From positions 3,968,001 to 4,032,000 of the forward strand of contig CP118523.1 of NCBI GenBank assembly GCA_029227815.1: DNA of 64,000 bases, given 5' to 3'. Source of the DNA: Clostridiaceae bacterium M8S5 (GTDB lineage: Bacteria > Bacillota > Clostridia > Tissierellales > MCWD3). Position 1 is the stretch's first letter, and each line of letters begins with the position of its first letter. Made by a program: the position numbers and the translations under genes. Under the pieces are notes generated by a model. It saw nothing but the letters and a program-made list of their open reading frames with translations, did not search any database and had not been told where the DNA came from. Of the stretch, positions 1 through 64,000 are shown in pieces.

Positions 1-2
1 GA

Positions 3-425
3 ACTTATACATCATTATTTATTTTATTGGTTGCTACTTTACTAGAAATCTCAGCATATTTTATTCCATGGATTGATAATGCTCTTGATTTTATAGCTAC
101 ACCTATTGCTATCATTTCAGGTATAGTTATAATGTCTTCTTTCGTTGATGGCTTACCTCCTATATTAAAGTGGAGTATATCTGTAATAGCAGGAGGTTTT
201 GTTCCAGCCTTTATACAAGTTTCTACTGCCTTGATTAGAGGTTTTTTATCTACTGTTACGGTAGGCTTAGGGAATTTTGTATTTTCTATTTTAGAACTAA
301 TTGCCTCTTTACTTATATCTATACTTGCAATTCTTTTACCTTTTATAGCAATAATTTTATTAATCCTTCTATTATTCATAATTGGTTCTAAGAAAAAAGA
401 ACTAATTGTCAATAAATCAGTATAA
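3..425 (+). CDS. DUF4126-like integral membrane protein (5' end outside window)
   Basis: The reading frame is open to the left edge of the window, so only the C-terminal part (about 140 residues) is visible; a TTG at 27 is an unlikely start because the frame continues upstream. The protein is very hydrophobic, with about four membrane segments, a conserved-looking DGLPPILKWS loop and a Lys-rich end (GSKKKE). The overall pattern resembles the DUF4126 membrane family, which has no established function. It converges on the rRNA/tRNA operon and shares an inverted-repeat terminator with it. Family assignment is by eye. Confidence 0.6.
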   Translation, partial: TYTSLFILLVATLLEISAYFIPWIDNALDFIATPIAIISGIVIMSSFVDGLPPILKWSISVIAGGFVPAFIQVSTALIRGFLSTVTVGLGNFVFSILELIASLLISILAILLPFIAIILLILLLFIIGSKKKELIVNKSV

Positions 426-457
426 AGCCTAGCAGTTTCATAATAGTATATAACACA

Positions 458-480
458 AAAGACTCCTATAAGGAGTCTTT
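458..480 (-). terminator. Terminator of the rrnA/tRNA operon (bidirectional hairpin)
   Basis: AAAGACTCC and GGAGTCTTT form a 9 bp stem with a 4-5 base loop; the minus-strand copy runs into TTTTG. It lies just beyond the last tRNA-Pro and also follows the stop codon of the convergent plus-strand gene, so it probably ends both transcripts. Confidence 0.75.
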
Positions 481-488
481 AATCTATA

Positions 489-565
489 TGGTCGGGGTGG
501 CAGGATTTGAACCCGCGGCCCTCTGGTCCCAAACCAGATGCGCTACCAAACTGCGCTACACCCCG
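489..565 (-). tRNA. tRNA-Pro (TGG)
   Basis: The cloverleaf reads CGGGGTG at the 5' end paired with CACCCCG, anticodon loop TTTGGGA (TGG), and an encoded CCA. It is the last gene of the array and identical to the tRNA-Pro at 868-944. Confidence 0.95.
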
Positions 566-605
566 TAACATAATTAAAAGCTTCTACTTAGAAGCTAAAA
601 TTTAA

Positions 606-681
606 TGGTGCCCAGAGGCGGAATCGAACCACCGACACGGGGATTTTCAGTCCCCTGCTCTACCGACTGAGCTATCTGGGC
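606..681 (-). tRNA. tRNA-Phe (GAA)
   Basis: Acceptor GCCCAGA/TCTGGGC, anticodon loop CTGAAAA (GAA), T-loop GGTTCGATTCC and encoded CCA. Confidence 0.95.
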
Positions 682-684
682 ATA

Positions 685-761
685 TGGTGGGCCTTCAGGG
701 ATTCGAACCCCGGACCTACCGGTTATGAGCCGGGCGCTCTAACCAACTGAGCTAAAGGCCC
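685..761 (-). tRNA. tRNA-Met (CAT), elongator; tRNA-Ile2 not excluded
   Basis: Acceptor GGGCCTT/AAGGCCC is fully paired at 1:72, so this is not the initiator. The anticodon loop is CTCATAA (CAT) and CCA is encoded. Elongator Met is most likely, but a CAT anticodon modified to lysidine (Ile2) cannot be ruled out by eye. Confidence 0.88.
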
Positions 762-775
762 ACATAAGTTGTATG

Positions 776-852
<77 letters not shown>

Positions 853-867
853 ATATTTTTAGGATAT

Positions 868-944
868 TGGTCGGGGTGGCAGGATTTGAACCCGCGGCCC
901 TCTGGTCCCAAACCAGATGCGCTACCAAACTGCGCTACACCCCG
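868..944 (-). tRNA. tRNA-Pro (TGG), second copy
   Basis: Identical to the tRNA-Pro at 489-565. The two copies bracket Phe, Met and Ile genes, suggesting array growth by local duplication. Confidence 0.95.
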
Positions 945-951
945 TAATGCT

Positions 952-1042
952 TGGCGGAGAAGGAGGGATTTGAACCCTCGCGCCCCGTAAAGGACCTACT
1001 CCCTTAGCAGGGGAGCCTCTTCAGCCACTTGAGTACTTCTCC
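952..1042 (-). tRNA. tRNA-Ser (GCT)
   Basis: Class II tRNA of 91 nt with a long variable arm. Acceptor GGAGAAG/CTTCTCC, anticodon loop CTGCTAA (GCT), encoded CCA. Confidence 0.95.
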
Positions 1043-1062
1043 AAGCAAATCTCTTAATACTA

Positions 1063-1151
1063 TGGCGGAGAGGGTGGGATTCGAACCCACGTGGGCGTGA
1101 ACCCTAACGGTTTTCAAGACCGCCCCGTTATGACCACTTCGGTACCTCTCC
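1063..1151 (-). tRNA. tRNA-Ser (TGA)
   Basis: Class II tRNA of 89 nt. Acceptor GGAGAGG/CCTCTCC, anticodon loop CTTGAAA (TGA), encoded CCA. Confidence 0.95.
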
Positions 1152-1168
1152 TTATTATATTATTAAAA

Positions 1169-1244
1169 TGGTGACCCATCGGCGACTCGAACGCCGGACA
1201 CCCTGATTAAAAGTCAGATGCTCTACCAACTGAGCTAATGGGTC
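1169..1244 (-). tRNA. tRNA-Lys (TTT)
   Basis: Acceptor GACCCAT/ATGGGTC, anticodon loop CTTTTAA (TTT), encoded CCA. Confidence 0.95.
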
Positions 1245-1250
1245 AAAATG

Positions 1251-1326
1251 TGGCTGGGGTAGCAGGACTCGAACCTACGCATACTAGAGTCAAAGTCTAG
1301 TGCCTTACCAACTTGGCGATACCCCA
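1251..1326 (-). tRNA. tRNA-Gln (TTG)
   Basis: Acceptor TGGGGTA/TACCCCA, anticodon loop CTTTGAC (TTG), encoded CCA. Confidence 0.95.
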
Positions 1327-1329
1327 ACA

Positions 1330-1406
1330 TGGTGCACCTGGGAGGATTCGAACCCCCGGCACACGGATTAGAAGTCCGTTGCTCTATCCTACTGAGCTAC
1401 AGGTGC
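1330..1406 (-). tRNA. tRNA-Arg (TCT)
   Basis: Acceptor GCACCTG/CAGGTGC, anticodon loop CTTCTAA (TCT), encoded CCA. Confidence 0.95.
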
Positions 1407-1417
1407 ATGTTGTATAC

Positions 1418-1491
1418 TGGAGCGGGTGAAGAGAATCGAACTCTCGCGACTGGCTTGGAAGGCCAGGGCTCTACCACTGAGCTACACCCGC
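1418..1491 (-). tRNA. tRNA-Gly (TCC)
   Basis: Acceptor GCGGGTG/CACCCGC, anticodon loop CTTCCAA (TCC), encoded CCA. Confidence 0.95.
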
Positions 1492-1502
1492 ATATTATAT
1501 TG

Positions 1503-1577
1503 TGGAGCGGAAGACGAGATTCGAACTCGCGACCCTCGCCTTGGCAAGGCGATGCTCTACCACTGAGCCACTTCCGC
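1503..1577 (-). tRNA. tRNA-Gly (GCC)
   Basis: Acceptor GCGGAAG/CTTCCGC, anticodon GCC in the loop TTGCCAA, encoded CCA. Confidence 0.95.
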
Positions 1578-1580
1578 ATG

Positions 1581-1656
<76 letters not shown>

Positions 1657-1671
1657 ATTGTTACTTTAAAA

Positions 1672-1748
1672 TGGCGACCTGGAAGGGACTCGAACCCTCG
1701 ACCTCCAGCGTGACAGGCTGGCATTCTAACCATCTGAACTACCAGGCC
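1672..1748 (-). tRNA. tRNA-Asp (GTC)
   Basis: Acceptor GGCCTGG/CCAGGTC with one G-U pair, anticodon loop CTGTCAC (GTC), encoded CCA. Confidence 0.95.
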
Positions 1749-1771
1749 ATTTGTTTGTTTATTTTATTAAA

Positions 1772-1847
1772 TGGTGGGCACAACAGGGCTCGAACCTATG
1801 ACCCCCTGCTTGTAAGGCAGGTGCTCTCCCAACTGAGCTATGCGCCC
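1772..1847 (-). tRNA. tRNA-Val (TAC)
   Basis: Acceptor GGGCGCA/TGTGCCC, anticodon loop CTTACAA (TAC), encoded CCA. Confidence 0.95.
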
Positions 1848-1855
1848 ATTTAAAA

Positions 1856-1930
1856 TGGTGACCCTACCGGGACTCGAACCCGGGTTACCGCCGTGAAAGG
1901 GCGGTGTCTTAACCGCTTGACCATAGGGCC
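1856..1930 (-). tRNA. tRNA-Glu (TTC)
   Basis: Acceptor GGCCCTA/TAGGGTC, anticodon loop CTTTCAC (TTC), encoded CCA. Confidence 0.95.
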
Positions 1931-1934
1931 TTAA

Positions 1935-2011
<77 letters not shown>

Positions 2012-2042
2012 ATGAAAAATTGATGCTTATTATGATGTTAAT

Positions 2043-2132
2043 TGGTGCCGGAGATCGGAATCGAACCGATACGATCGTATAAGGATCGCAGGATTTTAAG
2101 TCCTGTGCGTCTGCCAGTTCCGCCACTCCGGC
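2043..2132 (-). tRNA. tRNA-Leu (TAA)
   Basis: Class II tRNA of 90 nt. Acceptor GCCGGAG/CTCCGGC, anticodon loop CTTAAAA (TAA), long variable arm, encoded CCA. Confidence 0.95.
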
Positions 2133-2137
2133 ATAAT

Positions 2138-2212
2138 TGGCTCTCAGGGTGGGACTCGAACCCACAACCTACCGGTTAACAGCCGGTTGCTCCACCATTG
2201 AGCTACCTAAGA
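2138..2212 (-). tRNA. tRNA-Asn (GTT)
   Basis: First tRNA after 5S rRNA. Acceptor TCTTAGG/CCTGAGA with a G-U pair, anticodon loop CTGTTAA (GTT), encoded CCA. Confidence 0.93.
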
Positions 2213-2218
2213 ATATCC

Positions 2219-2336
2219 AAACTGGCAACGTCCTACTCTCCCAGGCAGTCTCCCACCAAGTACCATCAGCGCTAAGAGGCTTAACTTCCGTGTTCGGTAT
2301 GGGAACGGGTGTGACCCTCTTGCTGTAGTCACCAGA
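2219..2336 (-). rRNA. rrf: 5S rRNA (rrnA)
   Basis: Minus-strand sequence starts TCTGGTGACTACAGCAAGAG and ends CGTTGCCAGTTT, with the conserved CCGAACACGGAAGTTAAGCC and GGGAGAGTAGG blocks, about 117 nt. It is nearly identical to the copy at 11393-11510 and is followed directly by the tRNA array. Confidence 0.95.
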
Positions 2337-2449
2337 TTTTTTTGCGAACAAGATATATTTTAGCAGATTTTTAGCTGTTTGTAAAGCTTTTTTTACTAAA
2401 ATTTTTGTTCTTTTAGAAGACAAAACTCATCACTTCTAAAGTAATAAGT

Positions 2450-2476
2450 ACCTTCAAAACTACACAGAAAAGAATG
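2450..2476 (-). other. 3' half of the 23S processing stem (rrnA)
   Basis: The strand flanking the 23S 3' end is complementary to 5681-5705 on the other side of the gene (shared CTGTGTAGTTTT and ACCTT segments). Such stems are the usual RNase III substrate that releases pre-23S rRNA. The pair is repeated in rrnB (11540-11567 with 14600-14624). Confidence 0.75.
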
Positions 2477-2477
2477 T

Positions 2478-5597
<3,120 letters not shown>

Positions 5598-5680
5598 TAA
5601 AATTATTCTAATTTGATTAAAAGAAACTCTCATTTCATACAACCGGTGAGTTGTATTATAATTGGAGTATTTCATATTAA

Positions 5681-5705
5681 TATTTTCTGTGTAGTTTTCA
5701 AGGTA
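5681..5705 (-). other. 5' half of the 23S processing stem (rrnA)
   Basis: Complementary to 2450-2476 beyond the 23S 3' end; see that entry. The spacer between here and the 23S 5' end holds no gene. Confidence 0.7.
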
Positions 5706-5745
5706 CGATAGTGACTAATCATATTTCAAAAAGTCACTCTGTGGT

Positions 5746-5852
5746 CAAAATGTTCAATATCCAAGGAATCGAATTTTTAATGGATGCGAAGCGTGCTTAA
5801 ACGCACGTGAGCAGTCATTAAAAATTTGATGACGCAGGAGATTGGCATTTTG
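5746..5852 (-). repeat. Three-tier palindromic element in the rrnA 16S-23S spacer
   Basis: Outer arms CAAAATGTTCAATATC and GAGATTGGCATTTTG pair with a few G-U pairs. A perfect 11 bp middle stem (5772-5782 with 5816-5826, AATTTTTAATG) encloses an inner hairpin CGTGC/GCACG. The layout and the CAAGG and GCTCAC(G) signatures match the repeats at 10450-11390, 21230-21378 and 56800-56948. It lies directly 3' of tRNA-Ala in the transcript. Confidence 0.7.
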
Positions 5853-5853
5853 A

Positions 5854-5929
5854 TGGTGGAGATGAGGAGATTCGAACTCCTGACCCCCTGCTTGCAAGGC
5901 AGGTGCTCTCCCAACTGAGCTACACCCCC
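5854..5929 (-). tRNA. tRNA-Ala (TGC), rrnA spacer
   Basis: Acceptor GGGGGTG/CATCTCC with G-U pairs, anticodon loop CTTGCAA (TGC), encoded CCA. Standard position between 16S and 23S. Confidence 0.96.
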
Positions 5930-5951
5930 ACAAAATAATGAAGATTATAAA

Positions 5952-5976
5952 AAACCTTCAAAGTTGAACAGTGCAT
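5952..5976 (-). other. 3' half of the 16S processing stem (rrnA)
   Basis: This stretch beyond the 16S 3' end pairs with 7652-7678 upstream of 16S (GCACTGTTCAA and AAGGTT segments), forming the usual pre-16S processing stem. Repeated in rrnB at 14872-14896 with 16564-16590. Confidence 0.75.
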
Positions 5977-6045
5977 TCGCCTAAAAATTTAAAACTTTTT
6001 GAAAAATGTTCTAAAATACAATAATGTATTTAGTCATTTTTTACT

Positions 6046-7580
<1,535 letters not shown>

Positions 7581-7651
7581 TAAAAATTTATCCTAAAGTT
7601 AATTTCTTAACTTTCTTACTCTTTTAACGAATTGACTTCGTTTTGTTTCTG

Positions 7652-7678
7652 GCTTTGCACTGTTCAATTTTCAAGGTT
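7652..7678 (-). other. 5' half of the 16S processing stem (rrnA)
   Basis: Pairs with 5952-5976; see that entry. Confidence 0.7.
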
Positions 7679-7724
7679 CTTTGCTGTTTTTCGGCATCTT
7701 TCTTGTTCACTGCCGACTTTTATA

Positions 7725-7753
7725 AGTCTATCATATTTGAATCATTTTGTCAA
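7725..7753 (-). promoter_or_regulatory. rrnA promoter P2
   Basis: TTGACA (7748-7753) and TAGACT (7725-7730) with a 17 bp spacer, upstream of the 16S leader. The same promoter occurs before rrnB at 16638-16666. Confidence 0.85.
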
Positions 7754-7821
7754 TACTTTTTATAAAAGTTTTTTTGATATTTCCTTGTCTCAAACTTGTT
7801 TTGTTTTTTGCGACAAGTGAT

Positions 7822-7850
7822 AGTATACCAGCTATTTCTTAGTTCGTCAA
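7822..7850 (-). promoter_or_regulatory. rrnA promoter P1
   Basis: TTGACG (7845-7850) and TATACT (7822-7827) with a 17 bp spacer. With P2 it forms the tandem arrangement typical of rRNA operons; the rrnB equivalent is at 16735-16763. Confidence 0.85.
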
Positions 7851-7859
7851 TAGTTTTTC

Positions 7860-8445
7860 ATGAATTTTTTTTAATTTCTATTTCTATTCTTATTAATATT
7901 GTCATTTATATAAAAAAAAATTCATTAACTGTAAAAATGTCTTTAAAATAACTGCTTTAGGATATAAATTTGTAAGGGGAATGCTGATTTTCATAATAAC
8001 TTTATCTTTTAATATTTTTAATTTTGCTAAGATTTTTTAGGATCTTAAGTAACTATATTTAGCTTAATGGATCTATTTTTTTTATTTTTTAATTAAATTA
8101 AAAGCCTTTTAATTCTATTTTTTGTGTATATTTGTTTCGGATATCTATTATGTTGTGAACTCTTTAATCTTGCGCTTGTATTTTAAAGTATGCCACATGA
8201 TGTAATTTTACCTCATGTTATGAATTTGATAGACAGAGATATAGTATTAAGAAAGATAAGCAGCGCCTATAAGTAGTATCTACATACTATCTCTATAAAG
8301 CTTCAGTGTCCTCTTGGAAAGTATATTAAAGGAGATATCTAGAGATATGCACTAAAACAAGTTGGAAATCACATATAAAGTTATATCTTTATTTTATACT
8401 TAATGATTAGTATCTACAAAATATCATGGCAATATATCTACAAAT
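7860..8445. other. Intergenic region without a convincing gene
   Basis: Very AT-rich. The only coding-like trace is 8220-8276 on the plus strand: 18 codons (MNLIDRDIVLRKISSAYK) that vaguely resemble the N-terminus of DDE transposases, followed by in-frame stops. It may be a decayed insertion-sequence relic, but support is weak. Confidence 0.35.
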
Positions 8446-8497
8446 AAAAAAACTATGGATATTTTATAATAGTTTTAACTTTTAATCCACAGTTTTA
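8446..8497 (-). terminator. Terminator of lipoprotein gene 1
   Basis: AAACTGTGGAT and ATCCATAGTTT form an 11 bp imperfect stem with a long AT-rich loop, ending in a run of seven T on the minus strand, just after the stop at 8516. Confidence 0.7.
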
Positions 8498-8515
8498 TTT
8501 TTATTGTTATTATCA

Positions 8516-9121
8516 CTATTCATCTGAACTTGCAAATGATAATGTTTTTATATATTCTACTGGTTTGTCATTGAAGTTTGTATAACGTAATTTCCTTGGT
8601 TTTTCTATGGAATAAGCGTCAATAGAATAATCTGATATCTTCCATCTGTCATCTTTTTTTAGAACAACATATTTTTTTGTTAATACTACTTCAGTTTCTT
8701 TACCATCAAAGTCCATTGTAATTTCATTTTTTGTAAAAACATTTTTTATATTCTCTTTTATATCATATGCTTTTGAAATCTTTATTTCAGCTTCATACTC
8801 ACCAATACTCTTTTCATAGAATTCTTTTCTTTGGTTTTCGTAATAGCTTTTATAGTTAACTGGCTCTTCTTTAGATCCTACTAGTCCAATGCCTCCTAGA
8901 GAAATTTGATTAAATAATTCCTCCTCTGTATAGTTACTAGTATAAAGTTTTCTTATCTTCTCCATAAACTTATCGTAATCCATATTGTATGTACTTAATT
9001 TGAAATTTAAATCTTCGACCTTCTCAATCATTGCCACCACATCAGCTTCTTTGCTACTGCAACCACTAAATGTTAATAATACTAATATAACTCCTACTAC
9101 AAATATGCATCTTTTTTTCAT
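8516..9121 (-). CDS. Predicted lipoprotein, paralogue 1
   Basis: 201 residues. The signal peptide MKKRCIFVVG is followed by a hydrophobic segment and the lipobox FSGC, so the mature protein would be a lipid-anchored surface lipoprotein beginning CSSKEAD. The start is set at 9121 because AAGGAG lies 9 bases upstream; the ATG at 9142 precedes that site. The rest is charged, Lys/Glu-rich and ends in a beta-rich stretch around KKYVVLKKDDRWKISDYSID. It is clearly paralogous to the gene at 9769-10383 over its whole length. I recognise no family with a known function. It has its own promoter and terminator. Confidence 0.85.
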   Translation of the reverse strand: MKKRCIFVVGVILVLLTFSGCSSKEADVVAMIEKVEDLNFKLSTYNMDYDKFMEKIRKLYTSNYTEEELFNQISLGGIGLVGSKEEPVNYKSYYENQRKEFYEKSIGEYEAEIKISKAYDIKENIKNVFTKNEITMDFDGKETEVVLTKKYVVLKKDDRWKISDYSIDAYSIEKPRKLRYTNFNDKPVEYIKTLSFASSDE

Positions 9122-9160
9122 GCAATTCATCTCCTTAATCAATTGTTTATATTAGACTAT

Positions 9161-9189
9161 ATTTTACTCCATAAATTTAAATATGTAAA
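9161..9189 (-). promoter_or_regulatory. Promoter of lipoprotein gene 1
   Basis: TTTACA (9184-9189) and TAAAAT (9161-9166) with a 17 bp spacer, about 40 bp upstream of the start codon. Confidence 0.7.
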
Positions 9190-9728
9190 GCAAATTCTTG
9201 AAGACATTATATTTTATACATTTGCTTTCTATACTACAACTAAGGTTGTAAAATCAAACGAAAGAATGTATTTACTAATAGCAAGAGACTATACCCTTAT
9301 ATCCTTTTTTATTATTATAGATGTAAAAATTCAGTTCATTAACATAACACCAAGTATTTTAGGCTATATATTTATATTAATAGCTTGATCTAACTTGTAT
9401 AATGATACTAACGATAACCCTTCCTTAAAAGTAAAAACAATAGCATGTGTAACTATTTTGCTTTAAATAATTTTATTTTTTTATAATCTAAATGTTATAT
9501 ATTCATATTTTGAAAATTTACCATTTGGCATATTTATTATTGCTACTATATTGTATTTATTGAGGAACTATTGACTTAGTACTTTAAAGAGATGGCGGTG
9601 CCCATTTTTACTAATGAACTGTCTAATCCTCACTTCACCCAGTACGCTTTCAAAATCGCTAAAATATTGTAATTTAGAAAACTACAGCATATTTAATAAA
9701 GTTCCATGAATAATTCAGGTAAATATTA
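9190..9728. other. Intergenic region without a convincing gene
   Basis: AT-rich except for an island around 9590-9665. On the minus strand that island reads FESVLGEVRIRQFISKNG followed by HRHLFKVLSQ and a stop. It looks like a scrap of former coding sequence, but I cannot assign it. Confidence 0.3.
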
Positions 9729-9766
9729 AAAAACTGTAGATTAATGTTCTAAATCTACAGTTTTGT
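9729..9766 (-). terminator. Terminator of lipoprotein gene 2
   Basis: AAAACTGTAGATT and AATCTACAGTTTT form a 13 bp stem ending in TTTT on the minus strand, immediately after the stop codon. Confidence 0.85.
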
Positions 9767-9768
9767 TA

Positions 9769-10383
9769 TTATTTATTTATCTTTACTGGCTTCATTGTAA
9801 CTGTTGTTATATAATCTACTGGCTCATTATTAAAGGTTGTATAATTTAACTTTTTAGGATTTTCTTTTTTGTGAAAATCTATATAGTCTCTTGATATTTT
9901 CCATTTGTCATTTTCTTTTACAATAACGTATTTTTTGGTTAATACTAAGTTAATACTATTTGTGTCATCTGTTCCCTCGAATGTTAATTCAGTTTTTACA
10001 AAAACATTTTTTATATCTTCTTCTAAATCATATGTTTTTGAAATCTTTGTCTTGATTTCATATTTTGCAAAATTATTTTTAAAAAATTGTTTTCTCTCGT
10101 TTTCATAATAACTCTTATAATCAAATTCTTCTTTAGATTCTGTTATTCCAATAGCACCTGGTATTATTCGATTAAATAACTTTTTCTCAGTATACTCACT
10201 GTTAAAATAATTTTTTATTTCTTTCATATATTCATCATAACTTATATTATAAATACTTAACTCATGGTTTAGATTTTCCACCCTCTCTACCATTGTCACT
10301 ACATCATCCTTGTTGCTACAACCACTAAATGTTAATAATGTTAATACAACAACTACTAATACAACTAAACTTTTTCTTTTCAT
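9769..10383 (-). CDS. Predicted lipoprotein, paralogue 2
   Basis: 204 residues. Signal peptide MKRKSLVVLVVVV with lipobox FSGC, so the mature chain starts CSNKDD. Colinear with the protein at 8516-9121: both have a VE(K/R)VE(D/N)LN segment after the lipobox, then YYEN(Q/E)RK and KKYV(V/I) blocks, and a TxFN(D/E)(K/P)PV(E/D)YI tail. AGGAG precedes the start. Function unknown. Tandem paralogues with separate promoters and terminators suggest local duplication followed by divergence. Confidence 0.85.
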   Translation of the reverse strand: MKRKSLVVLVVVVLTLLTFSGCSNKDDVVTMVERVENLNHELSIYNISYDEYMKEIKNYFNSEYTEKKLFNRIIPGAIGITESKEEFDYKSYYENERKQFFKNNFAKYEIKTKISKTYDLEEDIKNVFVKTELTFEGTDDTNSINLVLTKKYVIVKENDKWKISRDYIDFHKKENPKKLNYTTFNNEPVDYITTVTMKPVKINK

Positions 10384-10415
10384 AAATACACTCCTCTTTT
10401 AAACAAACTAGTACT

Positions 10416-10444
10416 TGTTTACTTCATTGTTGATAGTATGTAAA
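10416..10444 (-). promoter_or_regulatory. Promoter of lipoprotein gene 2
   Basis: TTTACA (10439-10444) and TAAACA (10416-10421) with a 17 bp spacer. The -35 element is identical to that of the paralogue at 9184-9189. Confidence 0.6.
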
Positions 10445-10449
10445 GCTAA

Positions 10450-11390
10450 TATCATGATAAAAAAAATTTCAATTAGATACGTAATTGAATTAATCGCCAC
10501 CGAAGAGTCTCAAGGGTTAATAATAAGAGTGAAGTACAAGGCATTTAAATAATTTAGTGAATTAGTGTACTTTGAAACGTGAACAAACTGAAATAAATCT
10601 CAAAAGATTTCAAAAACCCAACTAGACGCTTTAGAATGATTAAAATATAAGGCATCAAAATGTTTTAGTGAAAGAACGTTACTTTTAGTACGTAAATAAC
10701 TTTAATTTTTGATTTACAAAAAATAAGTAAAAATTAGTAACCAAAAAACTAATAGGCGTTGTATGTCGAGTGAAGTGCAAGGAACATAAAAAATTCTAGT
10801 GAATGAGCGTACTAAGGCACGTGATTGAACTAATTACTACCGAAAAGTATCAAGGGTTTATAAAAGGAATGAGCATACTTAGGATGTATGGCTTAAAAAT
10901 CTTGATTTACAAAAAATAAGAAACCAAAAATTATCTAGATGTTGGATGATGAGTAAAGTGCAAGGAATAAAAAAATTTCAGTGAATGAGCGTATTTTAAA
11001 ATACGTGATTGAACTAATTGCTACCGAAAAATCCCAAGGGTTAATAAGATGAGTGAAGTACAAGGCATTTAAATATTTTAGCGAGTAATCAAACTAAAGA
11101 ATGATGATAAAATTTACTAGATTTCAAAAATCACTAGACGTTGGATGATAAGTAAAGTGCAAGGAATAAAAAAATTTCAGTAAATGAGCGTATTTTAAGA
11201 TACGTGATTGAACTGAAATTTTTATATGACGAAGTTATAAATCTTACAAAAAATCATTGGATGTTGGAAAATGAGTAAAATGCAAGGAACAGAATATTTT
11301 TGAAGAATGAGCGTACTAAGGTACGTGATTGAATCAAAAATATTCTGTGACGCGACAGTTTGCCATTTGCCAACATCCTTACGGACGTAA
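10450..11390 (-). repeat. Array of about six degenerate three-tier palindromic repeats
   Basis: Units of roughly 110-150 bp recur with the plus-strand phrase GAGTGAAGTGCAAGGAAC, a variable A/T stem, GTGAATGAGCGTA plus a loop plus TACGTGATTGAA, and the complementary stem. Units lie near 10480-10620, 10640-10720, 10740-10900, 10925-11050, 11130-11225 and 11259-11378. The last is best preserved: outer arms 11259-11267/11370-11378 (GGATGTTGG), a perfect 14 bp stem 11290-11303/11334-11347 and an inner hairpin 11311-11316/11321-11326. No reading frame is conserved. The array takes the place downstream of 5S that tRNAs occupy in rrnA. Confidence 0.75.
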
Positions 11391-11392
11391 AA

Positions 11393-11510
11393 AACTGGCG
11401 ACGTCCTACTCTCCCAGGCAGTCTCCCACCAAGTACCATCAGCGCTAAGAGGCTTAACTTCCGTGTTCGGTATGGGAACGGGTGTGACCCTCTTGCTGTA
11501 ATCACCAGAT
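11393..11510 (-). rRNA. rrf: 5S rRNA (rrnB)
   Basis: Nearly identical to 2219-2336 (differences GCAACG/GCGACG near the 3' end and GTAGTC/GTAATC near the 5' end). The 3' end runs into a T run and then the palindromic repeat array rather than tRNAs. Confidence 0.95.
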
Positions 11511-11539
11511 TTAAAAAAATATATTAAGTTTGAAGTTAA

Positions 11540-11567
11540 TACCTTCAAAACTACACAGAAAAGAATG
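11540..11567 (-). other. 3' half of the 23S processing stem (rrnB)
   Basis: Pairs with 14600-14624, as in rrnA. Confidence 0.7.
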
Positions 11568-11568
11568 T

Positions 11569-14516
<2,948 letters not shown>

Positions 14517-14599
14517 TAAAATTATTCTAATTTGATTAAAAGAAACTCTCATTTCATACAACCGGTGAGTTGTATTATAATTGGAGTATTTCATATTAA

Positions 14600-14624
14600 T
14601 ATTTTCTGTGTAGTTTTCAAGGTA
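14600..14624 (-). other. 5' half of the 23S processing stem (rrnB)
   Basis: Complementary to 11540-11567. Confidence 0.7.
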
Positions 14625-14664
14625 CGATAGTGACTAATCATATTTCAAAAAGTCACTCTGTGGT

Positions 14665-14771
14665 CAAAATGTTCAATATCCAAGGAATCGAATTTTTAAT
14701 GGATGCGAAGCGTGCTTAAACGCACGTGAGCAGTCATTAAAAATTTGATGACGCAGGAGATTGGCATTTTG
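14665..14771 (-). repeat. Three-tier palindromic element in the rrnB 16S-23S spacer
   Basis: Same sequence as the element at 5746-5852, next to tRNA-Ala, and conserved between the two operons. Confidence 0.7.
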
Positions 14772-14772
14772 A

Positions 14773-14848
14773 TGGTGGAGATGAGGAGATTCGAACTCCT
14801 GACCCCCTGCTTGCAAGGCAGGTGCTCTCCCAACTGAGCTACACCCCC
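14773..14848 (-). tRNA. tRNA-Ala (TGC), rrnB spacer
   Basis: Identical to the tRNA-Ala at 5854-5929; anticodon loop CTTGCAA and encoded CCA. Confidence 0.96.
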
Positions 14849-14871
14849 ACAAAATAATGAAGATTATAAAA

Positions 14872-14896
14872 AACCTTCAAAGTTGAACAGTGCATT
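14872..14896 (-). other. 3' half of the 16S processing stem (rrnB)
   Basis: Pairs with 16564-16590 upstream of 16S. Confidence 0.7.
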
Positions 14897-14957
14897 CGCC
14901 TAAAAATTTAAAACTTTTGAAATGTCTAAAATACAATAATGTATTTAGCATTTTACT

Positions 14958-16492
<1,535 letters not shown>

Positions 16493-16563
16493 ATAAAAAT
16501 TTATCCTAAAGTTAATTTCTTAACTTTCTTACTCTTTTAACGAATTGACTTCGTTTTGTTTCT

Positions 16564-16590
16564 GGCTTTGCACTGTTCAATTTTCAAGGT
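16564..16590 (-). other. 5' half of the 16S processing stem (rrnB)
   Basis: Complementary to 14872-14896. Confidence 0.7.
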
Positions 16591-16637
16591 TCTTTGCTGT
16601 TTTTCGGCATCTTTCCTGTTCATTGCCGACTTTTATA

Positions 16638-16666
16638 AGTCTATCATATTCAAATCACTTTGTCAA
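16638..16666 (-). promoter_or_regulatory. rrnB promoter P2
   Basis: TTGACA (16661-16666) and TAGACT (16638-16643) with a 17 bp spacer. Confidence 0.85.
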
Positions 16667-16734
16667 TAGTTTTTATAAAAGTTTTTCGTTTTTTCTTTGT
16701 CGTAAATTTGTTTTTCTTTTTTGCGACAAGTGAT

Positions 16735-16763
16735 AGTATACCAGCTATTTCTTAGTGAGTCAA
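16735..16763 (-). promoter_or_regulatory. rrnB promoter P1
   Basis: TTGACT (16758-16763) and TATACT (16735-16740) with a 17 bp spacer; equivalent to rrnA P1. Confidence 0.8.
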
Positions 16764-17090
16764 TAGTTTTTGATAATTTTTTTAATAAATATATTTTTTA
16801 AAAAGGAAAAAGAGATATTATCAACTACAACCTTACTTTATTTTATTGAATTTTGTTTATAGACTTTAATTCATTTAGTGCTAACATTAAAATACTTCTG
16901 GTTCTATTATTGGTTGTAATCATCTTGCCATGTTATTGTTAAACTTACCTCTCTAAATTACAATTTGATATAAGTTATTTTACCTTGAAACTTTTAAAGG
17001 TATTTATACATCTAAAAATTAGCTAGCAAAAGAATTGTACGTACACTTTCTTTATAAAAATCAGATTACATCAATTAGGAGGAGATTTTA
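16764..17090. other. Divergent intergenic region
   Basis: Lies between the rrnB promoters (minus) and the plus-strand lipoprotein operon. It is AT-rich, with no ORF and no promoter I can assign with confidence. A strong AGGAGGAG ribosome binding site sits at its right end. Confidence 0.4.
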
Positions 17091-17570
17091 ATGAGAACTA
17101 AAAAAACAATATTAAGTATTATATTTATGACAATGTTATTGGGTATTCTTACTGGATGCTTTAGCAGTGATAGAATTAAAGATTTTGATATGCAAGGTCT
17201 TGCCACCAAACTTTTATGTGACATAGATTTTAAAGACTCTTTAAATAAAACTCAAGATCATGTTGTATACAATCTATATATGCTTGAAGATAAAGATATA
17301 TCTTCTTGCGTAGTTTATACTAGTTCTGCTGCAACGGTTGAAGAAATTGCAATTTTTAAAGCAAGTAGCTCTCAAAGTAAAACTAATATTGAAGAAGCTA
17401 TAAAAACTAGAATAAAAGATCAAAAAGATGCTTTTTCAACATATAATCCTTCAGAAATAAAAAAATTAGAGGATTATACTCTTGTTTTAAAAGGAGATTA
17501 TGTGATTTTATGTATTTCTGATGAAAGTAATAAAGCATTGAATATTATAAATGATTATATTACTAACTAA
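17091..17570 (+). CDS. Predicted small lipoprotein
   Basis: 159 residues. Signal sequence MRTKKTILSIIFMTMLLG with lipobox LTGC, so the mature protein begins CFSSDRI. The remainder is Lys/Asp-rich and mixed alpha/beta. It resembles small DUF4358-like lipoproteins found next to O-acetylation genes in clostridia, but the family assignment is by impression only. AGGAGGAG lies 6 bases before the ATG. It is first of four plus-strand genes that end at 21192, with 19 bp to the next, so it probably belongs to the O-acetylation operon and may act at the outer face of the membrane. Confidence 0.8.
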   Translation: MRTKKTILSIIFMTMLLGILTGCFSSDRIKDFDMQGLATKLLCDIDFKDSLNKTQDHVVYNLYMLEDKDISSCVVYTSSAATVEEIAIFKASSSQSKTNIEEAIKTRIKDQKDAFSTYNPSEIKKLEDYTLVLKGDYVILCISDESNKALNIINDYITN

Positions 17571-17589
17571 AACAGTAGGAGGTTAAGAG

Positions 17590-18573
17590 ATGTATTATGA
17601 CGTACAAAAAAGCAAGAGAAATATCAGGAGAAGAAAACCTAGGAAAAGAACTCGAAAACTACTATTTTTATTCAAATGTATATTTGTTATATCAGCTCTA
17701 CTGTTTATATCAAGTTCTTTTTTATCAAGTAAAAATTCAAATGTTTCGCAAGCAAGTAATGTTTTGAAAGATAAAACATCATCTACTCTTCCTGAGATTA
17801 AAGATGTAAATTTAAAAGTCAATAATGTTTCTGGTAAAAATAACGAAGGAGTTGAGAACAACGAAAAAAGTAACAATGTAACATCTGATGATATTAATTC
17901 TAATAAAAAAGAAGTTCATGATGTACCTGTCCTAAAAAATAACGGCAATTATGATTATAGTAAGAAAGTTTCTTTAAATAATTCTGTAGATGATTCGTAT
18001 TTTGAAAAAACATTATTTATAGGAAATTCGAGAACAGAAGGATTATTTCTTTATTCCTCTCCTAAAGGAGCAACTTTTTATACCCATGAAGGTTTGTTAG
18101 TAAGCAATGCCTTAACTAAAAAAATTATAAGGTCTAAAGGTAAAAAAACAAAGATCTCGATTAGTAACGCTTTATCAGCAAACAAAAACAGATTTGAAAA
18201 TATATATGTAATGTTTGGAACTAATGAGTTGGGCTGGATATACACAAGTACTTTTATTGATCGCTATAAACAACTTATAAACGAATTGAAAAAATATAAC
18301 CCTAAGGCGAATATATATATTCAATCTATTTTACCTGTAACTAGTAAGAAATCAAATTCTAATAAAATATATACAAATCAAAACATTATAAAATTTAATT
18401 GCGAAATTTTAAAAATGTGTAAAGATATCAATGCGTATTATTTGGATACATTTGAAAGTGTCGCAAATTCAAAGGGGGTTTTACCTGATGAAGCATCTGT
18501 AGATGGTGTACATTTGATTAAAAAATATACTGATTTATGGCTTGATTATATAAAAACTCATACTGTAATGTAG
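17590..18573 (+). CDS. Membrane-anchored SGNH-hydrolase-like protein
   Basis: 327 residues. A very basic N-terminus (residues 7-23) is followed by one membrane segment (about 24-46), a long Ser/Asn/Lys-rich linker (47-135) and an extracytoplasmic SGNH-like domain. Block I is FIGNSRTEG with the candidate nucleophile Ser147 (Asn replaces the usual Asp of GDS), block III is FGTNELGW, and block V is DGVH with Asp305 and His308. The domain could transfer or remove acetyl groups on a surface polymer. AGGAGG precedes the start. Its place beside an MBOAT and a DHHW protein supports a role in polymer O-acetylation; the substrate is unknown. Confidence 0.8.
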   Translation: MYYDVQKSKRNIRRRKPRKRTRKLLFLFKCIFVISALLFISSSFLSSKNSNVSQASNVLKDKTSSTLPEIKDVNLKVNNVSGKNNEGVENNEKSNNVTSDDINSNKKEVHDVPVLKNNGNYDYSKKVSLNNSVDDSYFEKTLFIGNSRTEGLFLYSSPKGATFYTHEGLLVSNALTKKIIRSKGKKTKISISNALSANKNRFENIYVMFGTNELGWIYTSTFIDRYKQLINELKKYNPKANIYIQSILPVTSKKSNSNKIYTNQNIIKFNCEILKMCKDINAYYLDTFESVANSKGVLPDEASVDGVHLIKKYTDLWLDYIKTHTVM

Positions 18574-18603
18574 TAAAAAATTAATGAATGGGTAGGACAT
18601 ATT

Positions 18604-20019
18604 ATGGTTTTTAGTAGCATAACTTTTTTATTTTATTTTTTACCAATGGCATTAATATTGTATTATGTATCTCCTAAGCAGATACGGAATTTTGTGTTAT
18701 TTATTGTAAGTTTGTTTTTTTATGCGTGGGGTGAACCTAAGTACATAATTCTTATGTTACTTTCAACAATAGTAGATTATACAAACGGAATATTAATAGA
18801 TAACGCTTTTAGCAAAGGTAAAAATCGTCAAGCAAAGTTGTTTTTAATTCTTTCTATAGTGATAAATCTTGGTTTACTATGTATATTTAAATATTTAAAT
18901 TTTTTAATTGCTAATGTAAATAATATTTTTGGACTGTCTAAAGGTTTTTGTAAAATTGTACTTCCTATAGGAATTTCATTTTATACTTTTCAAACTATGT
19001 CCTATACGATTGATGTATATAAAAGAAAAGTTCCAGTCCAAAAAAATATTGTTTCTTTCGGAGCATATGTAACACTTTTTCCACAACTCATTGCCGGCCC
19101 AATTGTAAGATATAGTAGCATATCTGATCAAATTAACAATCGACGAGTTACTATTAATAAATTTTCTAGTGGTGTTAATAGATTCATAATAGGGCTTGCT
19201 AAAAAAGTATTACTAGCAAATAATATTGGATATCTTTTTGATACAATTTCAAACCAAGACTTGCATCAACTATCTGTAGCAACTTCTTGGCTAGGGATAA
19301 TAGCTTATACTTTTCAAATATATTTTGATTTCTCAGGATATTCAGATATGGCAATTGGACTTGGTAAAATGTTTGGTTTTGATTTTCCTGAAAATTTCAA
19401 TTATCCTTATATATCAAAGAGTATAACTGAATTTTGGTCAAGATGGCATATTTCTTTGAGTTCTTGGTTTAAGGAATATGTTTATATTCCTCTTGGTGGA
19501 AATAGAAAAGGATTATTTATGCAAATTAGAAATATATCTTTAGTATGGATGCTGACTGGTATTTGGCATGGTGCTAGCTGGAATTTCATTATATGGGGAA
19601 TTTACTATGCTTTATTGTTAATTATTGAAAAGTGCTTTTTATCATCTATACTTTGTAAATTACCAAAATTATTTTCACATATGTATGCTATGTTTTTTGT
19701 AATCATAGGATGGTGCATATTTGCTTTTGATGACATTCTTATAATGAAACATTATCTTATAACTATGTTTAGATTAAATAATGCTGTATTGATAGACAAA
19801 TATTTCTTATATTTGATGTCATCTAACATAGTACTCATTATAATACTATGTATATCATCAACCAACTATCCAAGGCATGCTTTTAACCAATTATTTAGTG
19901 AAAAAACACAATTTGGATTTATTGTTATTAAAAATATATATATATTTCTTATTTTACTTTTATCTATATCTTATATAGTTGAAGCATCGTATAATCCTTT
20001 TTTGTATTTTAGATTTTGA
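18604..20019 (+). CDS. MBOAT family O-acyltransferase (AlgI/DltB-like)
   Basis: 471 residues, polytopic with about ten to twelve membrane segments. It has the MBOAT hallmarks: the invariant His322 in GIWHGASWNFIIWG, the upstream FWSRWH motif with His282, and the conserved FPQLIAGPIVRY and FDFSGYSDMAIG blocks. Members carry an acetyl group across the membrane to extracytoplasmic SGNH partners. Without dltA/dltC nearby, D-alanylation is unlikely, so the AlgI/PatA-type acetylation role is inferred. GGTAGGA precedes the ATG, 30 bp after the SGNH gene. Confidence 0.92.
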   Translation: MVFSSITFLFYFLPMALILYYVSPKQIRNFVLFIVSLFFYAWGEPKYIILMLLSTIVDYTNGILIDNAFSKGKNRQAKLFLILSIVINLGLLCIFKYLNFLIANVNNIFGLSKGFCKIVLPIGISFYTFQTMSYTIDVYKRKVPVQKNIVSFGAYVTLFPQLIAGPIVRYSSISDQINNRRVTINKFSSGVNRFIIGLAKKVLLANNIGYLFDTISNQDLHQLSVATSWLGIIAYTFQIYFDFSGYSDMAIGLGKMFGFDFPENFNYPYISKSITEFWSRWHISLSSWFKEYVYIPLGGNRKGLFMQIRNISLVWMLTGIWHGASWNFIIWGIYYALLLIIEKCFLSSILCKLPKLFSHMYAMFFVIIGWCIFAFDDILIMKHYLITMFRLNNAVLIDKYFLYLMSSNIVLIIILCISSTNYPRHAFNQLFSEKTQFGFIVIKNIYIFLILLLSISYIVEASYNPFLYFRF

Positions 20020-20037
20020 TATTGATCGGAGGTAAAA

Positions 20038-21192
20038 ATGAATGAAAAAAAAGTAGCTTGGATAACTTCAGTAATTTTTCTTATAATTATCTACGGTTTA
20101 TCTATTTGTACTATCCTAATAGATAAAAAAAATTTTTCCGAGAATGAAAATAGGTATCTAAGGAAATTACCCTTATTTAACATTGATAGATTAATTAATA
20201 ATGATTTAACTAATAAATATGATGAATACTTTAATGATCATTTTATATTTAGAGATCATTGGACTAAGCTAAAGGTCACTATTGATTATTTAGCTTGTAA
20301 AAAGGAAAGCAACGGAGTTTATTTATCTAAGGATTATTTAGCCGAAGATATTAAAGATAATGGTAAAAACTATAGTATTGAAAATACTAGTGAAATTATT
20401 AGGTTTGCTAATAAATTTAATAATACATCAAATATTTACTTTACATTAATACCATCAACATGTGAAATTCAGAATTTTAAGCTCCCAAAGTATGCTGTTA
20501 CTTTTAATCAACTTGATTTTATAAATAGAGTATATAAAAAAACTCAATCATCAATAAAGAATGTAAACATATACAATAACTTATTATTAAACAAAAAAGA
20601 TTATATCTATTATAGAACAGACCATCATTGGACTTTAGATGGCGCTTATATTGCTTATAAAAAGATGGCTCAAGTTATGGGTATTAATCCTATTGCATAC
20701 GATAATCTAGATATAAGGACTATAACTAAGGATTTTAAAGGTTCTTTGCTTTCAAAATGTGGTTTTGACTATGTAAAATACGATGAAATAAAGGCTTTAA
20801 ATAACAATAATATAGATAAATTCATCGTCTACAATGGTAAGTCTAAAACTACTTATAAAAGTATATATTTTAAAGATTTTTTAGATAAAAAAGATAAATA
20901 CTCCTATTTCTTAGGAGTAAATCAACCAAAGGTTGTAATAAAGATGAATAATGCCAAGCATTATAATAGAAAACTGCTTATTTTTAAAGACTCCTATTCT
21001 CATTGCTTAGCGCCATTTTTAAGTTATTCTTATGATGAAATTACATTGCTAGATATGAGATATATAAATATGGATATTACTAAGTTAATAAACATATCTG
21101 ATTATGATGATATTTTATTTATGTATAGCATTGATGTGTTTCTAAATACTAAAAATACTTCTAAATTATCTTACTCAAATTACGATAATTAA
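20038..21192 (+). CDS. DHHW family protein (AlgJ/AlgX-like acetyltransferase partner)
   Basis: 384 residues with an N-terminal signal anchor (about 8-27). The family motif DHHWTLDGAY lies near residue 197. Preceding blocks such as FSENENRYLRKLP and NDHFIFRDHWTKLK are typical of DHHW/AlgX-type proteins found beside MBOAT genes, and a FKDSYSHCLAPFL block near the C-terminus matches the Ser-containing motif. It probably accepts acetyl groups from the MBOAT and passes them to a polymer outside the cell. GGAGG lies 8 bases before the ATG, and it is the last gene of the operon. Confidence 0.88.
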   Translation: MNEKKVAWITSVIFLIIIYGLSICTILIDKKNFSENENRYLRKLPLFNIDRLINNDLTNKYDEYFNDHFIFRDHWTKLKVTIDYLACKKESNGVYLSKDYLAEDIKDNGKNYSIENTSEIIRFANKFNNTSNIYFTLIPSTCEIQNFKLPKYAVTFNQLDFINRVYKKTQSSIKNVNIYNNLLLNKKDYIYYRTDHHWTLDGAYIAYKKMAQVMGINPIAYDNLDIRTITKDFKGSLLSKCGFDYVKYDEIKALNNNNIDKFIVYNGKSKTTYKSIYFKDFLDKKDKYSYFLGVNQPKVVIKMNNAKHYNRKLLIFKDSYSHCLAPFLSYSYDEITLLDMRYINMDITKLINISDYDDILFMYSIDVFLNTKNTSKLSYSNYDN

Positions 21193-21210
21193 ATACTAAC
21201 TCTTAAAAGG

Positions 21211-21229
21211 GACTGTAATGATAGCCCCT
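21211..21229 (+). terminator. Terminator hairpin copy 1 after the O-acetylation operon
   Basis: The hairpin around AGGGACTGTAATGATAGCCC lacks its own T run. The same 19-base hairpin recurs at 21383-21401 followed by seven T. The repeat element 21230-21378 lies between the two. Confidence 0.6.
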
Positions 21230-21378
21230 CAGCCTGTAGAAAAAAGCCCAATTTCAGCGTTGTTGTTAAAATTTCCGTTGCTCACTTATCTCTAAGTAAG
21301 CTCTGCTACTCAATTTTAACACGCCTTGAAATTGAACTTTTACTAAAGTCTACTATCTTGATAACTTTGTCATCAATC
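21230..21378 (+). repeat. Terminator-nested palindromic repeat element, copy I
   Basis: About 149 bp, some 95% identical to the reverse complement of 56800-56948. It has outer arms AAAAGCCCAATTTC/GAAATTGAACTTTT (with G-U pairs), a middle stem GTTAAAATT/AATTTTAAC, an inner hairpin around CTTATCTCTAAGTAAG and a terminal hairpin near 21357-21374. It is flanked by two copies of the local terminator hairpin. No ORF. Confidence 0.8.
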
Positions 21379-21382
21379 TAAT

Positions 21383-21407
21383 GGCTGTAATGATAGCCCC
21401 TTTTTTT
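21383..21407 (+). terminator. Terminator of the O-acetylation operon (copy 2, with T run)
   Basis: GGCTGTAATGATAGCC forms a hairpin followed by CC and seven T on the plus strand. It overlaps the 3' end of the convergent oppF gene. Confidence 0.75.
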
Positions 21408-22359
21408 AAAATAAATGACATGCTACAAAATGATCCTTTTCTACTTCTTTCAATTTAGGTGGAATCTCTCTGCATTTCTTTGATACATACTTACACCTCT
21501 CTGAGAATTTACACCAAGGCTTAGGATTTATAGGGCTTGGCACTTCGCCCTCAAGTTTTATTACTTTTTTGTTTTCTTCTATATCTGGATCTGGTATTGG
21601 AATTGCTGAAATAAGCGCTTTTGTATATGGATGTAATGGATTACTGTATAATTTCTTACTTGATGTTATCTCCATTAATGCGCCAAGGTACATAACTCCT
21701 ACTCTATCAGATATGTGTTTTACCATAGATAAATCATGTGCTATAAATAAATAAGTCAATCCAAAATCTTTTTGAAGCTTTATTAAAAGGTTTACTATCT
21801 GTGCTTGTATTGAAACATCTAGTGCTGAAATTGGTTCGTCACATACTATGCATTTTGGTTCTACTGCAAGCGCTCTAGCTATGCCTATACGTTGCCTTTG
21901 TCCTCCTGAAAATTCATGTGGAAATCTCTGAAAGTGCTCTTTGTTAAGTCCAACCAACTCTAATAATTTATACGCTCTATCGTTTTTGTTTTTCGCTGTA
22001 AGCTCAGGATAATGCACTTCTAATCCTTCTAATATTATGCTTCCTACTGTCATTCTAGGATTTAATGAAGCATATGGATCTTGAAATATCATCTGCATAT
22101 CTTTTTTAAATGATTTTAAATTTGCTTTATTTAGTTTATGGATATCTTCGCCATTAAATTTTACAATTCCATCTGTTGCTGAATACAGCCTTGCTATCGT
22201 TCTACCACATGTAGTTTTACCACAACCTGACTCTCCTACTAAACCTAATGTCTCTCCTTTTTTTATTGAAAAACTCACATCATCAACTGCTTTAAGTATT
22301 TTGTTCTTTCTTATTCTAAAATACTTTTTGAGATTTTTTACCTCCACGAGATTTTCCAC
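21406..22359 (-). CDS. oppF: Oligopeptide ABC transporter ATP-binding protein OppF
   Basis: 317 residues. Walker A GESGCGKTT, signature FSGGQRQRIGIARAL, Walker B CIVCDEPISALD and H-loop FIAHDLSMV, followed by the C-terminal oligopeptide-transporter extension with the CKFSERC...CR cysteine cluster. It hydrolyses ATP with OppD to drive peptide import through OppBC. The GTG start overlaps the oppD stop by one base (TAGTG), with GGAGG inside the end of oppD, implying translational coupling. Last gene of the oppA-B-C-D-F cluster. Confidence 0.96.
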   Translation of the reverse strand: MENLVEVKNLKKYFRIRKNKILKAVDDVSFSIKKGETLGLVGESGCGKTTCGRTIARLYSATDGIVKFNGEDIHKLNKANLKSFKKDMQMIFQDPYASLNPRMTVGSIILEGLEVHYPELTAKNKNDRAYKLLELVGLNKEHFQRFPHEFSGGQRQRIGIARALAVEPKCIVCDEPISALDVSIQAQIVNLLIKLQKDFGLTYLFIAHDLSMVKHISDRVGVMYLGALMEITSSKKLYSNPLHPYTKALISAIPIPDPDIEENKKVIKLEGEVPSPINPKPWCKFSERCKYVSKKCREIPPKLKEVEKDHFVACHLF

Positions 22360-23414
22360 TATATTTCACCTCCTGCCATTTTTGGAATGTTGACTTTAGG
22401 AGCTTTGCTATGCTTTAGCCAACATCTAACTAAATGTGAATCGCTAATCTGAGTTATATCTGGCAATTCTTCTCTGCATATAGGCATACAATATTCACAT
22501 CTAGTAATAAAAGGGCATCCTTTTGGTGGTTTTAACAAATCTGGAGGTGTCCCTTTTAATGAATATAAACTTGCTTTGTTTTTTATATCTAATCTAGGCA
22601 CTGATCTTAATAATGCCCATGTATATGGGTGCTGAGGATTGTAAAATATATCTCTTTTTGTGCCTCTTTCTATTATTTTTCCTGCATACATTACTGCTAT
22701 TCTATCTGATGCATTTGCTACTACTCCTAAATCATGTGTTACTAGAATCACCGACATATTAGATTTCTTTTGTAAATCTTTTATTAAATCCATAATTTGT
22801 GCTTGTATTGTAACATCTAATGCTGTTGTAGGTTCATCTGCTATTAATATTCTTGGATTACAGGCTAATGCTATGGCTATCATAGCCCGTTGCCTCATTC
22901 CACCTGAAAATTGATGTGGATATTCTTTTGCTCTTTTTTCTGGATTAGGTATGTTGACTGCTTTTAAAAGCTCAACTGCTTTTTTCCTACATTCTTTTTT
23001 ATTATATTTTGTATGCATCATAAGACTTTCAGCTATTTGATCACCTACTTTCATTGTAGGATTTAGCGAAGTCATTGAATCTTGGAATATCATACTTATA
23101 TCTTCACCACGAAGCTGTTTTAATCTTTTTTTATTCATTTTTACTATTTCTTCACACATAGTCTTTTTTTTGTTAGTACCAACTATATTAGTATATAGGT
23201 TTATTTCTGAACCTTCTTTTATCTCTCCTGGTGGCATTGAAATGAGCTTCATTAGTGATTTTGCTGTAACTGTCTTTCCACACCCTGATTCTCCAACTAT
23301 CGCAAGGGTTTCACCTTCATATAGTTTAAAGCTAATTCCTCGAACTGCCTGAACTTCTCCTATATAAGTATGAAATGAAACTCTCAAATTTTTTACTTCT
23401 AGAATTCTATCCAT
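22359..23414 (-). CDS. oppD: Oligopeptide ABC transporter ATP-binding protein OppD
   Basis: 351 residues. Walker A GESGCGKTVTAKS, signature FSGGMRQRAMIAIALA, Walker B ILIADEPTTALD and the C-terminal C-x(6)-C cysteine motif (CPFITRC) with later cysteines. It pairs with OppF as the two ATPase subunits of a peptide importer. AAGGAG precedes the ATG, and it starts 12 bp after oppC. Confidence 0.96.
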   Translation of the reverse strand: MDRILEVKNLRVSFHTYIGEVQAVRGISFKLYEGETLAIVGESGCGKTVTAKSLMKLISMPPGEIKEGSEINLYTNIVGTNKKKTMCEEIVKMNKKRLKQLRGEDISMIFQDSMTSLNPTMKVGDQIAESLMMHTKYNKKECRKKAVELLKAVNIPNPEKRAKEYPHQFSGGMRQRAMIAIALACNPRILIADEPTTALDVTIQAQIMDLIKDLQKKSNMSVILVTHDLGVVANASDRIAVMYAGKIIERGTKRDIFYNPQHPYTWALLRSVPRLDIKNKASLYSLKGTPPDLLKPPKGCPFITRCEYCMPICREELPDITQISDSHLVRCWLKHSKAPKVNIPKMAGGEI

Positions 23415-23426
23415 AAATAACTCTCC

Positions 23427-24353
23427 TTATTGACGTAGTTTTGGATCTAATGCATCTCTAAGCCCATCTCCTAATAATGAGAAGGATAGCATAGTTAAAC
23501 TAATTAACAATGCTGGTATGAATAACTGATAGGGATAAAACATTAGATTTCCTCTTGCTGTTGATACTAACATACCCCAGCTTGTATTAGGTGATTGTAC
23601 TCCTAATCCTAAGAAACTAAGAAATGCCTCTGCAAATATGAATGCTGGTACATCGAATGTTATTGCAACAATAATTACTCCCATCGTATTAGGTATAAGA
23701 TGTTTTCTAATTATGTTAAACGGACTAACTCCCAATGCTCTAGCTGCCATAATATATTCACGTTCTTTTAGTTGCAATATCTGACCACGCACAAGCCTAG
23801 CCATGCCACACCATCCTGTTATAGTCAATGCAATTATTAATGAGATTAATCCACTTTTATTGAATGTCATTTTTATTATTATTACTACGATTAGATATGG
23901 AACACTTGATAAAACCTCTACTATTCTCATCATTATTGTATCTACTTTGCCACCAAAATAACCTGCTATGCCTCCGTACAAGCAACCAACTACTGTATCT
24001 ATAAAGGCTCCTATTAAACCTATTAGTATCGATATTCTTCCTGCTTTCCATGCTCTAGCAAATAAATCTCTTCCCAAGTGATCCGTTCCAAAATAGTGCT
24101 CTGTAGATGGATTTAAGTTTCTAATAGATGTTTCTACATTATCATAAGTATAAGTGGTTAAACTTGGCCCAATGATTGTCATTATACTTATTATTAAAAG
24201 TATACATATTGAAATCATTGCTATTTTATTCTTCTTTAATCTCCTCCATGCATCTTGCCAGTAGGTTATATTGGGCCTACTTATCTCTTCATCATTTAAG
24301 TCTTCACACCCAATTATTTTAAATTTATCTAAATCTATTGATTGATTTTTCAT
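23427..24353 (-). CDS. oppC: Oligopeptide ABC transporter permease OppC
   Basis: 308 residues with six membrane segments and an N-terminal cytoplasmic tail. It carries the permease EAA loop EREYIMAARALGVSPFNIIRKHLIPN and the FGTDHLGRDLFAR block typical of OppC/DppC. It forms the membrane channel with OppB. GGAG is 9 bases upstream of the ATG. Confidence 0.96.
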   Translation of the reverse strand: MKNQSIDLDKFKIIGCEDLNDEEISRPNITYWQDAWRRLKKNKIAMISICILLIISIMTIIGPSLTTYTYDNVETSIRNLNPSTEHYFGTDHLGRDLFARAWKAGRISILIGLIGAFIDTVVGCLYGGIAGYFGGKVDTIMMRIVEVLSSVPYLIVVIIIKMTFNKSGLISLIIALTITGWCGMARLVRGQILQLKEREYIMAARALGVSPFNIIRKHLIPNTMGVIIVAITFDVPAFIFAEAFLSFLGLGVQSPNTSWGMLVSTARGNLMFYPYQLFIPALLISLTMLSFSLLGDGLRDALDPKLRQ

Positions 24354-24369
24354 GATTTATCTTCTCCTT

Positions 24370-25302
24370 TTATATTTTTTCTTTACCCAATCTGATTCTA
24401 GGGTCTATAAATCCATATAATATATCAATTATTAATATGGCTGAAATATATAAAAGTGTGAAAAAGTTTGTTTGCCCAAGCACCATTGTATAGTCATTGT
24501 TATTTATTGATGTCACGTAGTTAAATCCAAATCCAGGTATCCCAAATATGCTTTCTATTACAAATGAGCCTATAAATATGCCTGCTATTTGCACACCAAG
24601 TATTGTTATTGCTGGTAACATCGCATTTCTAATAACATGCTTCCACACTAATCTTATGCCAGTTACTCCTTTAGCCTTTGCTGTTAATAGATAATCTTGG
24701 TTTAATATATCTAATACATTTGCTCGCATATATCTTGCATATACTGCTATTGATCCAAAACATAACGCTATTGTTGGTAGTATTGTATGTTTAAAGCTCC
24801 CCCATCCTATTGTAGGTAACCATCTATAAACTACTGTATACCTGTATTGCAGGAATGAGGCTAATACAAAGCTTGGAATTGATATTCCTAATACTGCTAA
24901 GATCATTATGATATAATCAGGCCAAGTGTTCCGCATATATGCAGCTAGTATACCAAATATTATTCCAAGCGAAACTCCAACTATTAATGCTTGTATACCT
25001 AATCTTGCTGATACAGGAGAATATGTTTTGATTATTTCTGTTACGCTTCTTCCTGGATAACATAATGATTCTCCTAAGTCCCCTTTTAATAATTGCTTAA
25101 TATATCTATAGTACTGAACATGTAAAGGTTGATCTAACCCATATTTGGCGTAATAATTTGCTTTAATTTGTTCAGGTAATTTTCTCCCCATTACGGATAA
25201 TGGATCTCCTGGTTTTAAGTGTACTAATAAAAATGTGATACTAACAACTAGATATATTGTTATGAACATGTATACAATCCTCTTTGCAACATATTTTAAC
25301 AT
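24370..25302 (-). CDS. oppB: Oligopeptide ABC transporter permease OppB
   Basis: 310 residues, six membrane segments. The EAA loop contains YLLTAKAKGVTGIRLVWKHV, and the N-terminal KRIVYMFITIYLVVSITFLL and PGDP blocks are classical for OppB/DppB. The ATG at 25302 has no good Shine-Dalgarno sequence; the next in-frame ATG is 11 codons on, but conservation of the first helix favours 25302. It follows oppA after an intercistronic stem-loop. Confidence 0.95.
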   Translation of the reverse strand: MLKYVAKRIVYMFITIYLVVSITFLLVHLKPGDPLSVMGRKLPEQIKANYYAKYGLDQPLHVQYYRYIKQLLKGDLGESLCYPGRSVTEIIKTYSPVSARLGIQALIVGVSLGIIFGILAAYMRNTWPDYIIMILAVLGISIPSFVLASFLQYRYTVVYRWLPTIGWGSFKHTILPTIALCFGSIAVYARYMRANVLDILNQDYLLTAKAKGVTGIRLVWKHVIRNAMLPAITILGVQIAGIFIGSFVIESIFGIPGFGFNYVTSINNNDYTMVLGQTNFFTLLYISAILIIDILYGFIDPRIRLGKEKI

Positions 25303-25398
25303 ATGAAGATCGCTGACTTTTTATTGCCCATATTAAACTATTAGCAAGCCAACGATTCACACCCCCTTATTTATATGGTGTTGTGTCAGATTTTTTTT

Positions 25399-25426
25399 GA
25401 GGCTGTCTATAATATATGACAGCCTC
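25399..25426 (-). promoter_or_regulatory. Intercistronic stem-loop between oppA and oppB
   Basis: GAGGCTGTC and GACAGCCTC make a perfect 9 bp stem with a 10-base loop. On the transcribed strand it is followed by A rather than T, so it is not a standard terminator. Such structures often protect the binding-protein mRNA and raise OppA over the permeases; that role is inferred. Confidence 0.55.
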
Positions 25427-25435
25427 TTTCATTAA

Positions 25436-27181
25436 TTATTTTTTACCTTGTACATATGCATATTTAAAATCTGTTGTTCCAAATAATGGGCTCATCAAGT
25501 TTTTGAGGTATTTTGCTCTAAATGTATTTCTATTTCTAAATACTGTTGGAGCAATTACAGCATCCTCATACAAGAGTATTTTCTCTGCTTTTTTAAAGTA
25601 CTCTAATCTTTTTGATGAATCCATTTCGTTTTGAGCCTTTGCTATGAGCTCGTCGTATTCTTCATTTACCCAACCTGTAGGACATACTAATGCTGTCGAT
25701 ACAAACATGTCTAGGAATGTCATAGGATCATTGTAATCTCCAAACCATCCCATTCCTGCTATCTGGTACTCCATATCGTCTGTTAGTTTTTGGAACATAT
25801 CCCATTTAACATATTTTGCATCCATGTTTATGCCAAGCTTTTTCTTATACATTTGTTGCATATATTCTGCATATGTTCTATCCCAATCATCTGTACCAGA
25901 CATCAACATTGTAACGGTATGCTTTGAAGGATCAGGGTCTAATCCTAACTCCTCTAATCCTTTTATTAATAACTCTTTTGGATCTGGATTTTCATCGATT
26001 ATCATTTTTATTGGTTCTTCTTTGTTAAGAGTTCTGTATTCTTGATCTCCTAATTGTAATGATGGTGCTACCCATGAATATGCTGCTGTATATAATCCAT
26101 GGAATATTACATCTGCCATGTCTTCTCTTGTTATTGACGTTGAGAATGCTTTCCTTATATTTGCATTTTTGAACAACTCATCGTTCTGGTTATAAAATTG
26201 ATAATTTGTTGAAGGATCATAGCCTTTGATGTTTACAAATCTGCCTTCTTTTTCAAACTTATCAATCCACTCTGTCTTAGTTACTCCACATGAATCTAAT
26301 GTTCCGTTGAATAGTGCATTGTATCTAGCATCGGAATCTGATATAATCTTATAATTTAATCTTTCTAATTTTACTACATCGGCTTCCCAATACGCATCAT
26401 TTTTAGCTAGTGATATCTCACTATTGTGTACCCATTTATCAAGTTTAAATGGCCCACAACTTATAAAATATTCAGCTTCTGATCCATATTTATCTCCGTA
26501 TTTTTCTACTATGTCCTTACGTTGTGGTAGCATAGTTTTGAAATATGTCAATTGCTCAAAGTATGGACAAGGCCCTTTTAATGTAAATTGTAATGTCTTA
26601 TTGTCTATTGCCTTCACTCCTACTTCATCAGCACTTGCCTTTCCAGCGTTATACTCGTTTGCACCCTTTATTGGAGCAAGTAAGAACGCATAACCAGATG
26701 CAGTATCTGGTGCAAGCACTCTTTTTATTCCGTATTCAAAATCATGTGCTGTTACCGCTTTACCATCTTCCCAATTAAAATCTCTTAAATGAAAAGTCCA
26801 AACTATACCATCTTCACTCACTTCCCATTTTTCTGCTCCTGCTGGCTTTATGATGTCATTTCCGTTTTCATCTTGCTCTATTCTTGTCAAGTTTTCCATT
26901 ACTCCTGTAAATACTGCCGATGAATATACATCTGTGCTTTTTGCTGGATCTAAAGTCTTTGGCTCTAGTAATGATACGTTGATAATTTGCTCATCATCTA
27001 GCTCTGTTTTTTCTGTTTCATCTTTCTGTTTGTCACCCTCTGATTCTGACAATTTTCCATCTACCTTAGTTTCATTTTCTTTTACATTTTGTGGTTCATC
27101 ATCTTTGTTTGAACATCCCACAATAAATGCACTAAGAGATAGAACTACAACTAATAACAACGCTAACAGTTTCTTAGTCAA
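25436..27181 (-). CDS. oppA: Oligopeptide-binding lipoprotein OppA
   Basis: 581 residues. Lipoprotein signal MTKKLLALLLVVV with a Cys in FIVGCSN, then a Glu/Lys/Asp-rich linker and a family 5 extracellular solute-binding domain (EPKTLDPAKSTDVYSSAVF, YEFGIKRVL-like and FSTSITREDMADVI-like blocks). It captures peptides outside the membrane for OppBCDF. The start is TTG at 27181 because AAGGGGG lies 8 bases before it; the in-frame TTG at 27199 sits upstream of that site and is rejected. First gene of the cluster. Confidence 0.95.
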   Translation of the reverse strand: MTKKLLALLLVVVLSLSAFIVGCSNKDDEPQNVKENETKVDGKLSESEGDKQKDETEKTELDDEQIINVSLLEPKTLDPAKSTDVYSSAVFTGVMENLTRIEQDENGNDIIKPAGAEKWEVSEDGIVWTFHLRDFNWEDGKAVTAHDFEYGIKRVLAPDTASGYAFLLAPIKGANEYNAGKASADEVGVKAIDNKTLQFTLKGPCPYFEQLTYFKTMLPQRKDIVEKYGDKYGSEAEYFISCGPFKLDKWVHNSEISLAKNDAYWEADVVKLERLNYKIISDSDARYNALFNGTLDSCGVTKTEWIDKFEKEGRFVNIKGYDPSTNYQFYNQNDELFKNANIRKAFSTSITREDMADVIFHGLYTAAYSWVAPSLQLGDQEYRTLNKEEPIKMIIDENPDPKELLIKGLEELGLDPDPSKHTVTMLMSGTDDWDRTYAEYMQQMYKKKLGINMDAKYVKWDMFQKLTDDMEYQIAGMGWFGDYNDPMTFLDMFVSTALVCPTGWVNEEYDELIAKAQNEMDSSKRLEYFKKAEKILLYEDAVIAPTVFRNRNTFRAKYLKNLMSPLFGTTDFKYAYVQGKK

Positions 27182-27383
27182 GTAAAATACCCCCTTCAAA
27201 TTATTTTTTGGTATATGGTTTTATGATAAATTATTGGATGTAATTTTCTATAATGAATTGAAAAGCTATTATTTAAATTATATGAATCATACAGGGTAAA
27301 TTATGTTTATTTATATTGTTATAATTTGTTAACATCTATTTACTAAATGAATAATTTGTTATACTAAACTAATTCTTAATAAA

Positions 27384-27422
27384 AAAACCACCTCAAGACA
27401 TATCTCTTGAAATGGTTTTGCT
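27384..27422 (-). terminator. Terminator of the greA-lysS operon
   Basis: AAAACCATTTCAAGA and TCTTGAGGTGGTTTT pair with one or two mismatches around a short loop, followed by seven T on the minus strand, right after lysS. Confidence 0.9.
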
Positions 27423-27435
27423 TTCTTCTAATATT

Positions 27436-29398
<1,963 letters not shown>

Positions 29399-29428
29399 TT
29401 ACTCTCTCTCCCTTGCTATAATTTTAAG

Positions 29429-29452
29429 AAACAAAACCAAAAGGTTTTGTTA
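29429..29452 (-). promoter_or_regulatory. Terminator-like hairpin in the greA leader
   Basis: AACAAAACC and GGTTTTGTT form a perfect 9 bp stem with a TTTT loop, followed by a weak T run (TTTCTT). It lies between the greA promoter and greA, so it could attenuate greA-lysS or simply end the dusB transcript. Confidence 0.6.
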
Positions 29453-29494
29453 TTATCTTCAATTTACAAACTTTACCTTTATTTTATGTTGATT

Positions 29495-29523
29495 ATTATA
29501 TTTTAGTTACTCGTTGTTGTCAA
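29495..29523 (-). promoter_or_regulatory. Consensus sigma-A promoter for greA-lysS
   Basis: Perfect TTGACA (29518-29523) and TATAAT (29495-29500) with a 17 bp spacer, about 97 bp upstream of the greA start. Confidence 0.9.
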
Positions 29524-29565
29524 TAGTAATAAATCCATCAATTACTCTAGAACATATATTTTATT

Positions 29566-30534
29566 CTATTTTATTCCTTCTAAAAACACTCTTAAAGCTT
29601 TTATCATATCGTCTTTATTGTTATATGTGTTTATTTTTCCTCTAAGCTCTGCAGAATTTTTCATTCCTTTTGTATACCATCCTATATGCTTTCTCATTTC
29701 TTTTACTGCTATGTCTTCTCTTTTTACTGTACATAGTAGCCTCAAATGTCTTATTGCCATATCTATCTTTTCCCCATCTGTTGGCTGTGGTAAATGCTCT
29801 CCTCTGAATAAAGCAAGTATCCTACTAAAAATCCAAGGATTCCCTCTGCATCCTCTACCTATCATAACAGCATCACAATTGGTTTGATTAATCATTCTAA
29901 GTGCATCTTGTGGCTCAAATATATCACCATTTCCAATCACAGGTATGCTGACTGCTTTTTTTACTTCTTTTATTATGTCCCAGTTTGCTGTTCCACTATA
30001 AAATTGCTCTCTCGTTCTTCCATGAACTGCTACAGCCGATGCTCCTGCCTGCTCTATAGTTTTAGCCACCTCTACTGCGTTTATGCTATTAGCATCCCAT
30101 CCTGTTCTTATTTTTACTGTTATAGGTTTACTTGAAACATCAACTAAAGATTTAACAATATCTTTTATTTGCTCTGGTTTTTTTAATAGTGCACTACCAT
30201 CACCATTTTTAACTACTTTAGGTACTGGACAACCCATATTGACATCTATTATGTCTATATCTTCTCTTTTGTTAAGCTTAGTATATACTATTTCACTCAT
30301 TATTTTAGGATCTGATCCAAAGATTTGAGCTGCTATAGGCCTCTCTTTATCATTTGTAATCAGTAATTCTTCTGTTTTTTTATCGTTATAATACATACCC
30401 TTACAGCTTACCATTTCGCTATAAACTAGACCAGCTCCTTGTTCTTTACATAATATTCTAAATGGCATATCTGTAATTCCTGCTAAAGGAGCTAAGAAGA
30501 CATTATTGGTTATTTCTATATTGCCAATTTTCAT
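29566..30534 (-). CDS. dusB: tRNA-dihydrouridine synthase (DusB type)
   Basis: 322 residues. FMN-dependent TIM barrel with APLAGITDMPFR at the N-terminus, the catalytic Cys in DVNMGCPVPKV, KIRTGWD, and the FMN-phosphate loop GNGDIFEPQDA followed by DAVMIGRGCRGNPWIF. It reduces uridines in the tRNA D-loop. GGGTG precedes the ATG. It often sits beside greA and lysS in clostridia, as here. Confidence 0.95.
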   Translation of the reverse strand: MKIGNIEITNNVFLAPLAGITDMPFRILCKEQGAGLVYSEMVSCKGMYYNDKKTEELLITNDKERPIAAQIFGSDPKIMSEIVYTKLNKREDIDIIDVNMGCPVPKVVKNGDGSALLKKPEQIKDIVKSLVDVSSKPITVKIRTGWDANSINAVEVAKTIEQAGASAVAVHGRTREQFYSGTANWDIIKEVKKAVSIPVIGNGDIFEPQDALRMINQTNCDAVMIGRGCRGNPWIFSRILALFRGEHLPQPTDGEKIDMAIRHLRLLCTVKREDIAVKEMRKHIGWYTKGMKNSAELRGKINTYNNKDDMIKALRVFLEGIK

Positions 30535-30731
30535 TAAATCACCCTACGTGTTTTCTTTTGCTTTTTATAATTAGTTTTTCTAGATATTATTATATATTCT
30601 TTTTGTACCTTTTTTCAAATTATTTATTTTATACATCCTAATAATATAAATAATATGCTTTAAATACTAATTAATTATACTAAAATCAGACTCTTTTATA
30701 AAGAAGATTTTAATTATCATTGTTTATAATG

Positions 30732-30765
30732 AAAACTAAAACCTGTGAATCACAGGTTTTAGTTG
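30732..30765 (-). terminator. Terminator after coaX
   Basis: AACTAAAACCTGTG and CACAGGTTTTAGTT form a perfect 14 bp stem with a 3-4 base loop, ending in TTTTC on the minus strand. The stem overlaps the coaX stop codon. Confidence 0.85.
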
Positions 30766-31559
30766 TTTTTAACTTTTGTTTTGCTATTCATTTCATATAT
30801 TATTCTTAAACCCTCTAGAGTTAAAAGCTTATCTACTTTAGTGATGGTTCTTGATTCGGAAGCTATCAATGTTGATAATCCTCCAGTTGCTATTACTTTG
30901 TTAACATCATCGTTTAACTCTTCTCTTAATTCTTCCTTCATTTTTTCTACTATTGTATCTACTAAACCAACATATCCATATATTAAGCCCGATTGCATAC
31001 TAACTATTGTATTTCTACCTATTATTTTCTTAGGTTTCTTTATTTCAACTTTAGGTAATTTAGCTGTACCGTTTACTAATGCTTCGTTTGCTATTTTTAA
31101 TCCTGGTGTTATTACTCCGCCTAAGTATTCTCCTTGCGAAGATATTGCGCAGAATGTTATCGCTGTTCCTATGTCTACTATTATTAGAGGTCCTCCGTAT
31201 TTGTTATAGGCTGATACAGCATTTACTATTCTGTCGGCACCCAATTGCCTAGGATTGTCGTATTTTATATTCATACCAGTTTTTATTCCTGGTCCTACAA
31301 CTATTGGATTCTTATTGCAGTATTTTATACTCATTGCTTTTAGTGAATACATTATATTTGGTACTACAGATGATATTACTACTGCTTCTACATTTTTTAA
31401 TGATAAATTGTTATACTGAAATAATCTATCTATAATCATACCAAATTCATCTGATGTCTTCTGTCTATCAGTTTCTATTCTCCAATAGTTCACTAATTCT
31501 TTTCCTTCATATACTCCCAATACTATATTTGTATTTCCTACATCAAATACTAAAATCAA
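30759..31559 (-). CDS. coaX: Type III pantothenate kinase
   Basis: 266 residues. ASKHA-fold kinase with the phosphate-1 motif [14 protein letters not shown] at residues 5-18, the [12 protein letters not shown] block and the phosphate-2 motif VDIGTAITF. It phosphorylates pantothenate in the first step of coenzyme A synthesis. Start is TTG after AGAGGTGG. The upstream neighbour is an ECF-type membrane protein, which suggests coupled vitamin uptake and activation. Confidence 0.95.
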
Positions 31560-31623
31560 TGCTAGCCACCTCTTTACATATGTTTATCCTAAGTTGATAA
31601 AACTATAATCTATTTAATGCCTT

Positions 31624-32379
31624 TTAAGCTTTTTTATTCTTAATACCTACTACTACACCTGTTACTATCACCATTGCTACTATTGTCTCCGGTATACCGT
31701 TTGTTATTCCTATAGATATTATGACTTTCTTTGCTACTGCTGCACTTTTACCTATTTTTTCAACAAATTGTCCAGCATACAGTAAGTAAATCATAAATAA
31801 TACTCCTGCTGTATTCGTAATAGTACCTATAGCTGCTGCTGCAACTACTTCTATTGCTTTATCTTTAAACTTCTTATATGAGTATATCCCTACTAATAAT
31901 ATAAGTGCTATTAAAGCTCCTTCTATTATTTTTGTGATGTTGCTTATGTCTGCTAATTTTATATCATTGTAAAACTTATATGTCAAAAATCCTAATGATG
32001 CCATCCATACTAATAATAACGATATTAATGATACTTTTTTTCCTACCTTCTTAAATGCAATATATGCATAATATGATGTTACACCTATTAAGACTCTTGG
32101 TAAAATTGACACCAACGGATTTAAAAATACAAATGAAACTGGTGAAGGATTGGTCGCTGCTCTAAACAAGCTTGATGCTCCAAATATTAGACCAACTAAC
32201 ATTCCTACTATTGGTCCCTCTAATATCGCCCCTATAATTACGGGAATATGCATTATCGTAGCACTTGTTGGACCTATTGGAATAAATCCCAGTGGTGTTA
32301 ATCCTAATACTATTGATATCGCTCCAAGCATACCAATAATAGCCAGTTTTTTAACTGGCAAAGTTTTTGCTTTCTCCAT
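31624..32379 (-). CDS. ECF transporter S component, probably for pantothenate
   Basis: 251 residues, about seven hydrophobic segments. The N-terminal LAIIGMLGAISIVLGLTPLG and the IMHIPVIIGAILEGPIVGML block match substrate-binding S components of energy-coupling-factor transporters. A middle extension (about 115-165) makes it longer than the usual 170-200 residues. Start set at 32379, where GGGAGGG lies 7 bases before the ATG; an upstream in-frame ATG (32415) lacks a site. The pantothenate assignment (PanT-like) rests mainly on the coaX neighbour. Confidence 0.8.
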   Translation of the reverse strand: MEKAKTLPVKKLAIIGMLGAISIVLGLTPLGFIPIGPTSATIMHIPVIIGAILEGPIVGMLVGLIFGASSLFRAATNPSPVSFVFLNPLVSILPRVLIGVTSYYAYIAFKKVGKKVSLISLLLVWMASLGFLTYKFYNDIKLADISNITKIIEGALIALILLVGIYSYKKFKDKAIEVVAAAAIGTITNTAGVLFMIYLLYAGQFVEKIGKSAAVAKKVIISIGITNGIPETIVAMVIVTGVVVGIKNKKA

Positions 32380-32542
32380 TGTAATACCCTCCCACTCTAG
32401 TTCCTCAAATTTCAAGGATACTAGTTGATAAATTATATTATTATTACGTCTAGCTCTTATTAAGATGCTAGCTTCATATCATATTTTAACAATTTTTAAA
32501 TGTAAAATCAATTTTATTTTATATTATTTCAAATTATTTTTG

Positions 32543-33505
32543 TTATAATTTGTTTATATCTGTATAACTCAATACCTTTTTATAACTTTCAGCATATTTT
32601 ACTGAATTCTCTACTGCTTTTGCTACTACATCTGCACCCATTGTTCCAACTAAGTTTATATCTGCTTTTACTTTCCCTGTAGCTAATGCAAATAACGTGT
32701 CCCCATCAAACATTGTATGTATTGGATTTATTGCTCTTGCAAGGCCGTTGTGAGCCATTTGTGCAACTTTGTTTGCCCCTGCTTTATCTAGTATAGCATT
32801 TGTTGCTACTACTCCTATGGTTGTATTCTTCATTTGAAAGCCATCCATTTGTTTTTTTTGTTTCATTATCTCATAGGTATTGAGATGTACGTTATTTTCA
32901 TAATCATATACTCCTGCTAATTTTTCTCCTTTACCATTAAATACATCTCCAAAGCTATTTGTAACTATCAATGCTGATACCCATAAATCTCCTATATTTA
33001 AACTTGCGCTACCTATCCCTGATTTCATGGCATTGACTGGCCCTAATATCTTGCCCACTGTAGCACCCTTACCAGCTCCTATAGATCCTTGTCCACTTTG
33101 TGTATTTGATGCTTTATCACATGCTTCGTAGCCCATCTTAAAATCTGGTCTAATCATATAATCCCCAATCATTAAATCAAATATAACTGCACTACATACT
33201 ATAGGTACCTTTGTTACTCCTACGTCAAAACCTACACCACTTTCTTCTAGATACTTCATCATTCCACTTGCACTATCTAGTCCAAATGCACTTCCACCGG
33301 AAAGCATTATTCCATGTACTTTGTCAACTAGTTTCTCTGGTCTTAATAGGTCTGTTTCTCTGGTCCCTGGAGCAGACCCTCTTACGTCTACTCCTGCCGT
33401 TGCTCCTTCTTTACATATTATGGCTGTACATCCTGTCATGCCTCTATCGCTTTGTGCATGGCCCACTAATATACCCTCTACATCAGTTAAGTATCCGTTA
33501 TGCAT
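32543..33505 (-). CDS. P1 family (DmpA/NylC-type, S58) peptidase
   Basis: 320 residues. It shows the blocks MTGCTAIICKEGATAGVDVR, GSAPGTRETDLL, LSGGSAFGLDSASGMM, GSIGAGKGATVGK and NTTIGVVATNA. In this N-terminal-nucleophile family the precursor cleaves itself; by analogy with NylC/DmpA the cut is probably Asn227-Thr228, leaving Thr228 as nucleophile. Members hydrolyse N-terminal or beta-amino peptide bonds; the substrate here is unknown. Its start overlaps the birA end by 8 bp, so it is translationally coupled to birA. Confidence 0.88.
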   Translation of the reverse strand: MHNGYLTDVEGILVGHAQSDRGMTGCTAIICKEGATAGVDVRGSAPGTRETDLLRPEKLVDKVHGIMLSGGSAFGLDSASGMMKYLEESGVGFDVGVTKVPIVCSAVIFDLMIGDYMIRPDFKMGYEACDKASNTQSGQGSIGAGKGATVGKILGPVNAMKSGIGSASLNIGDLWVSALIVTNSFGDVFNGKGEKLAGVYDYENNVHLNTYEIMKQKKQMDGFQMKNTTIGVVATNAILDKAGANKVAQMAHNGLARAINPIHTMFDGDTLFALATGKVKADINLVGTMGADVVAKAVENSVKYAESYKKVLSYTDINKL

Positions 33506-34484
33506 ACCAATTAAACCCCCTTATTGAAACCTCCCCAGATAATACACTCTCTTTTTTTCCATCTTCGTATTCTACTACTAATTCTCCTTTATGGTTTAAA
33601 TCTATAGCTTTTGCTGGTATTTCCTTCCCCTTACTAATAATACTTATCTGTTTTCCTAACACTATAGATGCTTGTTTACATAAATCTATTACTTGTTTTA
33701 TATCATTTTCTTGTACAAATTTCTCATAATATTTTTCAAAGTTATTTAAAACTGTAGCTATTACTTCTTTTCTTGCTACATGTTTTTTTGCTTCTATTTT
33801 AAGTGATGTTGCAACATTTTTTATTTCCTCAGCTATTTCTTCCTTTTCTAAATTTACGTTAATTCCTATACCAACTATTATGTAATTAATTCGGCTAAGT
33901 TCTGCATTCATTTCTGTAAGTATTCCACAGACCTTCTTCTTGTTTATAACTATATCATTAGGCCACTTTATATAAGCCTCTACCCCTAGATCCTTTATAG
34001 CTTCATAAACGGCTGCTGCGCCTATCTGAGTCACTATAGCGGCATCTGAGGGTGCTATGTCTGGCTTAAGTATTAACGACATCCAAATTCCTTTGTGCTT
34101 TGGTGATACCCACGCTCTACCAAGTCTACCTTTACCCATCTTTTGTTCTTCGCTTATAATAACAGTACCGTCCTGTATGTTTATATCTTGTGCTATTTCT
34201 TTTGCTTTTGTATTTGTAGAGTCTACTGTATCTAAATGTACTATATTTCTCCCAATATAAGCTGTTTTTAGATAAGGTCTTATTTCTGATAATGTCAAAA
34301 TATCTGGCGATGTAATCAGTTTATAGCCTTTGTTAGACACCGATTGTATATCATAACCTTCATTTCTAAGCGAATTGATATGTTTCCATATTGCAGTTCT
34401 ACTAACACCTAACATTTCGCTGATTTTTTGACCTGATATGAAATCTTCTTCTCTTTTTAACAAATTCAAGATACTGTTTTTCAT
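33498..34484 (-). CDS. birA: Bifunctional biotin ligase / biotin operon repressor BirA
   Basis: 328 residues. N-terminal winged helix (about 1-60, with SGQKISEMLGVSRTAIWKHI), central ligase domain with the biotin-binding KGRLGRAW loop near 112-120 and KWPNDIVINKKKVCGIL, and a C-terminal SH3-like domain. It attaches biotin to carrier proteins; two carriers are in this window (AccB at 44411 and the decarboxylase carrier at 58230). The HTH suggests it also represses biotin genes. GGAG before the ATG. Confidence 0.95.
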   Translation of the reverse strand: MKNSILNLLKREEDFISGQKISEMLGVSRTAIWKHINSLRNEGYDIQSVSNKGYKLITSPDILTLSEIRPYLKTAYIGRNIVHLDTVDSTNTKAKEIAQDINIQDGTVIISEEQKMGKGRLGRAWVSPKHKGIWMSLILKPDIAPSDAAIVTQIGAAAVYEAIKDLGVEAYIKWPNDIVINKKKVCGILTEMNAELSRINYIIVGIGINVNLEKEEIAEEIKNVATSLKIEAKKHVARKEVIATVLNNFEKYYEKFVQENDIKQVIDLCKQASIVLGKQISIISKGKEIPAKAIDLNHKGELVVEYEDGKKESVLSGEVSIRGFNWYA

Positions 34485-34499
34485 TTTTCATTCTCCTTC

Positions 34500-34835
34500 T
34501 TAAGCAAAACTTGGGATTAAATAGATTAATATTATTGTCTCTAAGATTCTAGTTATTATATATATTATAGGTACACCTATTCTAAATTTATTCTTTTTTG
34601 TTTTGTGCTTGAATACAACCATACCTATAAGTACTCCTGTTGCACCGCCAAGAATAGATAGTGTTATAAATGTTGATTCTCTTATTCTTTGACGTTTATT
34701 TTTTGAATTCATTTTATCATAACTCATTAAGCAATAACATACTAAATTTATCAGTAATAAATATATCAAGAAGATGTATTGTGCTAAGGAAAATCCTGCA
34801 ATATTGTATTTTAGCATTTCTATATACTTATCCAT
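34500..34835 (-). CDS. DUF1294-like small membrane protein
   Basis: 111 residues with three membrane segments. The CLMSYDKMNSKNKRQRI stretch, then ILGGATGVLIGMVVFKHKTKK, matches the DUF1294 pattern (YDK, RR, LGG, HKT). Function unknown. Start set at 34835 with AAGGGTG 6 bases before it; the longer frame to 34874 has no site. It lies 16 bp upstream of birA and is probably co-transcribed. Confidence 0.8.
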   Translation of the reverse strand: MDKYIEMLKYNIAGFSLAQYIFLIYLLLINLVCYCLMSYDKMNSKNKRQRIRESTFITLSILGGATGVLIGMVVFKHKTKKNKFRIGVPIIYIITRILETIILIYLIPSFA

Positions 34836-34935
34836 AAAATCACCCTTTTCTAAACCTCTTTTAAATTTTACCACTTGTCTTTACTTTAAACAAATCAAAA
34901 TAGGTGTTGTATTGAAATTTTAATTTAAATATAAC

Positions 34936-34963
34936 AAAAAGATGTCATATAAAACATCTTTTC
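34936..34963 (-). terminator. Terminator of the acc-fab operon
   Basis: AAAAGATGT and ACATCTTTTT form a 9-10 bp stem with an 8-base loop and T run on the minus strand, right after fabZ. Confidence 0.85.
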
Positions 34964-34977
34964 GCTGTTAGTACATT

Positions 34978-35403
34978 TTATTTTTCTATTGCAAACATTA
35001 ACTCTGCTTCTACAGCAACTTCATCTCCTACATAAGCTATAGCATTTCCTATGCCTACTGGTCCTTTTGTTCTAACTATCTCTGTTTCTAGTCTAAGAAC
35101 ATCCCCTGGTTTTACTTTTCTTTTGAATTTGGCTTTCTTAATTCCACCAAAGTACGCTATTTTACCTTTATTTTCTTCTAGGCTAAGAATTGCAACTGCA
35201 CCTGTTTGTGCAAGTGCTTCTATTATTAATACTCCTGGCATAACATGCTCTTTTGGAAAATGCCCTAGGAAAAAATATTCATTTGCTGTCACACATTTAT
35301 ATCCTACTGCTTTTTTACCCGGTACTAGCTCTTCTATCTTATCTATCAGTAAAAATGGATATCTATGTGGTATAATTTCTTGTATTTGATTGCTATCTAG
35401 CAT
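34978..35403 (-). CDS. fabZ: 3-hydroxyacyl-ACP dehydratase FabZ
   Basis: 141 residues, hot-dog fold. It has [13 protein letters not shown] and the catalytic segment [20 protein letters not shown] with the His and Glu of the active site. It removes water from 3-hydroxyacyl-ACP in fatty acid elongation. The start is 35403: the GGGGTGA site lies in the end of fabF and only one base separates the fabF stop from this ATG. No FabM or FabA homologue is visible in the operon, so the route to unsaturated fatty acids is unclear. Confidence 0.95.
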
Positions 35404-35404
35404 T

Positions 35405-36640
35405 TTATTCACCCCACTTCTTGAACAACAACGCTGCATTATGTCCACCAAATCCTAACGAATTTGACATTGCATATTTAATATCTGATTCTCTTCCTAC
35501 TTTTGCAATGTAATCTAAATCACATTCTGGATCAGCTTTTTCTAAGCCAATTGTTGGTGGAATAAAGCTATTATCTAATGCTTTACTACATACTACTGCT
35601 TCTATTGCTCCTGCTCCTCCAAGTAAATGTCCTGTCATTGATTTTGTTGAGCTAACTGCTACTTTTTCTGCATCTTGACCAAATACTTGTTTTATAGCTT
35701 GCGTTTCAAATTTATCATTATATGGTGTACTAGTTCCATGCGCATTTATATAAGATACTTCTCTGTGAGTGATTCCAGCCTCATTTATTGCTAAATTCAT
35801 AGCTTTTGCTGCTCCTTCTCCTCCCGGTGCTGGTGCGGTTATGTGATACGCATCGCATGTTGCTCCGTAACCAACTATCTCAGCATATATACGTGCATTT
35901 CTTTTTTTTGCATGCTCTAGTTCTTCTATTATTAGTATACCTGCCCCTTCACCTATTACAAATCCATCTCTATCTACATCAAATGGTATTGAAGCTCTTT
36001 TTGGATCCTCTGATGTGCTTAATGCTTTCATTGAAGCAAAACCCGCTACTGTCATTGGAGTTATACTTGCATCACTACCTCCTGTGAGCATAATATCTGC
36101 ATTACCATATTTAATTGCTCTAAATGCTTCTCCTACTGCATTTGTACCTGATGCACATGCTGTTACTACAGTATTACATATATTCTTAGCTCCTAACATT
36201 ATCGCAATTTGCCCTGCTGCTAGGTTACTTATTGCCATAGGTATATAAAATGGCGAAATTCTACCAGCACCTTTTTTTAGAAACACACTATGTTGGGACT
36301 CTATTGTTCTTATCCCTCCAATACCGCTTCCAAGTATTACTCCCATTCTATCAGAATCAACTAATTCTTTATCAAGCCCTGAATCATCATATGCAAGCTT
36401 AGCTGCTGAAACTGCAAATTGACAAAATCTGTCCATCCTCTTAGCTGATTTCTTATCTATAAAATCTTCTGGCTTAAAATCTTTTACCTCTGAAGCTACT
36501 TTTACATTACTATCTTCTGTATTATAGCTTTGTATATAATCTATTCCACATACTCCATTCTTGATGTTATCCCAAAATAACTCTACATTATTTCCTAATG
36601 AAGATATTACTCCCAGTCCTGTTATTACTACTCTTTTCAT
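35405..36640 (-). CDS. fabF: Beta-ketoacyl-ACP synthase II FabF
   Basis: 411 residues. Thiolase fold with the catalytic Cys in [11 protein letters not shown] and the two His in [14 protein letters not shown] and [12 protein letters not shown]. It condenses malonyl-ACP with growing acyl-ACP. Start placed at 36640 (MKRVVITG), 7 bases after AAGGAGGGA; the longer in-frame ATG at 36670 lies upstream of that site. 13 bp after fabG. Confidence 0.96.
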
Positions 36641-36653
36641 AAATAATCCCTCC

Positions 36654-37394
36654 TTATATAACCATTCCACCGTCTATATTTATAACCTGTCCTGTTATAT
36701 AGTTTGCATCCTGAGAAGCTAAAAAGGCTACCGCATTAGCAATGTCCTCAGGTTTTCCTATTCTTTTAAGTGGTATAATATCTAATATTGCATCTTTTAT
36801 TTTATCAGTTAGTTTATCAGTCATCTTTGTTTCTATAAATCCTGGCGCAACTGCATTAACTGTAACCCCTCTTGTAGCTAGTTCTTTTGCTAATGATTTT
36901 GTAAGCCCTATAACTCCAGCTTTGGAAGCTGCATAATTGCTTTGACCTGCATTTCCTGTGATCCCTATAACTGACGATATGTTTATAATACTACCTGACC
37001 TTTGTTTTAACATAATCTTTGAAGCATGTTTACAGCAGTTAAAGCATCCTTTTAAATTTGTTGCTATTACGCTATCAAAATCTTCTTCTTTCATTTTTAT
37101 TATCAAGTTATCTCTTGTTATACCAGCATTGTTAACTAATATATCAACACTACCGAATTTGTCTTTTGCTTCATCTATAATTCTTTTGGCTTCGTCGAAA
37201 TTGCTTACATTTCCTTTAACGGCAATTGCATTTCCGCCTTCCTTAATTATTTCATCTACAACTTCTTTTGCTTCATCTAAATTTGAATTATAGTTAACAA
37301 CTACATTAGCATTCATACTAGCTAATTTTATAGCTATAGCTTTTCCTATCCCTCTACTAGCTCCTGTTATAATGGCTGTTTTATTTGTTAACAT
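36654..37394 (-). CDS. fabG: 3-oxoacyl-ACP reductase FabG
   Basis: 246 residues, short-chain dehydrogenase. Cofactor motif TGASRGIGKAIA near the N-terminus, NNAG at about 90, catalytic Ser in ISSVIGITGNAGQ, and YxxxK in NYAASKAG. It reduces 3-oxoacyl-ACP with NADPH. Its start overlaps the fabD stop by 7 bases, and GGAGG lies inside fabD. Confidence 0.96.
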   Translation of the reverse strand: MLTNKTAIITGASRGIGKAIAIKLASMNANVVVNYNSNLDEAKEVVDEIIKEGGNAIAVKGNVSNFDEAKRIIDEAKDKFGSVDILVNNAGITRDNLIIKMKEEDFDSVIATNLKGCFNCCKHASKIMLKQRSGSIINISSVIGITGNAGQSNYAASKAGVIGLTKSLAKELATRGVTVNAVAPGFIETKMTDKLTDKIKDAILDIIPLKRIGKPEDIANAVAFLASQDANYITGQVINIDGGMVI

Positions 37395-38332
37395 ACTATT
37401 TCCTCCAATTTTTCTATTGTCTTGTTAAGTGATTTAATATCTTCTATATTCAATGATGTAACTTTTTTGTCTATTTTTCTATTGAAGCCTTTTAATACAT
37501 TCCCTGGTCCTATTTCTATAAATGTATCTACTCCATCTTTTATCATTTTTTTGATAGAGTCTTCCCACAATACTGATTTCATTACTTGTTTTGTAAGCAA
37601 TTCTTTTACATTATTTTTGTCTATTACATAATCAGCTGTTACATTTGATACTACTGGTAGTTTTAACTCTTTTATTTCTACATTCTCTAGCTCTTCATTT
37701 AATTTGTCTGACGCTGGCTTTAGCATAGATGTATGGAATGGAGCGCTTACTTTTAACTGTATTACTTTTTTTGCCCCTGCTTCCTTAGACAATTCCATAG
37801 CTTTTAAAATAGATTCTGTTTCTCCACCTATTACTATCTGTCCTGGACAGTTTAGATTAGATATTTCAGCTATACCAATTTCCTTAACATCTTCGCAGAT
37901 TTTATTTACGTCATCTTTATCCAGCCCTATGATTGCTGCCATTGTGCCTTTCCCTTGTGGCACAGCTTCTTGCATATACTTACCACGTTTTCTCACTAAA
38001 CTAACTGCTTCTTCAAATTCTAGTGATTCTGATGCTACTAATGCACTATATTCTCCCAAACTAAGACCTGCAACCACATCAGCTTTTATACCTTTTTTCT
38101 TTAATATTTCTAATATTGCTACGCTAGTTGTTAGTATTGCAGGCTGAGTATTTTCTGTTTTGTTTAATTCTTCCTGTGTTCCTTCTATGCACATTTTTGC
38201 TATATCGTAACCTAATACTTTGCTTGCTCTTTCATATATATTTTTGCTTTCTTCATAGTTTTCATAAAATTCTTTTCCCATTCCTGAGTATTGAGCTCCT
38301 TGCCCTGAAAAAATAAAGGCTATTTTCCCCAT
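37388..38332 (-). CDS. fabD: Malonyl-CoA:ACP transacylase FabD
   Basis: 314 residues. FSGQGAQYSGMG at the N-terminus, nucleophile Ser in GLSLGEYSALVA and catalytic His in APFHTSMLKPA. It loads malonate onto acyl carrier protein. Overlaps fabK by 13 bases and fabG by 7, indicating tight coupling. Confidence 0.96.
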   Translation of the reverse strand: MGKIAFIFSGQGAQYSGMGKEFYENYEESKNIYERASKVLGYDIAKMCIEGTQEELNKTENTQPAILTTSVAILEILKKKGIKADVVAGLSLGEYSALVASESLEFEEAVSLVRKRGKYMQEAVPQGKGTMAAIIGLDKDDVNKICEDVKEIGIAEISNLNCPGQIVIGGETESILKAMELSKEAGAKKVIQLKVSAPFHTSMLKPASDKLNEELENVEIKELKLPVVSNVTADYVIDKNNVKELLTKQVMKSVLWEDSIKKMIKDGVDTFIEIGPGNVLKGFNRKIDKKVTSLNIEDIKSLNKTIEKLEEIVC

Positions 38333-39273
38333 GTAGACCTCTCCTTTTCAATATTTTTAAATAGCTCTATTGTCTCACTATAAATCTCCTGTATTATTTC
38401 TTTTGCACTTTGAGCTTTATTTATAAGTCCTGCGCATTGTCCTGCCATTACTGAACCGTTGTCTATATCACCTTTTATTGCTGCTAGGTGTAGTTTTCCT
38501 ACTCCAAATTCCTCTAACTGTTCTAACCCTACATTCTCTTTTTCTAGCTTTGTATATTCTTTTGCAAATTTATTTTTTAATATCCTTACCGGATGTCCTG
38601 TCTTTCTACCTGTAACTTGTGTATCTGTATCCTTTGCCTTTAAAACTTTTTGTTTGTAATTTTCATGAACTGGACATTCTTTTGCTACTAAAAACCTTGT
38701 TCCTATTTGAACTCCATTTGCTCCCAATGCAATAGCCGCTGCCATTCCTCTACCATCTGCTATACCACCAGCTCCTATAACTGGTATCTCTACACTGTCT
38801 GCTACCTGTGGTATTAATGCCATTGTTGTTATCTTTCCTACATGTCCACCTGACTCCATTCCTTCTGCTATAACTGCATCTGCTCCACTTCTTTGCATTC
38901 TTATTGCTAATGCTTTTGAAGCAACTACTGGCATAACAACTATTCCTTTTTCTTTCCACATTTTTATATACTTACCGGGGTTTCCTGCTCCTGTTATGAC
39001 TACCTTTACATCTTCTTCTACTAGCATATGAGCTATTTCCTGTGCATATGGACCTAGTAGCATTAGATTTACTCCAAACGGTTTATCTGTAAGCTTCTTA
39101 GCCTTTCTTATTTCATCTCTTACTATATCTAAAGGTGCATTACCTGCAGCTATCACTCCTAATCCCCCAGCATTTGAAACTGCTGCCGCTAAACATGCAT
39201 CTGATATCCAAGCCATTCCTCCTTGGATAATTGGATACTCTATATTAAGTAATTCACATATTTTTAATTTCAA
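38320..39273 (-). CDS. fabK: Enoyl-ACP reductase II FabK (FMN-dependent)
   Basis: 317 residues, nitronate-monooxygenase-like TIM barrel. IIQGGMAWISDACLAAAVSN, the AEGMESGGHVG motif, PVIGAGGIADGRGMAAAIALGANGVQIGTRF phosphate-binding region (read as separate blocks). It performs the last reduction of each elongation cycle; organisms with FabK instead of FabI tend to be triclosan-tolerant. TTG start after AGGAGGG. A stem-loop separates it from acpP. Confidence 0.94.
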   Translation of the reverse strand: MKLKICELLNIEYPIIQGGMAWISDACLAAAVSNAGGLGVIAAGNAPLDIVRDEIRKAKKLTDKPFGVNLMLLGPYAQEIAHMLVEEDVKVVITGAGNPGKYIKMWKEKGIVVMPVVASKALAIRMQRSGADAVIAEGMESGGHVGKITTMALIPQVADSVEIPVIGAGGIADGRGMAAAIALGANGVQIGTRFLVAKECPVHENYKQKVLKAKDTDTQVTGRKTGHPVRILKNKFAKEYTKLEKENVGLEQLEEFGVGKLHLAAIKGDIDNGSVMAGQCAGLINKAQSAKEIIQEIYSETIELFKNIEKERSTWGK

Positions 39274-39315
39274 GGGTTACCCTCCTCCTATTTAAGAATA
39301 TTCCTGTATGTTATA

Positions 39316-39366
39316 AGGGGTTGTTTCATTCTTCAAATCTAGTGATTTGGTTTACTGAAACAACCC
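39316..39366 (-). promoter_or_regulatory. Two-tier stem-loop between acpP and fabK
   Basis: GGGTTGTTTCA pairs with TGAAACAACCC, and inside it CAAATC pairs with GATTTG. No T run follows on the transcribed strand, so it is not a standard terminator. It may stabilise the abundant acpP mRNA relative to downstream genes, as intercistronic structures often do. Confidence 0.6.
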
Positions 39367-39407
39367 AAAGGGGAAAAATAAAACATTAAGCTTATAATTT
39401 TGTCATA

Positions 39408-39629
39408 TTATTTTTTGTTTTGGATATAGTCTACTATATCTTTTACTGTTACTATATCAGTTGTATCTTCGTCTGGTATTTCTATGTCAAATTCATCTTC
39501 TATTGCCATAACTACCTCTACCATATCTAATGAATCTGCCTCTAAATCTTCTTGAATTTTACTCTCTAATTTTACCTCTTCTACATCTAATTCATTCATT
39601 AATATTTCTTTTACTTTTTCAAATATCAT
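39408..39629 (-). CDS. acpP: Acyl carrier protein
   Basis: 73 residues, acidic, four-helix ACP with the phosphopantetheine Ser in EADSLDMVEVVMAIEDEF. It carries acyl intermediates for the enzymes of this operon. GAGGAGG precedes the ATG. Confidence 0.97.
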   Translation of the reverse strand: MIFEKVKEILMNELDVEEVKLESKIQEDLEADSLDMVEVVMAIEDEFDIEIPDEDTTDIVTVKDIVDYIQNKK

Positions 39630-39664
39630 TTGTTATCCTCCTCGATTTTTAAATTTAATTTTTA

Positions 39665-40645
39665 TTATTTAACCCAATTTATGAATATTGATCCCCATGT
39701 TAATCCACCACCAAAACCAACTAATATGACTTTATCATTTTTCTCTAATAAACCTTTTTTATTCATTTCGTCTAGTGCTATTGCTATACTAGCCGAGGAT
39801 GTGTTTCCATATTTGTCGATATTCATATAATATCTATCTATATCCATATTAGTTTTATGTGCTACGTGTTCAATTATTCTGTGATTAGCCTGATGTGGAA
39901 CTATATATTTGACATCATCTAAGCTATATCCTGTATCTTCTATGACGTTTTTTAAGGATTTTCGTATTATCTTTGTTGCAAATTTAAATATTTCTTTTCC
40001 ATTCATTTTTATTAAGCTTGGATTATTGTTTGAGATTTCTTGCATAAAAGGATTATTTACCTGAACAGCTTTTATTTCTAAATATCTGTTTTCGTCTCCT
40101 TTTGATCCTGTATATGTTGAGATAATTCCTTCTTGCTCACCTGCTCTTAGTACAGCTGCTCCAGAACCATCTCCAAATAACACACAGGTATTTCTATCTT
40201 CCCAATTTGTAACCTTAGATAAAACTTCTGCTCCAATTACTAGAGCATTTTTACATTTACCTGTCTCTAGAAATTGCTTTGCTATATTTAATGCATAAAC
40301 AAATCCTGTGCATCCTGCTGTTATATCAAAACATGTAGCTTTATTGGCTCCTATTTTAGATTGAACTATACATGCAACAGATGGTGTAAATGTATCTTGT
40401 GTAACTGTTGCAACTATTATAAGATCAATATCTTCTCCACTCATGTCAGCATCTTTTAAAGCTTCCTCGGCTGCTTTGAGTGCTAAATCAGAAGTATTTT
40501 CTCCTTCAGACATTCTTCTAGTGTGTATTCCTGTTCTTGTTTTTATCCATTCATCATTTGTATCTACTATTTTCTCTAGGTCATTGTTTGTAACTACCTT
40601 TGTTGGTACATAACTACCTGTTCCTACAATACTCACATAGCTCAT
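39665..40645 (-). CDS. fabH: Beta-ketoacyl-ACP synthase III FabH
   Basis: 326 residues. Catalytic Cys in FDITAGCTGFVYAL, His in VPHQANHRI and Asn in YGNTSSAS. It starts fatty acid synthesis by condensing an acyl-CoA primer with malonyl-ACP. AAAGGGGATG-type site before the ATG. Standard length. Confidence 0.96.
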   Translation of the reverse strand: MSYVSIVGTGSYVPTKVVTNNDLEKIVDTNDEWIKTRTGIHTRRMSEGENTSDLALKAAEEALKDADMSGEDIDLIIVATVTQDTFTPSVACIVQSKIGANKATCFDITAGCTGFVYALNIAKQFLETGKCKNALVIGAEVLSKVTNWEDRNTCVLFGDGSGAAVLRAGEQEGIISTYTGSKGDENRYLEIKAVQVNNPFMQEISNNNPSLIKMNGKEIFKFATKIIRKSLKNVIEDTGYSLDDVKYIVPHQANHRIIEHVAHKTNMDIDRYYMNIDKYGNTSSASIAIALDEMNKKGLLEKNDKVILVGFGGGLTWGSIFINWVK

Positions 40646-40746
40646 TTTTATATCATCCCCTTTTATTTCTAGTTAATAGTATATACTTTTAATAGTTGGT
40701 GCTAATTTATGATATACATAACCTTCAATCAAATTTATCTGTTAAT

Positions 40747-41196
40747 TTATGACTGCGGTAAATAATCCTTAAAAAACTCTCTTAAGTTTTCTAACGATTT
40801 TATTAGTATCTTATCTTCATGTATTTTCAAATCTGATGTCAATTTTTCAATCATTTTATTATGAAATAGTTTATGGTCATTAAAAACTTCTCTACCTTTC
40901 TCTGTTAGCGAAACTAATACTACTCTTTTGTCTTCTTCAAATCTTTTTCTTAAAGCGTATCCTTTTTTTACTAGTCTGTTTATTGAAATTGACAATGTTC
41001 CAACTGTTATTTTTAATTTGTTAGCTATTGTAGTCATAGTTTTTGGTTCTTCAATACCTACTGCATCTATTGTATGAATCTCTGTTATTGATAAATCTCC
41101 ATATCCTATTGAATTGACACTTATTTCTTCTATATTGAGGATATCATTAAACAATTCTACTAGAATATCATTTATTATACTATGTTGTTTATTCAT
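40747..41196 (-). CDS. fabT: MarR family regulator of fatty acid synthesis (FabT-like)
   Basis: 149 residues. MarR winged helix with the recognition region TMTTIANKLKITVGTLSISI and the wing RLVKKGYALRKRFEEDKRVV. In streptococci and relatives, FabT in this genomic position represses the fab genes, using acyl-ACP as cofactor. Here a TTTGAnnnTCAAA palindrome, the FabT-type site, overlaps the operon promoter at 44913-44925. Function is inferred from position, family and operator. Confidence 0.88.
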   Translation of the reverse strand: MNKQHSIINDILVELFNDILNIEEISVNSIGYGDLSITEIHTIDAVGIEEPKTMTTIANKLKITVGTLSISINRLVKKGYALRKRFEEDKRVVLVSLTEKGREVFNDHKLFHNKMIEKLTSDLKIHEDKILIKSLENLREFFKDYLPQS

Positions 41197-41220
41197 ATTA
41201 CACCAACTCCATTATTTATG

Positions 41221-42177
41221 TTAATTATATCCTAACATAAATTCTCCTATAGCTCTATACTTTTCATATCGTTTGCTTGTCAGTGTAATTTTATTCATAC
41301 TATTAAGCCTATTAATTGTCTCTATCAATAACCCTTTTATCTCACTATAGCACTCTATTGGATTTTTATGAACGCCACCTAATGGCTCTTTGATGATTTT
41401 GTCTATTATCCCAAATTGTTTTAAATCCTCTGCTGTAATTTTCATAATTTTTGATGCCTCTTCTGCTCTTTGACTATCTTTCCATAGTATACTAGCGAAA
41501 CCTTCTGGTGATAGTATAGAATATATTGAATGCTCTAGCATCCAAATTTCATCACTCACACTTAATGCTAGCGCTCCACCACTTCCACCTTCTCCTATCA
41601 CTATTGATATTATTGGTACATCGATGTTTGCCATTTCTATTAGATTTCTAGCTATTGCTTCTCCTTGGCATCTTTCTTCGGCACCAATACCACAGTATGC
41701 TCCTGGTGTATCTATAAAACATATTATTGGTCTTTTAAACTTCTGTGCTTGTTTCATAAGCCTAAGAGCTTTTCTGTATCCTTCAGGATGTGGCATCCCA
41801 AAATTTCTATATATATTATCTTTTGTGTTTTTGCCTTTTTGTTGACCTATTACTGTTACTACTATATCTTCAAGCAATGCCAACCCTCCTACTATTGAAG
41901 GATCATCTCCATAGGTTCTATCTCCATGAAGCTCTATAAATGTACTAAATACATTGTTTATATAATCTAGCGATGTTGGTCTATCTTGAAGTCTAGATAA
42001 TTTTACTTTATCCCAAGGCGTTAAATTAGTGTAAATCTCATTTTTAAATATATCTATTTTGCTTTGCAGTATCTTTATTTCTGTAGATAAATCTATATTT
42101 TCTGCCTTAGAAAAATCTTTTAACTCACATATTTTTTTTTCTAGCTTTATTACTTTAGTTTCACTGTCTAAACCCAA
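41221..42177 (-). CDS. accA: Acetyl-CoA carboxylase carboxyltransferase subunit alpha
   Basis: 318 residues. Coiled N-terminus followed by a crotonase-type domain with ELHGDRTYGDDPSIVGG, PIICFIDTPGAYCGIGAEER and IGEGGSGGALALSVSD. With AccD it transfers CO2 from carboxybiotin to acetyl-CoA to make malonyl-CoA. TTG start 7 bases after AGGAGGTG; one base after accD. Confidence 0.96.
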   Translation of the reverse strand: MGLDSETKVIKLEKKICELKDFSKAENIDLSTEIKILQSKIDIFKNEIYTNLTPWDKVKLSRLQDRPTSLDYINNVFSTFIELHGDRTYGDDPSIVGGLALLEDIVVTVIGQQKGKNTKDNIYRNFGMPHPEGYRKALRLMKQAQKFKRPIICFIDTPGAYCGIGAEERCQGEAIARNLIEMANIDVPIISIVIGEGGSGGALALSVSDEIWMLEHSIYSILSPEGFASILWKDSQRAEEASKIMKITAEDLKQFGIIDKIIKEPLGGVHKNPIECYSEIKGLLIETINRLNSMNKITLTSKRYEKYRAIGEFMLGYN

Positions 42178-42178
42178 G

Positions 42179-43042
42179 TTACAACACCTCCTTGTGCATG
42201 GCTATGATTTGTGCTAATGTTTTTCTCATATCTTTTCTTAGCACTATTTTGTCTATAAATCCATGCTCAAGCAAAAACTCAGATGTTTGAAATTCTTCAG
42301 GTAGTTTTTGTCTTATCGTCTGCTCTATAACTCTTCTACCTGCAAAACCAATTACAGCACCTGGTTCTGCTAAAATTATATCTCCCTGCATTGCAAAACT
42401 TGCAGATACTCCTCCTGTCGTTGGATCTGTTAGCACTGATATATATAATAGCCCTGCTTGATTATGCCTTGATAATGCAGCGCTAGTTTTGACCATTTGC
42501 ATTAAAGAAAAAATTCCTTCTTGCATTCTTGCTCCACCTGATGCACTAAATATAATTACTGGAAGCCTGTTTTCTGTAGCAATCTCTATTGCTCTAGTAA
42601 GTTTTTCTCCTACTACCGAACCCATACTTCCCATCATGAAGTTTGAATCCATAACACATATTATGGTAGCATTATTGTCTATTGTCCCTTGACCTGTTAT
42701 TACTGCTTCGTTTATTTTTGATTTTTCTTTTGATTTTTGAACTTTTTCTTTGTAGCCATTAAACTCCAATGGATTTACACTATTCATATCACTATCAAGC
42801 TCTATGAAACTATTTTTATCGAGTATACTATCTATTCTATCTCTTGCCGACATTCTCATATGATTATTGCAAGAGGCACAAACCATCTGTTGAGCTTTAA
42901 GGTTGTCTTTATAAATCATGATTCCACATTTTTTACATTTTTCCCACATTCCATCAGGAACTTTTGTTTCTTCTCTTCTTTTGTCCATATTTGTAATATT
43001 CATAGAACTATATTTATTTTTTTTGAAAATTTTATTTAACAT
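42179..43042 (-). CDS. accD: Acetyl-CoA carboxylase carboxyltransferase subunit beta
   Basis: 287 residues. N-terminal zinc finger ([13 protein letters not shown] ... CASC, four Cys at about 36-58) and a crotonase domain with [27 protein letters not shown] and [16 protein letters not shown]. Partner of AccA. Confidence 0.96.
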
Positions 43043-43057
43043 TTTTGCACCACATTT

Positions 43058-44401
43058 CTACACTAATATATAGTCATTTATAAATCCTGTATCATATTGG
43101 CTATTTTCAAACATCTCATTTGAAAGTATTTTATATTGAAAATGTATGTTAGTTTTTATACCCTCTATTACAAACTCATCTAATGCTCTTTTCATTTTTA
43201 GAATAGCACTATCTCTATCTTCTCCGTGCACTATCAATTTTCCTAGCATTGAATCGTAGGATGATGGTACTTTATACCCTTGATATATCGATGTATCCAT
43301 CCTTACACCATTACCTCCTGGTATGTTTAATACATCTATCACGCCAGGACAAGGCATAAACCCATTATCTGGATCTTCGGCATTTATTCTGCACTCTATA
43401 GCATGACCTGTAAAATTTACATCTTCTTGTGTGTATCTTAGTACATCTCCACATGCTATCTTGATCTGCTCTTTAACTATATCTATTCCTGTTATTAACT
43501 CTGTAACTGGATGTTCTACTTGTATTCTAGTATTCATTTCTATGAAATAATAATCACCATTTTTATCTAAAAGAAATTCGACTGTTCCTGCATTTTGATA
43601 TTTCACTGCACTAGCTGCTAACACTGCATCTTTCCCCATTTTTTCTCTTAGCTCATTAGATATTATTCTAGAAGGAGCTTCTTCTAATACTTTTTGATTC
43701 CTTCTTTGAACTGTGCAGTCTCTTTCTCCTAAGTGTATTATATTACCATAATTATCTGCTAATATCTGAAATTCAATATGTCTAGGGTTTTCTATAAATT
43801 TTTCTACATACATTGTACCATCACCAAATGCCGAAAGTGCTTCACTCCTAGCTGTTTTAAACATACGCTCTATATCATTTTTTTGGTGTACTATTCTCAT
43901 TCCTCTACCGCCTCCACCAGCGGAAGCCTTTAACATAACAGGATATCCGATTTTATCTGCAACTGTTATTGCCTCTTTAGCAGTATCTATTACCCCTTCT
44001 GAACCAGGAACTACAGGCACTCCTATTTGCTTCATTATGTCTCTAGCGCAGGATTTATTACCCATCTGAGATATTATGTCATGGCTTGGTCCTATAAATA
44101 CTATGTTGCATTCTCTACACATTTTTGCAAATGTCGGATTCTCAGATAAAAAACCAAATCCAGGATGGATTGCATCTACATTTGTCAACACCGCTATGCT
44201 TAGAATGTTTTTCATGTCTAGATAGCTTTTAGTGGCTACAGCTGGCCCTATACAATAGGCCTCATCTGCTAATTGTACATGTAGAGATTCTTTATCTGCC
44301 TCTGAATAAACTGCTACTGTTTGTATTCTCATTTCCCTACATGCTCTTATAATTCTAACTGCAATTTCACCTCTATTTGCAATCAATACTTTACTAAACA
44401 T
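43058..44401 (-). CDS. accC: Biotin carboxylase AccC
   Basis: 447 residues, ATP-grasp enzyme. FSKVLIANRGEIAVRIIRA at the start, glycine-rich KASAGGGGRGMRIV, and FIEMNTRIQVEHPVTE with the catalytic residues. It carboxylates the biotin on AccB. AGGAGG before the ATG, 9 bp after accB. Confidence 0.97.
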   Translation of the reverse strand: MFSKVLIANRGEIAVRIIRACREMRIQTVAVYSEADKESLHVQLADEAYCIGPAVATKSYLDMKNILSIAVLTNVDAIHPGFGFLSENPTFAKMCRECNIVFIGPSHDIISQMGNKSCARDIMKQIGVPVVPGSEGVIDTAKEAITVADKIGYPVMLKASAGGGGRGMRIVHQKNDIERMFKTARSEALSAFGDGTMYVEKFIENPRHIEFQILADNYGNIIHLGERDCTVQRRNQKVLEEAPSRIISNELREKMGKDAVLAASAVKYQNAGTVEFLLDKNGDYYFIEMNTRIQVEHPVTELITGIDIVKEQIKIACGDVLRYTQEDVNFTGHAIECRINAEDPDNGFMPCPGVIDVLNIPGGNGVRMDTSIYQGYKVPSSYDSMLGKLIVHGEDRDSAILKMKRALDEFVIEGIKTNIHFQYKILSNEMFENSQYDTGFINDYILV

Positions 44402-44410
44402 AACTGCCTC

Positions 44411-44854
44411 CTAGACTATCTTAATCAAAACTTCTCCATATTCGACCATAGATTCATTCTCTGCTACTATTTCTAGTACCTCTCCATCTTCATCTGCCTG
44501 TATTTCGTTCATGACTTTCATCGCCTCTATAATACATAGCACATCACCTTTTTTTACTTTATCACCTATTTTTATGAATGGTGACGAATCAGGACTTGGT
44601 GAGCTATAGAATGTACCTACTATTGGAGATTTAATTTCTTTATATTTCATGTTATTTGTTTTATCATTCTTTTCTTTAGTAACTTCTATATTATTAATAT
44701 TATGATTACTGTCATCTTTTTTATCATCTTGCATAAGTACAGTGTTTGCATTTTTCTGTAATTTAAGCTTCAGCCCTTCTGTTTCAAGCTCTAATATGTT
44801 AATATCTGTATTATCTATAAGCTTTATTATCTCTTTTATTTTATCTGCTTGCAC
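44411..44854 (-). CDS. accB: Biotin carboxyl carrier protein of acetyl-CoA carboxylase
   Basis: 147 residues. An N-terminal helix ([17 protein letters not shown]), a Lys/Asp/Asn-rich linker and a C-terminal biotinyl domain with the biotin-accepting Lys in EAMKVMNE. Start placed at the GTG 44854, 7 bases after GGAGGTGAG; the frame extends to a TTG at 44872 that overlaps the ribosome binding site. First gene of the acc-fab operon. Confidence 0.95.
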
Positions 44855-44912
44855 TAAATTTCTCACCTCCAAATTTCTATCTAATTTCTAGATTAAAATT
44901 TGTATTAATTAT

Positions 44913-44925
44913 TTTGATACTCAAA
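44913..44925 (-). promoter_or_regulatory. FabT-type operator
   Basis: Perfect palindrome TTTGAGTATCAAA directly downstream of and touching the -10 element of the acc-fab promoter. It matches the TTTGAnnnTCAAA core of FabT sites. Binding here would block transcription initiation of the whole operon, including fabT itself, giving autoregulation. Confidence 0.8.
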
Positions 44926-44953
44926 GTATAGTCTATATTTTTTGTTTTGTCAA
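44925..44953 (-). promoter_or_regulatory. acc-fab operon promoter
   Basis: TTGACA (44948-44953) and TATACT (44925-44930) with a 17 bp spacer, about 70 bp upstream of accB. Confidence 0.9.
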
Positions 44954-45077
44954 CTACTTATATTAAGTTTTAGTACCTAGTTCTAATTGTATGTATATAT
45001 ATTATTCTTCTAATTTGCATAATATTCGCACTATACTATAATTTTCATTTCCCTAATTTATATGAATTTTTGTACAC

Positions 45078-45106
45078 TAAAAAGGAGTATTGGAAAATAC
45101 TCCCTA
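45078..45106 (-). terminator. Terminator downstream of the RiPP maturation operon
   Basis: GGAGTATT and AATACTCC form an 8 bp stem around a 3-4 base loop, with TTTTT on the minus strand. It lies beyond the msrA relic. Confidence 0.8.
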
Positions 45107-45244
45107 TATCCCTCTTTTACTATCACGTATTTATTAAATTAATTACCACATGACAAGATATATCTATACTTACATGCAGTGCATATATATTCCCAATTTT
45201 ATTTGTATCTGAATTTAACAGATATATGCCGTTTTACATTGTTC

Positions 45245-45304
45245 TTATTCTTTGAATAATTTCTAAAACTCTTCATTACAGTACTTTTTTATAAATTCGC
45301 CCCT
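45245..45304 (-). pseudogene. Decayed copy of the msrA 3' end
   Basis: One frame of the minus strand reads GEFIKKYCNEEF, stop, KLFKE, stop. This aligns with the last 19 residues of MsrA at 55215-55772 (DEFIKKYWNDEFWKLFEE, stop), including a 17-base identical run (GAATTTATAAAAAAGTA). The Trp codon has become TAG. Upstream similarity fades quickly, so only the extreme 3' end of a former msrA remains. It lies on the opposite side of the RiPP maturation genes from the intact msrA, in the same orientation. Confidence 0.75.
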
Positions 45305-45381
45305 TTAATATAAAAAGTCTAATACTTAATAATAGATTACCCCAACTAGCACAATTAATTATTAGAATTAAGCCTATATAT

Positions 45382-45409
45382 TTGCTCTAACAGTTTAAGA
45401 ATTGTTAGA
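45382..45409 (-). other. Stem-loop at the 3' end of the B12 radical SAM gene
   Basis: GCTCTAACA and TGTTAGAGC form a perfect 9 bp stem spanning the stop codon. It has no T run on the minus strand; a T run follows on the plus strand. It may be a weak terminator or a 3' stabiliser. Confidence 0.45.
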
Positions 45410-47182
45410 GCTTACTTTTTTCTTTTTATATTGCATTATCCTTGGTTCAAAATCTAAGTATACAAATTTTACGTATACACTATCGTATATTAAAACTCTT
45501 TTTCTTTTTGCTTCTAAAACATTAAATCTAAAATGATAATATTCTGATTCTTTTTTCTTTTCTTCACAAAATTCAAAGAATATTTTTTCAAATTTAAGTA
45601 TATTACTAAAATAATCCGATTTATCATAGTACGCTACATCCTCTAAAATCTCTTTTATAAATTTACAGCTTTCAGATATAAATCTATATTTATCTGTGAC
45701 CTGATTTATCCTATAGCTTTGTTGTATTTTGAACATTTTCTCAATCTTGTTTATATATTTTTCGTACAGTAATTCCCATCCAATTTTTTTTAGTATGTAG
45801 TCAATAGAACAATCAAAAATACTCATTGCCGACATTACAGTACTATGAAAAAAATCAAATCTTTTATATTGTCTTCTAACTTCTGAACTAAAAGTATGGT
45901 ATTGTATAAATGCTTCTGGATATCTTTTTATAAAATCTATAGCTTCATCATCATATATTCTTGTATTATATATTGATATATTTACATCAGATTGATCAAA
46001 ATAAACTTTGTTTTTTATCTTATTTGTATCAACTGTTTGTGGCAATACCATAAATCTATGTAACTGAATATCTGTAACTCCTAAGCGTCTAATTTCTTCC
46101 ATAATCTTAATAGTTTCTTTGAAATCCTGTATTGTCTCATATGGAAACCCATATATAAATGATACCGTTACATCTATCCCTGTTTTTACAATTATACTAA
46201 TAAGATTTTGCACGTCATCTAAGTCTAAACATTTATTAATTGTTTTTTGCATTTTTCTAGATCCAGTTTCTATTCCCAAAAACATTCCCTTACAGTTTGC
46301 TCTATGCATAAGAAGTATAGTTTCTTCATCTAATGCATCTATTCTCGATGAACAAGTCCATTCAAATTCTAGTTTTTCGCTTAGTAATATATTACAAAAC
46401 GCATGTACTGTTTGCTTATTTACTGTAAACATATCATGTATTAATGAAAATTTTTTAACATTATATATTCTATTAATCTTTACCATCTGGTTTATTATCT
46501 CTCTTACTGGTTTAATACGAAATTTTCTACCCCAAAACATGCTTGTTGAACAAAATGTACAGCTAAATGGACAACCCCTTCCGACCTCTAGTTCTATTCT
46601 ATCATTTTTTGAAAACTCAAATGGTTTATAGTTGTAAACATTATAATTCACCAATTCTTCATTGGTCAACAACTCACAAGGTTTGTTTACAATTGTACTA
46701 CCGCCATATCTATACACTATTCCTGGAGTTTTTTTTAGATCTTCATTTTTCATAAGTTTATTTACAAGCTTAAGAATTGTTTTTTCTGATTCTCCAAGAC
46801 ATATTACATCAATAAATGAAAAATTTTCAAGACATGTTTCTGCAGTCATTGTTGCGTGTGGACCTCCAAATACAATCTTAATATCTTTATTTATACTCTT
46901 TATTGCTTCAGCAATTTTTATAGTTACATAAAACGAGTTGCAAATTGTATAAAATCCAACAATTTTTGGTTTTTTATTGAGTATATAGTCTGTAAATTGT
47001 TTTATGTTTTCTTTTGCTGAACTTTTATATTGGAGTTCTTTTGTATAGTTTAAATAATCAAAATTGACATACTCTACTTTATACTTATCCTGTAATATGT
47101 CTCGTAATATTAACTGACCGATATTTGGTAATTTTTTTTCATAAACAAAATCTATACTATTTATCAACAGTACGTCTGTCAT
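45395..47182 (-). CDS. B12-binding-type radical SAM enzyme of the RiPP cluster
   Basis: 595 residues. N-terminal cobalamin-binding-like Rossmann domain (about 1-150, with VGFYTICNSF, FGGPHATMTAE and ICLGESE; no DxHxxG), radical SAM core with the 4Fe-4S motif CPFSCTFC (Cys204, 208, 211) after GRG, and a 200-residue helical C-terminal domain I do not recognise. Family members methylate unactivated carbons or rearrange rings; here a modification of the small Cys peptides encoded at 56046-56478 is inferred from context only. GGGAGG precedes the ATG. Last gene of the maturation operon. Confidence 0.85.
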   Translation of the reverse strand: MTDVLLINSIDFVYEKKLPNIGQLILRDILQDKYKVEYVNFDYLNYTKELQYKSSAKENIKQFTDYILNKKPKIVGFYTICNSFYVTIKIAEAIKSINKDIKIVFGGPHATMTAETCLENFSFIDVICLGESEKTILKLVNKLMKNEDLKKTPGIVYRYGGSTIVNKPCELLTNEELVNYNVYNYKPFEFSKNDRIELEVGRGCPFSCTFCSTSMFWGRKFRIKPVREIINQMVKINRIYNVKKFSLIHDMFTVNKQTVHAFCNILLSEKLEFEWTCSSRIDALDEETILLMHRANCKGMFLGIETGSRKMQKTINKCLDLDDVQNLISIIVKTGIDVTVSFIYGFPYETIQDFKETIKIMEEIRRLGVTDIQLHRFMVLPQTVDTNKIKNKVYFDQSDVNISIYNTRIYDDEAIDFIKRYPEAFIQYHTFSSEVRRQYKRFDFFHSTVMSAMSIFDCSIDYILKKIGWELLYEKYINKIEKMFKIQQSYRINQVTDKYRFISESCKFIKEILEDVAYYDKSDYFSNILKFEKIFFEFCEEKKKESEYYHFRFNVLEAKRKRVLIYDSVYVKFVYLDFEPRIMQYKKKKVSSNNS

Positions 47183-47241
47183 ATCTTTCCTCCCATTATG
47201 TGATGTATTTTATTTCTCTTTTTAATTATCTGATACATCAA

Positions 47242-48252
47242 CTAGAGCGTAGCATTGAGTTTATGTATTACTTTTTTTATCTTCTCTATTTTATATGTTA
47301 AGCAACCACTATTGCATTTTTTCACTATTCTGTTATAACAATTTTGACACTGATTAGATGACTTCACTAAATAACTATAATCGTCTATTTTATATTTGAA
47401 ATAATTTCTTATATCTACTATATTTGAAAAATTACTTATATCTACTCTTAGTATATCTGATAACCCAAAACAACGTATAGCGGTTAAGTCTTGTAGTATA
47501 TCTATGATTGGGTCACAATTGGATTTTAAATTAATAACATTACTTATTTTTTTCTTGCTTATTTTCAACATTTTACGTCTATCTTCTTCATCAAATACAC
47601 ACAATGGCATTTTATTGCAATCAAAGTATGGTGTTATTCCCATTTCTAATGCTTCTATTATAACTTTTAATGTAACATTCTTCATTGTTGTATAGTATTG
47701 TAATGCATCAAATTCTTCATCTAATTTAAAATTTGGCACAACTACTGAAAGTCTTAATTTGTCTATTTTTAACATGTTAATCAATTCAAAAATATATGTA
47801 CAGTCCATGTCTGGTTTATATAAATTAATTCCTAACGCAATTTTCTCCTTTAGATTTTTTAGAGAGACAGCTTTTTTTAAGTTTGCAACCAACTTAGAAT
47901 AATTCTTTCTTCCTATAATATCTTCATTGTTACAGTTAACTAAAATTTTCATCTTAGGATGAGCTATTTTGTCCCAAAATTTATCTATAAGTATACCATT
48001 TGTAAATATAATTACTTTTTCAACTTTCTCATTATCAGCTAGATAATCCAGTATTTTATCAAACTGGGGGTGTAATGTAGGTTCTCCCCCTATAATACCA
48101 ATATGTTCATTGTTGTTATCTGCTGTAATAAAATCTACAGCTATTTTAAAATTTTCTAGTGTTATATTATTCCCTTTGTTATAATTAAAGTCATTCACAA
48201 AACAATACGTACATCTAAGATTACACTCGCTATTAATCATTATATTCGCCAT
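47242..48252 (-). CDS. SPASM-like radical SAM peptide maturase
   Basis: 336 residues. The radical SAM cluster motif CNLRCTYC (Cys10, 14, 17) is at the very N-terminus, IGGEPTLHP follows, and the C-terminal third is Cys-rich (CDP, CFG, then CQNCYNRIVKKCNSGC), as in SPASM or twitch domains that bind auxiliary Fe-S clusters. Such enzymes form thioether or C-C cross-links in RiPP precursors. It is 31 bp after the ABC transporter genes in the cluster, so the Cys peptides are the likely substrates. AAAGGTGAG precedes the ATG. Confidence 0.87.
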   Translation of the reverse strand: MANIMINSECNLRCTYCFVNDFNYNKGNNITLENFKIAVDFITADNNNEHIGIIGGEPTLHPQFDKILDYLADNEKVEKVIIFTNGILIDKFWDKIAHPKMKILVNCNNEDIIGRKNYSKLVANLKKAVSLKNLKEKIALGINLYKPDMDCTYIFELINMLKIDKLRLSVVVPNFKLDEEFDALQYYTTMKNVTLKVIIEALEMGITPYFDCNKMPLCVFDEEDRRKMLKISKKKISNVINLKSNCDPIIDILQDLTAIRCFGLSDILRVDISNFSNIVDIRNYFKYKIDDYSYLVKSSNQCQNCYNRIVKKCNSGCLTYKIEKIKKVIHKLNATL

Positions 48253-48282
48253 CTGGTCTCACCTTTCATGTTTAGATAGTAA

Positions 48283-49914
48283 TTAAAATTTTATTATTTC
48301 TTCACAGCTTTGGATAGCTTTTTTCTTATGGGCTACCATTATAACTGTATTTGCATGTTTCATTATATTAGAAATAACTTTATCTTCATTATCAGCATCT
48401 AGTGCAGATGTTACTTCATCTAACACAAATATTTCAGCATCTTTAAGCAATGCCCGTGCTAATGCTATTCTTTGAGCTTGTCCTTGTGATAATTTTACTG
48501 AAACTCCGCAACCAATTTCTGTATCATATCCATTTTCAAACCCTAATATGAATTCATGAGCACATGCTTTCTTAGCGGCTTCTATAATTTCATCAAATGT
48601 TGCATTTTTTTTACCATAGGAAATATTTTCTCTTATTGTTCCCGAAAAAAGAGAATATCCCTGTGGCACATAGCTAATATGCTCTCTAATCTTTTCTCCG
48701 TTATAATCATATCCGTTGTATTGTAGATTTATTTCTCCTGACCTTGCATTATACAAACCCATTATTAGCTTCAATAAAGTTGATTTACCTTTACCACTTG
48801 CACCCACAATAACCGTCTTTTTTCCTATTTTAAATTCAAAGTTCGAATTCGAAAATACCAGATTCAATTTGTTCGAATATGTGAAATCTACATCTTTCAT
48901 TGTTATTTTATTTTCTGTTTGTGTATCAATTGATACTAACCCATTTTCCCTCTCTACATCTTTTATATTTTCATAAAGTCTTTTGTAAGATACTCTTTCT
49001 CTTGTCAATTCCGATATTAATCCCGATAACGCAAAAAATGGCCAATTAAAATTATTACCAAGATTCATAAACCCTACATATACGCCTATTGATATTTCAT
49101 TATTTCTAATCAGATAAATTCCATAAATCATCCATAATGTATTCATTAAAAATCCAATACCAATATTCATAGAACTCATTCTGGCTTCTGCTTTCATATT
49201 ATTAACAGCACTTTTTGAATATTGGCCATAATTCTTAGAAAATTTCTTTATAAAAAAATCACTAGCCATAAATGCCTTAATTACATGTAACCTATTAATA
49301 CTATCTAATATCATACCTCTAATCACAGCATCATTAATTTGCTTTTTTTTCTGACTTTTACTTACCGCTGATGCTAATATTTTAGGCATAATAAATGATA
49401 AAAGTGATAATGACAAAATTAGCAACGTCAGCTTAATCGATCTTGTAAATCCATAAACAATAGCTAATGAAAACTGTATAATACCAGATAATAACGCAGT
49501 TTGTGTATTTGAAAAAAAACCTGCAAGTATCTTGCAATCAGATGTTAATTTCGTCATCCATTCTCCTTGGTCTTGTTTTTCCCAAAATAATAAATTTGTT
49601 TTCGTTTTCTTATCAATTTGTTCTCGCTGTAATTTATGTAATGTTTGTTGTTCTAGTAATCTCTTTTGAGCAGCATAAATTTTTAATGAAATACCAGATA
49701 ATATTATCAGTAAAAATGCTACTATCGAAAAGCAAATTAACCAGCTAGTATTTATATCCGTTATTGATTCTATAATATTTTCATAGGCAATAGACAAGAA
49801 AAATTTTATTGAATCGATTCCTAATATTAATAATACAAAAAAACAAATTTTGGCAATGCTAGGATTAACTTTTTTTATCATCTTTAAATATGTATCACTA
49901 CAATACCTCTTCAA
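48283..49914 (-). CDS. ABC exporter half-transporter B of the RiPP cluster
   Basis: About 543 residues: transmembrane domain of six helices (about 15-310) and an ATPase domain with Walker A GASGKGKST, signature KLSQGQAQRIALARALL, Walker B IFVLDEVTSALD and H-loop VAHKKKA. No C39 peptidase domain is present. It overlaps the end of the preceding ABC gene; the TTG at 49914 is chosen because GGAGGTGG lies 5 bases before it, while the frame extends to a GTG at 49929. With the adjacent transporter it probably forms a heterodimeric exporter for the mature peptide, possibly also giving self-protection. Confidence 0.85.
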   Translation of the reverse strand: MKRYCSDTYLKMIKKVNPSIAKICFFVLLILGIDSIKFFLSIAYENIIESITDINTSWLICFSIVAFLLIILSGISLKIYAAQKRLLEQQTLHKLQREQIDKKTKTNLLFWEKQDQGEWMTKLTSDCKILAGFFSNTQTALLSGIIQFSLAIVYGFTRSIKLTLLILSLSLLSFIMPKILASAVSKSQKKKQINDAVIRGMILDSINRLHVIKAFMASDFFIKKFSKNYGQYSKSAVNNMKAEARMSSMNIGIGFLMNTLWMIYGIYLIRNNEISIGVYVGFMNLGNNFNWPFFALSGLISELTRERVSYKRLYENIKDVERENGLVSIDTQTENKITMKDVDFTYSNKLNLVFSNSNFEFKIGKKTVIVGASGKGKSTLLKLIMGLYNARSGEINLQYNGYDYNGEKIREHISYVPQGYSLFSGTIRENISYGKKNATFDEIIEAAKKACAHEFILGFENGYDTEIGCGVSVKLSQGQAQRIALARALLKDAEIFVLDEVTSALDADNEDKVISNIMKHANTVIMVAHKKKAIQSCEEIIKF

Positions 49915-51568
49915 CACTACCACCTCCACTAATCTTGACTATTTTATTCTTACTCTGAATTGAGGCTGATTCGTGGGAAACTATTATACACCCCTTTGTC
50001 TTAGATAATGTAATTAGCATTTTTTTCAACTCTTTAATATTTTGATTGTCTAATGCTGAAAAAGGTTCGTCCATAATTATAAATGGCGTATCTCTAATAA
50101 TTGCTCTAGCAATTGCTATTCTTTGTGCTTGTCCAGCTGAAATGTTAATATCATCTTTTATCACTGTAGAATATCCGTTGGGTAATTTTTTTATAAATTC
50201 ATGTATTTTTGATAATTTAGCTACTTCCTCTACTTGCTCAATAGAAATATTATCTAATCCTAATGTAATATTGTCATACACTGATAACGCAAAAATAGCA
50301 TTATCTTGTGGCACATAAGATATATATTGTTTGAGTTCTTCTTTTGTAATCTTTCTATCTTTTGCTTTAATGTATATATCTCCTTTCGTAGGTTGATATA
50401 AATTCAAAATTAATTTTATTAATGTACTTTTACCTATCCCGCTCTCACCTATTAGATATATTATTTCACCTATATCACAACTCATATTAATTTCACTAAA
50501 TAATTCTTTTTTCCCACTATAGCCGAAGGCTACATCTTTTAATTTTAATACTAAATCAATTGATTTTATTTTCGTTTTATTTATAAGCTCTACATCCTTT
50601 ATTTTTATTAGTTTAGAAACCCTTTCCCAAGAAGCATATTGCTCTGCAACATCCGCAAGTATATATGGTAGTTCAGTTATTGGGTATACTATTGACCCTA
50701 TTGATGCATTCCAAATGCCAATCAATGTTCCCAAAACGATCAAATCAGCTCTGACTAAATAAATACCTATGACTAGTATTAATAATTCTATAATTAATAC
50801 ACCTGTTTCTGTAAAAGTAGCCATATTACTAATGCTACTAGCTTGTTCTTTGGCATGTCTATATTTTTCGGTATAAATATTTTTCTCTTTATTAAGTATT
50901 CTTTTTTCTAAATTGTATATTTTTATAATGCTTCCATTCTCGTGAATTTCTTCAAATAAACTTCTGTGTTTTCCTTCTGATTCTTGAAATTTGGAATATG
51001 TTACAGCAATTTTGTTTGAAAACTTTTTATTTAGTATGTAAAATATAGGCATTACAATCAATAAAACTAAACTAATATTTAAGGAAAAATAACAAACATA
51101 GATTACTCCCAAAATAATGTTTACACCAAGTTGTATGGCACTAAAAATAGTCCTAGTTATATATCTACAACAATTATCACAATCTTCAATCATACGTGTA
51201 AGGTAATCACCATTATTCATCTTCTGACTTTCTGCTAATGATAAATTGATTATATTTGTGTATAATTTTTTCTTTAATCTTGCTACAAGGTATTGAAATA
51301 TCTTTTCTTTATATATTGGAAGCAAATATGATGCTATAATATATAATAAACACCCTACACATAACAATATTGAAATTTTTAATAAAGATACCTCTCCCAT
51401 TTCATACACAACACTGTTAAGTCCTAAATGTATTAGATATGATAATAATACATTAAATCCTGCTACATATAGTAATGATATAATCATAACTATATACATA
51501 TGGAATGGTGCTTTTGATATCTCTAATAATGAAATAAAATATGCTTTATCTATTCTTTTTTTTTTCAT
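49898..51568 (-). CDS. ABC exporter half-transporter A of the RiPP cluster
   Basis: 556 residues: six-helix transmembrane domain followed by an ATPase with Walker A GESGIGKST, signature NISAGQAQRIAIARAI, Walker B FIIMDEPFSALD and H-loop IVSHE. Both ATPase domains of the pair look intact. No peptidase domain, so the leader must be removed elsewhere or after export. The start is set at the third in-frame ATG (51568), where AAAGGA is 9 bases upstream; 51589 is possible. It lies 32 bp after the YcaO gene. Confidence 0.85.
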   Translation of the reverse strand: MKKKRIDKAYFISLLEISKAPFHMYIVMIISLLYVAGFNVLLSYLIHLGLNSVVYEMGEVSLLKISILLCVGCLLYIIASYLLPIYKEKIFQYLVARLKKKLYTNIINLSLAESQKMNNGDYLTRMIEDCDNCCRYITRTIFSAIQLGVNIILGVIYVCYFSLNISLVLLIVMPIFYILNKKFSNKIAVTYSKFQESEGKHRSLFEEIHENGSIIKIYNLEKRILNKEKNIYTEKYRHAKEQASSISNMATFTETGVLIIELLILVIGIYLVRADLIVLGTLIGIWNASIGSIVYPITELPYILADVAEQYASWERVSKLIKIKDVELINKTKIKSIDLVLKLKDVAFGYSGKKELFSEINMSCDIGEIIYLIGESGIGKSTLIKLILNLYQPTKGDIYIKAKDRKITKEELKQYISYVPQDNAIFALSVYDNITLGLDNISIEQVEEVAKLSKIHEFIKKLPNGYSTVIKDDINISAGQAQRIAIARAIIRDTPFIIMDEPFSALDNQNIKELKKMLITLSKTKGCIIVSHESASIQSKNKIVKISGGGSVEEVL

Positions 51569-51600
51569 TATCTTCATTCCTTTCTGCATAAATATTTCTT

Positions 51601-53403
51601 CTATACTATTGTTTCTTTTAATTGTAGAATGCTCTCTAGATTACTTTGATTAATATTTGCTATAATTTCTCTTTTATTTAATTTATCTAACACGTTATGT
51701 AACGCAACTTCTTTTTTATTATCATCTGGATATTGTAGACGTATAACATTTTGAGGATTTATATACATTTCATTAATTGATTTGCATATATCATTGTCAT
51801 AAAAAGACTCTAAATAAGATATTGTTTCTTCATGTGATAATTCAACTGCCCTACCTTCGAAATATTTTTGAGTTGCATTAAGTAAAGATTTTTGTTGATT
51901 ATCTAGTTTGTCTGAATATAACATTAGCCCAATGTATTCGCCCCCTTTTTTGTAATTTTCTTGTAATATATAGCACATAGATAAAAAATATACAATATCA
52001 CAATTTATTTCTTCATATGGATATTTAAAATCATCATGTCTAGTATAGATTTTTTGCATACAATTAAATGCCACATATTTATAATAATAGTGTATAGTTC
52101 CTATAATATATGTAATATTATCTAAGCTTATTTTACTTGGATTACTTAAAAATTTTTGTATATATTTAAATGTGTTTGTGAATTTAATATCAATTTCTGT
52201 AAATTTTGTTAGTTCTGATAAATGTGGTACTATAATGTGGTAAGATGGAAATCCTAATATTGAAACATCTCTTATATAAATATCATATCCCGCTATTTCT
52301 AAACTGTTTAATATTCTGTATAACAGTTCTTTATTGTTTTTTTCTGATACATCTTCAAATGGTGTAAATTCAACATCTGATTTTCTACTTAAAAATTGAT
52401 ACGGATACTGACCTTTTGCAACACCGAATATATTATAATAATTACTATTTGTGTTAACTCTTCTGTTTGTGAAATCTAGTGTAGAATTTTTTGCAAATTC
52501 TAATATATCTTGCCCTTGACATGCCTCTGTAAACGAACGCTCCAATGCAATTCCAAAATCCGGATGAGCACCAAAATGAACACCATACTTTCCAGTGTTC
52601 TTTTCTATTATGATTAATGCCACAACTGGAAATGCATTATTCATTGAGCAATCTTTTATATAGAATTTATAATTTTCAAGTTCATTCATTGTCTTATACA
52701 TTTCATATACTTGAGGGTATTTAATTATATGTTCCTCTGGAACATCCGGTAAGGATAAGTTTTCTTCTATAACCTTCCTATTAATATGTCGTTCAAATAT
52801 TTCTGAAAAACCCTGAACTAATGCTTCGTAGCTACTATTACCTGCACACATGCCATTTGTTCCATAATATGGCTTAATTAAATTATCTGGTAGATATTCA
52901 ATTCTTTTCTTTGTTGTATTGTAAAATGGGTAAACTAAGTATTTACCATTTTTTAATTTTCCTAAATTAAATAGTTCTTCAAATTTTTTAATTTTATCTT
53001 CATCTGAAACATTGTCTATTGATAAACTAGAAAGAATTAAATTTATTAAGGAATTATTGGAACTAATGATTTCTTTTGCCGTCATATATTTTTCATCTTT
53101 TACACTATAGTAACCAAATTTATCAAAATTACAATAATTATTATCTAATAAAACCTTGTTCTGGTATCTTTCAAAAAACTCAGCATACGCACTTGCTAGA
53201 GCATATTCTTTTGATACTCCTTTTCCATTTGTTCCAACCAAACTTCCTTTTACATTAATTCTTAAAGAATATGTACCAACAGTACTTACTGGTAACCACC
53301 TTTCTTCTATATCAATCGCCATTTCTTTCAATATGTTTTTTAAGAGATTTATAGTTTTTATTGGCAAAACATCTTTATAATGATTTTCTTGATTAATCTT
53401 CAT
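51601..53403 (-). CDS. YcaO family protein (E. coli YcaO-type) of the RiPP cluster
   Basis: 600 residues. The YcaO ATP-binding motifs are visible: GTNGKG then SAYAEFFER (Ser71, Glu75, Glu78, Arg79), GTNGMCAGNSSYEALVQG with FSEIFERH (Glu193, Glu201, Glu204), and ERSFTEACQG (Glu293, Gln296). After about residue 420 a helical TPR-like region runs to the end. Length and N-terminal motifs resemble E. coli YcaO (586 aa) more than azoline synthetases, and the C-terminal PxPxP typical of those is absent. YcaO enzymes use ATP to activate peptide amides (azoline, thioamide or amidine formation); the reaction here is unknown. GGAGG precedes the ATG. Confidence 0.9.
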   Translation of the reverse strand: MKINQENHYKDVLPIKTINLLKNILKEMAIDIEERWLPVSTVGTYSLRINVKGSLVGTNGKGVSKEYALASAYAEFFERYQNKVLLDNNYCNFDKFGYYSVKDEKYMTAKEIISSNNSLINLILSSLSIDNVSDEDKIKKFEELFNLGKLKNGKYLVYPFYNTTKKRIEYLPDNLIKPYYGTNGMCAGNSSYEALVQGFSEIFERHINRKVIEENLSLPDVPEEHIIKYPQVYEMYKTMNELENYKFYIKDCSMNNAFPVVALIIIEKNTGKYGVHFGAHPDFGIALERSFTEACQGQDILEFAKNSTLDFTNRRVNTNSNYYNIFGVAKGQYPYQFLSRKSDVEFTPFEDVSEKNNKELLYRILNSLEIAGYDIYIRDVSILGFPSYHIIVPHLSELTKFTEIDIKFTNTFKYIQKFLSNPSKISLDNITYIIGTIHYYYKYVAFNCMQKIYTRHDDFKYPYEEINCDIVYFLSMCYILQENYKKGGEYIGLMLYSDKLDNQQKSLLNATQKYFEGRAVELSHEETISYLESFYDNDICKSINEMYINPQNVIRLQYPDDNKKEVALHNVLDKLNKREIIANINQSNLESILQLKETIV

Positions 53404-53458
53404 ATCATCAATTCCTCCGTATTTTTATTTTTTCAGAATTTTAAGTAATTCACATTTG

Positions 53459-54553
53459 CTAAATGCCACAACATACACAACCTGTTTGCTTTTTGAATGG
53501 TGTGACTTTTAACTTTGATGCTTTAGTATCCATAAAACTATTCATCGTTATCGGCTTGTCTACTCCAATTATGTATCGTAATATCTCTTCGAATAAGTAA
53601 TAGGAAAGAGACCATGGTCCTGTTACTATAGCTGGATATATACTTCCCACATTTTCGTCTAAATTCTCAATCATTGTTGAATACAATCCATTACTATCAT
53701 TGTCTAAATATTTTTTAAAACATTCAAAGCAAGCTGATTTACCTGGAACATAAAATGGTCCAACCGAATTATTATGTGTGAAAATAACTGGAATTTTTCT
53801 TTTTACACACGCCTTATTTATAATCCAATCAATATAACCTTTTGGTTTATCAGCAGTTTGTATAACTAATGAATCATTTACTAAATGTTTATATGCTGCT
53901 TCCTCATTACTTATAAAAGCCTCAACTGTTTCTACTTTAGTATAAGATGTAAAGTTATTAATAAACCTCTTTAAAGCATTAACTTTTTTTACTTTATTGC
54001 AATCCGTTTCTCTATAGAATATTTGTCTAACTAAATTCCCCATTTCTACGTAATCATTATCTATTAATCTCAATTTCTTTACCCCTATAGCAGCTGCCAT
54101 AACCGCTATATTACTACCTACTCCTCCAAGTCCTATAATAGTGATTTCTGAATTTCTAATTTTTTGTTGTATCTCAAAACGGTTTATGTCATCATTCTCA
54201 TATTCTTTAAATGCTGCAATTTGTAAGCCAAATCTTTCACTAAAGTATGCTTCAGGCATTTTATAGCTTTGCAACATATCAATATCTGTATCATCTGGAA
54301 AGTTAATGTGCTCTATAACTCCTATCTCCATCAACTTATTCAATAAGTAACTTATGTTTTTTTTATCAAACCCTTTTACAATAGCCTCATTAATTAACGA
54401 TTCTTTTTTTGTTATTGATATATTCTCTATAATAAATTCTATTTCTGGATTATTTTTTAGTTTATAAATTTTAAAATTTGTATGATCAGCTATATAATAA
54501 AAATCTCTGTTTTTTCCTATATCTAAGGTAGTTCCCAGCCTAATTAATTGCAT
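53459..54553 (-). CDS. E1-like (ThiF family) protein with N-terminal winged-helix-like domain
   Basis: 364 residues. Residues 1-90 have a beta-strand/winged-helix pattern resembling the peptide-recognition element (RRE) that binds RiPP leaders. Residues 135-345 are an E1-like adenylating fold with GLGGVGS (141-147), the acidic IDND (164-167), NLVRQ (173-177) and a zinc-type pair CFEC (275-278) with CVCC at the extreme C-terminus (359-362). In ThiF/YcaO pairs this protein presents the substrate to YcaO. GGAGG before the ATG; 55 bp before the YcaO gene. RRE is a proposal by eye. Confidence 0.85.
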   Translation of the reverse strand: MQLIRLGTTLDIGKNRDFYYIADHTNFKIYKLKNNPEIEFIIENISITKKESLINEAIVKGFDKKNISYLLNKLMEIGVIEHINFPDDTDIDMLQSYKMPEAYFSERFGLQIAAFKEYENDDINRFEIQQKIRNSEITIIGLGGVGSNIAVMAAAIGVKKLRLIDNDYVEMGNLVRQIFYRETDCNKVKKVNALKRFINNFTSYTKVETVEAFISNEEAAYKHLVNDSLVIQTADKPKGYIDWIINKACVKRKIPVIFTHNNSVGPFYVPGKSACFECFKKYLDNDSNGLYSTMIENLDENVGSIYPAIVTGPWSLSYYLFEEILRYIIGVDKPITMNSFMDTKASKLKVTPFKKQTGCVCCGI

Positions 54554-54750
54554 CTTACATCCTCCTATAAGCTCTCTAATGTAATTTTATCTTATAGTAA
54601 CATTAAAACTATATATATGTAATTTGTTAAAACATAATAACTTGATAGGCGATTTTTTTTAGTAATTTAGTTCTTAAATATACTCGTATTTAGTTTGCAT
54701 AAATAATAATTTATGACTTTTTTTAAATATAAAAACTTAAAGCTCTAAAC
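54554..54750. other. Leader region between the 47-codon ORF and the ThiF gene
   Basis: AT-rich with no ORF. Several weak -10-like TATA stretches are present but no promoter I can choose between. The ThiF start has a clear GGAGG site at its left edge. Confidence 0.35.
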
Positions 54751-54894
54751 TTATTTCCTTATTCTATGCTCTCCATATGAAAAAGACACATCAACAACTT
54801 CTACTTCAAATAAGTCTTCTTTTCTTAAGCAATCTCTTTGTTCTATTATATTAAAATCTTCTTTGTTAATTAAGCCAGTATTTACATTATTCAT
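54751..54894 (-). CDS. Small ORF upstream of the ThiF gene (possible fourth precursor)
   Basis: 47 residues starting MNNVNTGLINKEDFNIIEQR and ending VSFSYGEHRIRK. AAGGGAG lies 11 bases before the ATG; an in-frame GTG four codons earlier overlaps that site. One Cys (residue 22), no hydrophobic signal, and a strand-like tail (EVEVVDVSFSYG). It is on the operon strand, about 200 bp upstream of the ThiF gene, and could be a precursor without the CxC core, an accessory leader-like protein, or chance. Similarity searching would be needed to tell. Confidence 0.4.
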   Translation of the reverse strand: MNNVNTGLINKEDFNIIEQRDCLRKEDLFEVEVVDVSFSYGEHRIRK

Positions 54895-55160
54895 TCTAAT
54901 ATACACTCCCTTTAGTTTTATAAAATCGCCTAAATCAAGTAAAAACCGATTTATTGTAGTTATTATCTTTTCTTTTATATATTTTTACATTTATGTATAT
55001 TATAATGCTTTTGTGTATTTTTTTCAATATTAATCACTAAAAAGCTAAAACAAGTAAATTTTATAATTATTGTAAATTGTATTGATAATCCGATTAACCT
55101 TTATATTATTTTAATATTAGCTTATATAAAATATAATAATTTTTACATTCTATTTTATAT

Positions 55161-55200
55161 AAAAAAAACATATATTACAAAATCTAATGTAATATATGCT
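55161..55200 (-). terminator. Terminator of msrA
   Basis: GCATATATTACA and TTGTAATATATG form an 11-12 bp stem, followed by eight T on the minus strand. It separates msrA from the maturation operon. Confidence 0.85.
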
Positions 55201-55214
55201 TTGTTTTCTAGCAT

Positions 55215-55772
55215 TTATTCCTCAAACAACTTCCAAAATTCATCATTCCAATACTTTTTTATAAATTCATCTCTCCCTGATATTTTTCTGTCTTCTTTAT
55301 ATTCCACTGGATTCTTTTTATAAAAATGTTGGTGATATTCTTCTGCTGGATAAAATTTACTTACTGGTAGTATTTTTGTCACTATTGGTTTATCAAATTT
55401 CTTCATATCTTCAAGTTTTTGTCTTGATTCGTGAGCTAGCTGTTTTTGTCTTTCTGTTATATAAAAAATAGCCGATCTATATGATGGTCCTCTGTCATGG
55501 AATTGACCATTTTCATCTGTTGGATCTATTTGCATCCAGTAAACTTTTAGTAGCTTTTGGTAGTCAATCTTCTCTGTATCAAATGTTATCATTATAGCCT
55601 CATAATGTCCTGAATTTTGAGATTTAACATCTTCATATGTTGGGTCAGTTATTTGTCCTCCTATGTATCCAGATTCTACTCTTATTATTCCGTCTAATAC
55701 ATCAAATGGTGAAACCATACACCAAAAACAACCTCCTGCAAATATGGCTCTCTCGTAATTTGAATTTTCCAT
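55215..55772 (-). CDS. msrA: Peptide methionine sulfoxide reductase MsrA
   Basis: 185 residues. Catalytic Cys in the hallmark AGGCFWCMVSPFD, followed by GYIGGQITDPTYEDV, DPTDENGQFHDRGPSYRSAI and the C-terminal KFYPAEEYHQHFY. It reduces methionine-S-sulfoxide and repairs oxidised proteins. Start at 55772, 5 bases after AGAGGTGA. It has its own terminator. It sits between the precursor peptide genes and the maturation operon, and a decayed copy of its 3' end lies beyond the maturation operon, so its presence may reflect the insertion history of the cluster. Confidence 0.95.
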   Translation of the reverse strand: MENSNYERAIFAGGCFWCMVSPFDVLDGIIRVESGYIGGQITDPTYEDVKSQNSGHYEAIMITFDTEKIDYQKLLKVYWMQIDPTDENGQFHDRGPSYRSAIFYITERQKQLAHESRQKLEDMKKFDKPIVTKILPVSKFYPAEEYHQHFYKKNPVEYKEDRKISGRDEFIKKYWNDEFWKLFEE

Positions 55773-55963
55773 AAGATTCACCTCTTTTATTACTTAGCCT
55801 GAATTGCTCATGAAACTTTGATAAATACGTTGTAGATTTCTAATTTACAATTTTTCTATAGTACGGTGAAAAAGTAAGGAAGCATTGTAATTAGAACGAT
55901 GTGATATATGGTTTTCTATGATAATTAGGCTAGTGTATTTACATTATATCACACTATTATAAG
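55773..55963. other. Region between msrA and the precursor terminator
   Basis: No ORF of significance. It presumably holds the msrA promoter, which I cannot pin down. Confidence 0.3.
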
Positions 55964-55995
55964 TAAACAAAAACCCCTATTGATAATAAGGGTTT
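55964..55995 (-). terminator. Terminator of the precursor peptide operon
   Basis: AAACCCTTAT and ATAGGGGTTT pair around a short loop, followed by TTTG TTT on the minus strand, 50 bp after the third peptide gene. The precursor genes are therefore a separate transcription unit from msrA. Confidence 0.85.
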
Positions 55996-56045
55996 AAGTA
56001 ATACAATTCCAGCAATAATTTTATTAATATTTCTTAAACTTTACA

Positions 56046-56174
56046 CTAAAAATCTGTTGTCATAGCCTCCTGTCCTTCGGACCTGTCAAATGTTTTATCG
56101 CAATGACACATACATCTATTTATGCTATTAATCTCCATAGTCATTATTTTAATTCTTTTCGCTAATTTTTTCAT
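56046..56174 (-). CDS. RiPP precursor peptide 1 (CxCxC core)
   Basis: 42 residues. N-terminus MKKLAKRIK, hydrophilic leader, then RCMCHCD with Cys21, 23 and 25, and an ending in TTDF. GGAGGT lies 8 bases before the ATG. Paralogous to the two peptides immediately upstream (same MKKLxK start, Cys spacing and aromatic C-terminus), which argues strongly that all three are expressed. Proposed substrate of the YcaO/ThiF/radical SAM enzymes encoded nearby. Too short for ordinary gene calling and not annotated by length filters. Confidence 0.85.
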   Translation of the reverse strand: MKKLAKRIKIMTMEINSINRCMCHCDKTFDRSEGQEAMTTDF

Positions 56175-56197
56175 TTTATATACCTCCATATATAAAA

Positions 56198-56323
56198 TTA
56201 GTAGAACTTTCCTCCAGCACTTTCATCAGCTGTCTCTTTAAAATTGTATGGACAAATACAGTGACATACGTATGAATTAACTGTTAGGTTTTCTACTTTT
56301 TTTCTTTTTATCAATTTTTTCAC
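56198..56323 (-). CDS. RiPP precursor peptide 2 (CxCxC core)
   Basis: 41 residues, GTG start 7 bases after GGAGGGG. N-terminus MKKLIKRKK, then a LTVNSYV segment, Cys20, 22 and 24 in YVCHCICPY, and the tail ADESAGGKFY. It aligns with peptide 3 (ADNGAGPRF tail). It lies 23 bp upstream of peptide 1 in the same transcript. Confidence 0.87.
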   Translation of the reverse strand: MKKLIKRKKVENLTVNSYVCHCICPYNFKETADESAGGKFY

Positions 56324-56355
56324 GATTCTTCCCCTCCAGTATTTATATTATGTTA

Positions 56356-56478
56356 TTAGAATCTTGGACCTGCACCATTATCTGCTCTCTCAAATATATC
56401 TCTTCCACACATACATCCGTATGAAACTTCGTTAACTATTAGTGTTGCTTTTGTATTTTTTTTCACTAATTTTTTCAT
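56356..56478 (-). CDS. RiPP precursor peptide 3 (CxC core)
   Basis: 40 residues. N-terminus MKKLVKKNTKATLIVNE, then YGCMCGRD with Cys22 and Cys24, and the tail ADNGAGPRF. GGAGGT lies 7 bases before the ATG. First gene of the three-peptide transcription unit, 32 bp upstream of peptide 2. The name of each peptide's modification is unknown; the Cys residues are likely sites for thioether, azoline or related changes. Confidence 0.87.
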   Translation of the reverse strand: MKKLVKKNTKATLIVNEVSYGCMCGRDIFERADNGAGPRF

Positions 56479-56524
56479 TTTATTACCTCCATTTTTTATG
56501 TTTTGTATATTGTCATTTGAAACT

Positions 56525-56552
56525 ATAATATAGCTGGAATTGTATATTGTAA
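56525..56552 (-). promoter_or_regulatory. Candidate promoter of the precursor operon
   Basis: TTACAA (56547-56552) and TATTAT (56525-56530) with a 16 bp spacer, about 45 bp before peptide 3. The palindrome CTATAATATAG (56523-56533) overlaps the -10 region. Confidence 0.5.
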
Positions 56553-56569
56553 TTATATAGCAAGTGTGT

Positions 56570-56766
56570 ATTTTTTTTAAAATTTATTACATTAATTTAA
56601 TATTTTTTGTTAATTTTGTATATTTATTAATCTTATGCATTTTTGTGCATTTTATAATAATTTTTTGTACTCTACAACAATAGCAATTCACATGATTTTG
56701 TAACATTTAACTTATAATGTTTAATTTTACATTATATTTTTATTAATTTTTTATAAATTTAAACTA
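56570..56766. other. AT-rich upstream region of the precursor operon
   Basis: No ORF and no further CxC peptide was found on either strand; long A/T runs upstream of the candidate promoter. Confidence 0.35.
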
Positions 56767-56795
56767 AAAAAGGAATGTCTAACGACATTCCTTAT
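56767..56795 (-). terminator. Terminator copy with T run, distal to repeat element II
   Basis: GGAATGTC and GACATTCC form a perfect 8 bp stem with a 4-base loop, followed by six T on the minus strand. The same hairpin occurs at 56949-56971 on the other side of the repeat element. Confidence 0.85.
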
Positions 56796-56799
56796 AGAT

Positions 56800-56948
56800 T
56801 GATGACAAAGTCATCAAGATAGCAGACTTTAGTAAAAGTTCAATTTCAAGGCGTGTTAAAATTGAGTAGCAGAGCTTACTTAGAGGTAAGTGAGCAACGG
56901 AAATTTTAACAACAACACAGAAATTGGGCTTTTGTCTACGGTCTGAAA
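56800..56948 (-). repeat. Terminator-nested palindromic repeat element, copy II
   Basis: About 149 bp, some 95% identical to the reverse complement of 21230-21378. Outer arms AAAAGTTCAATTTC/GAAATTGGGCTTTT, middle stem TTAAAATT/AATTTTAA, inner hairpin GCTTACTT/GGTAAGT, and a perfect TTGATGAC/GTCATCAA hairpin at one end. Flanked by two copies of the oadB terminator hairpin. Confidence 0.82.
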
Positions 56949-56971
56949 GGAATGTCTAACGACATTCCTTA
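56949..56971 (-). terminator. Terminator hairpin proximal to the decarboxylase operon
   Basis: Perfect GGAATGTC/GACATTCC hairpin 20 bp after the beta-subunit stop, with only TTT after it. The T-rich copy is at 56767-56795 beyond the repeat element. Confidence 0.8.
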
Positions 56972-56990
56972 ATACATCATTTTCATTTAT

Positions 56991-58199
56991 TTAACTTCCA
57001 AATATCTTTAATAATATTCCTGCCGCTACTGCTGACCCTATAACTCCAGCTACATTTGGTCCCATAGCATGCATCATTAGATAGTTTGCTCTATTTTCTT
57101 CTTGTCCTACTCTGTGTACTACTCTAGCTGCCATAGGCACTGCTGAAACTCCCGCTGCTCCTATTAGTGGATTGATCTTACCTTTTGATAATCTGCACAT
57201 TATGTTTCCAAATATAACTCCTGTTGCTGTTCCCACACAAAATGCTACCAATCCCATTACTATAATTGCTATAGTTTTCCATGTTAAAAATATTTCAGCG
57301 TTAGCTGTTGCACCAACTGTCAAACCTAAAAATATTGTAACTATGTTACATAAATCGGTCTCTGCTGTCTTTGTAAGTCTGTCTACTACCCCAGATTCTT
57401 TCATCAAGTTACCAAACATCAACATTCCAAGTAATGGAGCTGCTGAAGGTAATAGCAATACAGTGAAAAGTGTTACTGCAATCGGAAATATTATCTTTTC
57501 TTTTTTTGAAACTTCTCTTAGCTGATCCATTTTTATTTTTCTGTCTTCAGGTTTTGTAAGTGCTCTCATTATTGGTGGTTGTATTATTGGCACTAATGCC
57601 ATATATGAATATGCTGCTACTGCAATAGGCCCGAGCAGTTCTGGTTTCAATCTAGACGTTAGAAATAAAGCTGTAGGTCCATCTGCTCCTCCTATAATAC
57701 CAATACATGCTGCTGCTAATGAGTCTATTCCAATTGAAGGAAATATTATTCCTATAATTAAAGCTCCTATAAACGCAAAGAATATGCCAAATTGTGCTGC
57801 TGCTCCTAACAGTAAACTTCTTGGATTAGCTATCAATGGGCCAAAGTCAGTCATTGCTCCTACACAAAGGAAAATTATAGGTGGATAAATTCCCAGCTTC
57901 ACACCTTGATATAAATAATAAAGCAGCCCTCCAACTTGTTTCGTATGTGTAACCATATCACCTGTTACTTTATCTTGAACTGATTCAAGTATTGGTTTAC
58001 TCATCAGTCCACCAAGTGGCAAGTTAACCAATAACATTCCAAAAGCTATTGGTAAGAGTAAAAGAGGCTCAAATTCTTTCTTTATTGCCAAATATAATAG
58101 AAAACATGCTATAACTATCATTATTATATTTTTATGATGTCCACCAACTGTAAGGCTATAAAAACCTGAACTCGTCCAAAATTTACTTAGTACTTCCAT
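56991..58199 (-). CDS. Na+-translocating decarboxylase beta subunit
   Basis: 402 residues, polytopic membrane protein of about ten to eleven segments. It has the OadB/MmdB/GcdB blocks: PLLLLPIAFGMLLVNLPLG, the conserved GIIGGADGPTALFLTSRL with the Asp of the ion path, and GAAGVSAVPMAARVVH. It decarboxylates carboxybiotin and exports Na+. In this operon the substrate is most likely methylmalonyl-CoA (MmdB). Last gene of the operon. Confidence 0.94.
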   Translation of the reverse strand: MEVLSKFWTSSGFYSLTVGGHHKNIIMIVIACFLLYLAIKKEFEPLLLLPIAFGMLLVNLPLGGLMSKPILESVQDKVTGDMVTHTKQVGGLLYYLYQGVKLGIYPPIIFLCVGAMTDFGPLIANPRSLLLGAAAQFGIFFAFIGALIIGIIFPSIGIDSLAAACIGIIGGADGPTALFLTSRLKPELLGPIAVAAYSYMALVPIIQPPIMRALTKPEDRKIKMDQLREVSKKEKIIFPIAVTLFTVLLLPSAAPLLGMLMFGNLMKESGVVDRLTKTAETDLCNIVTIFLGLTVGATANAEIFLTWKTIAIIVMGLVAFCVGTATGVIFGNIMCRLSKGKINPLIGAAGVSAVPMAARVVHRVGQEENRANYLMMHAMGPNVAGVIGSAVAAGILLKIFGS

Positions 58200-58229
58200 A
58201 TTGTCTAGCCTCGCTTTCCTTCTTTGTCA

Positions 58230-58619
58230 TTATTTCATTGTAACCAGTGGGTCACCTGTTTTTACTGAAGCTCCTTTTGCAACATTTATAGATGCTACTA
58301 CTCCGTCAGCTAGTGCTAATATCTCGTTTTCCATTTTCATCGCTTCTAGTATAAGTAAAACATCTCCTGCCTTTACTGCATCTCCCTCTGAAACTTTTAT
58401 ATCCAGTATAGTTCCTGGCATTTCAGCTTTTACCGAATTAGCTCCTGCTGGCGCTGGTTTTGGTGCTACCTTTTTTGGCGTAGACGCAACTTTCACTGGA
58501 GCTTTTCTTTGTGGTACTGAAGGCGTAGACATAGGTACTGTATCGTTATTTGATGAGCTTATTTCTTCTACTTCTACCTCATAGCTATTACCATTAACTG
58601 TAATCATAAACTTTTTCAT
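58230..58619 (-). CDS. Biotin carrier subunit of the decarboxylase
   Basis: 129 residues. An N-terminal strand-rich segment, a Pro/Ala/Lys-rich flexible linker (about 35-58) and a C-terminal biotinyl domain with the biotin-accepting Lys in EAMKMENE. It shuttles the carboxyl group from the alpha subunit to the membrane beta subunit (MmdC role). BirA at 33498-34484 could biotinylate it. GGGAGG before the ATG. Confidence 0.95.
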
Positions 58620-58658
58620 GTTGTATTTCCTCCCTTAAAATAAACAATATGACTCATA

Positions 58659-59000
58659 CTAATTGTATATCTGTTCTTGTCTTCCCATCTTGCCCCAAAC
58701 TCCTGTTGTCTGAGGAACCCTTTTTATATTTCTGATTGTAATATTATCTATTGATGTATCCATCATTGATGCTACCGCCGCTGAAATTACTGCAACTAAC
58801 TCTTCATCGTCACTATAGTTATTTGCTTCTTCTATAACAGTATCATTTGTAACTTCTGGCTTTATTTCTTCTTTCTTTTTGTTAGCTATAGCAACCTTAA
58901 TAAGATCAATCATAAAAGAAATCAATATTAATGCAAAAAATACTACGCCCATACTCAAAAGTGTTACGTTTAGCCCTTCTTTCATAATTTTGCCTAACAA
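58659..59000 (-). CDS. Decarboxylase delta/gamma subunit (OadG/MmdD-like)
   Basis: 113 residues. One N-terminal membrane segment (about 12-33, LLSMGVVFFALILISFMIDL), an acidic middle and a C-terminal domain with AVISAAVASMMD, typical of OadG family assembly subunits. It tethers the soluble carboxyltransferase to the membrane pump. TTG start 6 bases after GAGAGGTG. Confidence 0.88.
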   Translation of the reverse strand: MLGKIMKEGLNVTLLSMGVVFFALILISFMIDLIKVAIANKKKEEIKPEVTNDTVIEEANNYSDDEELVAVISAAVASMMDTSIDNITIRNIKRVPQTTGVWGKMGRQEQIYN

Positions 59001-59037
59001 TTAATTCACCTCTCTTTTTTAGCTTTCTAAAGACAAT

Positions 59038-60585
59038 CTATAGTGGTATATTTCCATGTTTTTTTGATGGTAATACTTGTCTCTTTGTTGAAAGCATATC
59101 AAAAGCACTGATTATTCTCTTTCTTGTTGACGAAGGCTCTATTACATCATCTACATATCCTCTTGATGCCGCCACATATGGGTTTGCAACTGCCTCTCTA
59201 TACTCTTTAATCTTTTCTCCTCTTGCAAGTACTGGATCATCTGCTTCTTTTATATCTTTTCTAAATATAATATTTGCTGCGCCTTCTGGCCCCATAACCG
59301 CTATCTCTGCATTAGGCCAAGATAATACCATATCTGCACCAAGCTCTTTACTACACATAGCTAGATATGATCCTCCATACGCTTTTCTTATGATTACTGA
59401 CACTTTAGGAACTGTTGCCTCACTATATGCATACAGCATCTTTGCACCATGTCTTATTATTCCGCCATATTCTTGATTGGTTCCAGGTAAAAATCCTGGT
59501 ACATCTATCAAATTAAGTATTGGTATATTAAATGAATCACACGTTCTGATAAACCTACTTGATTTATCTGATGCATTGATATCTAAACATCCTGCTAAGT
59601 ATTTTGGTTGATTTGCTATGACTCCTACTGACTTTCCGTTCAACCTAATAAAACCTGTTATTATATTTTTAGCAAAGTATGGTTGGTATTCTAAGAATTC
59701 ACCATTATCCGCTAATAAATTGATTATTTCCTTCATATCGTAGGCTTTGTTAGGATTTTCTGGTACTATGTCGTTTAATCTCTCTTCTATTCTGTTCATG
59801 TTATCTTCTGAATCAAATACAGGAGCATCTTCTAAGTTATTTGAAGGTAGGAAGCTAAGTAATAATTTGATTCTATCTATACACTCTTGTTCAGTTGAAT
59901 CAATAAAGTGCGCAACTCCACTTGTTTGATTGTGTGTCATAGCTCCACCTAGTTCTTCTGCTGATACTTCTTCTCCTGTTACTGTTTTTATTACTTGTGG
60001 GCCTGTTATAAACATTTTGCTTGTATTTTCAACCATGAATATAAAATCTGTCAATGCTGGAGAATAAACTGCTCCTCCTGCACACGGTCCTAATATTACT
60101 GATAACTGAGGTATTACTCCTGATGCAATAGTGTTGTTGTAAAAAATCTTACCATATCCACCTAATGCATCTACTCCTTCTTGGATTCTTGCTCCACCTG
60201 AATCGTTTATGCCTATTAAAGGTACTCCAACTTTTAATGCCATTTCTTGAACTTTTGCTATCTTAGCAGCATGCATTTCTCCTAGAGATCCACCTATTAC
60301 AGTAAAATCTTGAGCATATACATACACTAATCTTCCATCTATTGTTCCATATCCTGTTACCACACCTTCTCCAGGTGCTTTTTTCTTTTCCATCCCAAAA
60401 TTTGTACACCTATGTGTTACAAAAGCATCTATCTCTATAAAGCTTTCATTATCTAATAAAGCCTCTATTCTTTCTCTTGCTGTTAATTTGCCTCTTTCAT
60501 GTTGTTTCTTTATACTCTCCTCGCCACCACCAAGCTTAATTTTCGACTTTAACTCTCGTAGCCCATCTATTTTAGCACTTGACAT
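59038..60585 (-). CDS. mmdA: Methylmalonyl-CoA decarboxylase carboxyltransferase alpha subunit
   Basis: 515 residues, the usual length of the MmdA/PccB family. Tandem crotonase domains with GGGEESIKKQHERGKLTARE, LIGINDSGGARIQEGVD and LIDVPGFLPGTNQEYGGIIR, then RKAYGGSYLAMCSKELGAD. It moves the carboxyl group of methylmalonyl-CoA to biotin. PccB of propionyl-CoA carboxylase is an alternative, but the beta, carrier and delta subunits beside it favour the Na+-pumping decarboxylase. GGAGG before the ATG. Confidence 0.93.
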   Translation of the reverse strand: MSSAKIDGLRELKSKIKLGGGEESIKKQHERGKLTARERIEALLDNESFIEIDAFVTHRCTNFGMEKKKAPGEGVVTGYGTIDGRLVYVYAQDFTVIGGSLGEMHAAKIAKVQEMALKVGVPLIGINDSGGARIQEGVDALGGYGKIFYNNTIASGVIPQLSVILGPCAGGAVYSPALTDFIFMVENTSKMFITGPQVIKTVTGEEVSAEELGGAMTHNQTSGVAHFIDSTEQECIDRIKLLLSFLPSNNLEDAPVFDSEDNMNRIEERLNDIVPENPNKAYDMKEIINLLADNGEFLEYQPYFAKNIITGFIRLNGKSVGVIANQPKYLAGCLDINASDKSSRFIRTCDSFNIPILNLIDVPGFLPGTNQEYGGIIRHGAKMLYAYSEATVPKVSVIIRKAYGGSYLAMCSKELGADMVLSWPNAEIAVMGPEGAANIIFRKDIKEADDPVLARGEKIKEYREAVANPYVAASRGYVDDVIEPSSTRKRIISAFDMLSTKRQVLPSKKHGNIPL

Positions 60586-60604
60586 ACATCTTCCTCCTTC
60601 AAAA

Positions 60605-61006
60605 CTAATCTCTCTGACAAAGTTCTACTAAAACACCATTTGTGCTTTTTGGATGACAGAAGGCTATTTTAGCTCCGCCTGCTCCATATCTTGGTTTTTC
60701 ATCTATCATTCTTATGCCTTTGTCTATCATGTCTTGAATTGCTTTTTCTATATCATCTACTCTAAATGCTATATGTTGCATTCCTTGACCTTTTTTCTCA
60801 ATGTATTTTGCAATAGGGCCATCATCTTGTGTTGATTCTAATAGTTCTAGCTCTGTATCTCCTATTGGCAAAAATGCAACTTTTACTTTTTGCTCTTCTA
60901 CTATTTCTGTATCTTGTAACTCTAAGCCTAATACTTTTGTGTAAAAATCAAGTGTCTCTTCTAAACTTTTTACTGCTATCCCTATATGATCAACTTTCAT
61001 TACCAT
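60605..61006 (-). CDS. mce: Methylmalonyl-CoA epimerase
   Basis: 133 residues, VOC superfamily. Metal-binding residues appear in KVDHIGIAV (His), GMQHIAFRV (His) and VLVELCQRD (Glu). It interconverts (2R)- and (2S)-methylmalonyl-CoA between mutase and decarboxylase. Start at 61006 (7 bases after GGAGG); the longer frame to 61021 reaches back over that site. 19 bp before mmdA. Confidence 0.93.
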   Translation of the reverse strand: MVMKVDHIGIAVKSLEETLDFYTKVLGLELQDTEIVEEQKVKVAFLPIGDTELELLESTQDDGPIAKYIEKKGQGMQHIAFRVDDIEKAIQDMIDKGIRMIDEKPRYGAGGAKIAFCHPKSTNGVLVELCQRD

Positions 61007-61025
61007 ATAAAATCCTCCCAATATA

Positions 61026-61958
61026 TTATTTTTCTAAAATACTCAAAATTTCATCCTTCGCGCTATATGGATCAAGTTTCCTACTTGCTACATCATTTGT
61101 AATAGTTTCTAATAAGTTATTTTCTGTTGCTCTAGCCATTATTATATTTAATAGTTCTCTTTCTACCATGCTTATTATTTCTGTTCTGGCATTCTTTTTT
61201 CTTCGTATGTTTATTTCTCCGCTTTCTTTCATATACTTCATATGACTTATTATCTCGTCTAATAAGTCACTTATCCCCTCATTAAGTCTAGCTGTCACTT
61301 TTACTACTGGAACTCTTCTATCTTTGCTTGAAAAATCGAGGACAGTTTGAATCTCTCTAGCTGTTTTATCTGCTCCATGTAAATCACTTTTATTAACAGC
61401 AAAAACATCTCCTATTTCCATAACCCCTGCCTTGATAGCTTGTATATCATCTCCAAGTCCAGGTACCATTACCATAACTACTGTATCTGCTGTCTTAACT
61501 ATGTCTACTTCTGATTGACCTACTCCTACTGTTTCTACAAATATATAGTCCATTCCAAATATATCTAATATCTTCACAGCACCTTGCGTAGCTTTTGAGA
61601 GTCCACCTAGATAGCCTCTTGTTCCCATACTTCTTATAAAAACCTCACTGTCTAAAGCTAAGTCAGACATCCTAATTCTATCTCCTAATATAGCTCCCCC
61701 ACTAAATGGACTTGTAGGATCAACTGCTATTATACCTACTTTTTTTCCTCTTCTCCTCAGCTCTTTGGCTAATTTATCTGTCAGTGTGCTCTTACCACCT
61801 CCAGGTGGACCTGTTATTCCTATAACATGAGCATTTCCAGTTTTGCTGTAATTTCTTTTCACTATATCTATTGCTTTTTTATTTTCGTTTTCAAACAGTG
61901 AGATAAGACGAGCACATGCCCTCTTATCTCCTTGTAAAAGCCTTTTTTCAATATCCAT
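61026..61958 (-). CDS. meaB: Methylmalonyl-CoA mutase-associated GTPase MeaB
   Basis: 310 residues, G3E-type GTPase. P-loop GITGPPGGGKST at about 47-58, VDPTSPFSGGAILGDRIRM, ETVGVGQSE and base-recognition NKSD. It loads and protects the B12 cofactor of the mutase. TGGTGGAG precedes the ATG. Confidence 0.95.
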   Translation of the reverse strand: MDIEKRLLQGDKRACARLISLFENENKKAIDIVKRNYSKTGNAHVIGITGPPGGGKSTLTDKLAKELRRRGKKVGIIAVDPTSPFSGGAILGDRIRMSDLALDSEVFIRSMGTRGYLGGLSKATQGAVKILDIFGMDYIFVETVGVGQSEVDIVKTADTVVMVMVPGLGDDIQAIKAGVMEIGDVFAVNKSDLHGADKTAREIQTVLDFSSKDRRVPVVKVTARLNEGISDLLDEIISHMKYMKESGEINIRRKKNARTEIISMVERELLNIIMARATENNLLETITNDVASRKLDPYSAKDEILSILEK

Positions 61959-61979
61959 ATTCTCTCCACCAGTTAAGAA

Positions 61980-62381
61980 TTATTCTGCTCTTTTCACGTT
62001 CTCTTTAATAAATTCTATTGTTGTAGTTGTTGGTGTTCCAGGCGTAAATATCTCTGCTATTCCTACTTCTTTCAAACCTGGTATATCTTCATCTGGTATA
62101 ACTCCACCACCAATTACTAACACATCATCTACTCCATTTTGCTCTAACAATTGCATTACCTTTGGAAAAAGATGATTATGAGCTCCAGATAGTATACTCA
62201 TCGCTACAACATCAACGTCTTCTTGTATTGCTGCAGACACTATCTGCTCTGGTGTTTGTCTTAAACCTGTATATATAACTTCCATACCAGCATCTCTTAA
62301 TGCTCTAGCTATTACTTTTGCTCCTCTATCATGACCATCAAGTCCTGGCTTTGAAACTAATACTCTTATAGGTCTGTTCAT
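61980..62381 (-). CDS. Methylmalonyl-CoA mutase, B12-binding subunit
   Basis: 133 residues, a free-standing cobalamin domain with the cobalt-ligand motif GLDGHDRG (DxHxxG), then [12 protein letters not shown] and [11 protein letters not shown]. It completes the large mutase subunit encoded just upstream (62423-64000), so this is the split two-subunit form. AAGGAGG before the ATG. Confidence 0.95.
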
Positions 62382-62422
62382 TTATATCCTCCTTATCATA
62401 AAGAAATCATATTTATCTATTT

Positions 62423-64000
62423 TTATAAATTCACTGATTGTTGATATTCTCCAAATTCTTCTCTCATAACGCCACATATCTCTCCTAAAGTTGCGTATAC
62501 TCTTACTGCGTCTAATATAAACGGCATTACATTTTCGTCGCCTTTACAAGCCATTCTTAACGCCTCTAATGTATCTTTAACTTTATCGTTATCTCTACTG
62601 TCTTTTAACTTTTTAAGCTTCTCTTTTTGTCTCTCTCCAACACTAGGGTCAACTTTTAATAATCCTTTTGGACTTTCTTCTTCTATTTGGAATTTATTCA
62701 TTCCTACTACGATTCTATTTCCACTTTCGATTTCTTTTTGATAATCATATGCCGAATCCATTATTTCTTTTTGTATATAGCCTAAATCTATGGCTCTTGG
62801 AGCACCACCTAAATCATCTATCTTACCAATATATTCCATTGCTTTGTTTTCAATTTCATTTGTTTTTGCTTCTACTACGTATGAACCCGCAAATGGGTCT
62901 ATTGTATTTGTAACTCCGCTTTCATGCGCTACTATCTGTTGAGTTCTTAATGCTATTCTAACTGAATCTTCTGTTGGAAGAGCCAATGCTTCATCTCTTG
63001 AGTTAGTATGAAGTGATTGAGTTCCTCCAAGAACTGCTGCTAATGTTTGAATTGTTACACGAATAATGTTGTTATCTGGCTGTTGTGCTGTTAATGTTGA
63101 ACCACCTGTTTGTGTATGGAATTTAAGTGCCATAGATTTTGGATTTTTTGCGCCAAATCTTTCTTTCATTATCCTTGCCCATAGTCTTCTAGCCGCTCTA
63201 AATTTTGCAATCTCTTCTATTAAATCATTATGTGCATTAAAGAAGAATGATAATCTTGGGGCAAATGTATCAACATCTAATCCAGCTTTTACTGCTGCTT
63301 CTACGTATGCTATTCCATCCGCTAATGTAAATCCAACTTCTTGTGCTGCTGTTGAACCTGCTTCTCTAATATGGTAACCCGATATACTTATTGTGTTCCA
63401 TTTTGGAACTTCTTTTGAACAATATTCAAATATATCTGTTATAAGTCTCATTGAAGGTTCTGTAGGAAATATATATGTACCCCTTGCAATATACTCTTTT
63501 AATATATCATTTTGAATTGTTCCTCTTAATTTATCTGATGATACTCCTTGTTTTTCTGCAACAGCTATGTACATAGCTAATAATACTGATGCTGGAGCAT
63601 TAATTGTCATTGATGTACTTACTTTATCTAAAGGTATGCCATCAAAAAGCACTTCCATATCTTCTAATGAATCTATAGCAACTCCTACTTTTCCAACCTC
63701 TCCTTCTGCTAGAGGATGATCTGAATCATATCCTATTTGTGTTGGTAAGTCCATTGCTACTGATAATCCAGTTGAGCCTTGCTCTACTAGATATTTATAT
63801 CTCTTGTTTGATTCTTCTGCTGTAGCAAAACCTGCATACATTCTCATTGTCCAAAGTCTACCCCTGTACATTGTAGGTTGTACACCTCTTGTATAAGGAT
63901 ATTGTCCTGGAAATCCTAAGTCTTCATGGTAATTCATATCTTCAATATCTTCAGGTGTATAAAGCCTGTTTATTTCTTCTCCAGATCCTGTCGTGAAGTT
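62423..64000 (-). CDS. Methylmalonyl-CoA mutase, large (catalytic) subunit, 5' end outside window
   Basis: At least 525 residues are visible and the frame runs open past the right edge ([21 protein letters not shown] before [17 protein letters not shown]), so the start is outside the window; the ATG at 63937 is internal. The TIM-barrel catalytic blocks [34 protein letters not shown] and [18 protein letters not shown] are present, and no B12 domain follows. It interconverts succinyl-CoA and methylmalonyl-CoA by a radical mechanism. Confidence 0.95.

Follow-up and report, generated by a model that had tools for sequence, protein, structure and literature searches.

Three cysteine-rich ORFs next to a ThiF-YcaO cluster in a clostridial genome as predicted members of a dispersed precursor family, possibly matured in trans by CcpM

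Upstream of a RiPP-like cluster with ThiF and YcaO genes in Clostridiaceae bacterium M8S5 lie three short tandem ORFs, which raise the question whether they encode precursor peptides and, if so, whether the enzymes next to them or enzymes encoded elsewhere act on them. The window analyzed here is a stretch of 64,000 nucleotides (contig CP118523.1, positions 3,968,001 to 4,032,000), and its features are listed in Table 1. The three ORFs are separated by gaps of 23–32 nt and share the consensus MKKL[VIA]K[KR], followed by CxC or CxCxC. An earlier reading of the DNA made from its letters alone (hereafter the sequence-only reading) had described the MKKL and lysine-rich start of all three peptides, the spacing CxC in peptide 3 and CxCxC in peptides 1 and 2 at residues 20–25, the endings DF, FY, and RF, as well as a GGAGG site before each ORF, all of which were confirmed from the sequence and the ORFs. 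The aromatic ending, though correctly described, is not a family feature, as other members of the family introduced below end variously. Peptide 1 starts with an ATG behind its GGAGG, and there is also a longer open ATG start at 56189. With regard to the transcription signals that had been proposed on both sides of the trio, the terminator was recovered as a terminator-like hairpin, whereas the promoter candidate is weak and the number of promoter-like matches in the region (24) equals that expected from shuffled sequence (23.8). An Rfam scan over the region yielded no match.

Table 1. Features of the window around the three peptide ORFs (coordinates within the 64,000-nt stretch).
Feature	Coordinates	Strand	Size and properties	Basis
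Stretch missing in the sister genome, where the flanking genes are adjacent	45051..56978	.	11.9 kb	Genome comparison
Decayed msrA 3' end, far side of RiPP cluster	45247..45300	-	54 bp	81% identity
B12-binding radical SAM protein	45395..47182	-	595 aa	Domain search
Radical SAM protein	47242..48252	-	336 aa	Domain search
Two ABC transporter half-units	48283..51589	-	49898-51589 and 48283-49929	Domain search
YcaO protein	51601..53403	-	600 aa	Pfam YcaO, E=2.4e-49
ThiF/E1-like adenylating enzyme	53459..54553	-	364 aa	Pfam ThiF, E=1.7e-36
Short ORF preceding ThiF by about 200 bp	54751..54894	-	47 aa	ORF list, position
msrA-like gene between trio and RiPP cluster	55215..55781	-		Sequence, GCFWC motif
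Intrinsic-terminator-like hairpin closing the trio	55971..55995	-		Sequence search
Peptide 1 (last in operon)	56046..56174	-	42 aa, core CMCHC, MKKLAKRIKIMTMEINSINRCMCHCDKTFDRSEGQEAMTTDF	
Peptide 2	56198..56323	-	41 aa, GTG start, core CHCIC, MKKLIKRKKVENLTVNSYVCHCICPYNFKETADESAGGKFY	
Peptide 3 (first in operon)	56356..56478	-	40 aa, core GCMC, MKKLVKKNTKATLIVNEVSYGCMCGRDIFERADNGAGPRF	
Weak sigma-70-like candidate promoter upstream of the trio	56552..56581	-		Best upstream match
Dispersed repeat between decarboxylase gene and trio	56795..56950	-	156 bp	At least 48 copies in the source genome

The source genome of the window (G000; 4.68 Mb, one contig) was searched with the model TIGR04065 and then with a profile built by aligning the peptides detected first. 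In the profile search, which yielded at least 40 similar places in this genome, the trio had E values of about 1e-11 (peptide 3: E=1.2e-11 with profile A1 and 2.1e-9 with profile A2; peptide 1: E=1.7e-11 with A1). A curated set was obtained by filtering the stretches around profile matches for a ribosome binding site (RBS), an MKxL/K-rich start, and the pattern C-x(1-3)-C, whereby at least 51 members passed in the source genome and at least 29 in the sister genome (G001). The same filter gave one match in 1.5 Mb of dinucleotide-shuffled DNA, and since the filtered stretches had been chosen for holding matches, the fair contrast is about 3 members expected per genome versus 51 seen. All counts come from searches and from stretches of the genomes and are lower bounds; for the 51 this is so because further members start with ATT or carry other leaders. 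The members of the source genome are distributed over 24 loci separated by more than 5 kb and have 35 transcription starts, and most of them stand singly among unrelated or housekeeping genes, while others occur in small tandem arrays. In two members, one of them at 996,436 of the source genome, a good RBS is followed by ATT where the start codon would be expected, which may reflect decay or a non-standard start. With its basic MKxL leader, its CxC or CxCxC near residue 20, and an RBS for each ORF, the trio shows the features of this dispersed MKxLxKK...CxC(xC) family, to which it almost certainly belongs, and the three ORFs are very probably RiPP precursor genes. With the top candidates per genome scored, the dispersed family was found, among 249 genomes of the order, only in the source and sister genomes, and 391 genomes of the class added no further genome; a peptide search in plasmids gave no match. 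The best explanation for this distribution would be a genus-specific expansion of CLI_3235-like cysteine-rich precursors, scattered singly or in small tandem arrays. Such a lineage-specific expansion, together with the stops at some family places and the ATT at others, would also suit decaying or selfish remnants that have no present function, among them the trio. However, the three ORFs of the window are intact and have strong RBSs, a promoter of fixed spacing (see below) is kept before many members, and close pairs of members retain the core cysteines in 48 of 52 cases, so that we regard decay as highly improbable.

The sequence-only reading had pointed to TIGR04065 and had called the peptides Clo7bot-type. 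TIGR04065 (NCBIfam, CLI_3235 bacteriocin precursor) matches peptide 2 with E=1.6e-5 and 25.0 bits and peptide 3 with 7.2 bits, and it does not match peptide 1; all three stay below the curated cut-off of 26 bits. The guess at the family was thus nearly right, with peptide 2 falling just short of the cut-off. The name was not, as TIGR04065 stands for the CLI_3235 family, which is paired with CcpM (TIGR04068). Clo7bot peptides are likewise clostridial and cysteine-rich and have a radical SAM/SPASM maturase, but this maturase (TIGR04334) is of another family than the CcpM found here. Clo7bot identity was rejected, since TIGR04334 gives the CcpM proteins 56–64 bits, where listed, against a cut-off of 600, compared to 402–577 bits for the same proteins with TIGR04068. 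Across the dispersed family, 12 of 39 members are matched by TIGR04065 at E<=1 (best E=1.6e-5), and a member beside the second CcpM gene (CcpM2) scores 33.3 bits. If membership is judged by a position adjoining CcpM, the trio falls outside TIGR04065, with its nearest CcpM about 113 kb away, whereas its paralogues at 729–731 kb and 3.42 Mb fall inside.

Three CcpM proteins above the TIGR04068 cut-off are encoded in the source genome, at 730,820 (CcpM1), 3,422,494 (CcpM2), and 4,137,098 (CcpM3). CcpM1 has an array of four family members directly upstream and is followed by genes matching TIGR04066 (374 bits) and TIGR04069 (75 bits); its orthologue in the sister genome (78% identical) has nine members directly upstream and is followed by TIGR04066. 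Four members are located near CcpM2 in the source genome and one in the sister genome, and CcpM3 is accompanied by a cysteine-rich MKKTLGK peptide of its own and a subtilisin-like protease. Several CcpM genes from other genera of the order are directly adjoined by an MKxL-type cysteine-rich precursor as well. In the sequence read around all other member loci of both genomes (for most loci at least about 4 kb on each side), no CcpM gene was found, which implies that CcpM would act there in trans. CcpM also scores against models for the PapB ranthipeptide, RumMC sactipeptide, and lachnocin maturases. HHalign comparisons revealed no relation of CcpM to ThiF and, for the local radical SAM protein (47242-48252), a relation in the radical-SAM core only. 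Family, profile, and CcpM adjacency evidence together support the earlier view of precursor peptides with a common leader and a cysteine core. Homologues next to unrelated genes only had been named as an observation that would speak against this view; most homologues are indeed placed in this way, but the precursor view is upheld by the arrays next to CcpM. The solitary position of most members among housekeeping genes could, in turn, suggest that the peptides are not modified at all but are short cysteine-rich peptides for metal binding or signalling that have no more than a leader in common, all the more as CxCxC could bind metal. Against this speak the arrays immediately preceding complete CcpM systems in both genomes, the cysteine-rich relatives beside CcpM in other genera, and a leader that is conserved in front of a variable core, and we consider unmodified peptides improbable.

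The enzymes closest to the trio are those of the ThiF-YcaO cluster. It is conceivable that the trio provides the substrates of this cluster, whereby YcaO and ThiF would modify the backbone at cysteines and the local radical SAM proteins would add further changes. The trio is located on the same strand as ThiF, 1.5 kb upstream of it, and within the same stretch missing from the sister genome. There, the genes for a decarboxylase beta subunit and accB are adjacent, with 45051-56978 missing between them, and the trio and the RiPP cluster are therefore common to one island. Furthermore, a radical SAM/radical SAM/YcaO cluster on contig 69 of the sister genome has a family member 1.7 kb upstream of it; members near YcaO clusters have thus been seen twice, which keeps local processing under consideration. 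However, the msrA-like gene, the terminator, and intergenic DNA of several hundred bp intervene between trio and cluster. The trio is thereby neither adjacent to the YcaO and E1 genes nor likely to be co-transcribed with them, as would be expected of a YcaO-dependent (TOMM/LAP-like) precursor. Moreover, in each of the two YcaO clusters another peptide is better placed to be the precursor. In the window this is the ORF at 54751-54894, which by its position is probably the precursor of the ThiF-YcaO cluster, and in the sister genome it is a 41-aa peptide ending in CHHGC, MKEKEKENPIKKEELIKKIDEEFSEKTKVNNQEEQICHHGC, about 125 bp before the radical SAM gene. Distant relatives of the ThiF protein are encoded in RiPP-like clusters on plasmids of Firmicutes (Levilactobacillus brevis, Macrococcoides caseolyticum, and Sporosarcina), where a short cysteine-free ORF, never a CxC peptide, lies just upstream of ThiF; these ORFs correspond by position to ORF 54751-54894 and not to the trio. 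No other family member of the source genome adjoins a ThiF gene, and the msrA 3'-end remnant on the far side of the cluster suggests that the block from ThiF to the B12-binding radical SAM gene arrived beside msrA as a unit of its own, separately from the trio. Overall, we regard processing by the local enzymes as unlikely. The link to the local YcaO gene implied by the sequence-only reading is unsupported, as the relatives of the trio are found beside CcpM or alone. It had further been proposed to compare the trio with precursors beside homologous YcaO genes, and no homologous ThiF-YcaO cluster was found for this in 391 genomes of the class.

Some observations concern the clusters and the island as such. 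The cluster at 45395-54894 is an unusual RiPP-like one, and neither a comparable ThiF-YcaO cluster nor a close relative was found in 391 genomes of the class. The small plasmid pMCCL1 of Macrococcoides caseolyticum carries, in an RiPP-like arrangement, ThiF, two radical SAM genes, and an MFS transporter gene in a row behind an ORF of 29–39 aa. The cluster on contig 69 of the sister genome (5945-12654 of the stretch read) consists of the 41-aa peptide, two PapB-like radical SAM/SPASM proteins, YcaO, and a NodU-like carbamoyltransferase. Copies of the 156-bp repeat in the source genome are 91–100% identical and partly in tandem, and several adjoin peptide loci (at 729.8 kb, at 991 kb, and in the window); no copy was found in the sister genome, and the repeat has no Rfam match.

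With regard to transcription of the family, a short-word promoter search gave single k-mers no better than those from shuffled sequences. Side-by-side reading of the upstream stretches revealed the motif GGAACAW-N17-TCTWAT, which was then tested genome-wide. It has a fixed spacing and is mostly located 27–78 nt before the start codon of family peptides. Exact matches number 20 in the source and sister genomes together (9.5 Mb), compared to 3 for the reversed pattern; about 15 of them lie just before family peptides, 2 before variant short cysteine-containing ORFs, and 3 elsewhere. In a weight matrix analysis, 24 of 69 upstream stretches exceeded the 99% threshold of 10.5. The motif precedes about a third of the family transcription starts and is not universal in the family; upstream of the trio it was not detected (score -1.1). 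Its form resembles an ECF sigma factor promoter (cf. the sigma-E type promoters of Escherichia coli). The same motif is present before short ORFs with other leaders (MSLSKFVGYK..., MTLLKFVAYT..., ITLSKFKNYE...), which possibly form a second family of precursors within this regulon.

On balance, we think it reasonably probable that the trio represents dispersed RiPP precursors matured by a CcpM encoded elsewhere and not by the local enzymes. What we infer from the sequence comparisons is processing of the trio in trans along with its chemistry, export, and role, in the following way. The constant MKxLxKK leader would be recognized by a CcpM-type radical SAM/SPASM maturase encoded at another locus, which would form thioethers between the cysteines of CxCxC and acceptor residues of the variable tail, by sactipeptide or ranthipeptide chemistry. 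A subtilisin-like protease would then cut off the leader, in line with the proposal made for SacP23, and the leader-free product would be exported, probably to serve an antibacterial or signalling role. Several points speak against processing in trans, namely the distance to the nearest CcpM, the lack of the ECF-like promoter before the trio, the 12-kb island in common with the RiPP cluster, which brings radical SAM and YcaO genes of its own, and the TIGR04065 scores, of which only that of one trio peptide comes near the cut-off, yet remains below it.

Among known systems, the CLI_3235/CcpM systems (TIGR04065, TIGR04066, TIGR04068, TIGR04069) have the same basic MKxL leader and a cysteine-rich core, and members of the present family adjoin two of the three CcpM systems of the source genome. 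They differ in that known systems, as well as those of the other genera seen here, keep their precursors beside CcpM, whereas here dozens are scattered, and in that the present family has a compact CxCxC core and mostly stays under the TIGR04065 cut-off. The SacP23 system of Paenibacillus polymyxa combines a CLI_3235 precursor with CcpM, TIGR04066, and TIGR04069 and further includes an ECF sigma factor, an ABC transporter, and a protease of the subtilisin type; its product is reported to be active against MRSA (PMC10731318). Precursor type, CcpM, TIGR04066, and TIGR04069 are common to SacP23 and the present systems, and its ECF sigma factor parallels the ECF-like promoters described here; however, SacP23 is a single precursor of 61 aa in one cluster, with a longer cysteine-rich core. 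Prochlorosin precursors share a leader, are encoded across the genome, singly or in tandem, and are served by one or a few promiscuous enzymes (SyncA), whereby their function is described as unknown (PMC10783134). This layout of scattered precursors and a promiscuous enzyme is common to the prochlorosins and the present family as read here, but prochlorosins are lanthipeptides made by a LanM-type enzyme in picocyanobacteria and have a Nif11 leader with a GG motif, and no sequence relation is claimed. CLI_3235/CcpM systems are already known, and so are, in prochlorosins, scattered precursors with a promiscuous enzyme (PMC10783134); a radical-SAM version of the scattered layout in Clostridia, with a set of ECF-like promoters, was not found in a non-exhaustive literature search. 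The chances seem about even that the present family is such a radical-SAM counterpart of the prochlorosins, in which at least 50 scattered, leader-sharing, cysteine-rich precursors, many of them under one ECF-like promoter, would be converted in trans by a few CcpM enzymes into a library of thioether peptides within a clostridial genus. Gene-cluster mining, which looks beside the enzyme, would overlook the majority of these precursors. Should processing occur in trans, promiscuous radical SAM enzymes would provide a single clostridial genome with a natural, combinatorial set of thioether peptides, of use in enzyme engineering. The common ECF-like promoter offers a testable way to address under which conditions and to what end such libraries are produced, as is also asked for the prochlorosins.
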